From positions 1 through 64,000 of the forward strand of contig JANJVG010000024.1 of assembly GCA_024710165.1 (NCBI GenBank): DNA of 64,000 nucleotides. The letters run 5' to 3'. Origin of the DNA: Burkholderiaceae bacterium (GTDB lineage: Bacteria > Pseudomonadota > Gammaproteobacteria > Burkholderiales > Burkholderiaceae_C). The position numbers and the translations under genes are program-made. Under the pieces are notes generated by a model that was not told where the DNA came from, made no database searches, and saw only the letters and a program-made list of their open reading frames with translations. Shown here piece after piece: positions 1 to 64,000 of the stretch (the stretch's first letter is position 1; every line of letters starts with the position of its first letter).

Positions 1-401
1 TGCACCGGACGCGGGCGGCCTTCGGCGTCGATGGCCACATAGGTCAGCAGCGCCTCGGTCACCTTCACGTAGCGGCCCTGCTCGGTGAAGCGCTCGGCAA
101 ACACTTCCACATCCACGGTGATCGAGGTGCGGCCGATGCGCTTGACGCTGGAGAAGAACGAGAGAATGTCGCCCACGCGCACGGGGTGCTTGAAGATGAA
201 CTCGTTCACTGCCACGGTGGCCATGCGGCCCTGCACGTAGCGTGCAGGCAGCACCGAGCCGGCCAGATCGACCTGGGCCATGACCCAGCCGCCAAAGATG
301 TCGCCGTTGCCGTTGGTGTCCGCCGGCATGGGGATGACCTTGAGCACCAGTTCTTTGTCAGCGGGTAATGGGGCGGCGGGGCGGTTGGAATGCTGGGACA
401 T
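1..401 (-). CDS. yciA: Acyl-CoA thioesterase, YciA type (C-terminus cut by window edge)
   Basis: Hotdog-fold thioesterase that would hydrolyse acyl-CoA to free acid and CoA in the cytoplasm. Reading leftwards from the ATG at 401 gives about 133 open codons that run off the left edge, so the stop is not seen. Near residues 25-40 it has MPADTNGNGDIFGGW, the YciA signature whose GDIFGG aspartate is the family's catalytic acid. VAVNEFIFKHPVRVGD follows, and VTEALLTYVAIDAEG lies close to the edge. E. coli YciA is about 132 aa, so nearly the whole protein is present. It is divergent from the ABC exporter at 443 with only 41 bases between starts, so the two promoters must overlap. The family call is firm; the physiological acyl substrate is unknown. 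Confidence 0.9.
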   Translation of the reverse strand, partial: MSQHSNRPAAPLPADKELVLKVIPMPADTNGNGDIFGGWVMAQVDLAGSVLPARYVQGRMATVAVNEFIFKHPVRVGDILSFFSSVKRIGRTSITVDVEVFAERFTEQGRYVKVTEALLTYVAIDAEGRPRPV

Positions 402-442
402 GGGCACAATCTCTGTCTTGGTAACTCCCTGCATTCTCACCC

Positions 443-2284
443 ATGCGCCGCCACGGCGAATCTGCCCCCCCCAATCTCCCCGGCGCCCCTGCACGCGCCC
501 ACTCTGACTGGGCCACGCTCGGCCGCCTGCTGCCGTACCTCTGGCAATACAAATGGCGCGTCATCGCGGCCATCGTCTTCATGGTGGGTGCCAAGCTGGC
601 CAATGTGGGCGTGCCCCTGCTGCTCAAGCAACTGGTGGACACCATGAACCTGCCGCCCGGCGATGCCACCGCGCTGCTGGTGGTGCCCGTCGGCCTGCTG
701 CTGGCCTACGGCGCGCTTCGCCTGTCCACCTCGCTGTTCACCGAGCTGCGCGAGCTGGTGTTTGCGAAGGCCACGCAGGGGGCGGCGCGCAGCATTGCGC
801 TACAGACTTTTCAGCACCTGCACGCACTCAGCCTGCGCTTTCACCTCGAGCGCCAGACCGGTGGCATGACGCGCGACATCGAGCGCGGGGTGCGCGGCAT
901 CGAGTCGCTGATCTCGTTCTCGCTGTTCAACGTGTTTGCCACGCTGATCGAGGTGGTGCTGGTGCTGACAGTGCTGGCCGTCAAGTTCGACGCCTGGTTT
1001 GCCTGGATCACGCTCACGGCCCTGGTGCTGTACATCACTTACACCGTGCTGGTGACCGAATGGCGCACCAAGTTCCGCCGCGAGGCCAACGAGTTCGACT
1101 CGGCGGCGCACACCAAGGCGGTGGACTCGCTGCTCAACTACGAAACTGTCAAGTACTTCAACAACGAGCAGTTCGAGGCGCAGCGCTACGACGAGAGCCT
1201 GGAGCGCCTGCGCCTTGCACGCCTCAAGAGCCAGACCACGCTGTCGATGCTCAACACCGGGCAGCAGCTCATCATTGCCACCGGGCTGGTGGCCATGCTC
1301 TGGCGTGCCACGCAGGGTGTGGTCGATGGCCGCATGACGCTGGGCGACCTGGTCATGGTCAACGCCTTCATGATCCAGCTCTACATTCCGCTCAACTTTC
1401 TCGGCGTGATCTACCGCGAGATCAAACAGAGCCTGACCGACCTGGACAAGATGTTCACCCTCATGGACCGTGAGCGCGAGGTGGCCGATGCGCCCGGTGC
1501 GCAGCCACTGGCCGGGCTCGACCAGCCCACGGTGCTTTTCGAGGACGTGCATTTCGCCTATGAGACCCGAACGGACAAGGGCGGTGGCCGTCCCATCCTG
1601 CAGGGCGTGAGCTTCGAGATCCCGGCGGGCAAGACGGTGGCCGTGGTCGGCCCCTCGGGCGCGGGCAAGTCCACGCTGGCACGGCTGCTGTTCCGCTTCT
1701 ACGACATCCAGCAAGGCCGCATCACCATCGCCGGGCAGGAAATTCGCGCGGTCACGCAGGCCAGCGTGCGCCAGGCGATCGGCATTGTTCCGCAGGACAC
1801 TGTGCTGTTCAACGACACCGTGGCCTACAACATCGCCTACGGCCGCCCCGGCGCCACGCAGAGCGAAGTGGAGCAGGCTGCGCGCGCGGCGCGCATCCAC
1901 GACTTCATCGCATCCACCCCCAAAGGCTACGCCACCATGGTGGGCGAGCGCGGGCTCAAGCTCTCGGGCGGTGAAAAACAGCGCGTGGCCATTGCGCGCA
2001 CGCTGCTCAAGAACCCGCCGGTGCTGGTGTTTGATGAAGCCACCTCGGCCCTGGACTCGGCCAACGAGCGCGCCATCCAGGCCGAGCTGCGCCAGGTGGC
2101 GCAGGGCAAGACCACGCTGGTGATCGCGCACCGCCTCTCCACCGTGGTCGATGCGCACGAGATCCTGGTCATGGACGCGGGCCGCATCGTCGAGCGCGGC
2201 ACGCACGCCGCATTGCTTGCGGCGGGCGGGCGCTATGCGCGCATGTGGGCACTGCAGCAGTCCGGCGAGGTGCTGGAAGATTGA
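443..2284 (+). CDS. ABC exporter, fused permease-ATPase (ATM1/MsbA class)
   Basis: Half-transporter that would work as a homodimer in the inner membrane, coupling ATP hydrolysis to export. The 613-aa protein has a short basic N-terminus, about six membrane segments between residues 30 and 330, then one nucleotide-binding domain. Visible motifs are Walker [10 protein letters not shown] near residue 402, signature [13 protein letters not shown] near 506, Walker [13 protein letters not shown] near 526 and the switch histidine in IAHRLST near 562. The membrane domain, with a phrase like [16 protein letters not shown], resembles the ATM1/HMT1 group (glutathione- or iron-sulfur-linked and heavy-metal exporters) more than MsbA, but the substrate cannot be read from sequence. 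A bidirectional terminator follows, shared with the converging TRAP operon. Confidence 0.9.
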
Positions 2285-2287
2285 GAT

Positions 2288-2342
2288 ATTTTTGGCCTCA
2301 AGCGCCCACTGGATAAGCGTCATTAGCTACTAAAGTAGCAGC
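2288..2342 (-). repeat. Repeat A copy 1 (AT-rich double-hairpin element)
   Basis: AT-rich island in a GC-rich intergenic region. Read on the reverse strand it gives GCTACTTTAGTAGC, then GACGCTTATCC, GGGCGCTTGAGGCC and a run of A. This matches the family pattern: an inverted GCTATT/AATAGC hairpin, then an AGCGCTT/AAGCGCT hairpin, then AGAGGCC plus A-rich tail. It abuts the shared terminator at 2346-2370. Confidence 0.8.
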
Positions 2343-2345
2343 AAA

Positions 2346-2370
2346 AAAAGCCCCGCATTGCGGGGCTTTT
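2346..2370. terminator. Bidirectional rho-independent terminator
   Basis: Perfect 10-bp stem AAAAGCCCCG / CGGGGCTTTT with a 5-base loop, flanked by A-run on the left and T-run on the right. It lies between the converging ABC exporter and TRAP operon and can stop both; the longer T-tract is on the reverse strand, after the TRAP genes. Confidence 0.92.
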
Positions 2371-2391
2371 GACTGGGGTGCTGTCGCTGGC

Positions 2392-3429
2392 TCAGGGCTT
2401 GCGCGCGGCAATCGACTTCTCCGCCTGGTTCACCAGATCGGCGCCGATCTGCCCCTTCCACTTGGCGTACACCGGGCGCGTGGCCTTGACGAATTCTTCG
2501 CGCTCCGCGGGGCTGAGCTGGGTGACGGTCACGCCCAACCCTTCGATCTGCTTGATCAAGGGCTTGTCGGCCTCAATGACGCCTTTGCGGGCAATGGCGA
2601 TCTGTTCCTTGCCGGCGTCCACGGCGGCCTGCTTGACGATCTCGCGATCGGCCGGGGTCCAGCTGTTCCAGATTTCCTTGTTCACCACGAACACCAGCGG
2701 GTCGTTCACGTAGCCCCACAGCGTCAGGTGCTTCTGCGCCACGGTATGCAGCTTGGCGGCGGTGAAGATGGCCAGCGGGTTTTCCTGGCCGTCGACGGCG
2801 CCGCTGGCGAAGGCGGGTTGCGCGTCGGCCCAGCTCATCTGCGTCGGGTTGGCGCCCAGTGCGGTGAAGGTGTCGAGAAACAGGGGCGAGCCGACCACGC
2901 GGATCTTCAGGCCCTTGAGGTCAGCCGGGCTCTTGATCTGCTTCTTGGAGTTGGAGATCTCGCGGTAGCCGTTCTCGCCCCAGGCCAGAGGCACCACGCC
3001 GGCCTTGTCCAGCGTCTGGAAGATGCTCTTGCCCACCTCGCCCTGGGTCAAAGCGTCCACGGCTGCGTAGTCTGGAAACAGAAACGGCAACGAGAACAGG
3101 TTGAGCTGCTTGACCTGGGGCGACCAGTTGATGGTCGAGCCAATGGCCATGTCGATCACGCCCTGGCGCAGCGCGGAGAATTCGCGCGTCTGGTCGCCCT
3201 GGATCAGCGAGACGCCGGGGTAGAGCTTGATGTTGATGCGGCCCTGCGTGCGCTCGCGCACCTTGTTGGCCCACAGTTCACCGCCCTTGCCCCAGGGGAA
3301 GGCCGGGCCCAGCACAAGCGACATGCGGTATTCGCTCTTGTACGCCGTCTGTGCCAGGGCGCCAGGTGCGGTAAAGGCCAGGGCTGCGGCGGCGGCCACA
3401 GCGGAAGTCAGGAAGGTACGCAGTTTCAT
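2392..3429 (-). CDS. TRAP transporter periplasmic solute receptor (DctP family)
   Basis: Extracytoplasmic binding protein of a TRAP secondary importer, expected to bind an organic acid in the periplasm and deliver it to the QM membrane pair. It has 345 aa with a clear signal peptide ending ALA-Q near residue 27. The conserved arginine that contacts the substrate carboxylate in this family is Arg177, in LKIRVVGSP. SGAVDGQENPL (209-219) is another hallmark of the family. A start at the ATG preceded by AGGAGA is convincing. It is the last gene of the reverse-strand operon Q-M-P, the reverse of the common P-Q-M order. The ligand is not predictable; C4-dicarboxylates, keto acids and aromatic acids are all possible. 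Confidence 0.93.
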   Translation of the reverse strand: MKLRTFLTSAVAAAAALAFTAPGALAQTAYKSEYRMSLVLGPAFPWGKGGELWANKVRERTQGRINIKLYPGVSLIQGDQTREFSALRQGVIDMAIGSTINWSPQVKQLNLFSLPFLFPDYAAVDALTQGEVGKSIFQTLDKAGVVPLAWGENGYREISNSKKQIKSPADLKGLKIRVVGSPLFLDTFTALGANPTQMSWADAQPAFASGAVDGQENPLAIFTAAKLHTVAQKHLTLWGYVNDPLVFVVNKEIWNSWTPADREIVKQAAVDAGKEQIAIARKGVIEADKPLIKQIEGLGVTVTQLSPAEREEFVKATRPVYAKWKGQIGADLVNQAEKSIAARKP

Positions 3430-3476
3430 CGGTCAGTCTCCTTGGAAAAAATCGGTCGAATACAGGGTGTCCGGCA

Positions 3477-4775
3477 TCAGTAGCCCAGCTTGGCGGGCAG
3501 CCACAGTGCCAGCTGCGGGAAGGCAATCACGAGCACCATCACGAGGAACATGGCCAGCAGCATCGGGCCGACCCAGCGCACGGTGGACTCCATGCGCACA
3601 CCGGCGATGCGGCAGGACACCATCAGGTTCACGGCCAGCGGCGGCGTGAACTGGCCCAGTGCCACCTTGAGCGTCAGGATGACGCCGAACCACACCGGGT
3701 CCCACTGGTAGTGGTTCATGATGGGCAGCAGCAGTGGCACGAAGATCAGGAAGATGGAAATGCCGTCGAGAAACATGCCCACGGTGATGAGCAGCACGAT
3801 GAGCAGCGCGAGCACGCCGTATTCGCCCAGGCCCGAGTTCACGATGGCGTTGGCCACCGGGTCGATCACGCCCAGGGTGGAAAGCGAGTAGGCAAAAATG
3901 CCTGCGAGCGACACCACCAGCAGGATCACGGCCGAGAGCTCGCCCGATTCGCGCAGGATGGGGAACAGGTCGCGCACCGAGATCGTGCGGTGGATCACCA
4001 TGCCCACGAACAGGCCGTAGAAAACGGCGACCACGGCCGCTTCGGTGGGCGTGAACCAGCCCGCGCGCATGCCGCCCAGGATCAGCACGGGCGCGGCCAG
4101 GCCCCACAGCGCCTCGCGCAGGCTCTTCCAGAATGGTGGGCGCGGCATGCTGGCTTCGAGCTGGCCCATGTTGTGGTGCCGCGCCATCCACACCGCCGGC
4201 ACGATCAGCGCCACGCCGGCCAGCAGCCCTGGCACCATGCCGGCGGCGAAAAGCGCGGGCACCGAGGCGCCCGGCACCAGCACCGAGTAGATGATGAAGG
4301 CCACCGAGGGCGGGATCAGGATGTCGGTGGCCGCCGCCGCCCCCACCACGCTGGCGGAGAAGCTGCCGGGGTAGCCGGCGCGCGACATGGCGGCGATCAT
4401 CACGCCGCCCACCGCGGCCGCGTTGGCCGGGCCCGAGCCCGAGATGCCGCCCAGGAACATGGCCACGGCAATAGCCACCAGCGGCAGCATGCCCGGGCCG
4501 CGACCGACCATGGCCACGGCAAAGTTCACCAGGCGCAGTGCCACGCCCGAGCGATCGAAGATCGAGCCGACCAGCACGAACATCGGAATGGCCAGCAGCG
4601 GGTATTTGCCCAGGCCGGCATAGAAGTTCTGCGGCACGGCGAGCAGGCCGAACCACTGGCTGTCGGCATTGGCCAGCGCGATGGCGGTGGCGCCCGCCAG
4701 ACCCAGGGCCGCGCCGATGGGCACGCCCAGGAACATCAGCCCCAGGAAGGCGACGAACAGCAGGGTGGCAATCAT
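3477..4775 (-). CDS. TRAP transporter large permease (DctM family)
   Basis: Large membrane subunit that forms the sodium-coupled translocation path of the TRAP importer. The 432-aa protein is almost wholly hydrophobic, with about 12 membrane spans. It has family phrases GVPIGAALGLAGA near the N-terminus, ISGSGPANAAAVGGVMI near residue 125, FTPTEAAVVAVFYGL in the middle and QFTPPLAVNLMVSCRIAGV near the C-terminus. The normal length for DctM is about 425 aa. Its ATG overlaps the stop of the small permease gene by ATGA, so the pair is translationally coupled; the receptor gene follows 47 bases later. Confidence 0.95.
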   Translation of the reverse strand: MIATLLFVAFLGLMFLGVPIGAALGLAGATAIALANADSQWFGLLAVPQNFYAGLGKYPLLAIPMFVLVGSIFDRSGVALRLVNFAVAMVGRGPGMLPLVAIAVAMFLGGISGSGPANAAAVGGVMIAAMSRAGYPGSFSASVVGAAAATDILIPPSVAFIIYSVLVPGASVPALFAAGMVPGLLAGVALIVPAVWMARHHNMGQLEASMPRPPFWKSLREALWGLAAPVLILGGMRAGWFTPTEAAVVAVFYGLFVGMVIHRTISVRDLFPILRESGELSAVILLVVSLAGIFAYSLSTLGVIDPVANAIVNSGLGEYGVLALLIVLLITVGMFLDGISIFLIFVPLLLPIMNHYQWDPVWFGVILTLKVALGQFTPPLAVNLMVSCRIAGVRMESTVRWVGPMLLAMFLVMVLVIAFPQLALWLPAKLGY

Positions 4776-5332
4776 GGCTGCTGCTCCCCGTCACGGGGGC
4801 TTGGGGCGCCTTCCAGGACTTCCACGTCCGGCGGCACCCGGCTGCGGCGCAGGAACAGGCCGATGGCGCGCCAGGTGATGAGCGCCGAGAACACCGGCAG
4901 CCAGACCGAATACCACCACTGCGGCACGCCGATGCCCGGCGAGGTTTCGCCGAAGCGGTAGTCGTCCCAGACCACGCGCACGCTGAGCACAGCCATGGTG
5001 CCGAACAGCAGCGCCACGAGCAGCGCGCCGAGTTGCGACAGCCGCTGGCGCCGCGCCATGGAGCCGCTCTCGGCAAAGTACTCGATGCGGATGTGGCGGT
5101 CGCGCGCGACGGCGGCCGAGCCGGCCACCATGGCCAGCACGATCATCAGGAAGATGGAGATCTCTTCAGTCCAGGCAAACGACGAGTCGGTGAAGTAGCG
5201 CACCAGCACGTTGGCGAAGGTGATGAGGGCGAGCAGCGCCATCACGATGACGGTAAGCCAGTCCTCGATGCGCAGCGACCGGGGCTCGCTGTCCTGTGCG
5301 TGATCCGGTCCGGAGGTGGGTGGGGTGGACAT
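4772..5332 (-). CDS. TRAP transporter small permease (DctQ family)
   Basis: Small four-helix membrane subunit of the TRAP importer, which holds the large subunit in the membrane. The 186-aa reading from ATG 5332 begins with a polar tail and has four membrane segments at about residues 27-45, 58-76, 103-122 and 141-160; FANVLVRYFTDSSFAWTEE matches the DctQ family phrase. Longer in-frame extensions upstream run into the regulatory region and the divergent LysR gene, so I prefer this start, although an ATG near 5374 is possible. Overlaps the DctM start by four bases. First gene of the operon. Confidence 0.9.
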   Translation of the reverse strand: MSTPPTSGPDHAQDSEPRSLRIEDWLTVIVMALLALITFANVLVRYFTDSSFAWTEEISIFLMIVLAMVAGSAAVARDRHIRIEYFAESGSMARRQRLSQLGALLVALLFGTMAVLSVRVVWDDYRFGETSPGIGVPQWWYSVWLPVFSALITWRAIGLFLRRSRVPPDVEVLEGAPSPRDGEQQP

Positions 5333-5402
5333 GGTGCGGGAGGGTCTGGCGCAGTGCAGCAGAAGAAAGCCAGACATTATGCGACGCGAGGCGGCGCGCC
5401 GG

Positions 5403-5429
5403 CCACCCTGGGTGGGCTGCGCAGATAAT
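5403..5429 (+). promoter_or_regulatory. Promoter/operator region of the LysR gene
   Basis: Contains the perfect palindrome CCACCC-T-GGGTGG (5403-5415), a candidate autoregulatory site, followed by a -10-like GATAAT at 5424-5429. GATAAT lies only 8 bases before the ATG at 5438 and there is no Shine-Dalgarno sequence, so the transcript may be leaderless. On the other strand, CATAAT near 5385 could serve the TRAP operon. Confidence 0.45.
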
Positions 5430-5437
5430 GCAGCCCC

Positions 5438-6388
5438 ATGGAAACCAAGTGGCTCGAAGATTTTGTCAGCCTGGCCGAAACGCGCAGTTTCAGCCGGTCG
5501 GCGCAGTTGCGCCACGTGACGCAGCCGGCGTTCTCGCGCCGCATCCAGGCGCTGGAAGCCTGGGCCGGCACCGATCTGGTGGACCGCAGCTCCTATCCCA
5601 CGCGCCTGACCACGGCCGGCAAGACGCTGTACGACCAGTCGCTGGAAGTGCTGCAGGCTTTGCAAAACACCCGCGCCATGCTGCGTGCGCACGGCACCTC
5701 GAGCCAGGACATGATCGAGTTTGCCGTGCCGCACACGCTGGCCTTCACCTTCTTCCCGACCTGGGTGTCGGGCCTGCGCGCCAGGTTCGGGCCGTTCAAG
5801 AGCCGCCTCATTGCCCTCAATGTGCACGACGCGCTGATGCGGCTGGTGGAGGGTAGCTGCGATCTGCTCATCACCTACCACCACGACTCACAGCCCTTCC
5901 AGATCGACGCCGATCGCTACGAAATGGTCAGCCTGGGCAAGGAGGTGCTCTCGCCCTACAGCAAGCCCGATGCCGATGGGCAGCCCCTGCATTGCCTGCC
6001 GGGCCAGCCGGGCCAGCCCTTGCCCTACCTGGGCTATGCACCGGGCGCCTATCTGGGGCGCGTGACCGAGCTCATCCTCAAGCAGTCGGGCACGCCCATC
6101 CACCTCGATCGCGTGTACGAGACCGATATGGCCGAAGGCCTCAAGGCCATGGCGCTGGAGGGGCAGGGCGTGGCCTTTCTGCCCTACAGTGCAGTCAAGA
6201 AGGATCTGCGCGCCCGCCGCCTGGTGAGTGCTGCGCCGCCGCTTTCGCAAGATCTGCAGATGGTCATGGATGTGCGCGCCTACCGCGAAAAGCCCACGCC
6301 CAAAGACGCGGCCAAGGGCATGGCGCAGGCGCTGTGGGACTACCTGCTGGCGCAGGCGGGCGCCCACCCGGACGCGATGCTGGTCTGA
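5438..6388 (+). CDS. LysR-family transcriptional regulator (HypT/YjiE-like)
   Basis: DNA-binding regulator, probably controlling the divergent TRAP operon 105 bases away, as is usual for LysR proteins. The 316-aa protein opens with METKWLEDFVSLAE, then the winged HTH in SFSRSAQLRHVTQPAFSRRI (recognition helix near residues 31-42). An effector domain follows from about residue 90. The N-terminus resembles E. coli YjiE/HypT, but I infer only family membership. The gene lacks a Shine-Dalgarno sequence (see the -10 motif just upstream). The stop codon TGA at 6386-6388 lies inside the left terminal repeat of a MITE-like element, so the last codons may have been set by that insertion. Confidence 0.92.
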   Translation: METKWLEDFVSLAETRSFSRSAQLRHVTQPAFSRRIQALEAWAGTDLVDRSSYPTRLTTAGKTLYDQSLEVLQALQNTRAMLRAHGTSSQDMIEFAVPHTLAFTFFPTWVSGLRARFGPFKSRLIALNVHDALMRLVEGSCDLLITYHHDSQPFQIDADRYEMVSLGKEVLSPYSKPDADGQPLHCLPGQPGQPLPYLGYAPGAYLGRVTELILKQSGTPIHLDRVYETDMAEGLKAMALEGQGVAFLPYSAVKKDLRARRLVSAAPPLSQDLQMVMDVRAYREKPTPKDAAKGMAQALWDYLLAQAGAHPDAMLV

Positions 6389-6551
6389 GAAGGTGTGAGC
6401 GAACCCGCCATGTCCGATCATTCCGCCAAAGCACATCCGTTTGTCGTTCCAAATGCGCGCCATAGCACGCGCTTGTGGCTTGCTTTGCGCCTCGATCGAC
6501 CGCGTTTTTGCGGCCTGCTCTGGCACGCCGGATTCATTCACACCTTCTGAG
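6385..6551. mobile_element. MITE-like element with 21-bp terminal inverted repeats
   Basis: The ends are inverted copies: CTGAGAAGGTGTGAGCGAA at 6385 and, read from the other strand, CTCAGAAGGTGTGAATGAA at 6551, with 17 of 21 bases matching. The 167-bp interior has no convincing gene and looks unlike the flanking coding sequence. The left end overlaps the LysR stop codon. No flanking target duplication is obvious to me. It could also be a large regulatory hairpin, but it has no T-tract and the loop is long. Confidence 0.5.
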
Positions 6552-6809
6552 CACCGGGCTGTTGGCCCGCGCACAGTCCGGGAATACCCGCAACAAACAG
6601 CGCATGAAAGCCCTGTTTCGGCAGCGCATCTGCCGGTATGCTTTTTGCTCAGGGGTTTGTGGTGCCCAGCCGCCGACCTGTTGCATTGCGGAGCCCGGCG
6701 CGCACGCGCTCCACAATGCGCATTGCATGGGGATTCCGCCCGGCCTCAGCGCCGGGTGCACGATTTCCTGGAATGCACTTTTTTCTGGTTCACCCACAAG
6801 GAGATAAGT
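6552..6809 (+). promoter_or_regulatory. Upstream region of the amino-acid ABC importer
   Basis: Non-coding stretch before the binding-protein gene. It holds a strong hairpin CCCGGC-6-GCCGGG at 6739-6756 and ends in AAGGAGATAAG, a textbook ribosome-binding site six bases before the ATG at 6810. A moderately AT-rich patch around 6640-6665 may hold the promoter, but I cannot assign -35/-10 boxes with confidence. Open frames crossing it are not gene-like. Confidence 0.5.
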
Positions 6810-7709
6810 ATGAAAAAACATTTGCTGGCAGCCGCCATTACCCTTCTGGCCGCAAGCAGCGCCATGGCGCAGGCCGGTGACACCCTGGCCAAGATCAAAT
6901 CCACGGGCAGCATCACCCTGGGCGTGCGCGAGTCCTCGGGCCTGTCCTACACCCTGGGCGGCGGCAAATACGTGGGCTTCCACACCGAGATGGCCGAGGT
7001 CATCATTGCCGACCTGCAAAAGCAGCTCGGTCTGGCCAAGCTGGAAACCAAATACCAGCCCGTCACCTCGCAAAACCGCATTCCGCTGGTGACCAACGGC
7101 ACCGTAGACCTGGAATGCGGCTCCACCACCAACAACGCCGCGCGCCAGAAGGACGTGGCCTTTGCCGTGACCACCTACGTGGAAGAAGTGCGCATGGTTG
7201 TCAAGGCCAATTCGGGCATCGCCTCGATCAAGGACCTGAACGGCAAGAGCGTGGCCACCACCACGGGCACCACCTCGGTGCAGACCCTGCGCAAGAACGA
7301 GCGCGCCGGTGGCATCGACTTCAAGGAAGTCTATGGCAAGGACCACGCCGACAGCTTCCTGCTGCTGGAAACCGGCCGTGCCGACGCCTTCGTGATGGAC
7401 GGGTCCATCCTGGCCGCCAACATCTCCAAGTCCAAGAACCCGTCAGACTTCAAGATCGTCGGCGAAGTGCTGAACGTGGAGCCCATCGCCTGCATGCTGC
7501 GCAAGGACGACCCGGCCTTCAAGAAGGCGGTGGACGATTCCATCAAGCGCCAGATTGCCGACGGTTCGCTGGCCAAGCTGTACGACAAGTGGTTCATGCA
7601 GCCTGTGCCGCCGACCAACACCAAGATTGGTCTGCCGCTGTCGGAAGCCACCAAGGCTGCGTGGGCCAACCCCAACGACAAGCCCATGGAAGACTACGCC
7701 AAGAAGTAA
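6810..7709 (+). CDS. gltI: Glutamate/aspartate-type ABC transporter periplasmic binding protein
   Basis: Periplasmic receptor of a polar amino-acid ABC importer. It has 299 aa with a signal peptide ending AMA-Q at about residue 22. SBP_bac_3 features follow: GSITLGVRESSGLSY, then PVTSQNRIPLVTNGTVDLEC with the ligand-lining GSTTNN, and LETGRADAFVMDGSILAA. These phrases match GltI (glutamate/aspartate) rather than the histidine or glutamine branches, and the downstream J-K-L order agrees. The start is fixed by the strong AAGGAG site; upstream in-frame extension enters non-coding DNA. A terminator directly after the gene should give this subunit more transcript than the membrane genes. Confidence 0.93.
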   Translation: MKKHLLAAAITLLAASSAMAQAGDTLAKIKSTGSITLGVRESSGLSYTLGGGKYVGFHTEMAEVIIADLQKQLGLAKLETKYQPVTSQNRIPLVTNGTVDLECGSTTNNAARQKDVAFAVTTYVEEVRMVVKANSGIASIKDLNGKSVATTTGTTSVQTLRKNERAGGIDFKEVYGKDHADSFLLLETGRADAFVMDGSILAANISKSKNPSDFKIVGEVLNVEPIACMLRKDDPAFKKAVDDSIKRQIADGSLAKLYDKWFMQPVPPTNTKIGLPLSEATKAAWANPNDKPMEDYAKK

Positions 7710-7723
7710 TTGCGCACCAGGCC

Positions 7724-7758
7724 GCCCCTTCAAGCCGCGGGTTTGAAGGGGCTTTTTT
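7724..7758 (+). terminator. Intra-operon terminator after the binding-protein gene
   Basis: Perfect 10-bp stem GCCCCTTCAA / TTGAAGGGGC with a 9-base loop and six T. It sits between gltI and gltJ and probably lets only part of transcription through. Confidence 0.88.
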
Positions 7759-7812
7759 GTTGGGCGCCAGTGGCGGCGCCCGACACCCTCCGTTTGAAGA
7801 AGGAGCGATCCT

Positions 7813-8568
7813 ATGAGCTGGGATTGGCAGGTGTTCTGCGAAGACACCATAGAGCGGCAGGTGGTGCAGGGCTGCTTTGGCAAGGGCGGTGACATCACCT
7901 ATCTGGACTGGATGCTGTCGGCCTGGGGCTGGACGGTGTCGGTATCGGTGCTGGCACTGTTGCTGGCGCTGGTGTTGGGGTCGTTCATCGGCACGCTGCG
8001 CACCCTGCAGGACCGGCCGGGCATCGTGCGCCTGGGCAACGCCTGGGTGGAACTGTTTCGCAACATCCCGTTGCTGGTGCAGATTTTTCTGTGGTACCAC
8101 GTGGTGCCCACGCTGTTCCCGGTGATGCAGGGCGTGTCCGGCTTCGTGCTGGTGGTGCTGGCGCTGGGCTTCTTTACCTCGGCACGTATTGCCGAGCAGG
8201 TGCGCTCGGGCATCCAGGCCCTGCCGCGTGGGCAGCGCTATGCCGGCCTGGCCATGGGGTTCACCACGTTTCAGACCTACCGCTATGTGCTGCTGCCCAT
8301 GGCGTTTCGCATCATCATCCCGCCGCTGACCAGCGAGACGATGAACATCTTCAAGAACTCGTCCGTGGCTTTTGCCGTATCGGTGGCCGAGCTGACCATG
8401 TTCGCCATGCAGGCACAGGAAGAAACCTCGCGCGGCATCGAGGTTTACCTGGCCGTCACGGGGCTGTACATCGTGTCGGCCTTTGCCATCAACCGCGTCA
8501 TGGCATTCGTCGAGAAGCGCTCGCGCGTGCCCGGCCTGATCGTGGCCGGCGGATCGGGAGGCCACTGA
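7813..8568 (+). CDS. gltJ: Glutamate/aspartate ABC transporter permease GltJ
   Basis: Inner-membrane permease, one half of the GltJK heterodimer that passes the amino acid delivered by the binding protein. It has 251 aa. An N-terminal phrase with two cysteines (FCEDTIERQVVQGC) is typical of this subfamily, followed by about five spans. The ATPase-contact loop (EAA motif) is LPRGQRYAGLAMGFTTFQTY near residues 137-156. GAAGGAGCG precedes the ATG. It lies one base from gltK and is clearly in the same operon. Confidence 0.93.
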   Translation: MSWDWQVFCEDTIERQVVQGCFGKGGDITYLDWMLSAWGWTVSVSVLALLLALVLGSFIGTLRTLQDRPGIVRLGNAWVELFRNIPLLVQIFLWYHVVPTLFPVMQGVSGFVLVVLALGFFTSARIAEQVRSGIQALPRGQRYAGLAMGFTTFQTYRYVLLPMAFRIIIPPLTSETMNIFKNSSVAFAVSVAELTMFAMQAQEETSRGIEVYLAVTGLYIVSAFAINRVMAFVEKRSRVPGLIVAGGSGGH

Positions 8569-8569
8569 A

Positions 8570-9241
8570 ATGAACCTCGCCATCGACTTCTCCTTCTACA
8601 ACTGGGACCTGATCAGCAACTTCGTGCTCAAGGGGCTGTACTTCAGCCTCATGCTCACGGTGGTGGCCACGATCGGTGGCGTGCTCCTGGGCACGTTGCT
8701 GGCGCTCATGCGCCTGTCGGGCCGCAAATGGCTGGTGGTGCCCGCCACCATCTATGTCAACGGCATGCGCAGCATTCCGCTGGTGATGGTGATCCTGTGG
8801 TTTTTCCTGCTGGTGCCCGCCATCATCGGGCGGCCCATTGGCGCCGAGATGTCGGCCGTCATCACCTTCATTGCCTTCGAGGCGGCGTATTTCAGCGAGA
8901 TCATGCGCGCGGGCATCCAGTCCATTCCGCGCGGCCAGGTGTTCGCGGGCCAGGCCTTGGGCATGACCTACAGCCAGAACATGAAGCTGGTGGTCCTTCC
9001 GCAGGCCTTCCGCAACATGCTGCCGGTGCTGCTCACGCAGACCATCATCCTGTTCCAGGACACCTCGCTGGTCTATGCCATCGGCGCCTACGACATGCTC
9101 AAGGGCTTCGAGGTGGCAGGCAAGAACTTCGGGCGCCCCATCGAAGCCTATCTGGCGGCGGCGGTTCTGTATTTCGTGATGTGCTATGCGCTCTCGTGGA
9201 TGGTCAAGCGCCTGCACCAGAAGATCGCCATCATCCGCTGA
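8570..9241 (+). CDS. gltK: Glutamate/aspartate ABC transporter permease GltK
   Basis: Partner permease of GltJ. It has 223 aa and about five membrane segments; NGMRSIPLVMVILWFFLLVP lies in the N-terminal half and the EAA loop IPRGQVFAGQALGMTYSQNM near residues 121-140 docks on the ATPase. The ATG follows the gltJ stop by a few bases, with GGGAGG inside the gltJ end as ribosome-binding site. The ATPase gene follows after 24 bases. Confidence 0.94.
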   Translation: MNLAIDFSFYNWDLISNFVLKGLYFSLMLTVVATIGGVLLGTLLALMRLSGRKWLVVPATIYVNGMRSIPLVMVILWFFLLVPAIIGRPIGAEMSAVITFIAFEAAYFSEIMRAGIQSIPRGQVFAGQALGMTYSQNMKLVVLPQAFRNMLPVLLTQTIILFQDTSLVYAIGAYDMLKGFEVAGKNFGRPIEAYLAAAVLYFVMCYALSWMVKRLHQKIAIIR

Positions 9242-9265
9242 AGCGCAAGAGACAGAGGAACAAAA

Positions 9266-10003
<738 letters not shown>

Positions 10004-10021
10004 GCGTGCAGCTCCCCGGTT

Positions 10022-10045
10022 CAGCGGCGCCCACGGGCGCCGCTG
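10022..10045 (+). terminator. GC hairpin after gltL (weak terminator candidate)
   Basis: Near-perfect stem CAGCGGCGCCC / GGGCGCCGCTG with a two-base centre, 18 bases after the gltL stop. There is no T-tract, so termination would be inefficient or rho-assisted. Confidence 0.45.
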
Positions 10046-10130
10046 CTGTGAGCGGCCGGGTTCAGCCGGTAAGATGCGCAAGGCCGGAATCTTCCGGCGT
10101 GGCCCGTACGGGCCCAACGAGAAACCGACA

Positions 10131-10322
10131 ATGAAGCAACCCGTGGTCATTACCGCCGAACTCACGCCCGAAAATGCCCAGGCGCTGGCGCAGTTCATCA
10201 AGCACGTCAGCCACGAGGCCATCCGTGCCTGTGTCCGCGACGATGCAGAAACCTTCCTGGTGCGCGATGCCCTGGATTCGCTGCGCGAAGCGCTCGATCT
10301 GGCGGGATTCGATCCCAAGTAA
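10131..10322 (+). CDS. Small conserved-looking protein of unknown function, 63 aa
   Basis: ATG at 10131 opens 63 codons: an N-terminal beta-like stretch [17 protein letters not shown], then a helical region with [18 protein letters not shown] and a C-terminal helix [17 protein letters not shown]. Composition and codon use look like a real soluble protein (charged, no low-complexity bias), and GAGAAACC lies upstream. The phrase [13 protein letters not shown] resembles small hypothetical proteins seen alone in betaproteobacteria; no function is known to me. It stands between gltL and pyrC with 127 and 40 bases of spacing, and a hairpin GGCCCGTACGGGCC precedes it. Confidence 0.7.
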
Positions 10323-10349
10323 GCCGGCGCCCGTGCAGGGGAGTGATGG

Positions 10350-10355
10350 GACAAT
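10350..10355 (+). promoter_or_regulatory. -10-like motif of pyrC
   Basis: GACAAT exactly 7 bases before the ATG at 10363, the same geometry as seven other sites in the window, including the RNase P RNA. It suggests a leaderless or near-leaderless transcript from here. Confidence 0.4.
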
Positions 10356-10362
10356 GGCGGCC

Positions 10363-11403
10363 ATGACCGCCGCCCAAAACACCCTCACGATCACCCGCCC
10401 CGACGACTGGCACCTGCACGTGCGCGACGGCGCGCCGCTGCACACCGTGGTGCCGCACACCGCCGCCCAGTTCGGCCGCGCCATCATCATGCCCAACCTG
10501 CGCCCGCCCGTGACCACGGCACAGCAGGCCCTGGAGTACAAGCAGCGCATCCTGGCCGCTGTGCCGCAGGGTGTGGCGTTCGAGCCGCTGATGACGCTCT
10601 ACCTCACCGACAACCTGCCGCCCGACGAGATTGCCCGGGCCAAAGAGGCCGGTGTCGTCGCCGCCAAGCTCTACCCGGCTGGTGCCACGACGAACAGCGA
10701 CGCGGGCGTGACCGACCTGCGCAAAACCTACAAAACGCTGGAGGCCATGCAGAAGGCGGGCCTGCTGCTGCTGGTGCATGGCGAGGTGACCAGCCCCGAC
10801 ATCGATCTGTTCGACCGCGAAGCCGTGTTCATCGAGCAGCAGCTCATCCCGCTGCGCCGCGACTTCCCCGAGCTGAAAATCGTTTTCGAGCACATCACCA
10901 CCAAGGAAGCGGCCGACTATGTGCAGGAGGCCGACCGCTTCACCGCCGCCACCCTCACCGCGCACCACCTGCTCTACAACCGCAACGCCATCTTCACCGG
11001 CGGCATCCGCCCGCACTACTACTGCCTGCCGGTGCTCAAGCGCGAAACGCACCGCCAGGCGCTGGTGCAGGCCGCCACCAGTGGCTCGGCCAAGTTCTTC
11101 CTGGGCACCGACAGTGCGCCGCACCCCGCGCACCTCAAGGAACACGCCAGCGGCTGCGCCGGCTGCTACACCGCGCACGCGGCCATCGAGATGTACGCCG
11201 AGGCCTTCGACAATGCGGGCGCGCTCGACAAGCTCGAAGCCTTCGCCAGCTTCCACGGCCCGGCCTTCTACGGCCTGCCGCGCAACAGCGGCACCATCAC
11301 CCTGCGCCGCGAATCCTGGACACCGCCCGACAGCTTTGCCTTTGGCGAGGCCGAGCTCAAACCTCTGCGCGCGGGTGAAGCGCTGCCGTGGCGGCTGGTC
11401 TAG
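10363..11403 (+). CDS. pyrC: Dihydroorotase PyrC (class II)
   Basis: Zinc enzyme that closes N-carbamoyl-aspartate to dihydroorotate, the third step of pyrimidine synthesis. With this start the 346-aa protein keeps E. coli-like numbering: metal-binding His17/His19 in WHLHVRD, the bridging carboxylated Lys102 in AAKLYPA, LLVHGE and FEHITTK with further metal histidines, and GTDSAPH holding the catalytic Asp. C-terminal [13 protein letters not shown] matches the class II family. An ATG nine bases earlier (10354) is the alternative; I prefer 10363 because it matches the family N-terminus and sits seven bases after GACAAT. The next gene overlaps its end by 16 bases. Confidence 0.96.
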
Positions 11404-12155
11404 ATTTTTCTGCCATCGACTGGCACGCCCCCTGGCTGGCCCCCTGGCGCGAGCGCGGCCTGCCGCTGGCCCGGCAGGTGGTCGCCGGTACTCCGGTGGC
11501 GCAGGTCCTGGGGTCCGTGCCCGATGCTTCGGTGCGCTTCGTGCCGCAGGAGATGCTGCCCCCGGGCCAAGCCTACGAGCCGTTCATTTTCGAGACCCGC
11601 CAGGTGCCCACGCGCGACAACCTGCACGATTTTTTCAACGGCCTGGTCTGGCTGCACCTGCCCCGCGCCAAGCGCCGCATGAACCAGTTGCAGGCCCAGG
11701 CCATTGCCGCACAGGGCGTGGGGGCGGTGCGCGGGCCGCTGCGCGATGCAGTCACGCTATTCGACGAAAACGGCGCCGTGCTCGATGCGCCCGCACCGTT
11801 GTGGGGGGCGCTGCATGCGCGGGACTGGCGCCGCCTCTTCATTGACCTGCGGCCCCTGTGGGCGCAGGCACGGCTGGTGCTGGTGGGGCATGCGCTGATG
11901 GAAAAACTGGTTTTTGCACGAAAAGGCATCACAGCGCATGTCTATCAAGCGCCAGTAGCTATTGAATCAATAGCAAATCTGGATGCCTGGCTGGCCCACG
12001 AACTGCAGCCTCAAGATTGGACGCGCAAGCCCTTCCTTCCTTTGCCCGTCATGGGGATACCGGGCTGGTGCCACGAGAACGAGAACTTTTCCTTCTATGA
12101 TGACTCAGCCATATTCCGTGTGCGCCCGGGTTTGCCCGGCACCGGCACGGCTTGA
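11388..12155 (+). CDS. DUF3025-domain protein
   Basis: Protein of unknown function, 255 aa from a GTG that lies inside the pyrC 3' end (16-base overlap), implying translational coupling. Family-like phrases are [21 protein letters not shown] near residue 70, [13 protein letters not shown] and [11 protein letters not shown]-type text, then [10 protein letters not shown] near the C-terminus. No signal peptide or membrane segment is present. The Asn/His-rich core conserved in DUF3025 suggests an enzyme, but nothing is established. Residues 178-197, including [10 protein letters not shown], are encoded by a copy of repeat A, visibly AT-rich against its surroundings. Confidence 0.85.
11921..11978 (-). 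repeat. Repeat A copy 2, in frame inside the DUF3025 gene
   Basis: Reverse-oriented copy: GGCATCACAGCGC, ATCAAGCGCCAGTAGC, then the small hairpin GCTATTGAATCAATAGC. It translates without a stop as part of the host protein, in the same element frame as the dapF copy (Gln-Ala-x-Val-Ala in both). Confidence 0.75.
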
Positions 12156-12223
12156 AGGACTGCATGGCGCCCCCATGTAATCCGTCCCAGTTCTGACAAC
12201 CCACCACCCATCCGTGGAGAGCC

Positions 12224-13093
12224 ATGAAACGCATCATCCTGTTCCTGTTGACCAACATCGCCGTCGTGGCGGTGCTGGGCATTGTTGCCAGCCTGCTCGG
12301 CGTGAATCGCTTCCTCACGTCCAACGGACTGAACCTGGGCGCGCTGCTCGGCTTTGCGTTCATCATGGGCTTTGGCGGCGCCATCATTTCGCTGCTCATC
12401 AGCAAGCCCATGGCCAAGTGGAGCGCCGGCGTGCAGATCATCGACGGCACGCGCTCGGTGGACGAGGCCTGGATCGTTGAAACCGTGCGCCAGTTTGCCG
12501 ACAAGGCCGGCATCGGCATGCCCGAGGTCGGCATTTTTGAGGGCGACCCCAATGCCTTTGCCACCGGCGCTTTCAAGAACTCGGCCCTGGTCGCCGTGTC
12601 CACCGGCCTGCTGCAGAACATGACCCGCGAGGAAGTCGAGGCCGTCATCGGCCACGAGGTGGCGCACATCGCCAACGGCGACATGGTCACCATGACGCTG
12701 ATCCAGGGTGTGATGAACACCTTTGTGGTCTTCCTCTCGCGCGTGATCGGCTACGCGGTCGACAGCTTTCTGCGCAAGGGCGACTCGGAAAACACCGGCC
12801 CCGGCATCGGCTACATGATCACCACCGTGGTGCTCGACATCCTGCTGGGCTTTGTGGCCGCCATCATCGTGGCCTGGTTCTCGCGCCAGCGTGAATTCCG
12901 TGCCGACGCCGGTGCCGCCCAGCTCATGGGCCGCCGCCAGCCCATGATCAACGCTCTGGCCCGCCTGGGCGGTGTGCACACGCAAGAGCTCCCCAAGAGC
13001 ATGGCCGCCATGGGCATCGCCGGGGGCATTGGCAAGCTGTTCAGCACCCACCCGCCGATTGAAGAGCGCATCGCCGCGCTGCAAAAATCCTGA
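12224..13093 (+). CDS. htpX: Membrane metalloprotease HtpX (M48B)
   Basis: Inner-membrane zinc protease that removes misfolded membrane proteins, often heat- or envelope-stress inducible. The 289-aa protein has two N-terminal membrane spans (about residues 4-24 and 38-58). The zinc motif HEVAH is at 144-148 with catalytic Glu145, and the third ligand Glu224 is in [10 protein letters not shown]. Two more hydrophobic stretches lie between them. The C-terminal [14 protein letters not shown] is the family end. GTGGAGAG lies just before the ATG. Length and motifs match E. coli HtpX (293 aa). Confidence 0.96.
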
Positions 13094-13155
13094 CCGTTTT
13101 CAGGGTTTCCCGAGGTCATTTCGCGAGCGGAAGGCCTCCAATTCCTTTATATACT

Positions 13156-13198
13156 CCCACCCGGCATTTTCGTTACGCAACGTAAAAGAGAGGGTGGG
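13156..13198 (+). promoter_or_regulatory. Long hairpin covering the ribosome-binding site of the 13199 gene
   Basis: Outer stem CCCACCC (13156-13162) with GGGTGGG (13192-13198); inner stem TTTTCGTT (13167-13174) with AACGTAAAA (13179-13187, one bulged T); loop ACGC. The purine-rich GAGAGGG that would bind the ribosome is inside the 3' side, directly against the ATG at 13199. TATACT at 13150-13155 could be a -10 box, in which case the transcript might start inside the structure. Confidence 0.5.
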
Positions 13199-13561
13199 AT
13201 GCTTCGTTCAAAATCTCTGGCGGCTTCGGTGCTCCTGCTGGCTGCCCTGGGCGCGCACGCGCAGGGTTTCGTGACCGCACCCATGGGATCGCGCACTGCG
13301 CTCAAAGCCTACCCCGATGCGGATGGCAAGAGCGAGCCAGCGACTTTGCATGTCAAAGACATTGCCTTTCCGCTCCAGGTTTTTGAGATTTCGGATGCTG
13401 GATTCGTGCGTGTCAAGGTCGGCGGAGCCGATGTCTGGCTGGACCGCAAACAAGTCCGCATGCCCCCTGTCTCGCTGGAAGTCACTTGCGCAACGGTCGA
13501 TGCCTCCAACGCCAAACTGGTGTCGGGTGGCATTCGTGGCGCCAATGCGGGTTGCAAGTAA
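13199..13561 (+). CDS. Small secreted SH3-like protein, function unknown
   Basis: 120-aa protein with a signal peptide (MLRSKSLAASVLLLAALGAHAQ, cleavage after residue 22 predicted). A compact beta-rich domain follows: a variable strand region, then FEISDAGFVRVKVGGADVWL, which has the pattern of bacterial SH3/GW-type domains ending in a tryptophan strand. Two cysteines near the C-terminus (CATVDASNAK and AGCK) could form a disulfide. The gene starts a block of lower GC content and is 48 bases ahead of the M48 protease gene, so they probably share a transcript. A strong hairpin buries its ribosome-binding site. No function is claimed; a partner or substrate-recognition role for the protease is a guess. 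Confidence 0.75.
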   Translation: MLRSKSLAASVLLLAALGAHAQGFVTAPMGSRTALKAYPDADGKSEPATLHVKDIAFPLQVFEISDAGFVRVKVGGADVWLDRKQVRMPPVSLEVTCATVDASNAKLVSGGIRGANAGCK

Positions 13562-13609
13562 TTTTTCTGGCCTTCGCCTGCTGGGCGGGCGCATTGCAGG
13601 AGCTTTGGC

Positions 13610-15199
13610 ATGATCAAGGTATATTCGTCGCCCGCAGGGCGTCCATGTGTGCTCGTTGGTGCCGCACTCAGTGTGTTCCTGCTCATGCCGATGCAGGCAT
13701 CAGCCCAGGACCAGGCCATCGAACCGGCGCCGGTATCCCCGTCTGGCGGTGGACTGGGCAGTTTCCTCGGCGGTCTTGGTCAATCCTTCACCAGCGTCGT
13801 GTCCGGCTTCCGTGACAAGCCGCAGATCCTTGATTTGGCCCCGGGCGTGTACCAAAAGTCGAATGAGGCGATTGGAGAAGAGCGGGATGTTGACGAAAAC
13901 CGGATTACACGCGGGCTGTTGGCGCTGCCCAGCTTTACCAATTACGCCAACAACGTGCTGGACAAGCTCAAGCGGGCCAGTGGGGTTGAGCAGGTGCCGG
14001 GCAAAGTGCTTATCGTGGCCAACGACCAGATGGACGCCGGTGCCACGGCGGATGGCAATGTTTTCATTTCCAGCGGTTACATCCGTGAGTTGAAAAACGA
14101 AGACCAGTTGGCGGCGTTGCTGGCCCATGAGCTTGCACATGTGCTGCTCAAGCACCATGACTCCAACGCCTTCACTCGCATCCAGAAGCAGGTGTCCTCG
14201 CTCTTGCAGGCGGGCGTGGGTCTTCGAAATGCAGTGGAAAAGGCTACAGGGGGTGCTTCATCCAATGCCCTGTCCCCCTCGCAAAAAGACCTGATTCTCA
14301 AAATGGAGCTGCTCATCAAGGTGAGCGATGTTGCGCTTCATCCTGCCTGGGGACGGCGGCAGGAGGCTGAGGCGGACCGCCTGGGCATGGATCTTCTGGT
14401 GAAGGCCGGTTACAGCTACCAGGAGGGGTTTATTCCCTGGCTTGAAGCGGTGGCCAAATGGGATGCGATGCTCGATGCCCAGCGTGCTGCCAACGCGGCC
14501 AAGCAGGACGTGTTGATGCAGTCCATGCTGGAGACGGGCAGGTTTGACGAGACGCTGAAACAAAGCCTGGGGTTTGCCCTGACAGAGGCAAAGTCCCAGC
14601 TCTCTGCCAGTCATGAAGGCGGTGAGAAGCGTCTTGCCGACATGGATGCCTATTTCATCAAGGCTTACAACGAAAACGTACCCCAGGTGACACCAACCGT
14701 CCAGCCGTATGTGCAGGCCAGAAGCCAGCGGGACGTTCTGCCCGTGCTCACGGCGTACAGCCGGGTGTTTCAGGCCCGCAATCTGATCGGTGATCAGAAA
14801 TATGCTGATGCGCAAGCGCTCTTGAAACCCCTTGTGGAACCCCGTTCCCCCATCGCATCCCATGCACTGCCCAATCAGTTGATGTTCGAAGCAACCAGGG
14901 GCCTGGGCGGCACTGCCCGAGCAGAGCCATTTCTGGTCAAGAGCCTGAGTTCGGATAACTCTGTCTGGGAGGTCTATGACTCGGCGGCAACCTACTACCG
15001 TGACAAGGGCGACGTGGGCGCGATCACCAGGGTGGGAAAAGGCGCATTTCAGCGTTTTTCTGGGGCTCCCTCGGCCTATCCAAAGTTGATTGCTCTTTAT
15101 CGCCGCAATGGCCTGGCCAAGGACATGAACTCGGTGTTGAGCGAGTGCCTGCTCAAGCAGGCCGACAAACGTGACCAGTGCGTTGATGCAGCCAAGTAA
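13610..15199 (+). CDS. Periplasmic M48 metalloprotease (BepA/YfgC-like architecture)
   Basis: Secreted zinc protease. The 529-aa protein has a signal peptide to about residue 33 (ASA-QDQ). The M48 domain carries HELAH at 173-177 and the third ligand in RRQEAEADRLGMD (Glu252). A helical C-terminal half (about 330-529) looks like TPR-type repeats (ARNLIGDQKYADAQALLKPL, then AEPFLVKSLS). That layout is like BepA, the outer-membrane assembly protease/chaperone, but an inserted segment between the two zinc motifs and the different neighbours suggest a separate lineage. Codon use is less GC-rich than the surroundings. The end overlaps the CHASE2 gene by 29 bases, so the two are probably coupled. 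Confidence 0.88.
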   Translation: MIKVYSSPAGRPCVLVGAALSVFLLMPMQASAQDQAIEPAPVSPSGGGLGSFLGGLGQSFTSVVSGFRDKPQILDLAPGVYQKSNEAIGEERDVDENRITRGLLALPSFTNYANNVLDKLKRASGVEQVPGKVLIVANDQMDAGATADGNVFISSGYIRELKNEDQLAALLAHELAHVLLKHHDSNAFTRIQKQVSSLLQAGVGLRNAVEKATGGASSNALSPSQKDLILKMELLIKVSDVALHPAWGRRQEAEADRLGMDLLVKAGYSYQEGFIPWLEAVAKWDAMLDAQRAANAAKQDVLMQSMLETGRFDETLKQSLGFALTEAKSQLSASHEGGEKRLADMDAYFIKAYNENVPQVTPTVQPYVQARSQRDVLPVLTAYSRVFQARNLIGDQKYADAQALLKPLVEPRSPIASHALPNQLMFEATRGLGGTARAEPFLVKSLSSDNSVWEVYDSAATYYRDKGDVGAITRVGKGAFQRFSGAPSAYPKLIALYRRNGLAKDMNSVLSECLLKQADKRDQCVDAAK

Positions 15200-16862
15200 G
15201 CCGCACGGCGCATCGTGGCGCTGGGATGTCTACGTGGTCGTGTGTACGGTGGTCACGGGCCTGTTTTTGGCGTGGCTGTCCAACAAACTGCTGGTTGATG
15301 AGGTCGTCAAGCGGGCCATGACCCGGGTCTATGCGCCCTTGCTGTCCTTGAACTACCCGGTCAGCGGCCAGAACAGCATCGCTGTGCTGACGGTGGACGA
15401 CTCGGACCTCAGAGAATACGGACTGAGCTGGCCGGTACCGCTGGATTTTTACCAGCGCCTGATTGATGGTGTCGTCAAACGCCAACCCAAGGCGATATTT
15501 CTCGATGTGGTCTTTCTGGACAATAAACCGCCCCGAGATATCGATGCATTGATCGGGGCTGCTTGCCGTTCCGCCGAAGCAGGCGTTCCGTTTTTGCAGG
15601 CAACCTTTGCGCGTGGCGCGCTCACCTCCAATGTCGAGCGCCGGCTGTTCGAAGCGCGCACGGCATCGGGTCTGCCTTGTGCTGAACCGGTTCGCTCCAA
15701 CGTGACGCCGGATTCCCTGGACCAGTCACAGTGGGCCTATCCCTTGCGCCCCCGTACGGAGGATGAGGCGAATCACAACGGCAACTTGCCGGATTCGGTG
15801 GCCCTCAGCCTCTACTGCCGTTTTTATGCTGCCAGCTGTCCGGCGGATACCCAAGTGCCGCTGGCGCTGGTATGGGCCACCCGTGCGGCGACGACCAACA
15901 TGGAAACCATGGTCACACGCGACGCCAGCGGGGCCTTGAAATCAGTCTGCCGCGGTTTATGGAACTGGTGGGAAGTGATTCCGGGGGCCAACTTGTTGCT
16001 GGGCTTGGCGGGCCATCCCAGTCTGCCTTTGTGCCCCTATCACCAGGTGATTCCGATCCGTGCATTCAAAGGGCAGGGTTTTTCAGCGGATGAGCTGAAC
16101 GAGGCAATGACCAACAAGGTGGTCATGATCGGTGCTGATCTCAAAGCAGTGGGTGACAACGCCTTCTCGCCGTTACACGGTCGCTTGCCGGGCGTGCACG
16201 TTCATGCCATGGCGCTGGACAATCTGATTTCCTTCGGTGGACAGTACCGTGCCAACGGCGATTTCGAGTGGCAAGAGTGGTGGGATTCTCCGGCTAACAG
16301 GTTCATTTTCCTGAGCCTGCTGTTGACAGCTTCGGTGATGGTCTTCTGGAAGCGTTGGAAGGTTCGCGTCACCCCGCCAAACTTGTCCGGCGAGCTGGTG
16401 AGTCAGGGTGATTTTCATCAGTGGCCTCTGGTGCGCAGGCTTCAGGGTGTGGGTGACCGTTATCCGGGGAATCGGCCTATCAGGGCCTTGGTATCCGGGG
16501 GGATGGTGTGCATCAAGGTCCTGGTTCGACTGCCCATGCTGCTTGCCCTGCCGCTGTTGCTGGTTTTGGGCTGGCCCCGCCTGGGCTCAACCGAAAAGTC
16601 GCGCCATGAATTCAAACAGGCGCTCTGGGGTGCCGTGATTTACCTGGTGCTTGGAGGCGTGGTGTTTTACCTGGGCTACTACGTGTTCTTTCAGGGGCCC
16701 CTGTCCATCATCGAATATGTGCTCTTTCCCCTGATGTCGCACTTCTTGCACCTGGGTGAGCAATTTGCAAACCGCTCCAGGCAACTCTGGTCCGCTCTTG
16801 GTGCCTCCAACCCCTGGGCCGAGTGGGCCCGTCAATCCAGCAAAGCACATCGCGAACCCTGA
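15171..16862 (+). CDS. CHASE2-domain membrane protein lacking an output domain
   Basis: 563-aa inner-membrane protein. An N-terminal span (about residues 20-42) is followed by a large extracytoplasmic CHASE2 sensor domain: VLTVDDSDLREYGLSWPVP and AIFLDVVFLDNKPPRDIDAL are hallmarks, and VVMIGADLKAVGDNAFSPL ends it. A second span lies near 380-395, a cytoplasmic loop, and further hydrophobic segments near 450-470 and 490-515. CHASE2 usually feeds a kinase, cyclase or GGDEF domain; here none follows, only about 180 residues with membrane segments. The chosen GTG start overlaps the protease gene by 29 bases; an ATG at 15186 is also possible. Same lower-GC block as its two neighbours. The signal sensed is unknown. 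Confidence 0.85.
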   Translation: MTSALMQPSKPHGASWRWDVYVVVCTVVTGLFLAWLSNKLLVDEVVKRAMTRVYAPLLSLNYPVSGQNSIAVLTVDDSDLREYGLSWPVPLDFYQRLIDGVVKRQPKAIFLDVVFLDNKPPRDIDALIGAACRSAEAGVPFLQATFARGALTSNVERRLFEARTASGLPCAEPVRSNVTPDSLDQSQWAYPLRPRTEDEANHNGNLPDSVALSLYCRFYAASCPADTQVPLALVWATRAATTNMETMVTRDASGALKSVCRGLWNWWEVIPGANLLLGLAGHPSLPLCPYHQVIPIRAFKGQGFSADELNEAMTNKVVMIGADLKAVGDNAFSPLHGRLPGVHVHAMALDNLISFGGQYRANGDFEWQEWWDSPANRFIFLSLLLTASVMVFWKRWKVRVTPPNLSGELVSQGDFHQWPLVRRLQGVGDRYPGNRPIRALVSGGMVCIKVLVRLPMLLALPLLLVLGWPRLGSTEKSRHEFKQALWGAVIYLVLGGVVFYLGYYVFFQGPLSIIEYVLFPLMSHFLHLGEQFANRSRQLWSALGASNPWAEWARQSSKAHREP

Positions 16863-16893
16863 TTCCTGTCGCGAAACGTGCGCCGCTCCCTTC

Positions 16894-16915
16894 CCAGGCC
16901 TGTGGCCGGGCCTGG
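16894..16915. terminator. Hairpin between convergent genes (weak terminator candidate)
   Basis: Stem CCAGGCC / GGCCTGG with an 8-base loop, between the ends of the CHASE2 and FAD-oxidoreductase genes. No T-run on either strand, so activity is doubtful. Confidence 0.35.
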
Positions 16916-18646
16916 TCAACCATTCAGCAGGCTGCTTGCCACGGCCTCACCCACCTTGATGCCATCCACCCCCGCCGAGAGGATGCCGCCCGCGTAGCTG
17001 GCGCCTTCGCCCGCCGGGTACAGACCGGCAGTGTTGAGGCTCTGGTAGTTTTCGCCCCGGCCGATCTTGAGCGGTGACGAGGTGCGCGTCTCCACGCCGG
17101 TGAGCACGGCGTCGTGCATGTCGAAGCCCTTGATCTTGCGGCCAAAGGCCGGCAGGGCCTCGCGCAGCGCCTCGGTGGCGTAGCCGGGCAGGGCCTCGCG
17201 CAGGTCGCAGGGCGTCACGCCGGGCTTGTACGAGGGCTCCACGCTGCCCAGCGCCTGCGAGGCGCGGCCCGCAATGAAGTCACCGACGAGCTGGCCCGGC
17301 GCGTTGTAGTTGCAGCCGCCCAGCACATACGCGTTGGATTCGAGCTGGCGCTGCAGCACGATGCCCGACAGCGGGTGGTGCTCGCCGTTCTTCAGCGTCT
17401 CCACGCCGTAGGTGGCGCCGAGCTGGGCCTCGAAGGCGGCGGGGTCGGTGGGGTAGTCCTGCGGATCAATGCCCACCACCATACCGGCGTTGGCGTTGCG
17501 CTCGTTGCGCGAATACTGGCTCATGCCGTTGGTCACCACGCGGCCGGGCTCGCTGGTGGCCGCCACCACGGTGCCGCCGGGGCACATGCAGAAGCTGTAG
17601 GCCGTGCGGCCGTTGCTGGCGTGGTGCACCAGCTTGTAGTCGGCCGCGCCCAGCAGCGGGTGGCCGGCGTGGCGGCCCCAGCGCGCACGGTCGATCACAC
17701 CCTGCGGGTGCTCGATGCGAAAGCCCACCGAGAACGGCTTGGCCTGCATGTGCACGCCGCGCGCGTGCAGCATGGCAAAGGTGTCGCGCGCGCTGTGTCC
17801 CAGCGCCATCACCACGTGGCGGGCCTCCAGCTCGTGGGTCTGGCCCGTGGCCTGGTCGAGCACGCGCAGGCCGCGCAGCTGGCGCCGTCCGGCGCCGTCC
17901 TGCTCGATCAGCACATCGGTCACGCGCTGCTGGAAGCGCACCTCGCCACCCAGCGCGATGATCTGCTCGCGCAGCGTCTCGACCACCTTCACGAGCTTGA
18001 AGGTGCCGATGTGCGGGTGCGCCACGTACAGGATCTCGGGCGGTGCGCCGGCCTGCACGAACTCCTCCATCACCTTGCGGCCCAGGTGGCGCGGGTCCTT
18101 GATCTGGCTGTAGAGCTTGCCGTCGGAGAACGTGCCCGCGCCGCCCTCGCCGAATTGCACATTGCTTTCGGGGTTCAGCGCACGCTGGCGCCACAGGCCC
18201 CAGGTGTCCTTGGTGCGCTCGCGCACCGCCCGGCCGCGCTCCAGCACGATGGGCCGAAAACCCATCTGCGCCAGCACCAGTGCCGCGAAGATGCCGCAGG
18301 GGCCAAAACCCACCACCACCGGGCGCTCGCGCAGACCGGCGGGGGCCTGGCCCATGGGGCGCCAGGCCATGTCGGGCGTGGGCTGGATGTGCGGGTTGAC
18401 GCTGTGGCGAGAGATCAGGGCCGCTTCCTGCGCCGGATCAGCGAGGGCGATATCCACGATGTACACCGCCAGCAACGCCGCCTTGCGCGCGTCGAAACTG
18501 CGTTTGAAGACCTGCAACGTGGCGATGTCGGTATCGGCCAGACCGAGCACCTGCGCGGCCTGGGCACGCAGGGCCGCTTCAGGATGGGTGTCGGGGTCGG
18601 ACGGCAGCGCGGACAGCGGCAGCCGGATTTCAGAGAGGCGGATCAT
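16916..18646 (-). CDS. FAD-dependent dehydrogenase of the COG2509 type
   Basis: 576-aa cytoplasmic flavoprotein. An N-terminal domain of about 105 residues (IRLSEIRLPLSAL, ending SRHSVNPHIQPTP) is followed by the Rossmann dinucleotide site VVVGFGPCGIFAALVLAQMG near residues 110-130. Then come FGEGGAGTFSDGKLYSQIKD, a family-specific phrase, and GHSARDTFAMLHARGV. The C-terminal GEGASYAGGILSAGVDGIK closes the FAD site. The family is widespread and annotated only as uncharacterised FAD-dependent dehydrogenase; the substrate is unknown. It is monocistronic in appearance, convergent with the CHASE2 gene and 92 bases downstream of uspA. Confidence 0.9.
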   Translation of the reverse strand: MIRLSEIRLPLSALPSDPDTHPEAALRAQAAQVLGLADTDIATLQVFKRSFDARKAALLAVYIVDIALADPAQEAALISRHSVNPHIQPTPDMAWRPMGQAPAGLRERPVVVGFGPCGIFAALVLAQMGFRPIVLERGRAVRERTKDTWGLWRQRALNPESNVQFGEGGAGTFSDGKLYSQIKDPRHLGRKVMEEFVQAGAPPEILYVAHPHIGTFKLVKVVETLREQIIALGGEVRFQQRVTDVLIEQDGAGRRQLRGLRVLDQATGQTHELEARHVVMALGHSARDTFAMLHARGVHMQAKPFSVGFRIEHPQGVIDRARWGRHAGHPLLGAADYKLVHHASNGRTAYSFCMCPGGTVVAATSEPGRVVTNGMSQYSRNERNANAGMVVGIDPQDYPTDPAAFEAQLGATYGVETLKNGEHHPLSGIVLQRQLESNAYVLGGCNYNAPGQLVGDFIAGRASQALGSVEPSYKPGVTPCDLREALPGYATEALREALPAFGRKIKGFDMHDAVLTGVETRTSSPLKIGRGENYQSLNTAGLYPAGEGASYAGGILSAGVDGIKVGEAVASSLLNG

Positions 18647-18738
18647 GGTCTTGCGGGCCCGTGGTTATCGGGCGAAGGGCAATGCGGGAGAGGGATTTTA
18701 CTGGCCCGGGCGTTGGCAGGCACGACCTGGGACATGAC

Positions 18739-19182
18739 TCAACGGTATACCAGCACCGGGATTGTGGAATGTGTCAGCACCTTCTGCGTTTCGCTGCCCA
18801 GCAGCAGCGCGCTGACGCCTGAGCGCCCGTGCGATGCCATGAAAATCAGGTCGCAACCGTGGGTGCCGGCCGCCGCAATGATGAGTTCATAGGGCCTGTT
18901 GCCCGTCAGCACCACACGCTGGCATGTGGTGCCTGCCTCGCGCACCACCGCTTCTGCCGCGTCGAGCACTTCCTGGGCGGCTTCACCCAGGCGGGTGTGG
19001 ACGTCTTCGGTGAGGTGCGGGCTGCTCACTGCGCCCAGTCCGGCGTAGGCCGAGGGCGCCTCGGGCTGGGCGTAGAACAGCGTGATACGGGCGCCGGTTT
19101 CAATGGCGTAGGACGCCGCCCGCGCCACGTTGCCCAGCGACAACGCCGAGCCATCGGTGGGAACCAGGATGTGTTTGAACAT
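18739..19182 (-). CDS. Universal stress protein, UspA family
   Basis: 147-aa single Usp domain, cytoplasmic, thought to bind ATP and help survival under stress. It starts MFKHILVPTDGSALS, the classical first strand and ligand loop. The nucleotide motif G-2x-G-9x-G-S/T is seen in MASHGRSGVSALLLGSETQK near the C-terminus, so it belongs to the ATP-binding branch. I chose ATG 19182, which has GAAAGG at good spacing; an ATG five codons earlier is weaker. It follows the MFS pump gene by 21 bases on the same strand and may be co-transcribed with the efflux operon. Confidence 0.92.
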   Translation of the reverse strand: MFKHILVPTDGSALSLGNVARAASYAIETGARITLFYAQPEAPSAYAGLGAVSSPHLTEDVHTRLGEAAQEVLDAAEAVVREAGTTCQRVVLTGNRPYELIIAAAGTHGCDLIFMASHGRSGVSALLLGSETQKVLTHSTIPVLVYR

Positions 19183-19203
19183 GGCTGTGCCTTTCAATAA
19201 ATG

Positions 19204-20760
19204 TCAGTGTCCACCGGCGCCGGGCTCGATGGTGCGCGCAGGTTTGGGCGCGATCCAGATGATGGCGGCGGCGATGAAGAACATCACGGCGATGCCGGTC
19301 ATGACCTGGTTGGTCGACAACATGCCGCTTTGCGAGACGATCAGATAGTCCACCACCTGCGTGGCCACTTCGGGCGGCGTGCCCGACTGCTGCAGCAGGG
19401 CTTGCACGCTGCCATCGCGGTCGGCCAGGCCCACCAGTTCGGCGTGGTTGCGCGTGGTCTGGTTGGCCCACACGGTGGTCACCACCGAGGTGGCAAATGC
19501 GCCCGACAGGGTGCGCAGGAAGTTCATCAGCCCGGCGGCAGAATCCATCTCGCGCTCCTCCACGCTGCCCAGGGCGATGCCCGTGGTGGGGATGAAGAAA
19601 AACGGCAGCGCAAAGCCCATCACCGCCAGCGGAATGGCAATGTCCCAGAACGCCATGTCGCTGTTGACCACCGTGCGCCACAGCGTCACCAGCGCCATCC
19701 AGAGCACGCCAAAGAACACCAGCGCGCGCGGGTCGCGCTTGCTGTTGGCCACCATGGGCGCGACGAACAGGGCGGTCACGCCGGTCCAGGCGGTGGCCAG
19801 GCCCGCGTCGGTGGCGGTATAGCCCATGAAGCTCTGCAGCCACAGCGGCGTGAGCACGCTGACACCAAAGAAGGCAGCGTAGGCCACGCTGACGGTGATC
19901 ACCGCCGCGTTGAAGCCGCGGTGGCGGAACACGCGCAGATCGACCACCGGGTGCTTCTCGTGCAGCTCCCAGATCAGGAAGGCGGCAAAACCGACCACGG
20001 CGATGATGCTCAACGCCACGATCTGGCTGGAGGCAAACCAGTCGAGGTTCTTGCCCTCGTCCAGCACCAGCTGCAGCGCCACCACCCAGACCAGCAGCAG
20101 CACCAGGCCGACCTTGTCGAACGGGTTACGCACGGGGCTGTCCTGGTAGTGCTGTAGCAGCTTCCAGGCGCCCAGGCCAAAGCCGATCGCAATGGGCGCG
20201 TTGATCAGAAACACCCAGTTCCAGGCGTAGTCGTCCACCAGCCAGCCGCCCAGGATGGGGCCCACCACGGGCGCCACCAGTGTCGTCATCGACCAGATAC
20301 CGATGGCCGTGCCCGCCTTGTCCTTGGGGAAGATGCGCAGCATCAGCGTTTGCGACAGCGGCATCAGCGGGCCACCGCTCAGCCCCTGGAACACGCGCGC
20401 CACCACCAGCATGCCAATTGAGGTGGACAGGCCGCACAGGATGGAGAAGATGCCGAACAGCACCATCGACACCACGAACACGCGCACGGCGCCAAAGCGC
20501 GCCGCAAACCAGCCCGTCAGCGGCACGGTGATGGCCTCGCCCACGGCGAACGAGGTGATGACCCAGGTGCCCTGGCTCGCAGCGGCGCCCAGGGCACCGG
20601 CGATATTGGGCAACGCCACGTTGGCGATGGTCATGTTGAGCACTGCAATGAAGTTGGCCGAGGCCAGCATCAAGGCGGCGACGATCAGCATGGGGCCGCT
20701 CAGCGGCGCCGGGGCAGCATGGGCGGCGGGCGTGCCGGGCGCCGTGGTCGCTTGACTCAT
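19204..20760 (-). CDS. emrB: MFS multidrug efflux pump, EmrB/DHA2 family
   Basis: Proton-driven drug exporter of 14 membrane spans (518 aa), the inner-membrane part of a tripartite pump. N-terminal phrase FIAVLNMTIANVALPNIAGA and WVITSFAVGEAITVPLTGW are diagnostic of DHA2/EmrB; the antiporter motif C text is APVVGPILGGWLVDDYAWNW. A cytoplasmic loop and 14-span layout match the family. It lies 14 bases after the membrane fusion gene, third in the operon OMF-MFP-MFS. The substrate is unknown; hydrophobic toxins and phenolics are typical for the family. Confidence 0.94.
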   Translation of the reverse strand: MSQATTAPGTPAAHAAPAPLSGPMLIVAALMLASANFIAVLNMTIANVALPNIAGALGAAASQGTWVITSFAVGEAITVPLTGWFAARFGAVRVFVVSMVLFGIFSILCGLSTSIGMLVVARVFQGLSGGPLMPLSQTLMLRIFPKDKAGTAIGIWSMTTLVAPVVGPILGGWLVDDYAWNWVFLINAPIAIGFGLGAWKLLQHYQDSPVRNPFDKVGLVLLLVWVVALQLVLDEGKNLDWFASSQIVALSIIAVVGFAAFLIWELHEKHPVVDLRVFRHRGFNAAVITVSVAYAAFFGVSVLTPLWLQSFMGYTATDAGLATAWTGVTALFVAPMVANSKRDPRALVFFGVLWMALVTLWRTVVNSDMAFWDIAIPLAVMGFALPFFFIPTTGIALGSVEEREMDSAAGLMNFLRTLSGAFATSVVTTVWANQTTRNHAELVGLADRDGSVQALLQQSGTPPEVATQVVDYLIVSQSGMLSTNQVMTGIAVMFFIAAAIIWIAPKPARTIEPGAGGH

Positions 20761-20774
20761 TGTTTCGGTTCCGC

Positions 20775-21959
20775 TCAGTTTGCAGCTGTGCGCGGGGCTT
20801 GCGCAGCGGCTGCGGCCGTGGCCTGCCTGTCGCCGGTGCGCGTGTCAATCTCGGCGCTCATCGACAAGCCCACCTTGAGCGGGTTGGCCTGCAGTTCGGC
20901 CGCGTCGAGCTTGACGCGCACGGGCAGGCGCTGCACCACCTTGATCCAGTTGCCCGTGGCGTTCTGCGCCGGAATGGCGGCAAAGGCCGAGCCCGAGCCG
21001 CCCGAGAAGCCTTCCACCACGCCCTGGTAGGTGACGCCCTTGCCGTAGATGTCGGCGTGCAGCTTCACGCTCTGACCCACGCGCACTTTTTCCAGTTGCA
21101 CTTCCTTGAAGTTGGCGTCCACATAGATCTCCTGCACGGGCACCACCGCCATCAGCGGCATGCCGGGCTGCACGCGCTGGCCCAGCTGCACCCTGCGTTG
21201 GGCCACCACGCCGTCGAGCGGCGCGCGGATCACGGTGCGCGCCAGGTCCACCCTGGCCTGGTCGAGGCGGGCACGGGCCGCCTGCACTTCGGGGTTGGTG
21301 TCCACGGTGCTGTGGCTGATGAGGGCCGCATTGGCCTCCTTGGCGGCGACGGCCGAGCGCTGGTTGGCGGTGACCTGTGCGGCGGCTGCCTTGGCGGCGG
21401 CCAGCTGGGCGGTGGCGGCGTCAAAACCGTTCTTGGCGCGCGTCAGCTCATCGCCCGACACCGAGCCTGAAGCGACCAAAGCCTGGCGGCGCTGCAAGTC
21501 CACCTTGGCGCGCTCGAAGTCGGCCTGGGCAGCGGCCAGCTGGGCGCTGGCGCGCTGGGCGTCGGCCTCGCGGGCGCTGATCTGCGCGCTCAGGTTGGTG
21601 TCGTTGGCCATGTAGCTTTTGACGCGGCGCGTGGCGCGGTCGAGCTCTGCCGTGGCCTGGGCGACGGCCAGCTTCGCGTCGGTGGGGTCGATGACCAGCA
21701 ACACGTCGCCCGCCTTCACCGCGTCGGTGTCGCTCACCTTCACCTCCAGCACGGTGCCGCCGACGGACGGCGTGATCTGCGCCACTTCCGCCGCGGCGTA
21801 GGCGTTGTCGGTGGAGACGTAATGCGAGGCGTGCAGCTTCCAGTAGGCGCTGCTACCCACGGCGGCCAGCACCACCACGCCGCCCAGCAGGGCCAGGCGG
21901 GCGTTGCGGCGCTTTTTGACGATGGCATCAGCGGCAGACAGGGTGTTGTTTTCAGACAT
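20775..21959 (-). CDS. emrA: Membrane fusion protein, EmrA/HlyD family
   Basis: Periplasmic adaptor linking the inner-membrane pump to the outer-membrane channel. It has 394 aa: a short cytoplasmic tail, one membrane anchor near residues 22-42 (LALLGGVVVLAAVGSSAYW), and the split lipoyl domain with TDNAYAAAEVAQITPSVGG and the return half VIRAPLDGVVAQRRV. Between them is a long Ala/Arg/Gln-rich coiled coil (about 110-215), then a beta-barrel with GMPLMAVVPVQEIYVDANFK. I use the ATG at 21959, which has AAGGAA at proper spacing; longer upstream frames are not supported. Confidence 0.94.
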   Translation of the reverse strand: MSENNTLSAADAIVKKRRNARLALLGGVVVLAAVGSSAYWKLHASHYVSTDNAYAAAEVAQITPSVGGTVLEVKVSDTDAVKAGDVLLVIDPTDAKLAVAQATAELDRATRRVKSYMANDTNLSAQISAREADAQRASAQLAAAQADFERAKVDLQRRQALVASGSVSGDELTRAKNGFDAATAQLAAAKAAAAQVTANQRSAVAAKEANAALISHSTVDTNPEVQAARARLDQARVDLARTVIRAPLDGVVAQRRVQLGQRVQPGMPLMAVVPVQEIYVDANFKEVQLEKVRVGQSVKLHADIYGKGVTYQGVVEGFSGGSGSAFAAIPAQNATGNWIKVVQRLPVRVKLDAAELQANPLKVGLSMSAEIDTRTGDRQATAAAAAQAPRTAAN

Positions 21960-22011
21960 GGGAATTCCTTGTTCGATGTTCTTGGGGGCCGGGCGTGGCG
22001 GGTTGTTGTGC

Positions 22012-23493
22012 TTACTGGCGGGCGCTGGCCAGGGTGCTGGCGGGGGCTGTCTGGTAGCCGCCACCCAGTGCCCGCTGCAGGCCGATGTCGAGCGTGAACG
22101 ACGCCGAGCGCAGGTTGGTCTGGGCGCTCAGGGCGCCCAGCAGGCTGTCTTCGGCGGTGAGCACTTCGAGGTAGGTGGCCAGGCCGCCCTCATAGCGGTT
22201 GCTGGCCACGCGGTGCGCCTCGGTGGCGGCGTCTACGGCTTCTTGCGCTTTGCCCAGGCGCTGGCCCAAGGCTTTCTGGCGGATGGCGTTGTCGGCCACG
22301 TCCTGCAGCGCGCGGGCCACGGTGGCGTTGTACTGGGCCACGGCCTCGGCATAGCTGGCGTGCGCGCCGCGCAACTCGCCCTGCAGGCGGCCACCGCTGA
22401 AGATCGGCAGCGAAATTGCCGGGCCAAAGCTGGCAATGCCCGAGCCGCCCTTGGCCAGCATGTCCAGCCCGAGCGACTGCACGCCGATCAGCGCCGACAG
22501 GTTCACGTTGGGATAGAACTCGGCCTTTTTCTGCTCGATGCGGCTGCCCAGCGCCTCGGTGCGCAGGCGCGCGGCCACCACATCCGGGCGGCGGCCCAGC
22601 AGGTCGGCCGATATTTCTGCGGGCAGGCCGAAGGCGCGGTCGAGCTTCAAAGTCGGCGCGGCAATCGACAGCGCACGGTCCGGCCCCGCGCCCAGCAAGG
22701 CCGCCAGGCGGTTGCGTTGCAGCGCGATCTGCTCGTCCAGCGCCAGCAGCTCGCCTTCGGCCACGGCGCGGCGGGCGTCGGCATTGCGCAGGCCGCCGCG
22801 CGTCTCCAGCCCGTTGTCAAAGCGCTGGGTGAACAGGCTGGCGGTTTTCTGCCGAATCTCCAGCGCGCGGGCGGCGGTGTCGCGGTTGGCGTGCAGGCGG
22901 CTCAGCTCGGCATAGTGGGCCGCCACGCCGGCGGCCAGCCACAGGCGCGCCTGCGCCAGTTCGGCACGGCTGGCTTCCACGTCGGACGTGGCAGCAGCCA
23001 GCGCGGCGCGGTTCTTGCCCCAGAAGTCCAGCTCCCAGCGCATATCCAGCGTGGCGCGGCCGTAGTCGTTCAGGCCCTCGGTGGCGGGGGAGCGTGGGAT
23101 CAGGTGGTTATAGCTGAGCTTGTCGCCCGTCACGGAGGCATTGGCGCTGACCTGTGGCTTGCTGGCGGCGCCGGTGATCTGCATGACGGCATCGGCGCGC
23201 TGCAGGCGCGCGGCGGCGGCGGCCAGGTCGGGCGCATCGTCCAGCGCCTCGGCAATCAGCGCGTTGAGCTGGGCATCGCCATAAGCCGTCCACCACTGCT
23301 CGGCGGGCCACTGGGCACTCGGTGCGGTCAAGGAAGCGCTGGACTGGAAGGCCTGCGCCGGCTTGGGCCGGGGCGTGGCGCCCAGGTCCGGCAACTGGGC
23401 ACAACCGGCCAGAAACAGGGCTGCGACCAGGGCGGACAAGGGCATGCGCAGCCTGTGCAAGGCGGGCGAGGGCGGCGTGCTGCGGTGGTGCAT
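22012..23493 (-). CDS. Outer-membrane efflux lipoprotein, NodT/OMF family
   Basis: Trimeric outer-membrane channel of the tripartite pump. It has 493 aa with a lipoprotein signal FLAGC near residue 28 (the Cys would be acylated). Two copies of the OEP domain follow: WWTAYGDAQLNALIAEAL near the start and RWELDFWGKNRAALAAA, both typical of NodT factors, and RRPDVVAARLRTEALGSRI starts the second half. First gene of the operon; the ATG at 23493 is 100 bases from the divergent TetR gene and its operator. Confidence 0.93.
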   Translation of the reverse strand: MHHRSTPPSPALHRLRMPLSALVAALFLAGCAQLPDLGATPRPKPAQAFQSSASLTAPSAQWPAEQWWTAYGDAQLNALIAEALDDAPDLAAAAARLQRADAVMQITGAASKPQVSANASVTGDKLSYNHLIPRSPATEGLNDYGRATLDMRWELDFWGKNRAALAAATSDVEASRAELAQARLWLAAGVAAHYAELSRLHANRDTAARALEIRQKTASLFTQRFDNGLETRGGLRNADARRAVAEGELLALDEQIALQRNRLAALLGAGPDRALSIAAPTLKLDRAFGLPAEISADLLGRRPDVVAARLRTEALGSRIEQKKAEFYPNVNLSALIGVQSLGLDMLAKGGSGIASFGPAISLPIFSGGRLQGELRGAHASYAEAVAQYNATVARALQDVADNAIRQKALGQRLGKAQEAVDAATEAHRVASNRYEGGLATYLEVLTAEDSLLGALSAQTNLRSASFTLDIGLQRALGGGYQTAPASTLASARQ

Positions 23494-23509
23494 CGGGATT
23501 CCATTTAAA

Positions 23510-23576
23510 TGAACTGATCGGTTTAGTTTAGCTTTGGTTTTGGGCGAATTCAAGCTAAACTGAACTAATTGGTTCA
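23510..23576. promoter_or_regulatory. TetR operator and divergent promoters
   Basis: Two 23-bp inverted arms (23510-23532 and 23554-23576) about 21 bases apart; the inner halves are GTTTAGTTTAGC and, inverted, GTTCAGTTTAGC (11 of 12 match), the outer halves TGAAC at both ends. The region is AT-rich against the genome and separates the efflux operon from the TetR gene, so it is the expected binding site for that repressor controlling both directions. Exact -35/-10 boxes were not assigned. Confidence 0.7.
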
Positions 23577-23593
23577 AAAATAAAGGAGTTGAC

Positions 23594-24205
23594 ATGCGCG
23601 CAAAAACCGAGACAAGGCGCCAGGCCATCCTGGACGCCGCCGCCGAGGTTTTTCAGGAAACGGGGTTCGAGCGCACCACCATGGCGGCCATCTGCGAGCG
23701 CCTGGGGTACTCGAAGGCCACGCTGTACAACTACTTTGCGTCGAAGGAGGAACTGTTCCTCGCCGTGGTGTTTGGCGCCACCGAGGCCGAGTTCCAGGCC
23801 ATGCTGGCCGCGCTGGATGCCAGTGTGCAGGACATGACCGAAGCGCTGGAGAAGTTTGGCCGGGGCCTGCTCACACTGCTGTATTCACCGCAGGTGCAGG
23901 CGGTGCGCCGTCTTATCGTGGCCGAGGCCGGGCGCTCGGATCTGGGGCGCCAGTGCTACGCGCTGGGCCCTGCGCGCAACGAGGCTGCAATGGCCGTGTT
24001 TTTGCAGCACGCCATGGACACCGGCCAGCTGCGCCAGGCCGACGCCCGCATTGCTGCGCTGCATCTGCGCGGATTGCTGGAGGCCGAGTGGCTGGATCGC
24101 TTCATGTTCCAGACCCTGCAGCCCATCACCGACGACGAGATCCATGCCACGGTGCAGCGGGCCGTGGCGGCGTTCATGGCGGCGTACGGACCGATGAAGG
24201 TGTGA
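23594..24205 (+). CDS. TetR-family repressor of the efflux operon
   Basis: 203-aa one-component regulator. The N-terminal HTH is clear: RRQAILDAAAEVFQETGFER, TTMAAICERLGYSKATLYNY (recognition helix near residues 36-46) and FASKEELF. The ligand domain from about residue 70 is of the AefR-like C-terminal type found with RND/MFS pump regulators. AAAGGAG lies six bases before the ATG. Divergent from the OMF-EmrA-EmrB genes with a large palindrome between, so negative control of the pump and of itself is likely. Terminated by the hairpin at 24223. Confidence 0.93.
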   Translation: MRAKTETRRQAILDAAAEVFQETGFERTTMAAICERLGYSKATLYNYFASKEELFLAVVFGATEAEFQAMLAALDASVQDMTEALEKFGRGLLTLLYSPQVQAVRRLIVAEAGRSDLGRQCYALGPARNEAAMAVFLQHAMDTGQLRQADARIAALHLRGLLEAEWLDRFMFQTLQPITDDEIHATVQRAVAAFMAAYGPMKV

Positions 24206-24222
24206 CGCTCTGCACCGGGCGA

Positions 24223-24250
24223 AAAAAAGGAGCTCGAAAGCTCCTTTTTT
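24223..24250. terminator. Bidirectional rho-independent terminator
   Basis: Perfect 12-bp stem AAAAAAGGAGCT / AGCTCCTTTTTT with a CGAA tetraloop. It ends the TetR gene and, on the other strand, the cysteine synthase gene. Confidence 0.93.
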
Positions 24251-24306
24251 AGTAGCTACTAGCGATTGATAGATAAGCGCTAGAGCCCTATTTGGCTCAA
24301 ATTTTG
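24251..24306 (+). repeat. Repeat A copy 3
   Basis: Forward copy: AGTAGCTACTAGCGATTGAT, AGATAAGCGCTAGAGCC, then GAGCC-6-GGCTC. It lies between the terminator and the 3' end of the cysteine synthase gene, whose stop is 3 bases beyond. Confidence 0.85.
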
Positions 24307-24308
24307 CC

Positions 24309-25226
24309 TTACGTCGGCAAAAAGCCTTCGACCGACAGGTAGCGCTCGCCCGTGTCGTAGTTGAAGCCCAGCACCTTGGCCCCGGCGGGCAGCTCGGGCA
24401 GTTTTTGCGCAATGGCGGCCAGTGTGGCGCCGCTGGAGATGCCCACCAGCATGCCCTCTTCGCGGGCGCTGCGGCGGGCGTATTCGCGCGCGGGTTCGGC
24501 GTCGACCTGGATCACGCCGTCGAGCAGGCGGGTGTCCAGGTTTTTGGGGATGAAACCCGCGCCAATGCCCTGAATGGGGTGCGGTGCCGGCTGGCCGCCG
24601 CTGATCACGGGCGACTGCGTGGGCTCCACGGCAAACACCTTGAGCTGCGGGAATTGGGCTTTCAGCACGCGCGCCACGCCGGTCAGGTGGCCGCCCGTGC
24701 CCACGCCAGTGATCAGCGCATCCAGCCCGTCGGGGAAGTCGGCCAGGATCTCCTGCGCCGTGGTGCGCACGTGCACGTCGATGTTGGCCGGGTTCTCGAA
24801 CTGCTGCGGAATCCAGGCACCGCGTGTTTGGGCCTTGAGTTCCTCGGCCCGGGCGATGGCGCCCTTCATGCCCTTCTCGCGCGGCGTGAGGTCGAAGCTG
24901 GCGCCGTAGGCCAGCATCAGGCGGCGGCGCTCGATGCTCATGCTGTCGGGCATCACGAGGATGAGCTTGTAGCCCTTGACGGCCGCCACCATGGCCAGGC
25001 CCACGCCGGTGTTGCCGCTGGTGGGCTCGATGATGGTGCCGCCAGGCTGCAGGGCGCCCGATTTCTCGGCGTCTTCCACCATGGCCAGCGCAATGCGGTC
25101 TTTGATGGAGCCGCCAGGGTTGCCGCGCTCGGACTTGATCCACACATTGGCGCCGGCGCCAAACAGGCGGTTGATGCGCACATGCGGTGTGTTGCCGATG
25201 GCGTGCAGGATGGTGTCAACTCTCAT
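24309..25226 (-). CDS. cysM: Cysteine synthase (O-acetylserine sulfhydrylase), CysK/CysM family
   Basis: PLP enzyme that makes L-cysteine from O-acetylserine and sulfide or thiosulfate. It has 305 aa; the Schiff-base lysine is Lys42 in [19 protein letters not shown] binds substrate carboxylate and [12 protein letters not shown] binds the PLP phosphate. The short length and the PEST-like text [17 protein letters not shown] agree with the CysM branch, but CysK cannot be excluded. GAGGAG precedes the ATG at 25226. It stands alone, with repeat A copies on both sides. Confidence 0.92.
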
Positions 25227-25352
25227 GGCGTCTCCTCGGATGGGAAAGTGAAAAAGCGGGGATGAACGCCATTCTGAACTACTTGTTCTGCAACGCGGCA
25301 TATATGGTTATGCCCGGGCGCCGGGGCTGGCCAAGGATGGCTTGTTGCGCTG

Positions 25353-25408
25353 TTAGCTATAAAAAAATAGCTGCAGGCCTTTGCTGCAAAATGGCTGGAG
25401 CCTGAAAA
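25353..25408 (+). repeat. Repeat A copy 4 (degenerate)
   Basis: Forward copy upstream of cysM: hairpin TTAGCTATAAAAAAATAGCTG, then GCAGGCCTTTGCTGCAAAAT and GGCTGGAGCC. The second hairpin has lost part of its AGCGCTT symmetry. Confidence 0.65.
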
Positions 25409-25416
25409 CACCCTGA

Positions 25417-26088
25417 TCAGGCGTGTGTGACCATGCGGGCGTGCTGCTGTTCGCTGAGGTGGGGCAAGGTGTTGAAGGTTTGCAGCATCAGCCGCTTGGG
25501 GCTGACGCTGAATTCGGTCACCGCGCTGTTGCGGATGCGCATGTTCAGCGCAATGGTGACCTCGGGCGCCGTGCCCAGCACCTCGCCCACGGCGGTGGAG
25601 ATGGGGCCGCCGCTGCTCACCAGCAGCACGTTCTGGCCTGCGTGGTCGTGGCGGACCTTGTCGAGCACGGTGCGTACGCCGCCCGCAAAGTCGTCCCAGC
25701 TCGGCATGCCCTGCGGGCTGATGACACCGGCCATCCACTGTGCGATGGCGTCGCACAGCAGGCGGAAATGGTGGCGGTACAGCTCGGGGGTGTCGGGCTT
25801 TTGCAGCGGCTCGGTGTGGATGGCGCGGATCAGCGCGTGGCTGTCGTATTCGTTCAGGCTGGGCAGGGTGACGGGTTCGGGCAGGCCCGGCAGACCCTCG
25901 GCGATGCCTTCGAGCGTCTGCACATGGCGGCGCAGCGAGCCCAGCAGCACGGCGTCAAAGCGCTGGCCGCTGTTGCGCCAGTATTCACCCAGGCGCACCG
26001 CCTGTTGGCGGCCCAGGGGGCTGAGCTGGTCGTAGTCGTCTGCGCCAAACGAGGCCTGGCCGTGGCGCACAAGGTAGAGGGTTCCCAT
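25417..26088 (-). CDS. Histidine phosphatase (phosphoglycerate mutase-like)
   Basis: 223-aa member of the histidine phosphatase superfamily. The phosphohistidine motif is at the very N-terminus, MGTLYLVRHGQASFG (His9). GRQQAVRLGEYW follows, and the second catalytic His-containing segment VLLVSSGGPISTAVGEVLG has Ser-Ser-Gly where canonical members have SHG; this is a variation seen in some subgroups and may change activity. The substrate is unknown. It has no Shine-Dalgarno sequence; CACAAT is 7 bases upstream of the ATG. Confidence 0.85.
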   Translation of the reverse strand: MGTLYLVRHGQASFGADDYDQLSPLGRQQAVRLGEYWRNSGQRFDAVLLGSLRRHVQTLEGIAEGLPGLPEPVTLPSLNEYDSHALIRAIHTEPLQKPDTPELYRHHFRLLCDAIAQWMAGVISPQGMPSWDDFAGGVRTVLDKVRHDHAGQNVLLVSSGGPISTAVGEVLGTAPEVTIALNMRIRNSAVTEFSVSPKRLMLQTFNTLPHLSEQQHARMVTHA

Positions 26089-26095
26089 GCCGGCG

Positions 26096-26101
26096 ATTGT
26101 G
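26096..26101 (-). promoter_or_regulatory. -10-like motif of the histidine phosphatase gene
   Basis: CACAAT on the reverse strand, separated by 7 bases (GCCGGC-type spacer) from the ATG at 26088; no ribosome-binding site between, consistent with a leaderless start. Confidence 0.4.
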
Positions 26102-26167
26102 GCTTTGGATGGCCCCGCGGTCTTGTCACTGCTGCGACTGAGGGCGCCAGCCATCGCAGGCGCAGGC

Positions 26168-26869
26168 TCAGGCCCGGTCTCCCGGGTCGGCAGCGATGTG
26201 GCGCAGGATTTCGGCGCGCACCTTGCGCACATGCTGCATACCGGCGGCGTCGGCAGCGTCTACGTCGCCGTCCAACACGGCGCGGCCCATGGCCGAATAA
26301 TCCTGCAAGCGCAGCTGTTGCCGTGCCGAGAAGCGGTGCTGTGCGTACACGATGGGCATCTGGATCGAGGGAAACAGCCGCTGCAGTTCCAGGCTCCCGC
26401 TGGCCTCCAGCAGCGCGCGGTAAAAGGTGCGCCGAGCGCGGGCAAAGGCCTCGCTGTCCTGGCCCTGCCCGGCGGTGTGCAGTTGCCCGAGCGCCAGGTC
26501 AATGGGCTGCACGGCCTTCCCCGAGCGGATGCCCCGCGCCGCCGAGCGCGCCAGCAGCCCGGTCATGCGCTCGGCAACATCGAGCACGTCCAGGGTCTGC
26601 TGCACCGTGAGCGACTTGATGGCCACCCCGCGGTGGCGAACGGTGTCCACGATCCCGTCGGCCGCCAGGCGCTGCAACGCCTCGCGCACGGAGTTGCGGC
26701 CCACGCCGAACTGCCGGGCCAGATCCGCCTCGACCAGCCGCTGGCCCGGTACAAAGCGCTGCGCCTCCAGGCCGTTGACCACGCCATAAAAAACCGCATC
26801 GGCAGCGCTGCGGGCGCAGCCCGGCCCAATGGTGGAAGCGGCTTCGGTGGGGTGCTGTGGGAACATCAT
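26168..26869 (-). CDS. GntR-family regulator with FCD domain
   Basis: 233-aa regulator of the FadR subfamily. The winged HTH spans about residues 18-85: LVEADLARQFGVGRNSVREAL is the HTH with recognition helix NSVREAL, then GIVDTVRHRGVAIKS is the wing. The C-terminal FCD helical domain (about 95-225) usually binds a small carboxylate or acyl-CoA at a metal site. Divergent from the acyl-CoA dehydrogenase with one excellent palindrome between, so it probably represses that gene and itself; the inducer is likely linked to the dehydrogenase substrate. Confidence 0.92.
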   Translation of the reverse strand: MMFPQHPTEAASTIGPGCARSAADAVFYGVVNGLEAQRFVPGQRLVEADLARQFGVGRNSVREALQRLAADGIVDTVRHRGVAIKSLTVQQTLDVLDVAERMTGLLARSAARGIRSGKAVQPIDLALGQLHTAGQGQDSEAFARARRTFYRALLEASGSLELQRLFPSIQMPIVYAQHRFSARQQLRLQDYSAMGRAVLDGDVDAADAAGMQHVRKVRAEILRHIAADPGDRA

Positions 26870-26886
26870 GCGGGGAGCTCAGGCCA

Positions 26887-26923
26887 GTGTTGGGCAAAAT
26901 TGTCCTACAATTTTGCCCAACAC
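26887..26923. promoter_or_regulatory. GntR/FadR-type operator
   Basis: Perfect inverted repeat with 17-bp arms, GTGTTGGGCAAAATTGT / ACAATTTTGCCCAACAC, and a 3-base centre CCT. The core TTGTCCTACAA fits the known FCD-GntR pattern TnGTnnnACnA. It sits 17 bases from the regulator start and 34 from the dehydrogenase start. Confidence 0.88.
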
Positions 26924-26957
26924 CATTCATCTGTGACCCATCGGAAGGAGCGCCTCC

Positions 26958-28142
26958 ATGAACTTCGATTTGTCCCCCGAGATCCAGGAGCTGCGGGACC
27001 GGACGCGGCAGTTCATTGCCGAGCAGATCATCCCGCTCGAAAACGACGAACGCCAGAGCTCGCACGGCCCCAGCGAGGCGCTGCGCCGCGAACTGGTGGC
27101 GCGTGCACGCACCGCCGGCCTGCTCACGCCCCATGCCTCGCGCGAGATGGGGGGGCTGGGCCTGAGCCACGTGGCCAAGGCCGCGGTGTTCGAGGAGGCC
27201 GGCTATTCGTGGCTGGGCCCGACGGCGCTGAACATCCATGCGCCCGACGAAGGCAACATCCACCTGATGGAAGAGGTGGCCACGCCCGCACAAAAAGAGC
27301 GCTGGCTGCGCCCGCAGGTGGCCGGCCACATCCGCTCGTGTTTTGCCATGACGGAGCCTTCGCCCGGTGCGGGCGCCGACCCGTCCATGCTGGCCACCAC
27401 GGCCGTGCGCGATGGCGACGGGTACCGCATCAACGGCGTCAAGTGGTTCATCACCGGGGCCGAGGGGGCAGACTACGCGATCATCATGGCGCGCATGGAA
27501 GACGGCTCGGCCACCATGTTTTTGTCCGATATGGATGCGCCCGGCATCGTGCTCGAGCGCAGCATGGACGCCATGGACGCCTGCTTCACCGGCGGCCACG
27601 GCGTGTTGCGCTTTGACAACCTGCGCGTGCCGGCTTCCCATGTGCTGGGCGAGATCGGCAAGGGCTTTCGCTATGCGCAGGTGCGCCTGGCGCCCGCACG
27701 CCTGACGCACTGCATGCGCTGGCTGGGCCAGGCGCGACGTGCCCACGATGCCGCGCTGGCCTACACGCGCCGGCGCCAGGCCTTCGGCAAGCCGCTGGCC
27801 GAGCACGAGGGTGTGGGCTTCATGCTGGCCGACAACGACATGGACCTGCACACCGCGCGACTGCATATCTGGCACACGGCGTGGCTGCTGGACCAGGGCG
27901 AGAAGTGCAATTTCGAGTCGAGCCGCGCCAAGGTCGTGTGCTCGGAGGCGCAGTGGCGTGTGGTGGATCGCAGCGTGCAGATGCTGGGCGGTTCGGGGGT
28001 CACGTCCGAATCACCGGTGATGCGCATCTTCACCGACATGCGGGCCTTTCGCATCTACGACGGCCCGAGCGAAGTGCACCGCTGGAGCATGGCGCGCAAG
28101 CTGGTGCACCAGGCAGAGAAGGCCGAGGCCTTGCTGCGGTAG
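26958..28142 (+). CDS. Acyl-CoA dehydrogenase (ACAD10/11-like)
   Basis: FAD enzyme that would oxidise an acyl-CoA at the alpha-beta bond and pass electrons to ETF. The 394-aa protein has the N-terminal helical domain, a middle beta domain with CFAMTEPSPGAGADPSML and KWFITGAEGADYAIIM, and the C-terminal domain with RRQAFGKPLAEHEGV and QMLGGSGVTSESPVMRIFTD. At the usual catalytic-Glu site it reads RIYDGPSEVHRWS, the Asp-Gly-Pro form of the ACAD10/11 group rather than YEGT, so the acyl substrate may be unusual (for example hydroxylated or branched). Regulated by the adjacent GntR protein. GGAAGGAG precedes the ATG. Confidence 0.93.
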   Translation: MNFDLSPEIQELRDRTRQFIAEQIIPLENDERQSSHGPSEALRRELVARARTAGLLTPHASREMGGLGLSHVAKAAVFEEAGYSWLGPTALNIHAPDEGNIHLMEEVATPAQKERWLRPQVAGHIRSCFAMTEPSPGAGADPSMLATTAVRDGDGYRINGVKWFITGAEGADYAIIMARMEDGSATMFLSDMDAPGIVLERSMDAMDACFTGGHGVLRFDNLRVPASHVLGEIGKGFRYAQVRLAPARLTHCMRWLGQARRAHDAALAYTRRRQAFGKPLAEHEGVGFMLADNDMDLHTARLHIWHTAWLLDQGEKCNFESSRAKVVCSEAQWRVVDRSVQMLGGSGVTSESPVMRIFTDMRAFRIYDGPSEVHRWSMARKLVHQAEKAEALLR

Positions 28143-28176
28143 TCCCCGGCAGGGCGCGCGGTTTACGTGCGGATGT

Positions 28177-29052
28177 TCAGAGCCGCACCGTGCCGTGCAC
28201 GCAGGTCACGCTGTGGCCTCCCACCCAGATGTCGGCGCCCTCCTGCGCCACCTGCACGCGCCCGGCGCGGCCCAGGGCGGTGCCCTGGCTGGCCACGTAG
28301 TGCGTGGGCGCCAGGCCTGCGCCGATGAGCCACTGCGCCAGCGCGGCATTCAGGCTGCCGGTGACCGGGTCTTCGGTCAGGCCGTTGTTGCCGGGGAAGA
28401 AGGCGCGCACCTCGAAGGCTATGCCCTCGGCGTCGCTCGCACCCACCACGCCGACCTTGCCGCGCGGGCCGACCACGCCCACGTCCAGTCCGGCCAGAAT
28501 GGCGCCGTCAGGCTGGAGCTGCAGCACTTGTTCTGCCGAACGCAGCATCACGCCGCGCCAGCGCGGGCCGTTGTCGCACCAGGCGTGGTGCAGGATGTCG
28601 GCGCGCGCCACGCCCAGGCCGCGCGCAATCCGCACCACATCCTCTTCGGCCAGCGGCCCACCCCGGATCAGCGGCGGTGCGGCGAAAGCCAGCCGGTCGC
28701 CGTCCTGGCGCAGCGGCACCAGGCCCACGCCGCACTCCTGCACGATACGGCCCGCGGTACGGGGCTGGCCACCGGCCTGCAGCCAGGCGTGGCAGGTGCC
28801 CAGCGTGGGGTGGCCGGCAAAGGGCAGTTCGCGCCCGGGGCAGAAAATGCGCACGCGGTAGTCCGCCCCGGCGGCGCGGCCCTCGGGCGTGGGGGGCAGA
28901 ACAAAGGTGGCTTCCGACAGGTTGGTCCAGTGGGTGAACTGCTGCAGGGCTTCGGTGCTGAGGCCTTCACCGTCGAGCACCACGGCCAGCGGGTTGCCGA
29001 GGTAGGGCGTGTCGGTAAAGACATCGACTTGCTGGAAGGGGCGCAGGCGCAT
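28177..29052 (-). CDS. PhzF-family isomerase/epimerase-like protein
   Basis: 291-aa protein of the diaminopimelate-epimerase fold. It opens MRLRPFQQVDVFTDTPYLGN PL-type text with the family's GNPLAVVLDGEGLS, then SEATFVLPP with the catalytic-site Glu of the SEATF motif, FCPGRELPFAGHPTLGTCHA (the GHPT signature), and EDPVTGSLNAALAQWL near the C-terminus. Family members act in phenazine synthesis, but most genomic copies have unknown metabolic roles, and no phenazine genes lie nearby. Start taken at ATG 29052; an upstream TTG four codons earlier is possible. It follows the aminotransferase gene by 39 bases in the same direction. Confidence 0.9.
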   Translation of the reverse strand: MRLRPFQQVDVFTDTPYLGNPLAVVLDGEGLSTEALQQFTHWTNLSEATFVLPPTPEGRAAGADYRVRIFCPGRELPFAGHPTLGTCHAWLQAGGQPRTAGRIVQECGVGLVPLRQDGDRLAFAAPPLIRGGPLAEEDVVRIARGLGVARADILHHAWCDNGPRWRGVMLRSAEQVLQLQPDGAILAGLDVGVVGPRGKVGVVGASDAEGIAFEVRAFFPGNNGLTEDPVTGSLNAALAQWLIGAGLAPTHYVASQGTALGRAGRVQVAQEGADIWVGGHSVTCVHGTVRL

Positions 29053-29091
29053 GGGGTGCCTCAACAGGGGTCTTCCGGGGCGCTGGCGTGG

Positions 29092-30273
29092 TCAGGCCTG
29101 GCGGGCGCGGATGGCCGCAGCCAGCGCGGCAATGCCGGTGTCGATCTGGGCGCTGCTGGCGGTCACGAACGACAGGCGCAGCGTGCGCGCGTCGGCGTTG
29201 TCGGCATAGAAGGCGGCGCCGGGCACAAAGGCCACGTTGCGCTCCACGGCCTCGGGCAGCAGCTCGATGGCGTTCATGCCCTCGGGCAGGCGCAGCCACA
29301 GGAACATGCCGCCCAGCGGGCTGTTCCAGTGCACGCCCAGGCCCGCCATTTCGCGCTCCAGCGCGGTGAGCATGGCGTCGCGCTGGTGCTTGTACAGCGC
29401 GCGGATGGTGGGCACATGGCGGTCGAGGAAGCCGCCCTTGAGAACCTCGGACACCATGCGCTGGTTGAAGCCGGGGGTGTGCAGGTCGGCGGCCTGCTTG
29501 GCCTGCAGCAGCTTGGGGTACACCGCCTTGGGCGCCACCAGGTAGCCCAGGCGCAGGCCCGGAGCCAGCACTTTGGAAAAGCTGCCCATGTAAATGCAGC
29601 CCTCGGGGTTGCGAGCGGTCAGGGGTGCGGGTGGCGGATTGTCGAACCACAGGTCGCCGTAGGGATTGTCTTCTACCAGTGGCAGGCCCAGCTGCGCGGC
29701 CTTTTCCACCAGCGCGGCGCGGCGCGCCTCGCTCATGGTGCGGCCGGTGGGGTTCTGGAAGTTGGGCAGCACATACAGGAAGCGCGCCTTGCCGGTGCCG
29801 CTACCTACCTGGGCCACCAGGTCGTCGATGAGCACGCCTTCGTCGTCACTCGCCACGGCCACCACGGTGGGCTCCATGGGTGTGAAGGCCTGCAGCGCGC
29901 CGAGGTAGGTGGGGGTTTCGACCAGCACGCGGCTGCCCGCGTCGATCAGCACCTTGGCGATCAGGTCCAGCGCCTGCTGCGAACCGGTGGTGATGAGCAC
30001 CTGGTCGGGGTCCACGTTCCAGGGCAGAAGGTCGGCAATGGCCTGGCGCAGCGGGGCATAGCCCTCGCTGGCGGCGTACTGCAGGGCGGCGGCGCCGTCG
30101 TGGCCGAGCACCACTTCGCAGGCCTTGGCAAAGGCGTCGACCGGAAAGGTCTTGGGCGAGGGAAGGCCACCCGCCAGGCTGATGATGCCCGGCTTTTCGG
30201 TGACCTTGAGGATCTCGCGGATCACCGAGGGGTTCATTTTTTCGGCGCGTGCGGCCAGGGTCCAGTTCGTCAT
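29092..30273 (-). CDS. PLP-dependent aminotransferase, class I/II (2-aminoadipate/LysN type)
   Basis: Fold-type I aminotransferase, 393 aa, cytoplasmic. PGIISLAGGLPSPKTFP near residue 28 and QYAASEGYAPLRQAIA are the signature of the LysN/KAT II/MocR-like group. ITTGSQQALDLIAKVLIDAG binds the cofactor phosphate, NFQNPTGRTMS is conserved, and the PLP lysine is Lys234 in GSFSKVLAPGLRLGY. These proteins use 2-oxoglutarate and aminoadipate, leucine or aromatic amino acids; the exact substrate is open. No fused GntR HTH. Probably co-transcribed with the PhzF gene. Confidence 0.92.
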   Translation of the reverse strand: MTNWTLAARAEKMNPSVIREILKVTEKPGIISLAGGLPSPKTFPVDAFAKACEVVLGHDGAAALQYAASEGYAPLRQAIADLLPWNVDPDQVLITTGSQQALDLIAKVLIDAGSRVLVETPTYLGALQAFTPMEPTVVAVASDDEGVLIDDLVAQVGSGTGKARFLYVLPNFQNPTGRTMSEARRAALVEKAAQLGLPLVEDNPYGDLWFDNPPPAPLTARNPEGCIYMGSFSKVLAPGLRLGYLVAPKAVYPKLLQAKQAADLHTPGFNQRMVSEVLKGGFLDRHVPTIRALYKHQRDAMLTALEREMAGLGVHWNSPLGGMFLWLRLPEGMNAIELLPEAVERNVAFVPGAAFYADNADARTLRLSFVTASSAQIDTGIAALAAAIRARQA

Positions 30274-30417
30274 TTCCAGTCTTCTCCAGTGGATGCGCCG
30301 GGGGATGGGGCGCAGCGTTGTCGGTCCATCAAGCCAGGGGGTGGCCGGCTGGCGGCCCGGGGTCGGGTACCGGGCCAATAGCTTAACCGCAGGGCTGCCG
30401 GGGGCTGCAGGGGGCGA

Positions 30418-31017
30418 TCAGGCACGGGCCATCCAGGCGGCGGTGAGCACCAGCACCAGGGCCATGCTGCGGTTGAACCACAGCAGGCGCCGGCCCTGCG
30501 CCAGCCACTGGCGCAGCAGCGCGCCGGTGGCGGCATAGGTCAGGTTGCTGGCAAAGGCAAACAGCAGCATCACCGGCAGCACGATGGCCAGGCGCTGCAG
30601 GGCGTCTTCGCGCCCGGCAATCCAGCCGGCCACAATCGTCAGCGCCAGCAGCCAGGCCTTGATATTGACGAACTGCAGCGCCACCCCCTGCCAAAAACCC
30701 ACGTTCAGCCGGGCTGCGTCGGCCTCGGCCAGCCGGCTGCTTTGCCCGAGCTTCCAGGCCAGCCAGAGCAGGTAGCCAATGCCAAGGCCCTTGATGGCCA
30801 GACGCAACACCGGCGCTGCCAGCACCATCGCTCCCACCCCGCCGGCGCACAGCAGCAGCAGCGCCGACCAGCCCACAGGCACCGAACAGACGAAGCGCAT
30901 GGCGTGGCGCAGGCCCCGGTTGGCCGCCAGCGCGGTCGAGAGCGTGGTGTTCGGCCCGGGCGTGAAGCTCATGGCCGTGGCAAGCAGCAGCAGGGCGGTG
31001 AATTCGGCAAAAGGCAT
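30418..31017 (-). CDS. LysE/RhtB-family amino-acid exporter
   Basis: 199-aa inner-membrane protein with about six spans. The N-terminal MSFTPGPNTTLSTALAANRG is the family motif (TPGPN), followed by GLRHAMRFVCSVPVGWSALL. WQGVALQFVNIKAWLLALT near residue 110 matches the conserved second half. These proteins export amino acids, homoserine lactones or similar compounds; the substrate is not predictable. Located between the aminotransferase and the methyltransferase with 144 and 122 non-coding bases, so it is likely monocistronic. Confidence 0.92.
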   Translation of the reverse strand: MPFAEFTALLLLATAMSFTPGPNTTLSTALAANRGLRHAMRFVCSVPVGWSALLLLCAGGVGAMVLAAPVLRLAIKGLGIGYLLWLAWKLGQSSRLAEADAARLNVGFWQGVALQFVNIKAWLLALTIVAGWIAGREDALQRLAIVLPVMLLFAFASNLTYAATGALLRQWLAQGRRLLWFNRSMALVLVLTAAWMARA

Positions 31018-31139
31018 CGGGCGCGGGCAGTACGGTGGTTTCTGACAGGCAAGGGTGCAACTGTACGGCCATTGCGGCTTGCCCGGGCTGGCCCGGGTTG
31101 CCGGGGCGACAGTGCCTGGGGCGCCCTTGCCCGGGCGAA

Positions 31140-31757
31140 TCAGCCCAGGTGTCCGGTCATCAGGAACAGCGGATAGCTGCGGCCATTCTGGTGCTGCATG
31201 TGCACGATGTCGGTGAAGGCGATGCCGCGCAGGCCGGCGCTCTCGGCCATGGTCTGCAGGGCCTCGGGCGCAAAGCCGAAGTGCTTCACACCCTTGGCCT
31301 CGTTGTCGCCGTGAAAGCTGCCGTCTTCCTGGTACAGGTCCACCAGGGCAATGCGCCCGCCCGGGTGCAGTACCGCCGCAAAGGCGCGCATCAGGGCGGC
31401 CACGTCGGCCACATGGTGCAGCGCCATGCAGCTGACGATGGCGTGGTAGCGGCCCGGCAGGCCGTCAAAAATGTCGCCGTGGTGCGTGGTGATGTTGGCA
31501 ACGCCTTTGTCGTTCAGCACCTGCAGCATGGCGGCGGACATGTCCAGCGCGGTGACGTGTGCCACCTTCGGTGCAATCTGCGTGGCCAGCAGGCCGGTGC
31601 CGGCGCCAAAGTCCAGTACCTGATCGGTGGGCGACAGGGGCAGTTGTGCCAACAGCAGTGGCGGCACGGCGGCCAGTTGCTGCGACATGGGGCGCTGGTC
31701 CCAGTTGCGGGCGGCTGCGTCGAAATGGGAGGTTTCGGGGGTGGGAGAGGTGGTCAC
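31140..31757 (-). CDS. Class I SAM-dependent methyltransferase (UbiE/COQ5-like)
   Basis: 205-aa Rossmann methyltransferase. SAM motif I is VLDFGAGTGLLATQIAP near residues 47-63, then acidic motif II VTALDMSAAMLQVL, and post-II VSCMALHHVADVAALMRAF with LHPGGRIALVDLY. The substrate is unknown; the family includes quinone and small-molecule methylases. The start is uncertain: I use GTG 31757, which gives VTTSPTPETSHFDAAARNWD, a common N-terminus; upstream ATG is missing in this frame near enough. Divergent from the RNase P RNA gene. Confidence 0.85.
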   Translation of the reverse strand: MTTSPTPETSHFDAAARNWDQRPMSQQLAAVPPLLLAQLPLSPTDQVLDFGAGTGLLATQIAPKVAHVTALDMSAAMLQVLNDKGVANITTHHGDIFDGLPGRYHAIVSCMALHHVADVAALMRAFAAVLHPGGRIALVDLYQEDGSFHGDNEAKGVKHFGFAPEALQTMAESAGLRGIAFTDIVHMQHQNGRSYPLFLMTGHLG

Positions 31758-31826
31758 GGCGAGAGCGGATTTCAGGGCAATGGATGCAAGTATGGGCGAT
31801 GCCCGGCTGCCCCCGCCCCACTCTGG

Positions 31827-31832
31827 GATAAT
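31827..31832 (+). promoter_or_regulatory. rnpB: -10 motif of rnpB
   Basis: GATAAT ending 7 bases before the first base of the RNase P RNA P1 stem (31840). Because an RNA 5' end is known structurally here, this sets the expected distance from this type of hexamer to the transcription start. Confidence 0.55.
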
Positions 31833-31839
31833 CCGGCCC

Positions 31840-32236
31840 GTGAAGCGCGCCAGACCGCCGCTGGTGCAATCTGGGAAACCAGGCACTGGAGGAACGTCCG
31901 GACTGCACAGGACAGCGTAGCAGCTAACGGCTGCCCACCGTGAGGTGAGGATCAGAGCAACAGAGACGAGTCGGAGCAGGCTGCAAGCCACGGAGGGTGT
32001 TTCACCCGAAGCGGGCGGCGCCCGCTTCGGGTGAAACGGGCAATCTCTACGCGCAGCAATACCAAGTAGGCCAGCCACGGGAGCAGGGCGACCTCTCTCG
32101 ACCTTGTGGTTCCGCAGGGAGAGCTGGCGGGTAGGTAGCACCGAGCCGGGTGGGCGACCCCCGGCCCAGAGTAATGGCGGTCACGCCCGGGCAACCGGGT
32201 GCACAGAATCCGGCTTATCGGCGCGCTTCACACTTT
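31840..32236 (+). ncRNA. rnpB: RNase P RNA (M1 RNA), bacterial type A
   Basis: Catalytic RNA that matures tRNA 5' ends. The P1 helix pairs GTGAAGCGCGCC at 31840-31851 with GGCGCGCTTCAC at 32220-32231. Conserved cores are visible: GGAGGAACGTCCGGACT near 31885 (P2/CR-I), AGAGCAACAGAGA near 31952 (CR-II/III), and the 3' AGAATCCGGCTTATCGG near 32205 (CR-V). The hairpin near 32000-32040, built from TTTCACCCGAAGCGGGC and GCCCGCTTCGGGTGAAA, is a long variable stem. A run of four T follows P1. Length about 395 nt, normal for the class. Exact 3' end may vary by a few bases. Confidence 0.95.
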
Positions 32237-32243
32237 TACCCAT

Positions 32244-32304
32244 CAAAACAGCGTCCAGCCTTTGCTGGATAAGCGCAAGCTGCTATTGTTTTGGGTAATC
32301 AAAA
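32244..32304 (-). repeat. Repeat A copy 5
   Basis: Reverse copy between rnpB and the pseudouridine-synthase-like gene: on the reverse strand CAATAGCAGCTTGCGCTTATC, then CAGCAAAGGCTGGACGC. Its outer end reaches the stop codon of the reverse-strand gene at 32299, so the element may have supplied or closely followed that stop. Confidence 0.75.
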
Positions 32305-33084
32305 CTTCTCCCACCCCTGCAGATACCGCCACTGCCCCTCAGGCACCTTGGCCAGCGGCACGCGGCCGATGCGGATGCGCTTGAGGGCCACGACCTTCAG
32401 ACCCACGGCTTCGCACATGGCCGGGATCTGCCCGGGGCGTATGCCCTTGAGCGCAAAGCGCAGGCGGGTTTCGTTCTGCCAGCTCACCTTGATGGGGGGC
32501 AGCGGGCGGCCGTTGAACGAGAGGCCGTGGCAGAGCTTTTTCAAGCCGTTGTCGGCAATCTGGCCCGCCACCTCGACGATGCATTCCTGCTCCAGCGTCT
32601 CGATGTCCTCCTGCAGCTTGCGCGCGATGCGCTTGTCCTGCGTGTAGACCACCAGCCCGCTGGCGGGGGTGGGCAGCGGTGTGAAGCATTCCAGTTGTTT
32701 GAAGTGGCGCAGCAGCACGCGGATGTCTGCGGCATCCTCGGGCATGTGGGACGGCGCGCCCAGCAGCGTGAGGGCTGACGGCGCACCCTGGCTGCGGCTG
32801 CCGTGCGCGGCGGCGCCAGCCTCCAGGCCCAGCCCGGCCTCGTAGCCTGGGGGCTTGTGCAGCAGCAGGGTGACGGGGGTGAGTTCGAGCAGGCTGGCGT
32901 CTTTCTCCACCATCACCGCCTGGTCGGGGCGCACGCGCGCGCCGGGGAGCTCCTCCACCTGGCCTTCCACACGTACAAAGCCGCCTTCGATGAATTGCTC
33001 GGCCATGCTGCGCGAGCAGGCCAGTTGTTCGGCTACGCGTTTGGCCAGGCGGATGTGGCCGGGGTCGGAATTCTTGTCAGTCAT
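32299..33084 (-). CDS. RsuA/RluF-like S4-domain protein, probable pseudoenzyme
   Basis: 261-aa protein with the architecture of an rRNA pseudouridine synthase: an N-terminal S4 RNA-binding domain (about residues 9-60, with RVAEQLACSRSMAEQFIEGG), then the synthase fold with LLLHKPPGYE at 74-82. At the catalytic motif, where family members have GRLDxxTxGL, this protein reads CFTPLPTPASGLVVYTQD, so the essential Asp corresponds to Pro138. KLQEDIETLEQECIVEV and the C-terminal LKRIRIGRVPL are retained. It may bind RNA without modifying it. The ATG overlaps the stop of the NUDIX-MBL gene by eight bases, so the two are coupled. Confidence 0.85.
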   Translation of the reverse strand: MTDKNSDPGHIRLAKRVAEQLACSRSMAEQFIEGGFVRVEGQVEELPGARVRPDQAVMVEKDASLLELTPVTLLLHKPPGYEAGLGLEAGAAAHGSRSQGAPSALTLLGAPSHMPEDAADIRVLLRHFKQLECFTPLPTPASGLVVYTQDKRIARKLQEDIETLEQECIVEVAGQIADNGLKKLCHGLSFNGRPLPPIKVSWQNETRLRFALKGIRPGQIPAMCEAVGLKVVALKRIRIGRVPLAKVPEGQWRYLQGWEKF

Positions 33085-34741
33085 TGCCAGGCTCCATGGC
33101 GCGGATGCGCTCCACATGCGCGATCAGTGAGCGCTGCGCCAGCGGCCACATGCGCGGCGGCACGTCGGCATAGGCCAGCTCCACCCACTGCTCCACCGTG
33201 CCTTCGGGCAGCTGCTGCATGGCGGCGAGGACCTTGGCCTCGCGCGCCAGGCGGTGGCCCTTGAGTTGGGCGATGGCGGCGCGCGCCTCGCCCAGCACAT
33301 GGCCGTGCGCGGGCAGGATGAACTCCACGCCGTGTTCGGCGCACAGCTGGTCGAGCCGGTCGAGCGCGTCGAGGTAGTCGGCCATGTTGCCGTCGGGCGG
33401 GTTGATGATGGTGGTGCTGCCGTTGAGGATGTGGTCGCCGGAAAACAGCAGGCCGTCTTCCCGCAGCAGCAGGCACACATGGTTGGCCGCGTGGCCCGGC
33501 GTGTGCACCACCTGCAGCGTATGGGTGATTTCGCCGTCAAGCCCTTTACCGGTGAGCGTTAGCAGCTCATCATTCGATAGCGAACGGTCGGGTGTGAACT
33601 GGCTGTCGGCACGCGCCGTGGGGGCCGAGGGCCGGCCCAGGATGGGCGGCGCGGCGCGCCCCGCGCGCAGGCACATCTGCTGCAACGGCGCGGCGCCGGG
33701 AGAATGGTCGGGGTGTGAATGCGTGCACACGATCATGCGGATGTCGCCGCCCGCCGCGCGCCACAGGCGTGCCAGGTGCTCGGCGTCCGCCGGGCCGGGG
33801 TCGATGGCGATGTAGCCCGTGGCCGGGTCGCCCACCAGGTAGCTGTTGGTGCCGGGGCCGGTCATCACGCCGGGGTTGGGGGCGGTCAGGCGCTGCACGT
33901 TCTTCAAGAGCGGCACGGCGCGCTCGCTCTGCCAGTCCAGCGGGTGGGCGATCTGCCCGTCGGGGCAGACCAGGGCCAGCTCGCCGAAGGGCATTTCGTC
34001 TTCCATGTAGCGCGCGTCCTTGCCGGCCAGCAGACCCGCGCGCGGGCAGCTCGTCCACAGCGGGGCTTCGCTCACGGCGCAGGCGGCCAGCACATCGTCC
34101 ACGCGCGCGAAGGGCACCAGCCGCTGCAGCGTGCGGATGGTCGGGAAGATCATGAAGAAGCCGCCGGCCGCGTGGCGCTCCAGAGCGTCCTGCGGGCGCA
34201 CCCATTGGGGCTCGAATTGCTCGGCCTCGTCGGCCACGGGCGTCTGGCCTTCGGGCATGCGTGCCACGAGGAAGGGCACGTCAAAGCGCTTGGGCAGGTC
34301 GCGGTCGGTGATCCAGCGCGCCAGGATGAACACCCCGTCGGCGGCCAGCCGCAGGCCGCGCGCCTGGCATTGTGCGGCGAACGGGGCCTGGCGGTCGAGC
34401 GCGGCGATGTCGTCGGCATCGGCCCAGCGCCCGTCGGGATGGCGCGCCAGCAGCACGCCCAGCTCCTCGAAGCTCTCGCGGATGGCGGCAATGGCCTCGG
34501 TGAGCTGCTCGTCGCCCTGCGTGGCGCGGCGTGCGGCGGCGTGGTGCGACTGGGCATCGAGCGCGTCGATGCCGCCGCCGGGGAACACATAGGCGCCGGG
34601 CGCGAAGCTGGCTTTGGTCGAGCGCCGCGTCATCAGCACCTCCAGCCCCTGCGCGCCATCGCGCAGCAACAGCACGGTGGCGGCGGGGAGGGCGGGGACG
34701 GGCGGGCGGGGCGGGTGCAGGAGCTGGTTGGGGCGTGTCAT
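33077..34741 (-). CDS. NUDIX hydrolase fused to metallo-beta-lactamase fold
   Basis: 554-aa two-domain protein. Residues about 15-240 are a NUDT19-like NUDIX domain: [15 protein letters not shown] opens the box and [17 protein letters not shown] holds the metal-binding REXXEE core. Residues about 290-520 are an MBL/glyoxalase II-type domain of the LACTB2 group with [15 protein letters not shown] (metal site), [11 protein letters not shown] and [10 protein letters not shown] helical tail (ending [14 protein letters not shown]) is as in LACTB2. Both active sites look complete. I start at ATG 34741, which has GATAAT 6 bases upstream and no ribosome-binding site; a far longer upstream frame overlaps dapF and is not supported. 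The substrate is unknown; CoA or RNA derivatives are family precedents. Confidence 0.88.
33551..33583 (-). repeat. Possible repeat A remnant inside the NUDIX-MBL gene (copy 6)
   Basis: On the gene strand GCTATCGAATGATGAGCTGC then TAACGCTCACC resembles the GCTATT-hairpin plus AGCGCTT part of repeat A and is AT-rich for its surroundings. It translates as [12 protein letters not shown]. Degenerate; could be chance. Confidence 0.4.
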
Positions 34742-34747
34742 GCACCC

Positions 34748-34753
34748 ATTATC
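34748..34753 (-). promoter_or_regulatory. -10-like motif of the NUDIX-MBL gene
   Basis: GATAAT on the reverse strand, 6 bases before the ATG at 34741. Part of the recurring start-proximal hexamer pattern. Confidence 0.4.
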
Positions 34754-34800
34754 GGCACAGCCTGCACCCCCACCCTGCGGCGGGGACGACGGCCAGCCCC

Positions 34801-34806
34801 GATAAT
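34801..34806 (+). promoter_or_regulatory. -10-like motif of dapF
   Basis: GATAAT, 7 bases before the ATG at 34814, with no Shine-Dalgarno sequence. It mirrors the opposite-strand motif of the divergent NUDIX-MBL gene 50 bases away. Confidence 0.45.
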
Positions 34807-34813
34807 CCAGGCC

Positions 34814-35692
34814 ATGCAAATTCGCTTTACCAAGATGCAGGGTGCGGGCAACGACTTTGTCGTGCTGGACGAAACCCAGGAACGCCTGGGGCTCACGCCT
34901 GCGCATTACCGCCTGCTGGCCGACCGCCACTTTGGCGTGGGGGCCGACCAGATCCTCACCGTGCGGCCCTCGCCGGGTGAGGGCATCGACTTCGAATACC
35001 TCATCCACAACGCCGACGGCGGCGAGGTGGAGCAGTGCGGCAACGGCGCGCGCTGCTTTGCTCGCTACGTGCGCGACAAGGGCCTCACGCCCAAAGACCG
35101 CATCCGCGTGCAGACGCTCTCGGGCGTGATCGCGCCCGAACTCACGCCCGACGGCCGTGTCACCGTGGACATGGGCCGCCCGCAGTTCGACCCGGCGCGC
35201 GTGCCCTTCGACGCCGCAGGCCTCACGCCCGTGCCCCAGGGTTTGGGGCAAAAATGGCCTCTGGCGCTTAATGGGCAAGCGCAGGTAGCTACTGTTTTGG
35301 TAGTGGTTGTCTCCATGGGCAACCCGCACGCCGTGCAATTGGTGGACGACGTGGACAGCGCTCCCGTGGCGCAGACCGGCCCGCTCATCGAATGCCACGC
35401 CCGTTTTCCCCAGCGCGTGAACGCGGGCTACCTGCAGGTGGTGGACCGCAGCCATGTGCGCCTGCGCGTGTTCGAGCGCGGCGCGGGCGAAACCCTGGCC
35501 TGCGGCACCGGCGCCTGCGCGGCCGTGGCGGCGGGCATTCACCTGGGCCTGCTGGATGCGCGCGTGGACGTGCAGACGCGCGGCGGCCTGCTCACCATCG
35601 CCTGGAGCGGCCAGGAGGCCGACTCCGTGTTCCTGACCGGCCCGGCCACCACTGTGTTCGAAGGCCAGATCGACCTCCCCGATACCCCATGA
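34814..35692 (+). CDS. dapF: Diaminopimelate epimerase DapF
   Basis: Cofactor-independent epimerase that converts LL- to meso-diaminopimelate for peptidoglycan and lysine. The two catalytic cysteines are Cys75 in [11 protein letters not shown] and Cys230 in [22 protein letters not shown] at the N-terminus and [13 protein letters not shown] in the middle are family signatures. 292 aa is slightly longer than usual; the extra text [20 protein letters not shown] (about 146-164) lies between the two halves just before SMGNPH and is encoded by a copy of repeat A. The ORF remains intact and the cysteines are far from the insert, so the enzyme is probably active. Operon dapF-DUF484-xerC, as in many proteobacteria. 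Confidence 0.96.
35249..35305 (-). repeat. Repeat A copy 7, in frame inside dapF
   Basis: Reverse copy: TGGCCTCTGGCGCTTAATG, then GGCAAGCGCAGGTAGC and TACTGTTTTGGTAGTGG. The AT-rich block with the GGCCTCTnGCGCTT core is unmistakable within high-GC coding sequence. Confidence 0.88.
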
Positions 35693-36378
35693 CTTCCCGC
35701 ATTCATCCCATCACCGAAGACGACATTGCCGAATTCCTGCTGCGCACGCCCGGCTTTTTTGAACGCCACGCCGAGGTGCTGGCGGGCGTGCAGCTCACCA
35801 GCCCGCATGGCCAGCGCGCCGTGAGCCTGCACGAGCGCCAGGCCGAAATGCTGCGCGAAAAAATCAAGGGTCTGGAGCAGCGCGTGATGGAGATGGTGCG
35901 CAACAGCCACGAGAACGAGGCCATCGCCCGGAAGGTGCACCACTGGACCGGCAGCCTGCTGCAGGTGCGCGACCCCATCGACCTGCCGCCGGCCGTGGCC
36001 GACGGCGTGCGCACCCTGTTCGATGTGCCGCAGGCTGCCGTGCGCGTGTGGGGCGTCTCGGGTGCCTACATCGACTGCGACTTTGCCCTGGGCGCCAGCG
36101 AGGACGCGCAGGCCTTTGCCAGCTCGCTCACCATGCCGTTCTGCGGTCCCAACCTGGGCTTCGAGCCCTCGGGCTGGCTGGAGCAGGGCGGTGCGCCTGC
36201 GGCCCAGTCCATTGCCCTGCTGCCGCTGCGCGTGGGCGCCATCGACAGCGCCACCCCGGCCTTTGGCCTGCTGGTGCTGGGCTCGCCCGACCCCCAGCGC
36301 TTTGACGCCACCATGGGCACGGACTTCCTCGCGCGCATGGCAGAACTCGCCAGCGCAGCGCTGCTGCGCTTGAGGTGA
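35689..36378 (+). CDS. DUF484 protein (GAF-like), YigA-type
   Basis: 229-aa cytoplasmic protein of the DUF484 family, found between dapF and xerC in many gamma- and betaproteobacteria. It has an N-terminal short helical domain ([20 protein letters not shown]), a coiled-coil stretch (about residues 48-75: [20 protein letters not shown]), then a GAF-like domain with [10 protein letters not shown] and [14 protein letters not shown]. Function unknown; conserved context suggests a link to cell wall synthesis or XerC. Its ATG overlaps the dapF stop by ATGA. Confidence 0.9.
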
Positions 36379-36383
36379 TGTGA

Positions 36384-36500
36384 CCACCCCCCCCTGTGGC
36401 GCTTCGCGCCTTCCCCCTGCTCTCGCACTGCTGCGCGTTGCGGGCAGGGGGCGCCACCAGCGCGGCGGGGCGGCCCTTGCGCGGTGGCCGCTGGCTTGGG
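36384..36500. repeat. GC-rich dispersed repeat between DUF484 and xerC
   Basis: Begins with a run of C, then the mini-hairpin GGCGC-TTC-GCGCC, a larger stem CCCCCTGC (36413-36420) / GCAGGGGG (36444-36451), and GCGCGGCGGGGCGGCCCTTG followed by CGGTGGCCGCTGGC. I recognise this wording as a common intergenic repeat of Acidovorax-like genomes (from memory, not searched). Only one copy is seen in this window. It separates two genes that are usually adjacent. Confidence 0.6.
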
Positions 36501-36570
36501 CAGCACTCGTGTTGCGGGTGGTTGGCGATGCTCCGTGTTGTGGAGCGATGAACCGATTGGCACGCAAGGC

Positions 36571-37530
36571 ATGACCGCCCCCGCGTCGCTGCCCCCCGAA
36601 GCCCAGCGCTACCTGGAGCATGTGCGCGTCGAAAAGCGCCTGGCCGCGCGCACTGTCACCCTCTACACGCTGGATTTGCAGCGCCTGCAGCAGGTGGCCG
36701 CACCGGTGGGGCTGCCGCTGTTGCAATTGCAGACCGCGCACATTCGCCGTGCCGTGGCGCAGATGCATGCGGGCGGGCGCAGCGGGCGCGGCATAGCGCT
36801 CATCCTCTCGGGCTGGCGGGGTTTCTACCTGTGGGCCGCGCGCCAGGGGCTGACCGAGCACAACCCTGTGCAGGGCGTGCGCGCGCCCAAGGCCCCCAAG
36901 CCCCTGCCCAAGGCCCTGGGCGTGGACGACGCCGTGCGCCTGGCCGACCATGCCGAGCCCGGCGCCGACCCCTGGCTGGAAGCGCGCGACGCCGCCATGG
37001 TCGAGCTGCTGTACGGCTGCGGCCTGCGCGTGGGCGAACTGACCGGGCTGGATGTGGCACCCGGCCCCGACACCGAACGTCTGGGGCGCGGCTGGATCGA
37101 CCTGCAGGCCGCCGAAGTGCATGTGCTGGGCAAAGGCAGCAAACGCCGCAGCCTGCCCGTGGGTTCGGCCGCGCTGCGGGCGCTGCAGGCCTGGCTGGAG
37201 CTGCGCGCCGGGCCGTTTGCGCCGGGCCGGCTCGATGCCGCACTCTTCGTGGGCCAGCGCGGCACACGCCTGTCGGCCCAGTCCATCTGGTTGCGGCTGC
37301 GCCAGCGCAGCCAGCAGGCAGGGCTGACCACGCCGGTGCACCCGCACATGCTGCGCCATTCGTTCGCCAGCCACCTGCTGCAAAGCAGTGGCGACCTGCG
37401 CGCCGTGCAGGAGCTGTTGGGCCACGCCAGCATCACCACCACCCAGGTCTACACGCGGCTGGATTACCAGCACCTGGCTCAGGTGTACGACCAGGCGCAC
37501 CCCCGGGCGCACAAAAAGCCGGCGGACTAA
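36571..37530 (+). CDS. xerC: Tyrosine recombinase XerC
   Basis: Site-specific recombinase that, with XerD, resolves chromosome dimers at dif near FtsK. It has 319 aa: an N-terminal SAM-like core-binding domain (about 8-95) and the catalytic domain. The R-K-H-R-H-Y set is visible: Arg153 in CGLRVGEL, Lys188 in GKGSKRR, His259 and Arg262 in HMLRHSFASH, LGHASITTTQVYTR with the third His and the nucleophile Tyr. Start at ATG 36571 is likely although ATG 36547 is in frame. Third gene of the dapF operon, but 192 bases of repeat DNA separate it from DUF484. Its stop overlaps that of the converging kinase. Confidence 0.93.
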   Translation: MTAPASLPPEAQRYLEHVRVEKRLAARTVTLYTLDLQRLQQVAAPVGLPLLQLQTAHIRRAVAQMHAGGRSGRGIALILSGWRGFYLWAARQGLTEHNPVQGVRAPKAPKPLPKALGVDDAVRLADHAEPGADPWLEARDAAMVELLYGCGLRVGELTGLDVAPGPDTERLGRGWIDLQAAEVHVLGKGSKRRSLPVGSAALRALQAWLELRAGPFAPGRLDAALFVGQRGTRLSAQSIWLRLRQRSQQAGLTTPVHPHMLRHSFASHLLQSSGDLRAVQELLGHASITTTQVYTRLDYQHLAQVYDQAHPRAHKKPAD

Positions 37531-39278
37531 GCGGCCTGCGTGGCGTGGGCCTCGGGCAGGTGCACGGGCAGCGACAGCGTGAAGGTCGAGCCCTCGCCCA
37601 CGGCCGATTGCATCGTCAGCGTGCCGCCCAGCAGTTCGGCCAGCGCACGCGAGAGCGACAGGCCCAGCCCGGTGCCGCCGTGCTGGTAGCTGGTGCGGGC
37701 GTTGCCCTGGCTGAACTTCTCGAAAATGACCGCGTGCAGGTCTGGCGCAATGCCCGGCCCGGTGTCCTGGATGTGAAAGCTCACCCAGCCCGCCTGGGGG
37801 CCGGGTGCCACGCGCAGGTCGATGTGGCCCTGCGACGTGAACTTGATGGCATTGGACAGCAGGTTGTTCAGAATCTGCCGCAACTTGAGGCGATCAACCA
37901 CCAGCGTGGCGGGCACGTCGGGCGCCACGCTGCTGGTGAGCCCGAGCGATTTGGCCGCAGTGCTGACGCGAAACAGTTCCGTCACCTCCGACACCAGGGT
38001 CTGCAGGTCGACGGGCTCGGGGGTCGTTCCCATGGCGCCGGCCTCGATCTTGGCCAGATCGAGAATTTCCGTCAGCAGGGCGTTGAGGTGCTCGGCACCC
38101 TGGCGGATGAGCCCCGACTGCTCCCGCACCCGGGGCTCCTGGGCGCGCAGCTCCATGAGCTCGGCAAACCCCCGGATACTCGTCAGCGGCGTGCGCAGTT
38201 CGTGCGACATGGCCGCCAGGAACTCGCTTTTGGCCTGGTTGGTACGCTGTGCCTCGGCCTCGCTGCGCTGCAGGGCCTCGTGGTTGCGAGCCAGCCGGCT
38301 GATGCTGGACAGAAAAGCCGCCACAAAGATCACCACGGCCACACTCAGCAGCGCGGTGAGCAGCAGCACGATCGTGCGCATCTCGCGCCACGACGCAAAG
38401 GCCTCCTCGGTTGACGTAGCCGTCTGCACCGTCAGGTCGTAGTCGCCCACGCGGCTGAAACCAATGATGCGCTCGACCCCGTCGGCCGACAGGGCCTGGA
38501 GGGCGCCGCGGTGTTTCAGGCCGGTGGCCTGGGTGATCACCTCGGGCAGGGGGGTCACGATCTCCGTGCTGGTGCCGCCGATCACCCGCACGCGCAGTTC
38601 GCCGTCCAGGCCGGCCAGCACCACACCGCCTTGGGCGCCGAAGTCTGCGCCCTGGTAGGTCTCGATGAAATGGTTCTGGTTGAGCGAGGCAACGATCACG
38701 CCGACGGTGTGGCCGTTTTCGGTAACGAGCTTGCGCGTGAGCTGGATGGTGCGCACCCCCGACACCTTGCCCACCAGGGGCTTGCTGACGAACAGGCCGT
38801 TCTGCATGGGCCGGGAGGTCGTGCTCTCGGGCTGCAGGTGCACGCGGATGTGGTCCCGGTCCTTCAGGCTGACGTTCTGGCTCTTGGAGCCATCCGGGTC
38901 GAGGTTGCTGCCCCGGAAGATGCCATCGGCATCCACAAAGGACAGCTGGGTGAGGATGTGCGGCACCATGCCGGTTTCGTTGGCGATGCTGATCAGATCC
39001 AGGCTCTGGACATGCCGGTCGCGAATGCTGTTCTGCACCCGCCACATGGCCTGGTCCACCGTGTCCAGAATGCGCAGCGTGTGTTCCTTGAACGCCACGG
39101 CCGCATTGGTGTTCTGGCGCATTTCAGCGTTCAGGGTTTCTTTCCACTGCCAATGCAGCATGGTGGCCATGGTGGCCCAGGCGCCCAGCAGCACACAGGC
39201 GCTGAACACGCAGGCCACCACCGAATACCTTCGGGCCGAATGCTGGCGCCACGGTGTGGTGGGTTGGGTGCGGGTCAT
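37527..39278 (-). CDS. Membrane histidine kinase with dCache-like sensor (last gene of signalling operon)
   Basis: 583-aa sensor kinase. A membrane span (about 20-40) is followed by a ~270-residue periplasmic double-Cache-like region (IRDRHVQSLDLISIANETGM, then FVSKPLVGKVSGVRTIQLTR), a second span near 300-322 (MRTIVLLLTALLSVAVVIFV) and a coiled linker. HisKA has the phospho-His359 in AAMSHELRTPL, and HATPase_c shows the N box LRQILNNLLSNAIKFT, G1 DTGPGIAP and G2 GGTGLGLSLS. There is no receiver domain, PAS or output, so it must signal through a separate receiver. The ATG overlaps the preceding kinase gene by ATGA. Confidence 0.92.
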   Translation of the reverse strand: MTRTQPTTPWRQHSARRYSVVACVFSACVLLGAWATMATMLHWQWKETLNAEMRQNTNAAVAFKEHTLRILDTVDQAMWRVQNSIRDRHVQSLDLISIANETGMVPHILTQLSFVDADGIFRGSNLDPDGSKSQNVSLKDRDHIRVHLQPESTTSRPMQNGLFVSKPLVGKVSGVRTIQLTRKLVTENGHTVGVIVASLNQNHFIETYQGADFGAQGGVVLAGLDGELRVRVIGGTSTEIVTPLPEVITQATGLKHRGALQALSADGVERIIGFSRVGDYDLTVQTATSTEEAFASWREMRTIVLLLTALLSVAVVIFVAAFLSSISRLARNHEALQRSEAEAQRTNQAKSEFLAAMSHELRTPLTSIRGFAELMELRAQEPRVREQSGLIRQGAEHLNALLTEILDLAKIEAGAMGTTPEPVDLQTLVSEVTELFRVSTAAKSLGLTSSVAPDVPATLVVDRLKLRQILNNLLSNAIKFTSQGHIDLRVAPGPQAGWVSFHIQDTGPGIAPDLHAVIFEKFSQGNARTSYQHGGTGLGLSLSRALAELLGGTLTMQSAVGEGSTFTLSLPVHLPEAHATQAA

Positions 39279-41773
39279 GTGAGCGGTGCGGGCATGGTGT
39301 CGGTGTAGTGCGCGGTGGGCAGCGCGATGTGGAAGATGCAGCCCCCGTCGGGTGCATTGCTGGCATGGATGTGCCCGCCGTGCGCGCTCAGGATTTTGCG
39401 GCAGATGGCCAGGCCCAGCCCGGTGCCCCCCGATCCGTCGCGCGTCTGGCTGGACTGCACGAAGGCCTCGAACACCGCCTCGAGCTCTTGCGGCGGGATG
39501 CCGGGCCCATGGTCGCGCACCTCGATGCGGATGGTATCGTCATCCGAGCCCTCGGCGGTGATGTCGATGATGCTGTCCTGGGGCGAAAACTTCACTGCAT
39601 TCGACAGCACATTGCGCACCACCTGCTGCAAACGTGTGGGGTCCACCTTGGCAATCAGGGGCGTACGGCCCAGCCGCAGGTCCAGGCTCAGGCGTTTGTC
39701 ACCCAGCAGCAGCTCCAGCTCGGTGCCCACGTCTTCGATGAGGTCGCGCACATCGGTGCGCTCGAAATGGAACGCGCCCACCGTGCTCTCGATCTTGGAG
39801 ATGTCGAGCAGGTCGTTGACCAGCCCGAGCATGCGCTGACCGGCCGCATGGATGTCGCTGAACATCGCCGACAGGGTGTTCTGGTGGCGCCCCCGCACCA
39901 GGCCCAGTTCGGAAAACCCCAGGATGGACTGCAGCGGTGTGCGCAGCTCGTGGCTGATGTTGGCCACAAACTCCGATTTGGTGCGCGAGGCCTGCTCGGC
40001 CATGTCGCGGGCCGCCAGAAATTCCGTGATGTCGAGTTTGGTGCTCAGAATGCCGATCGGATGGCCCTTTGGTGAGCGCAGCAGCACCTTGCTGATCTGC
40101 ACGTCGCGCACGTTGCCGTCGGGTCTGCGCACCCGCTCCTCGTAGCGCACCGGCCCGCCTTCGCGCAGCAATGGTTCTGTGTAGGCCTCGTAGGCCTGGG
40201 CCTCCTGCTCGGGCAGAAAATCAAAGCTGCGCCGGCCCAGCACCTCGGTGCGCTGTCGGCCCATGAAGCTTTCCCAGGCCTGGTTGACCGAGATGAACCG
40301 GCCTTGCATGTCGGTCAGGCTGATCGGCAGCGGGTTGCATTCCAGGATCCGCTCGGTGTAGGCCAGGTGCTCCTGCAGGCGTTGCTGCGCCGCCAGCAAG
40401 GCGGTGATGTCCGAGGCGCTGCCCGCAAACCCGCGCAGCTGGCCGTCGGGATCGGTCAGGGGCACGACCGAAAACTCCAGCACGCGCATTTCGCCCTGCT
40501 GTCCCCGCATATGGACCTGGGCCGTGCGCACCCCGGTGCCCCGGTGGGGGTCAAACAGGGCATCGACCTCATCGCTGCAGTCTGGCGCCACGGCGTCGCG
40601 CAGGCGCTGGCCGTGCGCACGCGCTTCGGGGCGCCCTGTGATCGCGCGCCAGCGGGCGTTGACGAGCTGGAGCACGCCGGCGGCATCGGTGCGAAAAATC
40701 AGCTCTTGCACACTCTTGAACAGAATGGACAGCTCCTGCTCGCGGTGTGCGGTTTCTTCCAGCGCGGCATCACGCTCGCGCTGAGCCGCTTCGCGCGCAC
40801 GGTTGCTGCGCCAGGCGGCCTGCACCATGAAGCCGACCATCGCCAGGGCCACGGTCATGAACAGCAAGGGGCCGCGCAGCGCGGCCAGCCACTGGTCGGT
40901 GGTCGCCTTGTAGGGCTGCTCCACCATCGACACCAGGGGGTGGTTGCTGGAAGCGTGCCAGGCACCCAGGCTGGGGGTCTGAAAGGTGTCGACGGGTCCG
41001 TAGCTGCCCTTGAGCGCTGCCAGGGGCGTACGGAACAGCGGGTGTGCTGCCAGGCTGCTGCCCGGTGCCAGGGTGTCGTTGCCGATCTGGGTCAGCAGGG
41101 TGCCGTCGGTCAGGGCCAGCAGCACCTGGGTGCCCGGCAGCCCGATTTCCTGCAGCTTTAGCTGGTAGTTGGCGAGCGCGTCGGGGTTGACCTGGGCCAC
41201 CAGCAGCAGCGCAGCGTCGGGCGACAGCTGCACCCGGCGCACCACCGGAATGAAGCCCAGCCCAGCCGGTGTGGCGGCGCTTGGCCGTGGGTCCTGCACC
41301 AGTCCGCGCCCTGCCAGCCAGGGACCGATGACGACCTGCCCGTCCTGCGGCGCCACGCGGGTCAGGCGTTGCAGGTCTACAAATCCCCCCCGGTCGGAGG
41401 CCGCGGTGGACGCCAGCACCATGCCCTGTTCATCAACGATGGCAATGCTGCGCAGAAACGGCAGCCCCTGCAGCCGGTACGACTGCTCTGCTTCCACCTG
41501 TGCAGGCGTGAGGCTCTCGATCCTCAGTTTTTTGGCCAGGAAGTCGAGGGCCAGCCGGGTGTTTTCAAAGACCTGGCTGGCATGGGCTTCCATCACGCTG
41601 GCCTGCAGGTCGAGCTGCTGGCGGTGCGTGGCTTGCGTGCGGCGGTGTTCCAGCCACATCAGCGATGCCGTGCCCGTGATCACGGCCAGCAGCAACAGCA
41701 TGCCACCGGCCAGCACACTGCGGCTGGCCGTTGCGATCAAGGAGGACAGGACGGCAGAGGAGGCGCGTTTCAT
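39275..41773 (-). CDS. Membrane histidine kinase with Cache sensor and two PAS domains
   Basis: 832-aa kinase. One N-terminal span (about 20-42), a periplasmic Cache-type region, a second span near 300-320, then two PAS domains (about 360-475 and 480-600; FRTDAAGVLQLVNARWRAIT and ISLTDMQGRFISVNQAWES). HisKA carries His608 in NISHELRTPLQSI. HATPase_c has LQQVVRNVLSNAVKFSPQD, DHGPGIPP and GGTGLGLAICRK. Architecture is that of a multi-input sensor without receiver. Its first ATG overlaps the end of the periplasmic-binding-protein gene by ATGA, suggesting that the binding protein is one of its inputs. Confidence 0.92.
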   Translation of the reverse strand: MKRASSAVLSSLIATASRSVLAGGMLLLLAVITGTASLMWLEHRRTQATHRQQLDLQASVMEAHASQVFENTRLALDFLAKKLRIESLTPAQVEAEQSYRLQGLPFLRSIAIVDEQGMVLASTAASDRGGFVDLQRLTRVAPQDGQVVIGPWLAGRGLVQDPRPSAATPAGLGFIPVVRRVQLSPDAALLLVAQVNPDALANYQLKLQEIGLPGTQVLLALTDGTLLTQIGNDTLAPGSSLAAHPLFRTPLAALKGSYGPVDTFQTPSLGAWHASSNHPLVSMVEQPYKATTDQWLAALRGPLLFMTVALAMVGFMVQAAWRSNRAREAAQRERDAALEETAHREQELSILFKSVQELIFRTDAAGVLQLVNARWRAITGRPEARAHGQRLRDAVAPDCSDEVDALFDPHRGTGVRTAQVHMRGQQGEMRVLEFSVVPLTDPDGQLRGFAGSASDITALLAAQQRLQEHLAYTERILECNPLPISLTDMQGRFISVNQAWESFMGRQRTEVLGRRSFDFLPEQEAQAYEAYTEPLLREGGPVRYEERVRRPDGNVRDVQISKVLLRSPKGHPIGILSTKLDITEFLAARDMAEQASRTKSEFVANISHELRTPLQSILGFSELGLVRGRHQNTLSAMFSDIHAAGQRMLGLVNDLLDISKIESTVGAFHFERTDVRDLIEDVGTELELLLGDKRLSLDLRLGRTPLIAKVDPTRLQQVVRNVLSNAVKFSPQDSIIDITAEGSDDDTIRIEVRDHGPGIPPQELEAVFEAFVQSSQTRDGSGGTGLGLAICRKILSAHGGHIHASNAPDGGCIFHIALPTAHYTDTMPAPLT

Positions 41774-42584
41774 GGTGGGTTCTTTGCGTGCAGGACGATG
41801 CCGGCCAGGCCATGGCGCCGGGCTGCGGCGTCCAGCCGGCCATCCTTGCGGATACGGGCCATGAAGGCGTTCAGTGTGGCAAGCCATGCGGCGTCGCCGG
41901 GTTTGCTGGCGTGGGCGTAGGGCAGCACCTGAACGGGTTCCGGGGGCACCAGCAGGCTGGCCCAGTGGCTGCTCTCGACCAGGGCGGTGCCATGGGGATA
42001 GTCGGTCATGAACACGTCCACCCGGCCGGCCATGAGCTCGCGCTCGCGCGTTTGCGGGGGCTGGATGGACACCAGGCTGGCGTGCTGCAGCCGTTCGCGC
42101 ATGACCTGCTCCATGAAGGTGCCGGCCTGCACGCCGACCAGCACGCCCGGGCGGTCGATGTCGGCCCATTGCCGCACGACGCGGCTGGCACGGTTCGCCA
42201 CGGCGTGGATGCCGCTGTGCAGATACGGTGTCGAAAACTGCAGTTGCGCCGTGCGCTGGGGCAGCATGGCGATGCCGAACATGGCCACGTCGCAGCGGTC
42301 GCTGTGCAGGTCCTGCACCAGGGAGACAAACGACGATTCGACGAATTGCAGTCGCACCTGCAGATCGCCCGCCAGTGCGGTGGCCAGATCGATATCCAGT
42401 CCGCTCAGCTGCCCGGTCCGGGGGTCGCGGAACGAGATGCGCGGGTAGTCCGGCCAGATGCAGACCTTCAGTTCGCCCCGGGCCTGCACGCGGCTGTGCA
42501 CTTCGCCCGCCCCGGCGCCCAGCCCGAGCAGGCCCGCTGCCAGCGCCACAATCCATGCGGCCCTCGGTACTCTGGTGCGCGCGG

Positions 42585-42588
<4 letters not shown>
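41770..42588 (-). CDS. Periplasmic binding protein (SBP_bac_3) inside a signalling operon
   Basis: 272-aa secreted protein with a signal peptide to about residue 27 (GAGAGEVHS region) and an amino-acid-type binding fold: GELKVCIWPDYPRISFRD, FVESSFVSLVQDLHSDRCDVAM, LQFSTPYLHSGIHAVANR and GRVDVFMTDYPHGTALV. No ABC membrane genes are nearby; instead it is flanked by ATGA overlaps with an HD-GYP gene and a histidine kinase, so it probably serves as a sensory ligand-binding component rather than a transporter part. The ligand would be a small amino acid or related compound; unknown. Confidence 0.88.
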
Positions 42589-43342
<754 letters not shown>

Positions 43343-43346
<4 letters not shown>

Positions 43347-43732
43347 GCCGCTGCGCCCGGTGTGCAGGCGTCCAGGCTGTCGATGGTTTCAATCAGTTTG
43401 AGAGGGCTGAAGGGCTTGAGCAGGTAGGCGTCGGCGCCGGCTTTGCGGCCGGCTTCGATGTCGTGGCTCTGGCCGCGCGCCGTCAGCAGCACCACCTTGG
43501 GCAGGCCCAGAGACGGGTCGTTCTTGACCATGCGGCACAGGTCCAGGCCATCCATGCTGCCAGGCATCATGATGTCCAGCAGCAGCAGATCGGGCAGCAG
43601 GTGGCGCACCGCCAGCAAGCCTTCGTCGGCGTTGGCCGCTTCGTGGATTTCGTGGTTTTCAAACTCCAGGGTCATGCGGATCAGGCGGCGGATGTCCGCG
43701 TGGTCTTCGACGATCAGGATGCGTTTGGTCAT
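43343..43732 (-). CDS. Stand-alone response-regulator receiver
   Basis: 129-aa single receiver domain. It shows acidic triad MTKRILIVEDHAD, phospho-acceptor Asp53 in LLLLDIMMPG, the switch Thr in VVLLTARG and Lys in DAYLLKPFSP. No output domain; the HD-GYP gene directly downstream (ATGA overlap) is the likely effector. First gene of the five-gene operon; the promoter region upstream is AT-rich and shared with the divergent operon. Confidence 0.93.
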
Positions 43733-43807
43733 GGTGCGTAGCGTTTTGAAGTGCAATTTATCAATTTTATCATATGTGTGGATTTCGAAGTGATAGAATT
43801 TCCGCCC
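43733..43807. promoter_or_regulatory. Divergent promoter region between the two signalling operons
   Basis: AT-rich in a GC-rich genome. On the reverse strand CATATGATAAAATTGATAAA precedes the receiver gene; a similar TGATAAA-rich stretch precedes the HDOD operon (49375-49430). On the forward strand TAGAAT (43794-43799) is 8 bases before the ATG at 43808. Exact promoters are uncertain. Confidence 0.45.
43794..43799 (+). promoter_or_regulatory. -10-like motif of the HTH-receiver gene
   Basis: TAGAAT, 8 bases before the ATG at 43808; no Shine-Dalgarno sequence. Same geometry as the other start-proximal hexamers. Confidence 0.4.
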
Positions 43808-44506
43808 ATGAATCCAAGCGACGTCATGTCTTTGCCGGCGGACTGCAGCACGCGCGATGCCGCGCGGGTGCTGGGCCTGGCCGTGCGTTCGGTCCAGCTC
43901 ATGGTGGACCGCGGCGAGCTCGAGGCCTGGAAAACGCCCGGAGGCCACCGGCGCATTGCGCGGGCCTCGGTCGAGCGCTGGCTGAGGCGGCGCCAAGGGG
44001 GTGTCGGCACTGCAGCGGCCGAGGGGGCAGCGGCGCAGGCGCCGGAGCGGGCCGCCGATGCCGTGCCGGGTGCGGTGGGCGCCCGTGCCCCGCAAGGCGG
44101 TGCACGCAAGGGGGGGGAGCCCACCCGCCGCCCGAGGGTGCTGTTGATCGAGGATTCCGCCCATTTCCAGAACCTGGTGCGCCTGATCATGGCGCACGAT
44201 TTCCCCCAGGTCGATCTGCATGTGGCCGACGATGGCATTGTGGGCCTGGCCATGGCGGGCGAATTGCAGCCCGACGTGCTGCTGGTCGACCTCCTGTTGC
44301 CCGGTATCGATGGCGCGGCCCTGATTTCCCGCCTGCGATCCCATGCGCAGTTTCAGCGCAGCCGTGTGATCGTGGTGACCTCGCTCGACGAGGAGCAGCG
44401 TGGCCCCTATGCCTTCGCGCTGACGGGCCTGCCGGTGGTACACAAGCCGCAACTGGTGCAGGATTTGCCGGCGCTGCTGACCGGCTGCCTGGGCGCCGTG
44501 GTCTGA
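43808..44506 (+). CDS. Excisionase-type HTH fused to a receiver domain
   Basis: 232-aa protein with domains in unusual order: an N-terminal excisionase/MerR-like HTH (CSTRDAARVLGLAVRSVQLM, then GELEAWKTPGGHRRIARASV, about residues 12-60), an Ala/Gly-rich linker (about 65-108), and a C-terminal receiver with VLLIEDSAHF, phospho-Asp161 in VLLVDLLLPG, VVTS and VVHKP. Thus phosphorylation could control DNA binding, perhaps of the divergent promoters next to it. The start at ATG 43808 is preceded by TAGAAT at 8 bases. First gene of a four-gene operon; the only DNA-binding protein found in the island. Confidence 0.9.
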   Translation: MNPSDVMSLPADCSTRDAARVLGLAVRSVQLMVDRGELEAWKTPGGHRRIARASVERWLRRRQGGVGTAAAEGAAAQAPERAADAVPGAVGARAPQGGARKGGEPTRRPRVLLIEDSAHFQNLVRLIMAHDFPQVDLHVADDGIVGLAMAGELQPDVLLVDLLLPGIDGAALISRLRSHAQFQRSRVIVVTSLDEEQRGPYAFALTGLPVVHKPQLVQDLPALLTGCLGAVV

Positions 44507-44515
44507 GGGAGTCAC

Positions 44516-45238
44516 ATGCCAGCCCTGCGGGTGCTCCTGCTCGAAGACGACGCCGCCTTGCGCCTGTTCGTGGAGATGGCGCTCGAACCCTTGCCCGTGC
44601 AGCTGGTGCCCTGCGCCACGCTGGCGCAGGCGCGCCAGGCACTGGCCGATGCGGCGGTGCAGCTGGTCATGACGGACCTGGCGCTTCCCGATGGCTCCGG
44701 CCTGGAACTGCTGCAATGGCTGGCCGAGCAGGCGCGTTCGACGGGCGTGCCATGCCGCACCGTGGTGTTCAGCGGGGGCATTGATCCGGCCATGGAGCAG
44801 CAGCTCCAGGCGCTGCAGGTCTGGCGCGTGCTGCACAAGCCGGCTTCGGTGGGCAGTCTGATGGCCTGTGTGTCCGACGCCCTGGCGGCCGATGCGCCGC
44901 CTGCCCAGGTTGCACCCCCGGCCGACCCGGTGCGCACGTTTTTTGACGGCAACCGTTCGATGTACGAGGCCTACCGGGCTGCCAGCCTGGCCCAGTTTCC
45001 CAAAGACCTGGGCGACGGCGATCTGGCCGTGCAGACGGGCGATGTGCAGGCCCTGCGGCACGTGGCCCACAACCTCAAGTCGGCGCTGGCGATGCTGGGC
45101 CAGGAGCAGGCAGCCCGGCTGGCACGCACCACCGAAGAACACGCCGCCCGGTCTGCGGCAGCCGCCGCGCAGGCGAGCTGGGAACTGCTGGGCCAGCAGG
45201 TGCGTGCGCTCCTGGCGCAGGGCGGGACGGGGCGCTGA
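44516..45238 (+). CDS. Receiver-Hpt phosphorelay protein
   Basis: 240-aa protein: receiver with VLLLEDDAALRLF, phospho-Asp54 in VMTDLALPDG, the switch Ser in VVFSGG and Lys in VLHKPAS. A proline-rich hinge (about 125-145) leads to an Hpt helix bundle, with phospho-His185 in RHVAHNLKSALAMLG. It can pass phosphate between a receiver and a histidine and is the shuttle in this cluster. A short GAGGGAG precedes its ATG; the next gene follows after 52 bases. Confidence 0.88.
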   Translation: MPALRVLLLEDDAALRLFVEMALEPLPVQLVPCATLAQARQALADAAVQLVMTDLALPDGSGLELLQWLAEQARSTGVPCRTVVFSGGIDPAMEQQLQALQVWRVLHKPASVGSLMACVSDALAADAPPAQVAPPADPVRTFFDGNRSMYEAYRAASLAQFPKDLGDGDLAVQTGDVQALRHVAHNLKSALAMLGQEQAARLARTTEEHAARSAAAAAQASWELLGQQVRALLAQGGTGR

Positions 45239-45290
45239 GGCCATGGCCGCGCGTCGCCCTGCGCAGAACCACTGAATCAGGGAGCGCAGC

Positions 45291-46613
45291 ATGCCCACGG
45301 AGTCTGCCGATCTTCTTGCGGGTGTTGCCGGCCCGCAAGACGGCTGGCAGATGCTGACCCAGATCGTCGACAGTGACCCCGTGCCCACGCTGGTGCTCAA
45401 CGTGCGGCACGAAGTCACCCACTGGAACCGTGCGCTGGAGAGAACCTTTGGCGTCCCGGCAACTGCCATGGTGGGCACACGGGAGCCCTGGCGGGCTTTT
45501 TACGAAGCGAAAAGCCCCATTCTGGCGGACCTCATGCTGGACGGTGCGAGCGAAGCGGTGCTGCTTGAGCTCTACGAGGGCCGCATCAGGCGCTCGGACC
45601 TCATCCCGGATGCCTGGGAGGTCGAAGGCTATTTCGCGCATCTCGACAAGTGGTTTGTCTTTACCGCCACCTTGTTGCGTGATGTGCACGGCACCGTCAT
45701 CGGAGCCATCGAAACGCTGGTGGACATCACCGAGCGCAAGAGAGTGCAGGAACAGCTCACCGAGGCGCACCAACAATTGGTGCAGGCCGAGAAACTCGCC
45801 TCGATAGGGCAACTTGCTGCGGGGGTGGCGCACGAAATCAACAACCCCATCGGGTACGTGCACTCCAACCTCAATGCCCTGGGTCGCTACCTTGGCGATG
45901 TGTTCGAGGCCCTGCAGCGGTATGAAGACCTTGTCCGCCAGGCCGAGGGACCGCCCGACCTGCAGGCGGCGCTCGAGCGTGTGCGCAAAGAGTTCGACCT
46001 GGACTTTCTTCGGGGCGACGTACCCGCGCTGGTGCGCGAGTGCCAGGAGGGCACGGGCCGTGTGAAAAAGATCGTGCAGGACCTCAAGAACTTTTCGCGC
46101 GTGGAAACCCACGAGGAATGGCAGCTGGCCGACCTGCACCAGGGCATCGATTCCACGCTCAGCCTCGCCGCCAACGAGCTCAAATACCAGGTGGACGTGG
46201 TCAAGGAGTATGGCGACATCCCTTTGGTGCCCTGCCTGCCAGCGCAGCTCAACCAGGTGTTTTTGAACCTGCTGGTCAATGCGGCCCAGGCCATGGGCGA
46301 AGGGCGCGGGCGCATCACCCTGCGCACCGGGCAGAAGCGTGGCCGGGTGTGGGTGGAGATCGAGGACAACGGCTGTGGCATCTCGCGGGAGCTGCAGCAA
46401 AAGGTGTTCGACCCGTTCTTCACCACCAAGGCCGTGGGCAAGGGCACGGGGCTGGGTTTGTCTTTGTCCTACAGCATCATCCAGAAGCACCGCGGGCAGA
46501 TTTTTGTTTCCAGCGAAGTGGGGCGCGGCACGATCTTCAGCATCTCGCTGCCCCTCATCCAGCCCCTTTTTCAGCAGCGAACCGACTCTGCCGTGGAGCC
46601 CCCCGATGCCTGA
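45291..46613 (+). CDS. Soluble PAS histidine kinase
   Basis: 440-aa kinase without a membrane segment. A PAS-like domain occupies about residues 18-150 (VLNVRHEVTHWNRALERTFG, then VIGAIETLVDITERKRVQEQ). The HisKA domain holds phospho-His181 in LAAGVAHEINNPIGYVHSN, followed by an insert and HATPase_c: LNQVFLNLLVNAAQAM, DNGCGISREL, and GKGTGLGLSLSYSIIQ. This is the NtrB/ZraS-like subfamily. AGGGAG precedes the ATG. The end overlaps the receiver-HD-GYP gene by eight bases; co-transcribed with the two genes before it. Confidence 0.92.
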   Translation: MPTESADLLAGVAGPQDGWQMLTQIVDSDPVPTLVLNVRHEVTHWNRALERTFGVPATAMVGTREPWRAFYEAKSPILADLMLDGASEAVLLELYEGRIRRSDLIPDAWEVEGYFAHLDKWFVFTATLLRDVHGTVIGAIETLVDITERKRVQEQLTEAHQQLVQAEKLASIGQLAAGVAHEINNPIGYVHSNLNALGRYLGDVFEALQRYEDLVRQAEGPPDLQAALERVRKEFDLDFLRGDVPALVRECQEGTGRVKKIVQDLKNFSRVETHEEWQLADLHQGIDSTLSLAANELKYQVDVVKEYGDIPLVPCLPAQLNQVFLNLLVNAAQAMGEGRGRITLRTGQKRGRVWVEIEDNGCGISRELQQKVFDPFFTTKAVGKGTGLGLSLSYSIIQKHRGQIFVSSEVGRGTIFSISLPLIQPLFQQRTDSAVEPPDA

Positions 46614-47886
46614 CAACGCCGCGCCGCCCGCCTTCACCGTCCTGTGCGTGGATGACGAACCCAACATCCTGTCGTCGCTGCGGCGCCTTTTTCGCCCCTG
46701 TGGCTACCGGGTTCTCGTTGCCGAGAGTGGCGCGCAGGGGCTGGACCTCCTGCGCAGCGAGCCGGTCGATCTGGTCATCTCCGATATGCGCATGCCGCAC
46801 ATGGACGGGGCGCAGTTCCTCGCAGCCGTGCGCGCAGAATGGCCCGATGTCATGCGCTTTCTGCTCACGGGCTATGCCGACATGGCCTCGGCCATCGAGG
46901 CCATCAACCAGGGCCAGATCTACCGCTACATGAACAAGCCGTGGGTGGACGATGATCTGCTGATCAGCGTGCGCCAGGGCCTCGATGCACGTGCCCTGCA
47001 GCGCGACAAGGAGCGGCTGGAGGCACTGACCCGGCAGCAAAATGAAACCCTGCGCGAGCTCAATGAGTCGCTCGAAGCGAAGGTGCAGGAGCGCACGGAC
47101 GAATTGCAGAAGGCGCACGAGCAGCTCAAGCAAAGCTTTTTTGTCGCGGTCAAGATATTCACGTCGCTGATCGAGATGCGCCACCCGATCATGGCCGGAC
47201 ACTCACGCCGTGTGGCAGCGCTGGCGCGGTCCATCGCGCAACGCATGGGGCTGAAGGGCGCCGATCTGCAGAATGTTTTTGTGGCCGGGCTGTTGCACGA
47301 CATCGGCAAGATCGGATTTTCCGACGCGTTGCTCTCTCGTGCCCAGCGCACCCTCAGCGATGATGAGCGGCGCATTTACCAGAAGCACCCCGTCGATGCC
47401 GAATTGATACTTATCGGCATCGATGAGCTCTCGCCGATTGCCCAATTGGTGCGTCACCACCATGAGTGTTACGACGGCCAGGGTTTCCCGGATGGACTGT
47501 GGGGCGACGACATTCCGCTGGGAGCGCGCATTCTGCTGGTGGCCAACGACTATGACGGGCTGCAGATCGGGGCGCTCTCGGCGCTGCGTTTCAAGCCTGA
47601 AGAGGCGCTGCAAGCCATGGAAAAAGCACGCGGCGTGCGCTACGACCCGCAGGTGCTCGACGCTTTGCGCGCCTTGGTCACGGCGCCGCCCAAACCGCGG
47701 CCGAGCGAGCGCGAGGTCGCCGTCGCTGCACTCACGCCGGGGATGGTGCTGGCCCGCGAGTTCGCCCACCGCGACGGTATGCCGCTGCTCGCGGCAGGCC
47801 AAGTGCTGAGTGCCCGGCTGATCGAACGCATGCAGGACTACGAGGCCACGCAGGGCGGTGGGCTCACGGTGTACGTCAAAGCCTGA
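46606..47886 (+). CDS. Receiver-HD-GYP response regulator (c-di-GMP phosphodiesterase)
   Basis: 426-aa protein: receiver (about 11-125) with VLCVDDEPN, phospho-Asp60 in LVISDMRMPHMDG, and Lys in RYMNKPW; a coiled coil (about 140-185, RQQNETLRELNESLEAKVQE); and an HD-GYP domain with HSRRVAALAR, HD at 231-232 in GLLHDIGKIGF, and HHECYDGQGFPDGL, where the second signature reads GFP rather than GYP. A C-terminal extra domain of about 65 residues (VAALTPGMVLAREFAHRDGM) is similar to the small protein at 48808-49134. Probably the output of this operon. Confidence 0.93.
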   Translation: MPDNAAPPAFTVLCVDDEPNILSSLRRLFRPCGYRVLVAESGAQGLDLLRSEPVDLVISDMRMPHMDGAQFLAAVRAEWPDVMRFLLTGYADMASAIEAINQGQIYRYMNKPWVDDDLLISVRQGLDARALQRDKERLEALTRQQNETLRELNESLEAKVQERTDELQKAHEQLKQSFFVAVKIFTSLIEMRHPIMAGHSRRVAALARSIAQRMGLKGADLQNVFVAGLLHDIGKIGFSDALLSRAQRTLSDDERRIYQKHPVDAELILIGIDELSPIAQLVRHHHECYDGQGFPDGLWGDDIPLGARILLVANDYDGLQIGALSALRFKPEEALQAMEKARGVRYDPQVLDALRALVTAPPKPRPSEREVAVAALTPGMVLAREFAHRDGMPLLAAGQVLSARLIERMQDYEATQGGGLTVYVKA

Positions 47887-47944
47887 GCCTTGCGCCCCCA
47901 TCCGGAGTCCGGGGGGTGGCGGCGATCGGTCATGGCATCGGTCA

Positions 47945-48808
47945 TCAGCCCATGAGGTAGCTGCTCATGTACTGGGCACGGGCCTCGATGCGGCCAAACA
48001 GCGGGAGGATCTCCCCGTCCCAGACCACACCCAGCGCCTCGCAGGCCCGGGGCGACAGGTAGGACACATGCACGTTGGTGTGTCCATTGAGTTCGAGCGC
48101 GTTGCTCAGCACCTCCGCCACATGCAGCACATCGACCAACGGCTGCCCGTCGGCGGCCGCATCGGGCCGGTGGTGGCCCTGGACGGCGCTGGCAATCGAT
48201 GCCGGCAGCCCCCAGGCCTGAACCAGCCATGACCCCAGAACCGCATGGTCGGTGCCGAAAACGGCCTTCTCGGCCTGGCAGATGTCGATGCCCTCGCTGT
48301 GCACGCGTGCCCAGCAGGCGCTGCTGGCCTGCGCTGCATGCCGCAGCAACCAGAACTGCCCGATGTCGTGCAACAGCCCGGCAATGAAGGCGTGGTGGAT
48401 GGATGTGCCGGAGCGGACATGCCAGGCCAGCTCCTGCGCACACACGCCCACGGCCACGCTGTGGCGCCAGAGCGAACCCTGGGCCAGATCGTCCGTGAGC
48501 TCCCGGATGAACCCGGCCATGCTGAAAAAAAGCGCAATTTCGCGGACTGCCTGTATGCCGATCAGCGAGGTGGCGGTGTAAATGTCGTCCACCACGCGAT
48601 CGCGCTCCATGGCGGCCTTGTGGGCCGCGGCGAACACGCGGGCAGCGATGGCCGGGTCGTGGGCCACCAGGTGGGCCAGTTCGGCCATGTTGCTTTCCGG
48701 GTCGTCCACCGAAGCCAGGATGCGCTGCACCGTCCGGGGAAACGCCGGCAGCGTGTCGAGCTGCGACAACACAAAGTCCTGGGTGAGGGGGGTCTGGATC
48801 GGGGTCAT
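47945..48808 (-). CDS. HDOD-domain signalling protein
   Basis: 287-aa HDOD protein. The N-terminal LDTLPAFPRTVQRILASVDD and LIGIQAVREIALFFSMAGF are typical, and IAGLLHDIGQFWLLRHAAQ carries an HD pair (many HDOD domains lose it). HDOD proteins act in bacterial signalling and often pair with c-di-GMP or chemotaxis systems; biochemical activity is unclear. The end of the upstream small gene overlaps its ATG by one base (TGATG), so they are translationally coupled. It converges with the receiver-HD-GYP gene. Confidence 0.9.
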   Translation of the reverse strand: MTPIQTPLTQDFVLSQLDTLPAFPRTVQRILASVDDPESNMAELAHLVAHDPAIAARVFAAAHKAAMERDRVVDDIYTATSLIGIQAVREIALFFSMAGFIRELTDDLAQGSLWRHSVAVGVCAQELAWHVRSGTSIHHAFIAGLLHDIGQFWLLRHAAQASSACWARVHSEGIDICQAEKAVFGTDHAVLGSWLVQAWGLPASIASAVQGHHRPDAAADGQPLVDVLHVAEVLSNALELNGHTNVHVSYLSPRACEALGVVWDGEILPLFGRIEARAQYMSSYLMG

Positions 48809-49134
48809 CAGGTGCTCCGGAAGGCCAGCACCTGCGCCAGCAGGGCCGCGGTGCAGGGATCGGACAGGTTGGCCCCGGCGAAGAGGCGCTGCACGTGCTC
48901 GGCGGCGCGCGCATTGTCTTCTGCGATCTGCGCGTCCGGGCGCGGGTCGGGCATCGAGGCGACGATGTACTCCACGCGGTGCTGGCGAAGCTGTTGCAGG
49001 TTGTCGGCGGTCAGCACATGCCCCTGGGGCAGGCTGAATGCCCTGGAGCCTGCGGCCACTGCGTCGGCCGGTGCGGCCAGCGTCATGCCGGCCTGCGCTG
49101 CCTGGATGGCGACGTATCTTTTCCGGTACTGCAT
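48808..49134 (-). CDS. Small protein similar to the C-terminal domain of HD-GYP regulators
   Basis: 108-aa protein. Residues 8-60 (VAIQAAQAGMTLAAPADAV, then GHVLTADNLQQLRQHRVEYI) follow the pattern xxGMxLA...GxxLxxxxIxxL, which also closes the receiver-HD-GYP protein of this island, so it looks like a stand-alone version of that accessory domain. A helical tail follows. AAGGAGCG lies six bases before ATG 49134; longer frames upstream are not supported. Function unknown; coupling to the HDOD gene suggests a complex. Confidence 0.75.
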   Translation of the reverse strand: MQYRKRYVAIQAAQAGMTLAAPADAVAAGSRAFSLPQGHVLTADNLQQLRQHRVEYIVASMPDPRPDAQIAEDNARAAEHVQRLFAGANLSDPCTAALLAQVLAFRST

Positions 49135-49517
49135 GTTCGCTCCTTGAGCCGAGGTGGCGATGTGCAGCGCTGTGCACCGCCAATGTTTCAGATTCGCTGG
49201 ACCAGGGTGGATGGTAGGCACAAACCGCTCCGGCGCGCTGTGCAGGAGCAGCTCCAGCGACTGTTGTTCGGTTTGCTGAGGGTGTCGATCACTTTCTTGA
49301 TGATCTGGCCGGGCGGGTTCGGGGCATCCTGCGTCGTCAGGGCGTCAGACCGCAGGCCGTTCATGGGGAGTAACGCATTGATCAAAATGATCTTTTTGAT
49401 GTTTTATTTATCATTTTAGCCAAATTCATGCTCTGGTGAGGGTGTGCCGAAGGCAGTGCCCTTGAAAAACGCGGCCAAGGGGCTCCCGGCTCCTGGGTAG
49501 CACGCACAATCCGGTGC
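49135..49517. other. Intergenic stretch with AT-rich promoter island
   Basis: No convincing gene. A 58- to 65-codon reverse frame (49188-49385) has no ribosome-binding site. Around 49375-49430 the DNA is strongly AT-rich: on the reverse strand GGCTAAAATGATAAATAAAA then CATCAAAAAGATCATTTTGA, which is the likely promoter of the HDOD operon and resembles the promoter island at 43740-43795. The right end holds the CACAAT motif for the next gene. Confidence 0.5.
49505..49510 (+). promoter_or_regulatory. -10-like motif of the RlmI-like gene
   Basis: CACAAT, 7 bases before the ATG at 49518, no Shine-Dalgarno sequence; same pattern as pyrC, dapF and others. Confidence 0.4.
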
Positions 49518-50738
49518 ATGAAAACGATTCGACTTCGACCCGGCAAAGAGCGCTCGCTGCAGCGCCGCCACCCCTGGATCTTTGACAGCGCCATCGCCAA
49601 GGGCGGCGGCGACAGCGGCGAAACCGTGCGCGTGGAGTCGCACGAGGGCCAGTTTCTGGCCTGGGCGGCGTTCAGCCCGAGTTCGCGCATCCGCGCGCGG
49701 GTGTGGAGTTTTGACGAAGCGCAGCGTATTGATGCTTCTTTTTTCATAGCTGCTTGCGCTCGTGCAATAAGCGCTAGAAGCCGATTTGACATACAAAGCA
49801 ACGGCGTGCGCCTGGTGCACGGCGAATCGGATGGTCTGCCCGGCCTCATCGTGGACCGCTATGGCGACACGCTGGTGGTGCAGTTCACCAGCGCGGGCAC
49901 GGAGCGCTGGAAAGGTGTGCTGGCCGATGCGCTCTTGCAGGCCACGGGCCTGGCGCGCCTGTACGAGCGCTCGGACGCCAGCGTGCGCCAGCTCGAAGGG
50001 CTGGAGAGCAGCACCGGCTGGCTGCGCGGCGGCCCGGCGGCCGGGGGTGAGGCGCCCCCGCTGGAGTTGGAGATCCACGAGCACCAGTGGCTTCTCACGC
50101 TCAACATTGCCGAGGGCCACAAGACCGGTTTCTACCTGGACCAGCGCGACAGCCGCAAGCGCTTTGCCGACTGCGTGCAGCGCCTGGGGCTGCGCCGTGT
50201 GCTCAATTGCTATTGCTATACCGGGGGCTTTTCGGTGGCGGCGCTGGCGGGCCAGCGCGCGGCCGGGGTGGAGGACGGCGAGGTGGTGTCCATCGACTCG
50301 TCTGGCCCGGCGCTGGAGCGCGCCCGCGCGCATGTCGCGCTCAACGGCTTTGACGCCGCGCGTGCCACCTTTCTTGATGCCGACGTGAACGCCTCGCTGC
50401 GCCAGTTTCTCAAGGAAGGGCGCACTTTTGACGCCATCGTGCTCGACCCGCCCAAATTTGCCCCCACCGCCGCGCACGCCGAGCGCGCCGCGCGTGCCTA
50501 CAAGGACATCAACCGCCTGGCGCTGCAGTTGCTCGAACCCGGCGGCATGCTCTACACCTTCTCGTGCTCGGGCGGCATCAGCGCCGACCTGTTCCACAAG
50601 ATCGTCGCCTCGGCCGGGGCCGACGCGGGGGTGGACGGCTACATCCTGGAGCGCCTGGGTGGGGCGCCCGACCATCCCATGACGCTGGAGTTTCCTGAGG
50701 GCGAGTACCTCAAGGGCCTGGCCGTGATGCGCAAGTAA
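49518..50738 (+). CDS. rlmI: 23S rRNA methyltransferase, RlmI-like
   Basis: 406-aa SAM enzyme that by homology would make 5-methylcytidine in 23S rRNA. The N-terminal PUA domain (LRPGKERSLQRRHPWIFDSA) is followed by the EEHD-like linker domain and the Rossmann domain with FYLDQRDSRKRF, motif I LNCYCYTGGFSVAALAG, and catalytic DPPKFAPTA with FSCSGGISADLFHKI. Residues 72-90 (FFIAACARAISAR region) are encoded by a copy of repeat A and occupy the place of a helix in E. coli RlmI, with nearly the same length as the replaced text. Another copy follows the stop codon. Confidence 0.9.
   Translation: MKTIRLRPGKERSLQRRHPWIFDSAIAKGGGDSGETVRVESHEGQFLAWAAFSPSSRIRARVWSFDEAQRIDASFFIAACARAISARSRFDIQSNGVRLVHGESDGLPGLIVDRYGDTLVVQFTSAGTERWKGVLADALLQATGLARLYERSDASVRQLEGLESSTGWLRGGPAAGGEAPPLELEIHEHQWLLTLNIAEGHKTGFYLDQRDSRKRFADCVQRLGLRRVLNCYCYTGGFSVAALAGQRAAGVEDGEVVSIDSSGPALERARAHVALNGFDAARATFLDADVNASLRQFLKEGRTFDAIVLDPPKFAPTAAHAERAARAYKDINRLALQLLEPGGMLYTFSCSGGISADLFHKIVASAGADAGVDGYILERLGGAPDHPMTLEFPEGEYLKGLAVMRK
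49731..49787 (+). repeat. Repeat A copy 8, in frame inside rlmI
   Basis: Forward copy: TGATGCTTCTTTTTTCATAGC, TGCTTGCGCTCGTGC, AATAAGCGCTAGAAGCC. Strong match to the consensus with both AGCGCTT/AAGCGCT arms; translates as a helix-like segment. Confidence 0.88.
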
Positions 50739-50743
50739 AGATC

Positions 50744-50803
50744 GAATGCTTTAAAAATAATAGCTACTCGCGCTTGCTGAATAAGCGCTAGAGGCCAAAA
50801 ATT
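50744..50803 (+). repeat. Repeat A copy 9 (best consensus copy)
   Basis: Forward copy right after the rlmI stop: GAATGCTTTAAAAATAATAGC, TACTCGCGCTTGCTGAATAA, GCGCTAGAGGCCAAAAATTC. Used as the main reference for the family. Confidence 0.9.
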
Positions 50804-50818
50804 CATTGAATCCTTGCA

Positions 50819-50836
50819 GCCCCTGCGCGCAGGGGC
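50819..50836. other. GC palindrome upstream of the G3E GTPase gene
   Basis: AGCCCCTGC / GCAGGGGCT hairpin directly after repeat copy 9. It might end rlmI transcription, but it has no T-run. Confidence 0.4.
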
Positions 50837-50864
50837 TTGACAGCTCGGCTACAGTTTTTGGATT

Positions 50865-50874
50865 CCCCCCCCCC
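50865..50874 (+). repeat. Homopolymer of ten C in the leader of the G3E GTPase gene
   Basis: Ten consecutive C, then G, five T and more C, 22 bases before the ATG at 50896. Runs of this length slip easily during replication and may vary between cells. Confidence 0.7.
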
Positions 50875-50895
50875 GTTTTTCCCCCAAGGCTCCCC

Positions 50896-51999
50896 ATGTC
50901 CCTCATTCCCGTCACCATCCTTACCGGCTTCCTGGGCTCGGGCAAGACCACCTTGCTCAAGCGCGTGCTGTCCGAAGTCCACGGCCAGAAGATCGCCGTC
51001 ATCGAAAACGAGTTCGGCGAGGAGAACATCGACAACGACATCCTCGTGACCGACAGCGAGGAGCAGATCGTGCAGATGAGCAACGGCTGCATCTGCTGCA
51101 CCATCCGCGAAGACCTGCGTGAAACCCTGCAACTGCTGGCCGCCAAGCGCCGCAAGGGCCTGCTGGCGTTTGACCGCGTGGTCATCGAGACCACCGGCCT
51201 GGCTGACCCCGGCCCGGTGGCGCAGACCTTCTTCATGGACGAAGAAATCGCCGAGACCTACCTCATCGACTCCATCCTTACCCTGGTGGACGCCAGGCAC
51301 GCCCAGCAGCAGCTCGACGACCGCCAGGAGGCGCGCCGCCAGGTGGGCTTTGCCGACCAGATCTTCCTGTCCAAGACCGACCTGGTCAGCGCAGACGACG
51401 TGGACGCGCTCACCCACCGCCTCAAGCACATGAACCCGCGCGCGCCGATCAAGGCGGTGCACTTTGGCGAGGTGCCGCTGGCCGAGGTGCTGGACCTGCG
51501 CGGTTTCAACCTCAACGCCAAGCTGGACATCGACCCCGACTTCCTCAAGGACGAGGACGACCACAGCCACTGCGACCATGACCACGGGCATTGCGAGCAT
51601 GACCATGGCCATGACCATGGGCACCACCATCACCACGACCATGCGCATGGCGAGCCCTGCAACCACCCCTCGCACCAGAAGGGGCGCCACCACCACCATG
51701 ACGATGACGTCAAGAGCTTCGTCTACCGCGCCGAGCGTGCGTTCGATCCGGCCAAGCTGGAGGATTTTCTGGGCGCCATCGTCAACATCTACGGCCCGCG
51801 CATGCTGCGCTACAAGGGTGTGCTGCACATGAAGGGCACCGAGCGCAAGGTCATCTTCCAGGGCGTGCACCAGCTCATGGGCAGCGACCTGGGCCCGCAG
51901 TGGGCCGAGGGCGAGGCACGCCAGAGCAAGATGGTGTTTATCGGCATCGAGCTGCCGCGCGACATCCTGGAGCAGGGGCTGGACCAGTGCCTGGTCTGA
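50896..51999 (+). CDS. G3E GTPase metallochaperone, COG0523/CobW-like (zinc type)
   Basis: 367-aa cytoplasmic GTPase. Walker A GFLGSGKTT at 11-19, the metal-binding CxCC motif GCICCTI at 65-68, IETTGLADPGP and the NKxD-like SKTDLV are all present. A long His/Asp-rich loop (about 222-272, dozens of His with Asp and Glu) precedes the C-terminal CobW_C domain (VYRAERAFDPAKLEDFL). The His loop and CxCC point to a zinc chaperone of the ZNG1/ZigA/YeiR branch rather than cobalamin. Start at ATG 50896; the leader holds a C10 run. dksA follows. Confidence 0.92.
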   Translation: MSLIPVTILTGFLGSGKTTLLKRVLSEVHGQKIAVIENEFGEENIDNDILVTDSEEQIVQMSNGCICCTIREDLRETLQLLAAKRRKGLLAFDRVVIETTGLADPGPVAQTFFMDEEIAETYLIDSILTLVDARHAQQQLDDRQEARRQVGFADQIFLSKTDLVSADDVDALTHRLKHMNPRAPIKAVHFGEVPLAEVLDLRGFNLNAKLDIDPDFLKDEDDHSHCDHDHGHCEHDHGHDHGHHHHHDHAHGEPCNHPSHQKGRHHHHDDDVKSFVYRAERAFDPAKLEDFLGAIVNIYGPRMLRYKGVLHMKGTERKVIFQGVHQLMGSDLGPQWAEGEARQSKMVFIGIELPRDILEQGLDQCLV

Positions 52000-52181
52000 G
52001 CGATGCGGTGCCATCGCCGCTCGTGGAATACCCTTGTGGATATTTGCGTGTGCCACGGTTGCCGTCAGCGGGTGTCGATACAATCGCGCCCCGGTGATCA
52101 CCAGGGCTCACCACTCACCGACCTGCCTGTGTGTGCCCCGCGTACCGCAGCTGGTTTGCCCGAACTGCGAGGAGACAGGAA

Positions 52182-52916
52182 TTGAAAGCTGAAACCAGCA
52201 AACCCAAGGCGGCTGCCAAGGCCCCCTCGGCCGCTGCCAAAACCGGTGTCGGCAAGGCGCCCGCCAAGGTATCCGAGCCGGCGGTTGCCGCGCAGCCGAG
52301 CTCTGGCCAGATGCCATTGCGCAGTACTCGGCCTTCTTCTCGCCTGGCCCAATTGACCGTACCATCCATGGCCCAGTCGGTTGCATCGACTGCGGCCAAA
52401 GCGAGCTATACCAATACCATGCCCTCCACAATGCAAGTGTCGCCCTCCCTGGCCTCCACCAAGAAAGACGCCCGGCTGGCCGACAACTGGAAAACCAAAC
52501 AGCTGGAAGAGCTGACCGACGCCGAAATTCTGGCCATGCCCGACAGCGAGTACATGAACGACACGCAGATGGCGTTCTTCCGTCGCAAGCTGGTCACCCT
52601 CAAGCAGGACATGCACAACAACGCTGGCGAGACCACCGAACACCTGCGCGAGGACACCGTGGTGGTCCCCGACCCGGCCGACCGCGCCACCATCGAGGAA
52701 GAGCATGCCCTGGAGCTGCGCACCCGCGACCGCGAGCGCAAGCTGCTCAAGAAGATCGAGCAGTCGATCGCCCGCATCGATGCGGGCGACTACGGCTACT
52801 GTGACGAAACCGGTGAGCCCATCGGCGTGGGCCGGCTGCTGGCCCGCCCCACGGCCACCCTGTCGCTCGAAGCGCAGCAGCGCCGTGAGCTCAAGCAGAA
52901 GATGTTTGGCGACTGA
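52182..52916 (+). CDS. dksA: DksA transcription factor, zinc-finger cysteines mostly replaced
   Basis: RNA-polymerase-binding regulator that works with ppGpp. The start is TTG 52182 with GAGGAG at ideal spacing. A long low-complexity Lys/Ala/Pro/Ser N-terminus (about 1-95) precedes the coiled coil, whose tip has the key D-x-x-D-x-A as DPADRA at 164-169. The C-terminal finger reads YGYCDETGEPIGVGRLLARP then LSLEAQQRRE: only Cys207 remains of four, with Thr, Ser and Ala at the others, as in betaproteobacterial and DksA2-like forms that do not need zinc. It follows the G3E GTPase gene by 182 bases. TACAAT at 52079 may be its -10. Confidence 0.94.
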   Translation: MKAETSKPKAAAKAPSAAAKTGVGKAPAKVSEPAVAAQPSSGQMPLRSTRPSSRLAQLTVPSMAQSVASTAAKASYTNTMPSTMQVSPSLASTKKDARLADNWKTKQLEELTDAEILAMPDSEYMNDTQMAFFRRKLVTLKQDMHNNAGETTEHLREDTVVVPDPADRATIEEEHALELRTRDRERKLLKKIEQSIARIDAGDYGYCDETGEPIGVGRLLARPTATLSLEAQQRRELKQKMFGD

Positions 52917-52952
52917 CCCCCAGCCACTGCGCCACAGATTCTTCCCAGCACC

Positions 52953-54731
52953 ATGAGCAAGGACGAAACCACCACCGGCGGCGGACTTCTGTCCAAAGTG
53001 GTGCGTTTTGTGCGCAATCCTACGGTCAACTGGAACGAGCTCGACGCTCTTGCAGAGGACAAGGAAAGCCAGTACAGCAAGCAGATGCTCAAGGAGATGA
53101 TCGAGCGCAAGCGCCGCAACGACTTCGTGCGGCGGCGGGAGTTCGATCAGCTGCGCAAGCTGCGCCAGCGCGATGCCCTCTCGGGCACGCGCACGGATGA
53201 CCCTGCCGCCCGCCCCTCGTTTTTTCAGAGCAGCCTGACCTCGCCCGACGACCGCGCCGGGACGATCAAGAAGATCGACGAGATCGAAGCGCAGATGTCG
53301 ATGCAGTGGTGGAAGAGCAAGCAGTCAGGCTCGCCCCCCGTGCAGGCCGAGGGCCCGCCGGTGACCGTGGAAGGCTCGCTGGCCGACGCAGCCGCCCCTG
53401 TCCGCAGCGGCCCCGACTCGATGCCGTCCTTTGCCCCTACGGCGCCGCTGTCCTTCCCGGCTTCGTTGTCGCCGCAGGCTGCGGCCGAGCCGCTGTTCGC
53501 CAACGACAGCATGGGCATCGAAGGCTTTGGAAGGGTGTCCTCACGCGTGTTGACGGACGAGGCCCGGGCGCCTGCGGTCGGGACCGCATGGCCGCCAGCG
53601 GCTACGCCGGCCCCTGCCCCCGAACAGGAGGAATTCGTGCACGAACCCGATCTCGAAGAAGCTGCCATCCGCTTTGCCAATGGCGACCATGCCGGTGCCG
53701 AAGCGGGCCTGCTCGATGTACTGGGGCAGCATGCGCACGACGACGACGCGTCGCTGTTCGAGATCTGGATGACGCTGTTCGACCTGTACCGGGCCACGGG
53801 GCAGCAGGACCGTTTTGACACCCTGGCCATCGATTTTGCGGCCCGTTTTTCGCGCTCGGCCCCCCTGTGGTTTTCGCTGCCCGAGCAACTGGGTCTGCAG
53901 ACCGTGGTGCAGGACGCCCCCGCACCCGTCGTGCGCCGCGATTTCACCTGGAACGCCCCGGCGGCGCTGGGCCTGCAGTCCGTGGCCGCCCTGCACGCTT
54001 CGCTGGGTCGCACGGCATCGCCCTGGACGATGACCTGGTCGGGCATCGAGTCGATCGACGATGCAGCCCTCACCGCCCTGGCCAACGAGTTCACGCGCTG
54101 GGCCGACCTGAATGTGCAGATCGTGTTTGTCGGTGCTGACGCCCTGCAGGCCCTGATGGAGGCCCGCACCCTGTCGGGAGACCGCAGCGCCAACCCCGAG
54201 TGGTGGCGGCTGCGCATGGCTGCGCTGCGCTTCATGGGCAAGCCCGACGAGTTTGAAATGGTGGCGCTCGATTACTGCGTGACCTACGAGGTCTCGCCCC
54301 CCTCATGGGCGCAGCCGCGCTGCAGCTACAGCGATGGCGCGGCGCCCGAGCCCGCCGCCCCCCCGGCGCCCACGCCCCCCCTGGTGGCCCGCACCCACTG
54401 GGCCGAACCCACCGGGCCGGCGCCCCTGAGCGGCTTCGGTGAAACACAGCCGCCGGCCGTGCAAGGGCTTTCAGGACACATCGAAGTCGATGCAGGCGCC
54501 GTGCTGTCCGCCCTGCGCGAGCACACGCCGGCCCATGAGCCGATCATCGTGCCGTGCGACAAGCTCATCCGCATCGACTTTTCTGCAGCCGGGTCCGTGC
54601 TCAACTGGGCGGCCGTGCAGCAGGCCCAGGGCCGCGAGGTGCGCTTCCAGAACCTGCACCGGCTGGTGGCGGTGTTTTTCAACGTGGTGGGCATCAACGA
54701 ACATGCCTGGGTTGTTCCACGCAAGAACTGA
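52953..54731 (+). CDS. STAS-like domain protein with long disordered region, function unknown
   Basis: 592-aa cytoplasmic protein 36 bases after dksA. An N-terminal basic-acidic helical segment (about 25-75, [20 protein letters not shown]) is followed by a Pro/Ala-rich disordered stretch (about 100-225) and a TPR-like part ([21 protein letters not shown], about 235-290). Two STAS/SpoIIAA-like regions follow: residues about 345-405 with [20 protein letters not shown], and 515-585 with [20 protein letters not shown] and [20 protein letters not shown]. Nothing suggests an enzyme. I recall similar genes in the dksA-hslV region of other betaproteobacteria but cannot name a function. Confidence 0.8.
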
Positions 54732-54787
54732 CCCTGTCCTGCCCGGGTGGCTTGCAAATGGTGCCGCCGCCCCCAAGTGCCGTCGTT

Positions 54788-55351
54788 ATGAATGCATCCA
54801 GCGAATCTCCGGTGTTCCACGGGACCACCATCCTCAGCGTGCGCCGGCAGACGGCGGACGGAATCCAGGTCGCCATCGGCGGCGACGGCCAGGTCACGCT
54901 GGGCAACATCGTCGTCAAGGGCACGGCGCGCAAGGTGCGCAAGCTGCACCATGGCAAGGTGCTGGCGGGCTTTGCCGGTGCCACGGCCGACGCCTTCACG
55001 CTGTTCGAGCGCTTTGAGGCCAAGCTGGACAAGCACCAGGGCCACCTGGTGCGCGCTGCCATCGAGCTGACCAAGGACTGGCGCACCGACCGCGTGCTGC
55101 GCCGCCTGGAAGCCATGCTGGCCGTGGCCGACCACGAGGCCTCGCTCATCATCACCGGCAACGGCGATGTGCTGGAGCCCGAACAGGGCATCGTGGCCAT
55201 TGGTTCGGGGGGCGCCTATGCCCATTCGGCGGCCAAGGCGCTGCTGAACCATACCGAACTGTCGGCCGAGGAGATCGTGCGCAAGTCGCTGGCGATCGCG
55301 GGCGAGCTGTGCATCTACACCAACATGCACCACACCATCGAGACGCTTTGA
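54788..55351 (+). CDS. hslV: ATP-dependent protease subunit HslV
   Basis: Threonine-protease core of the HslVU (ClpQY) complex. It has 187 aa with a 12-residue propeptide ending FHG before the catalytic Thr13 (GTTILSVRR), instead of only Met as in E. coli; self-processing is expected. [20 protein letters not shown] and [20 protein letters not shown] are conserved. Start ATG 54788; ATG 54758 is in frame but longer than usual. It lies 56 bases after the STAS gene and is separated from hslU by 80 bases because of a repeat A copy. Confidence 0.96.
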
Positions 55352-55359
55352 ACGGTCTC

Positions 55360-55419
55360 AAATGCTATTGATTTAATAGCTACTAGTGCTTTATTTATAT
55401 GCGCTAGAGGCTGTTTTTA
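55360..55419 (+). repeat. Repeat A copy 10, between hslV and hslU
   Basis: Forward copy: AAATGCTATTGATTTAATAGC, TACTAGTGCTTTATTTATAT, GCGCTAGAGGCTGTTTTT. It breaks the usual near-contact of hslV and hslU and ends 12 bases before the hslU ATG. Confidence 0.9.
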
Positions 55420-55431
55420 TTGGAATTTTCC

Positions 55432-56754
55432 ATGTCGTCCATGACCCCCCAGGAAATCGTTTCCGAACTCGATCGCCACATCGTCGGCCAGGCCGGCGCC
55501 AAGCGGGCCGTGGCCATTGCACTGCGCAACCGCTGGCGCCGTCAGCAGGTGCCCGAGGCGCTGCGCCACGAAATCACGCCTAAGAACATTCTCATGATCG
55601 GCCCCACCGGCGTGGGCAAGACCGAGATCGCGCGGCGCCTGGCACGCCTGGCCGATGCGCCCTTCATCAAGGTCGAGGCCACCAAGTTCACCGAGGTGGG
55701 CTATGTGGGCAAGGACGTGGACGCCATCATCCGCGACCTGGCCGAAATCGCCGTGAAACAGGAGCGCGAGGCCCAGGTGCGCCAAGTGCGTACGCGTGCC
55801 GAAGATGCAGCGGAAGAACGCATCCTGGATGTCCTGATCCCCACCGCCCGCACCCCCGGCGGCGAGCCTCCGGCCGACAGCACGGCACGCCAGGTGTTCC
55901 GCAAAAAGCTGCGCGAGGGCCAGCTCGACGACAAGGAGATCGAGATCGACCTTGCCGAGGCCCGTCCGCAGCTCGAAATCATGGGCCCTGCCGGCATGGA
56001 AGACATGGCCGAGCAGTTGCGCGGGGTGTTCAGCCAGATGGGCCAGGGCAAACGCAAGGCACGCAAGCTGCCGATTGCGGAGGCACGCCGCCTGCTCATC
56101 GAGGAAGAAGCGGGCAAGCTGGTGAACGAGGAAGAGATCAAGCTGCGCGCCATCCAGAACGCCGAGCAGAACGGCATCGTCTTCATCGACGAGATCGACA
56201 AGGTGGCTGCGCGGCAGGAAACCAGCGGCGCCGATGTCTCGCGCCAGGGCGTGCAGCGCGACCTGCTGCCGCTGGTGGAGGGCACCACGGTGTCCACCAA
56301 GTACGGCATGGTCAAGACGGACCACATCCTGTTCATTGCCTCCGGGGCCTTTCATCTGGCCAAACCCAGCGACCTGATTCCCGAGTTGCAGGGGCGTTTT
56401 CCGATCCGGGTGGAGCTGGGCTCGCTCTCGGTGGAAGATTTCGAGGCGATCCTGACGCAAACCCACGCCTCGCTGGTGCGCCAGTACCAGGCCTTGCTGG
56501 CGACCGAGGGGGTCACGCTGGAGTTCACGCCCGAAGGCGTCACGCGCCTGGCGCGCATCGCGTTCGAGGTGAATGAGCGCACCGAGAACATCGGTGCGCG
56601 GCGCCTGTCGACCGTGATGGAGCGCCTGCTCGATGAAGTGAGCTTTGATGCCGCGCACCGCAGCGGCCAGACGGTGACCGTGGACGCCGCCTATGTGGAT
56701 GAGCGCCTGCAGGCCTTGAGCCAGGACGAAGATCTCTCGCGCTTCATTCTTTGA
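55432..56754 (+). CDS. hslU: HslU ATPase (ClpY)
   Basis: AAA+ unfoldase that feeds HslV. It has 440 aa: Walker [10 protein letters not shown] at 57-65, the long I-domain (about 105-235, rich in Glu/Arg), Walker [11 protein letters not shown], sensor phrase [20 protein letters not shown] and C-terminal SRFIL, the tail that inserts into HslV and is intact here. The ATG at 55432 has only a weak GGA site, since the repeat displaced the normal leader; ATG 55441 is an alternative. A terminator follows. Confidence 0.96.
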
Positions 56755-56776
56755 GGCAGACAGTCTTTGGTCCGCA

Positions 56777-56801
56777 CCCCGCCACCGGCGGGGATTTTTT
56801 T
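56777..56801 (+). terminator. Rho-independent terminator after hslVU
   Basis: Stem CCCCGCC / GGCGGGG with a 3-base loop and seven T. It separates hslU from the cell-division cluster. Confidence 0.9.
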
Positions 56802-56936
56802 GCGTGCAACGATCCCTCAGGTGTTACTTTCACAGGGGTTGCTAACTGCTTTCCCTGTAACGATTTTTGCCCTTTCCCGGATGCAATGTCGCGGCTAAGT
56901 CCTTGATTTCATTGCAAGTAGATGTTGCAAGCGCCC

Positions 56937-56964
56937 TTGTAGGCCAGGTTTTTCCTGCTACAGT
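56937..56964 (+). promoter_or_regulatory. Promoter of the dcw cluster
   Basis: TTGTAG, 16 bases, TACAGT. The -10 box overlaps the first MraZ repeat, as expected for autorepression. Upstream 56820-56860 is AT-rich with an ACAGGG/CCCTGT hairpin of unknown role. Confidence 0.6.
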
Positions 56965-57000
56965 GCAAAAAAGTGCACTTTAGTGGTGAAAAGTGCCATT
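56961..57000 (+). promoter_or_regulatory. MraZ box: four direct repeats with 10-bp period
   Basis: AGTGC, AGTGC, AGTGG and AGTGC begin at 56962, 56972, 56982 and 56992. MraZ is known to bind tandem short repeats spaced by one helix turn upstream of its own gene, so this is the operator of the cluster. Confidence 0.85.
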
Positions 57001-57053
57001 TCCACCGGTTTGTCGTGACCGGGCGGGTCGATCGAACAACAAGGGGTTGGGCT

Positions 57054-57482
57054 GTGTTTCAAGGGGCTTCTTCGCTCAGTCTGGATGCGAAGGGTCGGCT
57101 TTCCGTGCCGACCCGGCACCGTGACGCCCTGAGCGCGCAAGCCGCCGGCCAGCTCACCATCACCCGCCACCCGCACGGCTGCCTGATGGTCTTTCCGCGC
57201 CCCGAGTGGGAGTTGTTTCGCGAGCGCATCGCCCAGCTGCCCATGTCGGCCCAGGGCTGGAAGCGCATCTTCATGGGCTACGCCATGGATGTGGAAATGG
57301 ACGCCACGGGCCGTGTGCTGGTGTCACCCGAGCTGCGCGAAGCCGCCGGCCTGACCAGGGACGCCATCCTGCTGGGTATGGGCAACCACCTGGAGCTGTG
57401 GGACAAGGCTGCCTACGAGGCCCAGGAAGCGGCTGCCCTGCAGGGCGCCATGCCCGATGCATTCAACGATTTTTCCTTCTGA
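57054..57482 (+). CDS. mraZ: Transcriptional regulator MraZ
   Basis: 142-aa DNA-binding protein made of two SpoVT-AbrB-like halves: [18 protein letters not shown] (about 9-26) and [19 protein letters not shown] (about 83-101). It represses or tunes its own dcw cluster. The start is GTG 57054 with AAGGGG at eight bases, giving the family N-terminus [10 protein letters not shown]; an upstream ATG would add 27 residues and overlap the operator, so I reject it. The rsmH gene follows after nine bases. Confidence 0.95.
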
Positions 57483-57491
57483 AGGGTGCGT

Positions 57492-58421
57492 GTGACTCCA
57501 ACCAGCCCACACACCACCGTGCTGCTCGATGAGGCCGTGGATGCGCTCCTGGCGGGCGCGGGAGAGGCTCCGTCGGGCACCTGGATCGACGGCACGTTCG
57601 GCCGGGGAGGGCATGCAAGGCGCATCCTCTCACGGCTGTCGCCGCAGGGGCGCCTGCTGGCGTTCGACAAGGACCCCGAGGCGATTCACGAAGCAGCGCG
57701 CATCCCGGATGCGCGTTTTTCCATTCGGCACGAAGGGTTTCGGCACATCGCCGACCTGCCGGCAGGCAGTGCCGCCGGTGTGCTGATGGATCTGGGTGTG
57801 AGTTCGCCGCAGATCGACTCGCCGGAGCGGGGATTCAGTTTTCGTTTTGACGGTCCGCTGGACATGCGCATGGACACCACGCGCGGCCAGAGCGTGGCCG
57901 AGTGGCTGGCAGACGCCGAAGTGGGGCAGATTGCGGAGGTGATACGTGAATACGGGGAAGAACGGTTTGCTGGCCCCATTGCAAAGGCGATTGTTGCTCG
58001 GCGGCAGGAAAGGGGTCCTCTCGCGACCACTGCCGAGCTGGCCGAGCTCGTGGCTGGCGCGGTCAAGACCCGCGAGGCCGGCCAGAACCCTGCCACGCGC
58101 ACATTTCAGGCTTTTCGGATTTTCATCAACGCCGAACTTGAAGAGCTGCGACAGGCGCTAGAGGCCAGCCTGGCGGTGCTGCAGCCGGGTGGAAGGCTGG
58201 TGGTGATCAGCTTTCACTCGCTGGAAGACCGCATCGTCAAGCAGTTCATTGCACAGCACTCCAAGGAAGTGTTCGACCGCCGCGCGCCCTTTGCCGTGCC
58301 GCAGCCCATGCGGCTCAAGGCGCTCGATCGCATCAAGCCCGGTGCAGCCGAAGTGGCGGCCAACCCGCGTGCGCGCAGTGCCGTCATGCGCGTGGCCGAG
58401 CGCACCGAGGTTCCGGCATGA
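57492..58421 (+). CDS. rsmH: 16S rRNA m4C1402 methyltransferase RsmH (MraW)
   Basis: SAM enzyme that methylates N4 of C1402 in 16S rRNA. It has 309 aa from GTG 57492 (GTG 57486 is the alternative; AAGG lies 6-7 bases before 57492). [15 protein letters not shown] opens, then SAM site [33 protein letters not shown]-type text, [20 protein letters not shown] and [15 protein letters not shown]. All are classical RsmH motifs. The 3' end overlaps ftsL by four bases (ATGA). Confidence 0.96.
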
Positions 58422-58714
58422 CCCGTCTGAGTGTCGCTCTGCTGCTGGCAGTGATTGCCAGCGCGCTGTACCTGGTGCACACGCAGTATGCGTCGCGCCA
58501 GCTCTACACCGAGCTGGACCGCGCGATCGCTGAAGCACGGCGTCTGGAGACCGAGCGACAGCGCCTGGAGGTGGAGAAACGCGCGCAGGCCACACCGCTG
58601 CGGGTGGAGCAGCTGGCGCGGGCCCGGCTGCACATGCGCACGGCCACCCCCGCCATCACGCACTATGTGGTGGACCCGCTGGCGGGGCCTGCCCCCGTGG
58701 AGGCCCGGCCATGA
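58418..58714 (+). CDS. ftsL: Cell-division protein FtsL
   Basis: 98-aa bitopic division protein of the FtsQLB complex. A short cytoplasmic start, one membrane span (about residues 3-21), then a periplasmic coiled coil rich in Glu/Arg/Leu (about 25-60) and a short tail. The sequence is only recognisable by layout and position, as usual for FtsL. Its start overlaps rsmH and its stop overlaps ftsI, both by ATGA. Confidence 0.92.
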
Positions 58715-60453
58715 GTCGCAGCGTGCTCTATGCCCACAGCCCCTTGCTGGCGAGCAAGACGCCGGTCTGGCGCAGCAAGTTCATCGTGGCGATGATTGCG
58801 CTGGGCTTTGTCGGTCTGGGTGCGCGGGCCGCGTATGTGCAGGTGGTGGGCAATGATTTCTACCAGCGCCAGGGCGAGGTGCGTTTTGCGCGCACGCTCG
58901 AGTTACCTGCCAATCGCGGCAAGATCCTCGACCGCAACGGGCTGATCCTGGCCTCCAGCGTTCCGGCGGCCAGCATCTGGGCCATTCCCGAGGATGTGGA
59001 GCAGGACCAGCCAGAGGTGCGCGCCAAGCTCAAGACCTTGGCGCGCCTGATGGATATGCCCCAGGCAGAGCTGCTGGCCAAGCTGGCCGATGAAGACAAG
59101 ACCTTCGTCTGGATCAAGCGCCAGCTCGACTGGGACGTGGGCCAGAAAATCGCCGAGCTCGGCATCAAGGGCATCTACCAGCGCAAGGAATACAAGCGCC
59201 AGTACCCCGAGGGCGAGGCTGCTGCGCACGTGGTGGGTTTCACCAACGTGGAAGACAAGGGCCAGGAAGGCATGGAACTGGCCTTCAATGACCTGCTGGC
59301 GGGCAAGCCGGGCTCGCGCCGCGTCATCAAGGACCGCCTGGGCCGGGTGGTCGAAGGCGTGGGCGAGGTGATCCCGCCGGTGGACGGGCGCGACATGCAG
59401 TTGTCCATCGACAGCAAGGTGCAGTTCTTTGCCTACCAGAAGCTGCGTGACCAGGTGCACGCGCACAAGGCCAAGGCCGGCAGCGTGGTGGTGCTCGACG
59501 CGATCACGGGCGAGGTGCTGGCGCTGGCCAATTACCCGAGCTATTCGCCCGGCAAGCGGCAGAACCTCACGGGCGAGCAGCTGCGCAACCGGGCCATCAC
59601 CGACACCTTCGAGCCGGGTTCGACCATGAAGCCCTTCACCGTCGGCCTGGCGCTTGAAAGCGGGCGGGTGCGGCCCGACACCCTGATCGACACCACCCCG
59701 GGGCGCCTCACCATCACCGGCTCCACCATTTCCGACACACACAGCTACGGCGTGCTCACGGTGGAGGGGGTGATCCAGAAATCGAGCAACGTGGGCACCA
59801 CCAAACTGGCGCTGCAGATGCCCGCACGCGAGATGTGGGAGACCTTTTCGGCCGCCGGTTTCGGGCAGAAGCCGCAGATCGGCTTTCCGGGTGCCGTCAG
59901 CGGTCGCCTGCGCCCCTACAAGACCTGGCGCCCGATCGAGCAGGCCACCATGTCCTATGGTTACGGCCTCTCGGCCAGCCTGTTCCAGATGGCGCGTTCG
60001 TACACCGTGTTTGCGCACAACGGCCAGATCATCCCTGCCACCATGCTCAAGACCAGCGAGCCCGCGGTGGGCGTGCCGGTGTTCTCGCCGCGCACGGCCG
60101 ACCAGGTGCGCAAGATGCTGAAGATGGCGGCCGGCCCGGGCGGCACCGGCCAGCGGGCGCAAACGCAGGGTTACTCGGTGGGTGGCAAGTCGGGCACCGC
60201 GCGCAAGCAGGTGGGCAAGAGCTATGCGGCCGGCAAATACCGCTCGTGGTTCACCGGCATGGCGCCCATCGACAAGCCGCGCATCATCGTCGCCGTGATG
60301 ATTGACGAGCCCACCCAGGGCGGCGTGTACGGGGGCCTGGTGGCTGCGCCGGTGTTCAGCGAGGTGGTGCAGCAGACGCTGCGCATGATGGGCGAGCAGC
60401 CCGACATGGATGTCAAGCCCCAGATCGTGGCTGAAGTGGAGGAATCCCTGTGA
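58711..60453 (+). CDS. ftsI: Septal peptidoglycan transpeptidase FtsI (PBP3)
   Basis: 580-aa class B penicillin-binding protein that cross-links septal peptidoglycan. One membrane span (about 23-43), a pedestal domain with GKILDRNGLILASS, then the transpeptidase: nucleophile Ser304 in GSTMKPF, SSN at 358-360 in QKSSNVGTTK, and KSGT at 493-496. All are intact. The stop overlaps murE as TGATG. Confidence 0.96.
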   Translation: MSRSVLYAHSPLLASKTPVWRSKFIVAMIALGFVGLGARAAYVQVVGNDFYQRQGEVRFARTLELPANRGKILDRNGLILASSVPAASIWAIPEDVEQDQPEVRAKLKTLARLMDMPQAELLAKLADEDKTFVWIKRQLDWDVGQKIAELGIKGIYQRKEYKRQYPEGEAAAHVVGFTNVEDKGQEGMELAFNDLLAGKPGSRRVIKDRLGRVVEGVGEVIPPVDGRDMQLSIDSKVQFFAYQKLRDQVHAHKAKAGSVVVLDAITGEVLALANYPSYSPGKRQNLTGEQLRNRAITDTFEPGSTMKPFTVGLALESGRVRPDTLIDTTPGRLTITGSTISDTHSYGVLTVEGVIQKSSNVGTTKLALQMPAREMWETFSAAGFGQKPQIGFPGAVSGRLRPYKTWRPIEQATMSYGYGLSASLFQMARSYTVFAHNGQIIPATMLKTSEPAVGVPVFSPRTADQVRKMLKMAAGPGGTGQRAQTQGYSVGGKSGTARKQVGKSYAAGKYRSWFTGMAPIDKPRIIVAVMIDEPTQGGVYGGLVAAPVFSEVVQQTLRMMGEQPDMDVKPQIVAEVEESL

Positions 60454-61946
60454 TGCACCCTGTGGCCAACGCTTCGGCAGCCGTGCAGTGGCTGCGCACG
60501 CGCGTCACCGGCACGCTGCAGACTGACAGCCGCCGGGTGGAGCCGGGTGACGGCTTCATCGCCTGGCCCGGCGCGGTCACCGATGGCCGTGCCCATGTGC
60601 GCGATGCCCTGGTGCGCGGTGCGGCCGCCTGCCTGGTCGAGCAGGAAGGCGTGGCGCCTTTTGCATTTGCGGGCGACGACATCGCGGCGCTGCCCGGCCT
60701 CAAGGCCGCCACGGGCCTGATCGCTGCCGAATGGTTTGGTGCACCGACCGAGGCGCTGAAGGTGCTCGCCGTCACCGGCACCAATGGCAAGACCAGCACC
60801 GCCTGGTGGTTGGCACATGCGCTATTAAATTTGGAGCAATCAGCGCTTTCCCCGTGTGCGCTGGCGGGTACTTTGGGCCTTGGAATGTTGGGAGCGCTCG
60901 AAGCTACCGGCATGACCACACCCGACCCGGTGCGGCTGCAGCGCGCCTTCCGCCAGTTCACCGATGCGGGCGTGCGCAGCTGCGCCATCGAGGCCTCGTC
61001 CATCGGCTTGGCCGAGCACCGGCTCGCGGGCACGCACATCCGCGTGGCGCTGTTCACCAACTTCACGCAGGACCACCTGGACTACCACGCCAGCATGGAT
61101 GCCTACTGGCAGGCCAAGACCGCGTTGTTCGACTGGCCGGGCCTGCAGGCCGCCGTGGTCAACACCGACGACCCACGCGGCGCCGAACTGCACCCGTCGT
61201 TGGCGGGCCGTGGGCTGGACCTGTGGAGTGTTTCGATGCGGCACGACGCGCGCCTGCGCGCCACGGACCTGGGCTGGGGCGAAGGCGGCCTGCGCTTCAC
61301 CGTGGTGGAAGGCGCGCAGCAGCAGGTGCTGCAGACGGCCATGATCGGCGACTACAACGTCTCCAACCTGCTGGGCGTGATCGCAGGGCTGCGCGCCCTG
61401 GGCGTGCCGCTGCGGGACGCCGTGCAGGCCTGTGCGCAACTGGCGCCCGTGCCCGGCCGCATGGAGCGGCTGGTGGCGCCGGGCCAGCCGCTGGTGGCCG
61501 TGGACTATGCCCACACGCCCGACGCGCTCGACAAGGCCCTGCAGGCGCTGGCGCCGCTGGCGCGGGAGCGCGGCGGCCAGCTCTGGTGCGTGTTCGGCTG
61601 CGGCGGCGACCGTGACGCTGGCAAGCGTCCGCTCATGGGCGCCAGCGCCCAGCGCCATGCCGACTGGGTGGTGGTGACCAGTGACAACCCGCGCAGCGAA
61701 GACCCGGCGCACATCATCCACCAGATCCTGCTGGGCACCATTGCCGGTGAGACCGTGTGCGCCGAGCCCGACCGCGCGGCGGCCATCGCGCTGGCGCTGC
61801 AGGAGGCCGACGCGCGGGACGTGGTGCTGATCGCCGGCAAGGGCCACGAGGACACCCAGGAAACCGCTGGCGTGCGCCGGCCGTTTTCCGACCTGGCGCA
61901 GGCGCGCGAGGCGCTGCGGCGCCGGGGGGCCAGCACATGGCAATGA
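60453..61946 (+). CDS. murE: UDP-MurNAc-tripeptide ligase MurE
   Basis: Adds meso-diaminopimelate to UDP-MurNAc-L-Ala-D-Glu. It has 497 aa; the P-loop VTGTNGKTSTAWW lies near 106-118, TTPDPVRLQ and EASSIGLAEHRL follow, and DNPRSEDP near 409 is the meso-Dap specificity motif. GCGGDRDAGKRPLMG is also conserved. Residues about 122-143 (LNLEQSALSPCALAG) look like an insert encoded by a degenerate repeat A copy. I use ATG 60453 (TGATG overlap); GTG 60450 is also possible. Confidence 0.95.
   Translation: MHPVANASAAVQWLRTRVTGTLQTDSRRVEPGDGFIAWPGAVTDGRAHVRDALVRGAAACLVEQEGVAPFAFAGDDIAALPGLKAATGLIAAEWFGAPTEALKVLAVTGTNGKTSTAWWLAHALLNLEQSALSPCALAGTLGLGMLGALEATGMTTPDPVRLQRAFRQFTDAGVRSCAIEASSIGLAEHRLAGTHIRVALFTNFTQDHLDYHASMDAYWQAKTALFDWPGLQAAVVNTDDPRGAELHPSLAGRGLDLWSVSMRHDARLRATDLGWGEGGLRFTVVEGAQQQVLQTAMIGDYNVSNLLGVIAGLRALGVPLRDAVQACAQLAPVPGRMERLVAPGQPLVAVDYAHTPDALDKALQALAPLARERGGQLWCVFGCGGDRDAGKRPLMGASAQRHADWVVVTSDNPRSEDPAHIIHQILLGTIAGETVCAEPDRAAAIALALQEADARDVVLIAGKGHEDTQETAGVRRPFSDLAQAREALRRRGASTWQ
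60817..60882 (+). repeat. Possible repeat A copy 11 inside murE (degenerate)
   Basis: GCTATTAAATTTGGAGCAATC, AGCGCTTTCCCCG, TGCGCTGGCGGGTACTTTGG resembles the consensus with mutated arms, and it is AT-rich for its setting. Could be chance. Confidence 0.5.
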
Positions 61947-63358
61947 TGACGCTGCAGCAGGCCTTCGCCTGGATTCACGCCCACGAGCCGCGCGCGCGGC
62001 TCGTGGGTGATGGCGCCGTGGCGTTGGAGCGCGTGCACACCGACACGCGCAGCCTCGTGGCGGGCGACCTGTTCGTGGCCCTGAAGGGCGAACGCTTCGA
62101 CGCCAACACTTTTCTCGCGCAGGCGCGTGCGGCTGGCGCCGTGGCCGCCATCGCCCACGGCGGGCTGGAGGCAGCCGGGCTGCCTGGCATCGAGGTGCCC
62201 GACACCCTGCACGCGCTCGGGCTGCTCGCGGCGGGCTGGCGCGCCCGGTACACCCTGCCGCTGGTCGCCGTCACCGGCAGCAACGGCAAGACGACGGTGA
62301 CGCAGATGATCGCCACCATCCTGCGCGCCCATGCGCAGGAGGCCGCCTTTGCCACCCAGGGCAACCTGAACAACGCCATCGGCGTGCCGCAGACCCTGCT
62401 GCGCCTTTCTGCGCAGCACCGCGTCGGTGTGGTCGAACTGGGCATGAATCACCCGGGCGAAATCGCCTCCCTGGCCGCCATCACACGGCCCACCGTGGCT
62501 CTGGTGAACAACGCCCAGCGCGAGCACCTTGAATTCATGCACACGGTGCAGGCCGTGGCCGAGGAAAACGGCTCCGTGCTGGAGGCATTGCCGCCAGACG
62601 GCGTGGCCGTGTTCCCGGCAGACGATGTTTACACGCCGTTGTGGCGTCAGCTCGCCGGTGCGCGCCGATGCCTCAGTTTCGGCGCCCAGGGCGCCGACGT
62701 GCGCTGCACCCGGGCCGTGTGGGACGGGGGTGCCTGGCGCGTGCAGATCGCCACGCCGCAGGGCGCTCTGGAATGCGATCTGCACATCGCCGGCCGCCAC
62801 AACGTCACCAACGCCCTGGCCGCCGCGGCCTGCGCGCTGGCGGCGGGCGTGCCCCTGGAGGCCGTCGCACGCGGCCTGTCGGCGTTCACGCCGGTCAAGG
62901 GGCGCTCGCGCGCCTTCAGCGTGGCCAGCGGCGCGCGCGCCGTCACCGTGGTGGATGACAGCTACAACGCCAACCCCGACTCCATGCGCGCCGCCATCGA
63001 CGTGCTGGCCGAGCTGCCCGCGCCGCGCCTGCTGGTGCTCGGCGACATGGGCGAGGTGGGAGATCAGGGGCCGGAGTTCCATGCCGAGGCGGGCGCCCAT
63101 GCGCAGGCCCGTGGCATCGAACACCTGTACGCGCTGGGCGTGCAATCGGCCCACGCCGTGGCGGCCTTCGGCGGCGCCCGGCATTTCAATGACATGGCAT
63201 CGCTGCAGGCAGCGGTGCGCGAAGCCCTGCCCGCCATGGGCAGCGTGCTGGTGAAGGGATCGCGGTTCATGAAGATGGAACAGGTGGTGGAGGCAATTGC
63301 CGCCACCGCAGAACAACCCGCTGCAGCGCAGGAGGCAAGCCATGGCACAACGCGTTGA
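61937..63358 (+). CDS. murF: UDP-MurNAc-pentapeptide ligase MurF
   Basis: Adds D-Ala-D-Ala to UDP-MurNAc-tripeptide. It has 473 aa; P-loop VTGSNGKTTVTQMIA near 110-124, GNLNNAIGVPQTLL, ELGMNHPGEIASLAAI and VVDDSYNANPDSMRAAID are all signature segments. It starts at ATG 61937, which has a G-rich site; ATG 61943, overlapping the murE stop by ATGA, is equally possible. The end is 24 bases from mraY. Confidence 0.95.
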   Translation: MAMMTLQQAFAWIHAHEPRARLVGDGAVALERVHTDTRSLVAGDLFVALKGERFDANTFLAQARAAGAVAAIAHGGLEAAGLPGIEVPDTLHALGLLAAGWRARYTLPLVAVTGSNGKTTVTQMIATILRAHAQEAAFATQGNLNNAIGVPQTLLRLSAQHRVGVVELGMNHPGEIASLAAITRPTVALVNNAQREHLEFMHTVQAVAEENGSVLEALPPDGVAVFPADDVYTPLWRQLAGARRCLSFGAQGADVRCTRAVWDGGAWRVQIATPQGALECDLHIAGRHNVTNALAAAACALAAGVPLEAVARGLSAFTPVKGRSRAFSVASGARAVTVVDDSYNANPDSMRAAIDVLAELPAPRLLVLGDMGEVGDQGPEFHAEAGAHAQARGIEHLYALGVQSAHAVAAFGGARHFNDMASLQAAVREALPAMGSVLVKGSRFMKMEQVVEAIAATAEQPAAAQEASHGTTR

Positions 63359-63382
63359 CCGCATGAATTCCCGGGGTGCGCC

Positions 63383-64000
63383 ATGCTGATGTGGATCGCC
63401 GAATGGCTGCAAGGCCTGTCGCCGGACCTCGGCTTTCTGCGCGTGTTCCAGTACCTCACGCTGCGCGCGGTGCTGGGCGCCGTGACGGCGCTGCTGATCG
63501 GCCTGTTCGCCGGGCCGCGCGTGATCCGGCGTCTCACCGAACTCAAGATCGGCCAGCCCATCCGCACCAACGGCATGGAGACGCACCACGTCAAGAGCGG
63601 CACGCCCACCATGGGCGGGGTGCTGATCCTGCTGTCGATCGCGACTTCCACCCTGCTGTGGGCCGATCTGTCGAACCGCTTCGTCTGGATCGTGCTGATT
63701 GTCACGCTGGGTTTCGGTGCCATCGGCTGGGCCGACGACTGGCGCAAGGTGGTCTACAAAGACCCCAACGGCATGCGCTCGCGCGAGAAGTACCTGTGGC
63801 AGTCGATCATCGGACTGCTGGCGGCGCTCTACCTGGTGTTCAGCATCTCGGAAAGCTCCAATTTCAAGGTGCTCGAGCTGTTTGTCTCCTGGGTACGCTC
63901 GGGTTTTGATGTGAACCTGCCCCCGAAGGCGGGTCTGCTGCTGCCGTTTTTCAAGGAAGTGAGCTACCCGCTGGGCGTGCTCGGCTTCGTCATCCTGACC
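63383..64000 (+). CDS. mraY: Phospho-MurNAc-pentapeptide transferase MraY (3' end outside window)
   Basis: Inner-membrane enzyme that makes lipid I from UDP-MurNAc-pentapeptide and undecaprenyl phosphate. The first 206 codons are present: [55 protein letters not shown] (a defining motif) and [20 protein letters not shown] with the DD motif of the active site. The window ends inside the fourth or fifth span. Confidence 0.96.

Follow-up and report, generated by a model that had tools for sequence, protein, structure and literature searches.

The 64,000-nt stretch of DNA analysed here (the window), from a Burkholderiaceae bacterium, carries a gene whose product resembles RNA pseudouridine synthases and yet appears to be without their catalytic aspartate, which raises the question of whether it encodes an enzyme, a decaying remnant or a protein with another function. 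The open reading frame runs on the minus strand from 33084 to 32299 (feature 32299..33084) and is translated into 261 amino acids followed by a stop. An S4 RNA-binding domain is matched by Pfam S4 at 2.5e-07 over residues 12-55 (32920..33051, minus strand); PseudoU_synth_2 scores under its cut-off, and the TIGR00093, RluF, RsuA and RluB models match the protein at 1e-12 to 1e-17, all under the curated cut-off. The closest solved structures by sequence are those of RsuA, RluF and RluB, and the same three proteins head the Foldseek matches (RsuA, 1ksk, 1.7e-19; RluF, 3dh3; RluB, 4lgt) of an AlphaFold2 model computed with 70 family sequences as input (pLDDT 92.2, pTM 0.87). By descent and predicted fold, the protein is a member of the RsuA/RluB/RluE/RluF family, with an S4 domain and an RsuA-type fold, as the initial annotation had it.

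That annotation also proposed that the catalytic Asp is replaced by Pro138, and alignment bears this out: Pro138 shares a column with E. coli RluB Asp110, RluF Asp107 and RsuA Asp102. It lies in the sequence F134-T-P-L-P138-T-P-A-S-G-L144, whose last ten residues, T135 to L144 (32653..32682, minus strand), are the remnant of the GRLDxxTxGL motif. In the alignment with the three E. coli enzymes, the base-flipping Arg (RluB Arg108) corresponds to Pro136 and the active-site Tyr (RluB Tyr140) to Cys168, the latter in E165-Q-E-C168, the remnant of the K-E-Y motif (32581..32592, minus strand). The motif-III Arg (RluB Arg194) has likewise become Gly218, within P217-G-Q-I-P-A-M-C224 (32413..32436, minus strand), which is what is left of motif III (xRQIRRMC) and where the next two Arg are gone as well. 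In RluB, Arg108 is the base flipper and Asp110 the catalyst, Tyr140 and Arg194 being also discussed; the Arg108Ala and Tyr140Phe variants have 0.6% and 3% of the activity left, respectively, and activity is abolished when the Asp is mutated in TruA, TruB, RluA or RsuA (PMC3919597).

The loss is fixed in the pseudoenzyme family, none of its 145 members having an intact catalytic set. Arg is found in no member in the RluB Arg108 column, where 132 of the 145 have Pro, nor in the Arg194 column, where Gly occupies 135 and Lys one. The Asp110 column holds P, E, D, Q, V, A or G (Glu in 43/145, Asp in 11/145), and the Tyr140 column keeps its Tyr in 50/145. In the intact homologues compared, the Arg, Asp and Tyr are present in 25/25 and the motif-III Arg in 24/25. 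The 11 members with Asp in the catalytic column are also without the base-flipping and motif-III Arg, so that Asp by itself is a poor marker of activity. From the missing catalytic set and the published mutants, we infer that catalysis is absent from the family.

In RluB, the RNA loop is anchored by an Arg of the S4 domain, Arg17 (PMC3919597); it aligns with Arg25 (codon at 33010-33012, minus strand), which is invariant in 145/145 members. The conserved C-terminal segment KRIRIGR, residues 235-241 (32362..32382, minus strand), has Arg236 and Arg238 in all 145. Basic columns of the cleft wall are lost at 136, 166, 217, 218, 221 and 222, and basic residues are newly conserved at Lys156, Lys199, Arg207, Lys213 and Arg241; the S4 domain carries a slight net negative charge. 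Given the invariant anchor Arg, the protein would be expected to bind RNA. The loss of basic residues of the RNA groove, in motif III and elsewhere, means that the original substrate mode cannot be intact.

The gene is maintained by selection. All 65 Comamonadaceae orthologues have the same type of motif and no stop codons, and the motif class is common to the 80/80 orthologues first collected, from Comamonadaceae and Oxalobacteraceae, again without stops, which rules out a sequencing error at the motif. Relocation of the catalytic residue was also rejected, as the invariant columns of 70 members include no invariant new Asp. The median omega of about 0.24 indicates purifying selection and excludes a recent pseudogene. 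In the genus of the window, 25 of the 26 other genomes carry the gene, most of them together with an intact RluF. The overall distribution is patchy, and the gene is lost or broken in some genomes; one member (G990:C1:4695284-4696014) is split across two overlapping frames, possibly a recent frameshift or loss.

Phylogeny points to RluF as the source. In a tree of 95 sequences, all 73 members form a single clade nested among RluF-like enzymes. With a wider set, the full members form a single clade (bootstrap 100/SH-aLRT 99), and so do the members together with partly eroded paralogues (100/99); the early branch order is less certain (support 80 to 86), and the clade sits on a long stem, which makes long-branch effects on its exact attachment possible. 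The eroded paralogues (L273, L275, L277, L317, L325 and L318-L324) are second copies of RluF, carried alongside an intact one in families f5, f28 and f51, and they form basal branches of the pseudoenzyme clade. Their active sites differ: L317 and L325 retain the Arg and Asp with EQEL in place of the Tyr motif, L277 has KLD with EQEY, L275 WLD with EKEY, L318 and L320 PLD and EQEF with no motif-III Arg, and L322 and L323 ALE. Decay looks stepwise because these early-branching paralogues are only partly eroded; the data support a single RluF duplication followed by stepwise decay, in which loss of the Asp probably did not come first. The loss is larger than first noted, extending to the whole active site and to an ancient clade reaching beyond the Comamonadaceae.

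The family occurs in many families of Burkholderiales and extends to several further orders of the same class, and a loss confined to the genus of the window was thereby rejected; the few matches examined outside the class (L212-L214) are intact enzymes. Counts of the family based on scores are approximate, because the scores of divergent members overlap those of intact RluF. One member, WP_003082237.1 of Pseudomonas aeruginosa (L331:4998-5708, NZ_CP131792.1), has the RefSeq name 'rRNA pseudouridine synthase'; its motifs TLALDSEASGL, LEQEY and LPGQLRFMC keep the Asp and Tyr, and both Arg are gone. Its gene sits on a record of 847 kb that was submitted as a plasmid and also carries the flagellar genes fliI and fliJ as well as roeA. 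Another record, NZ_CP119142.1 (L333) of Neisseria gonorrhoeae, is filed as a plasmid yet looks chromosome-sized (2.17 Mb), and encodes an intact RluF-like protein.

In the window, the gene is flanked upstream by an ORF for a NUDIX, metallo-beta-lactamase and BLACT_WH fusion (33077..35542, minus strand), which overlaps its start codon by 8 nt on the same strand, the real start of the fusion lying inside this ORF. This fusion resembles LACTB2-type proteins. Just downstream and convergent with the pseudoenzyme gene is rnpB, encoding a class A RNase P RNA (31842..32233, plus strand; Rfam RF00010, 181.9 bits), located between the pseudoenzyme gene and a methyltransferase gene. The long ORF of the latter (32141..31140) crosses rnpB on the opposite strand, and its true start must for this reason lie further downstream. 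The fusion and rnpB adjoin the pseudoenzyme gene in Comamonadaceae only, other neighbours being found elsewhere, and no conserved operon was found. Of the 38 genomes having a RIO-kinase gene, 6 have it within about 1 kb of the pseudoenzyme gene (G206, G221, G236, G281, G311 and G426, from four families and not all independent), with about 0.05 expected by chance according to our estimate. Families f210 and f122 include genomes in which RimO or TrmO, gene names recognised by eye, stand beside the pseudoenzyme gene. These neighbours hint weakly at the translation machinery. PADLOC returned no defence-system match.

Taken on sequence evidence, the protein is probably a conserved RNA-binding pseudoenzyme derived from RluF; the suggestion that it may have turned into an RNA-binding protein, made when the locus was first read, fits both the S4 anchor Arg and the purifying selection. 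More tentatively, at a little short of even confidence, we propose that it represents a previously undescribed and widespread bacterial family of S4-domain pseudoenzymes. The family would have arisen as a duplicated RluF was taken apart step by step, with intermediates that still exist, and would now be a dedicated RNA chaperone or ribosome-assembly factor whose RNA surface has been re-purposed. A search of mostly open-access literature turned up no account of a bacterial pseudoenzyme of the RsuA/RluF type. RluF, a 23S rRNA synthase, would have been duplicated and the active site of one copy dismantled: at the base-flipping and motif-III Arg, the Asp, the active-site Tyr and its neighbouring Lys, residues were replaced or freed to vary. 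Purifying selection continued to hold the S4 domain, the fold and the basic C-terminal segment, and new basic positions became conserved. The protein would then bind a structured RNA stem-loop via its S4 domain and altered surface, with neither flipping nor isomerisation of a uridine, and may be an RNA chaperone or an assembly factor, with rRNA or a ribosome precursor as its likeliest target. That the bound RNA is ribosomal is a possibility we hold with rather more doubt, this target being a guess from RluF ancestry and gene neighbours.

The protein could instead bind or chaperone tRNA rather than rRNA, a reading we regard as unlikely and one that draws on the dual specificity of E. coli RluF for 23S position 2604 and tRNA-Tyr position 35 (PMC7822408), on TruB, which chaperones tRNA independently of catalysis (PMC11301382), and on the TrmO genes mentioned above; the sequence, however, holds no direct tRNA signal, and the RIO-kinase neighbours point, weakly, to ribosomes.

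A role as a dominant competitor or regulator of the paralogue RluF, which would occupy the U2604 stem-loop or act as an RluF partner, is improbable. Such a role would suit a descendant of RluF that coexists with intact RluF within the same genus and across several families. As for the genome of the window, a search for other intact enzymes of the family found RluB (C141), RsuA (C178) and RluE (C100), along with RluA/C/D-type proteins. Intact RluF was not found in this assembly (G000; 94% complete), probably owing to an assembly gap, as RluF is present in 25 of the 26 other genomes belonging to the genus; a complete, single-contig genome of the same family (G867) is likewise without RluF. Among the carrier genomes tested, however, 19 of 25 yielded no intact RluF, and because the pseudoenzyme is so often present without it, an obligate RluF partner or regulator was rejected.

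It is very unlikely that pseudouridylation or another base reaction persists via different residues, for instance Glu165 or Glu167, or the Asp or Glu of some members. Those acidic residues, the Tyr kept by about a third of the family and the residual activity of RluB Tyr140Phe (PMC3919597) could be taken in its favour, but the catalytic column has no invariant acid, the base-flipping and motif-III Arg are missing even from Asp-bearing members, and Glu165 and Glu167 are common to most active enzymes and so are not new catalysts. Finally, a functionless, decaying gene is hardly credible: patchy distribution and the split frame in G990 would be expected of one, but not the low omega, 80 orthologues free of stops, retention in nearly all genomes of the genus and many invariant residues.

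The RluF-derived pseudoenzyme can be set beside several known systems. With RluF itself, which makes 23S rRNA Psi2604 and tRNA-Tyr Psi35 and among whose relatives it is nested, it has in common the S4 domain, the fold, the S4 anchor Arg and the C-terminal segment KRxRIG...GxWR; it differs in the replacement of the base-flipping Arg, Asp, Tyr and motif-III Arg and in its new conserved basic positions. Human RPUSD3 is likewise a pseudouridine-synthase paralogue without the catalytic Asp, replaced there by Gly; no activity was detected in cells and its role is unknown (PMC12716993). RPUSD3 is, however, of the RluA type, whereas the protein described here is bacterial, RluF-derived and equipped with an S4 domain. 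TruB provides a precedent for a pseudouridine synthase acting on RNA folding without catalysis (PMC11301382), although its own active site is intact. RluB, seen bound to a ribosome-assembly particle that is named B-b3 in the entry title (PDB 9cl9), belongs to the same fold family and offers a possible model for the role, but is an active enzyme.

At least one member of the family bears the RefSeq name 'rRNA pseudouridine synthase' though it is without residues that the reaction needs, and predictions of Psi sites from gene content in Pseudomonas and Burkholderiales may err as a result. The family is a bacterial counterpart of human RPUSD3, in organisms in which knockouts are easy to make. In addition, its paralogues, with their different combinations of Arg, Asp and Tyr loss, make the order of events in the conversion of an RNA-modifying enzyme into an RNA-binding protein addressable.
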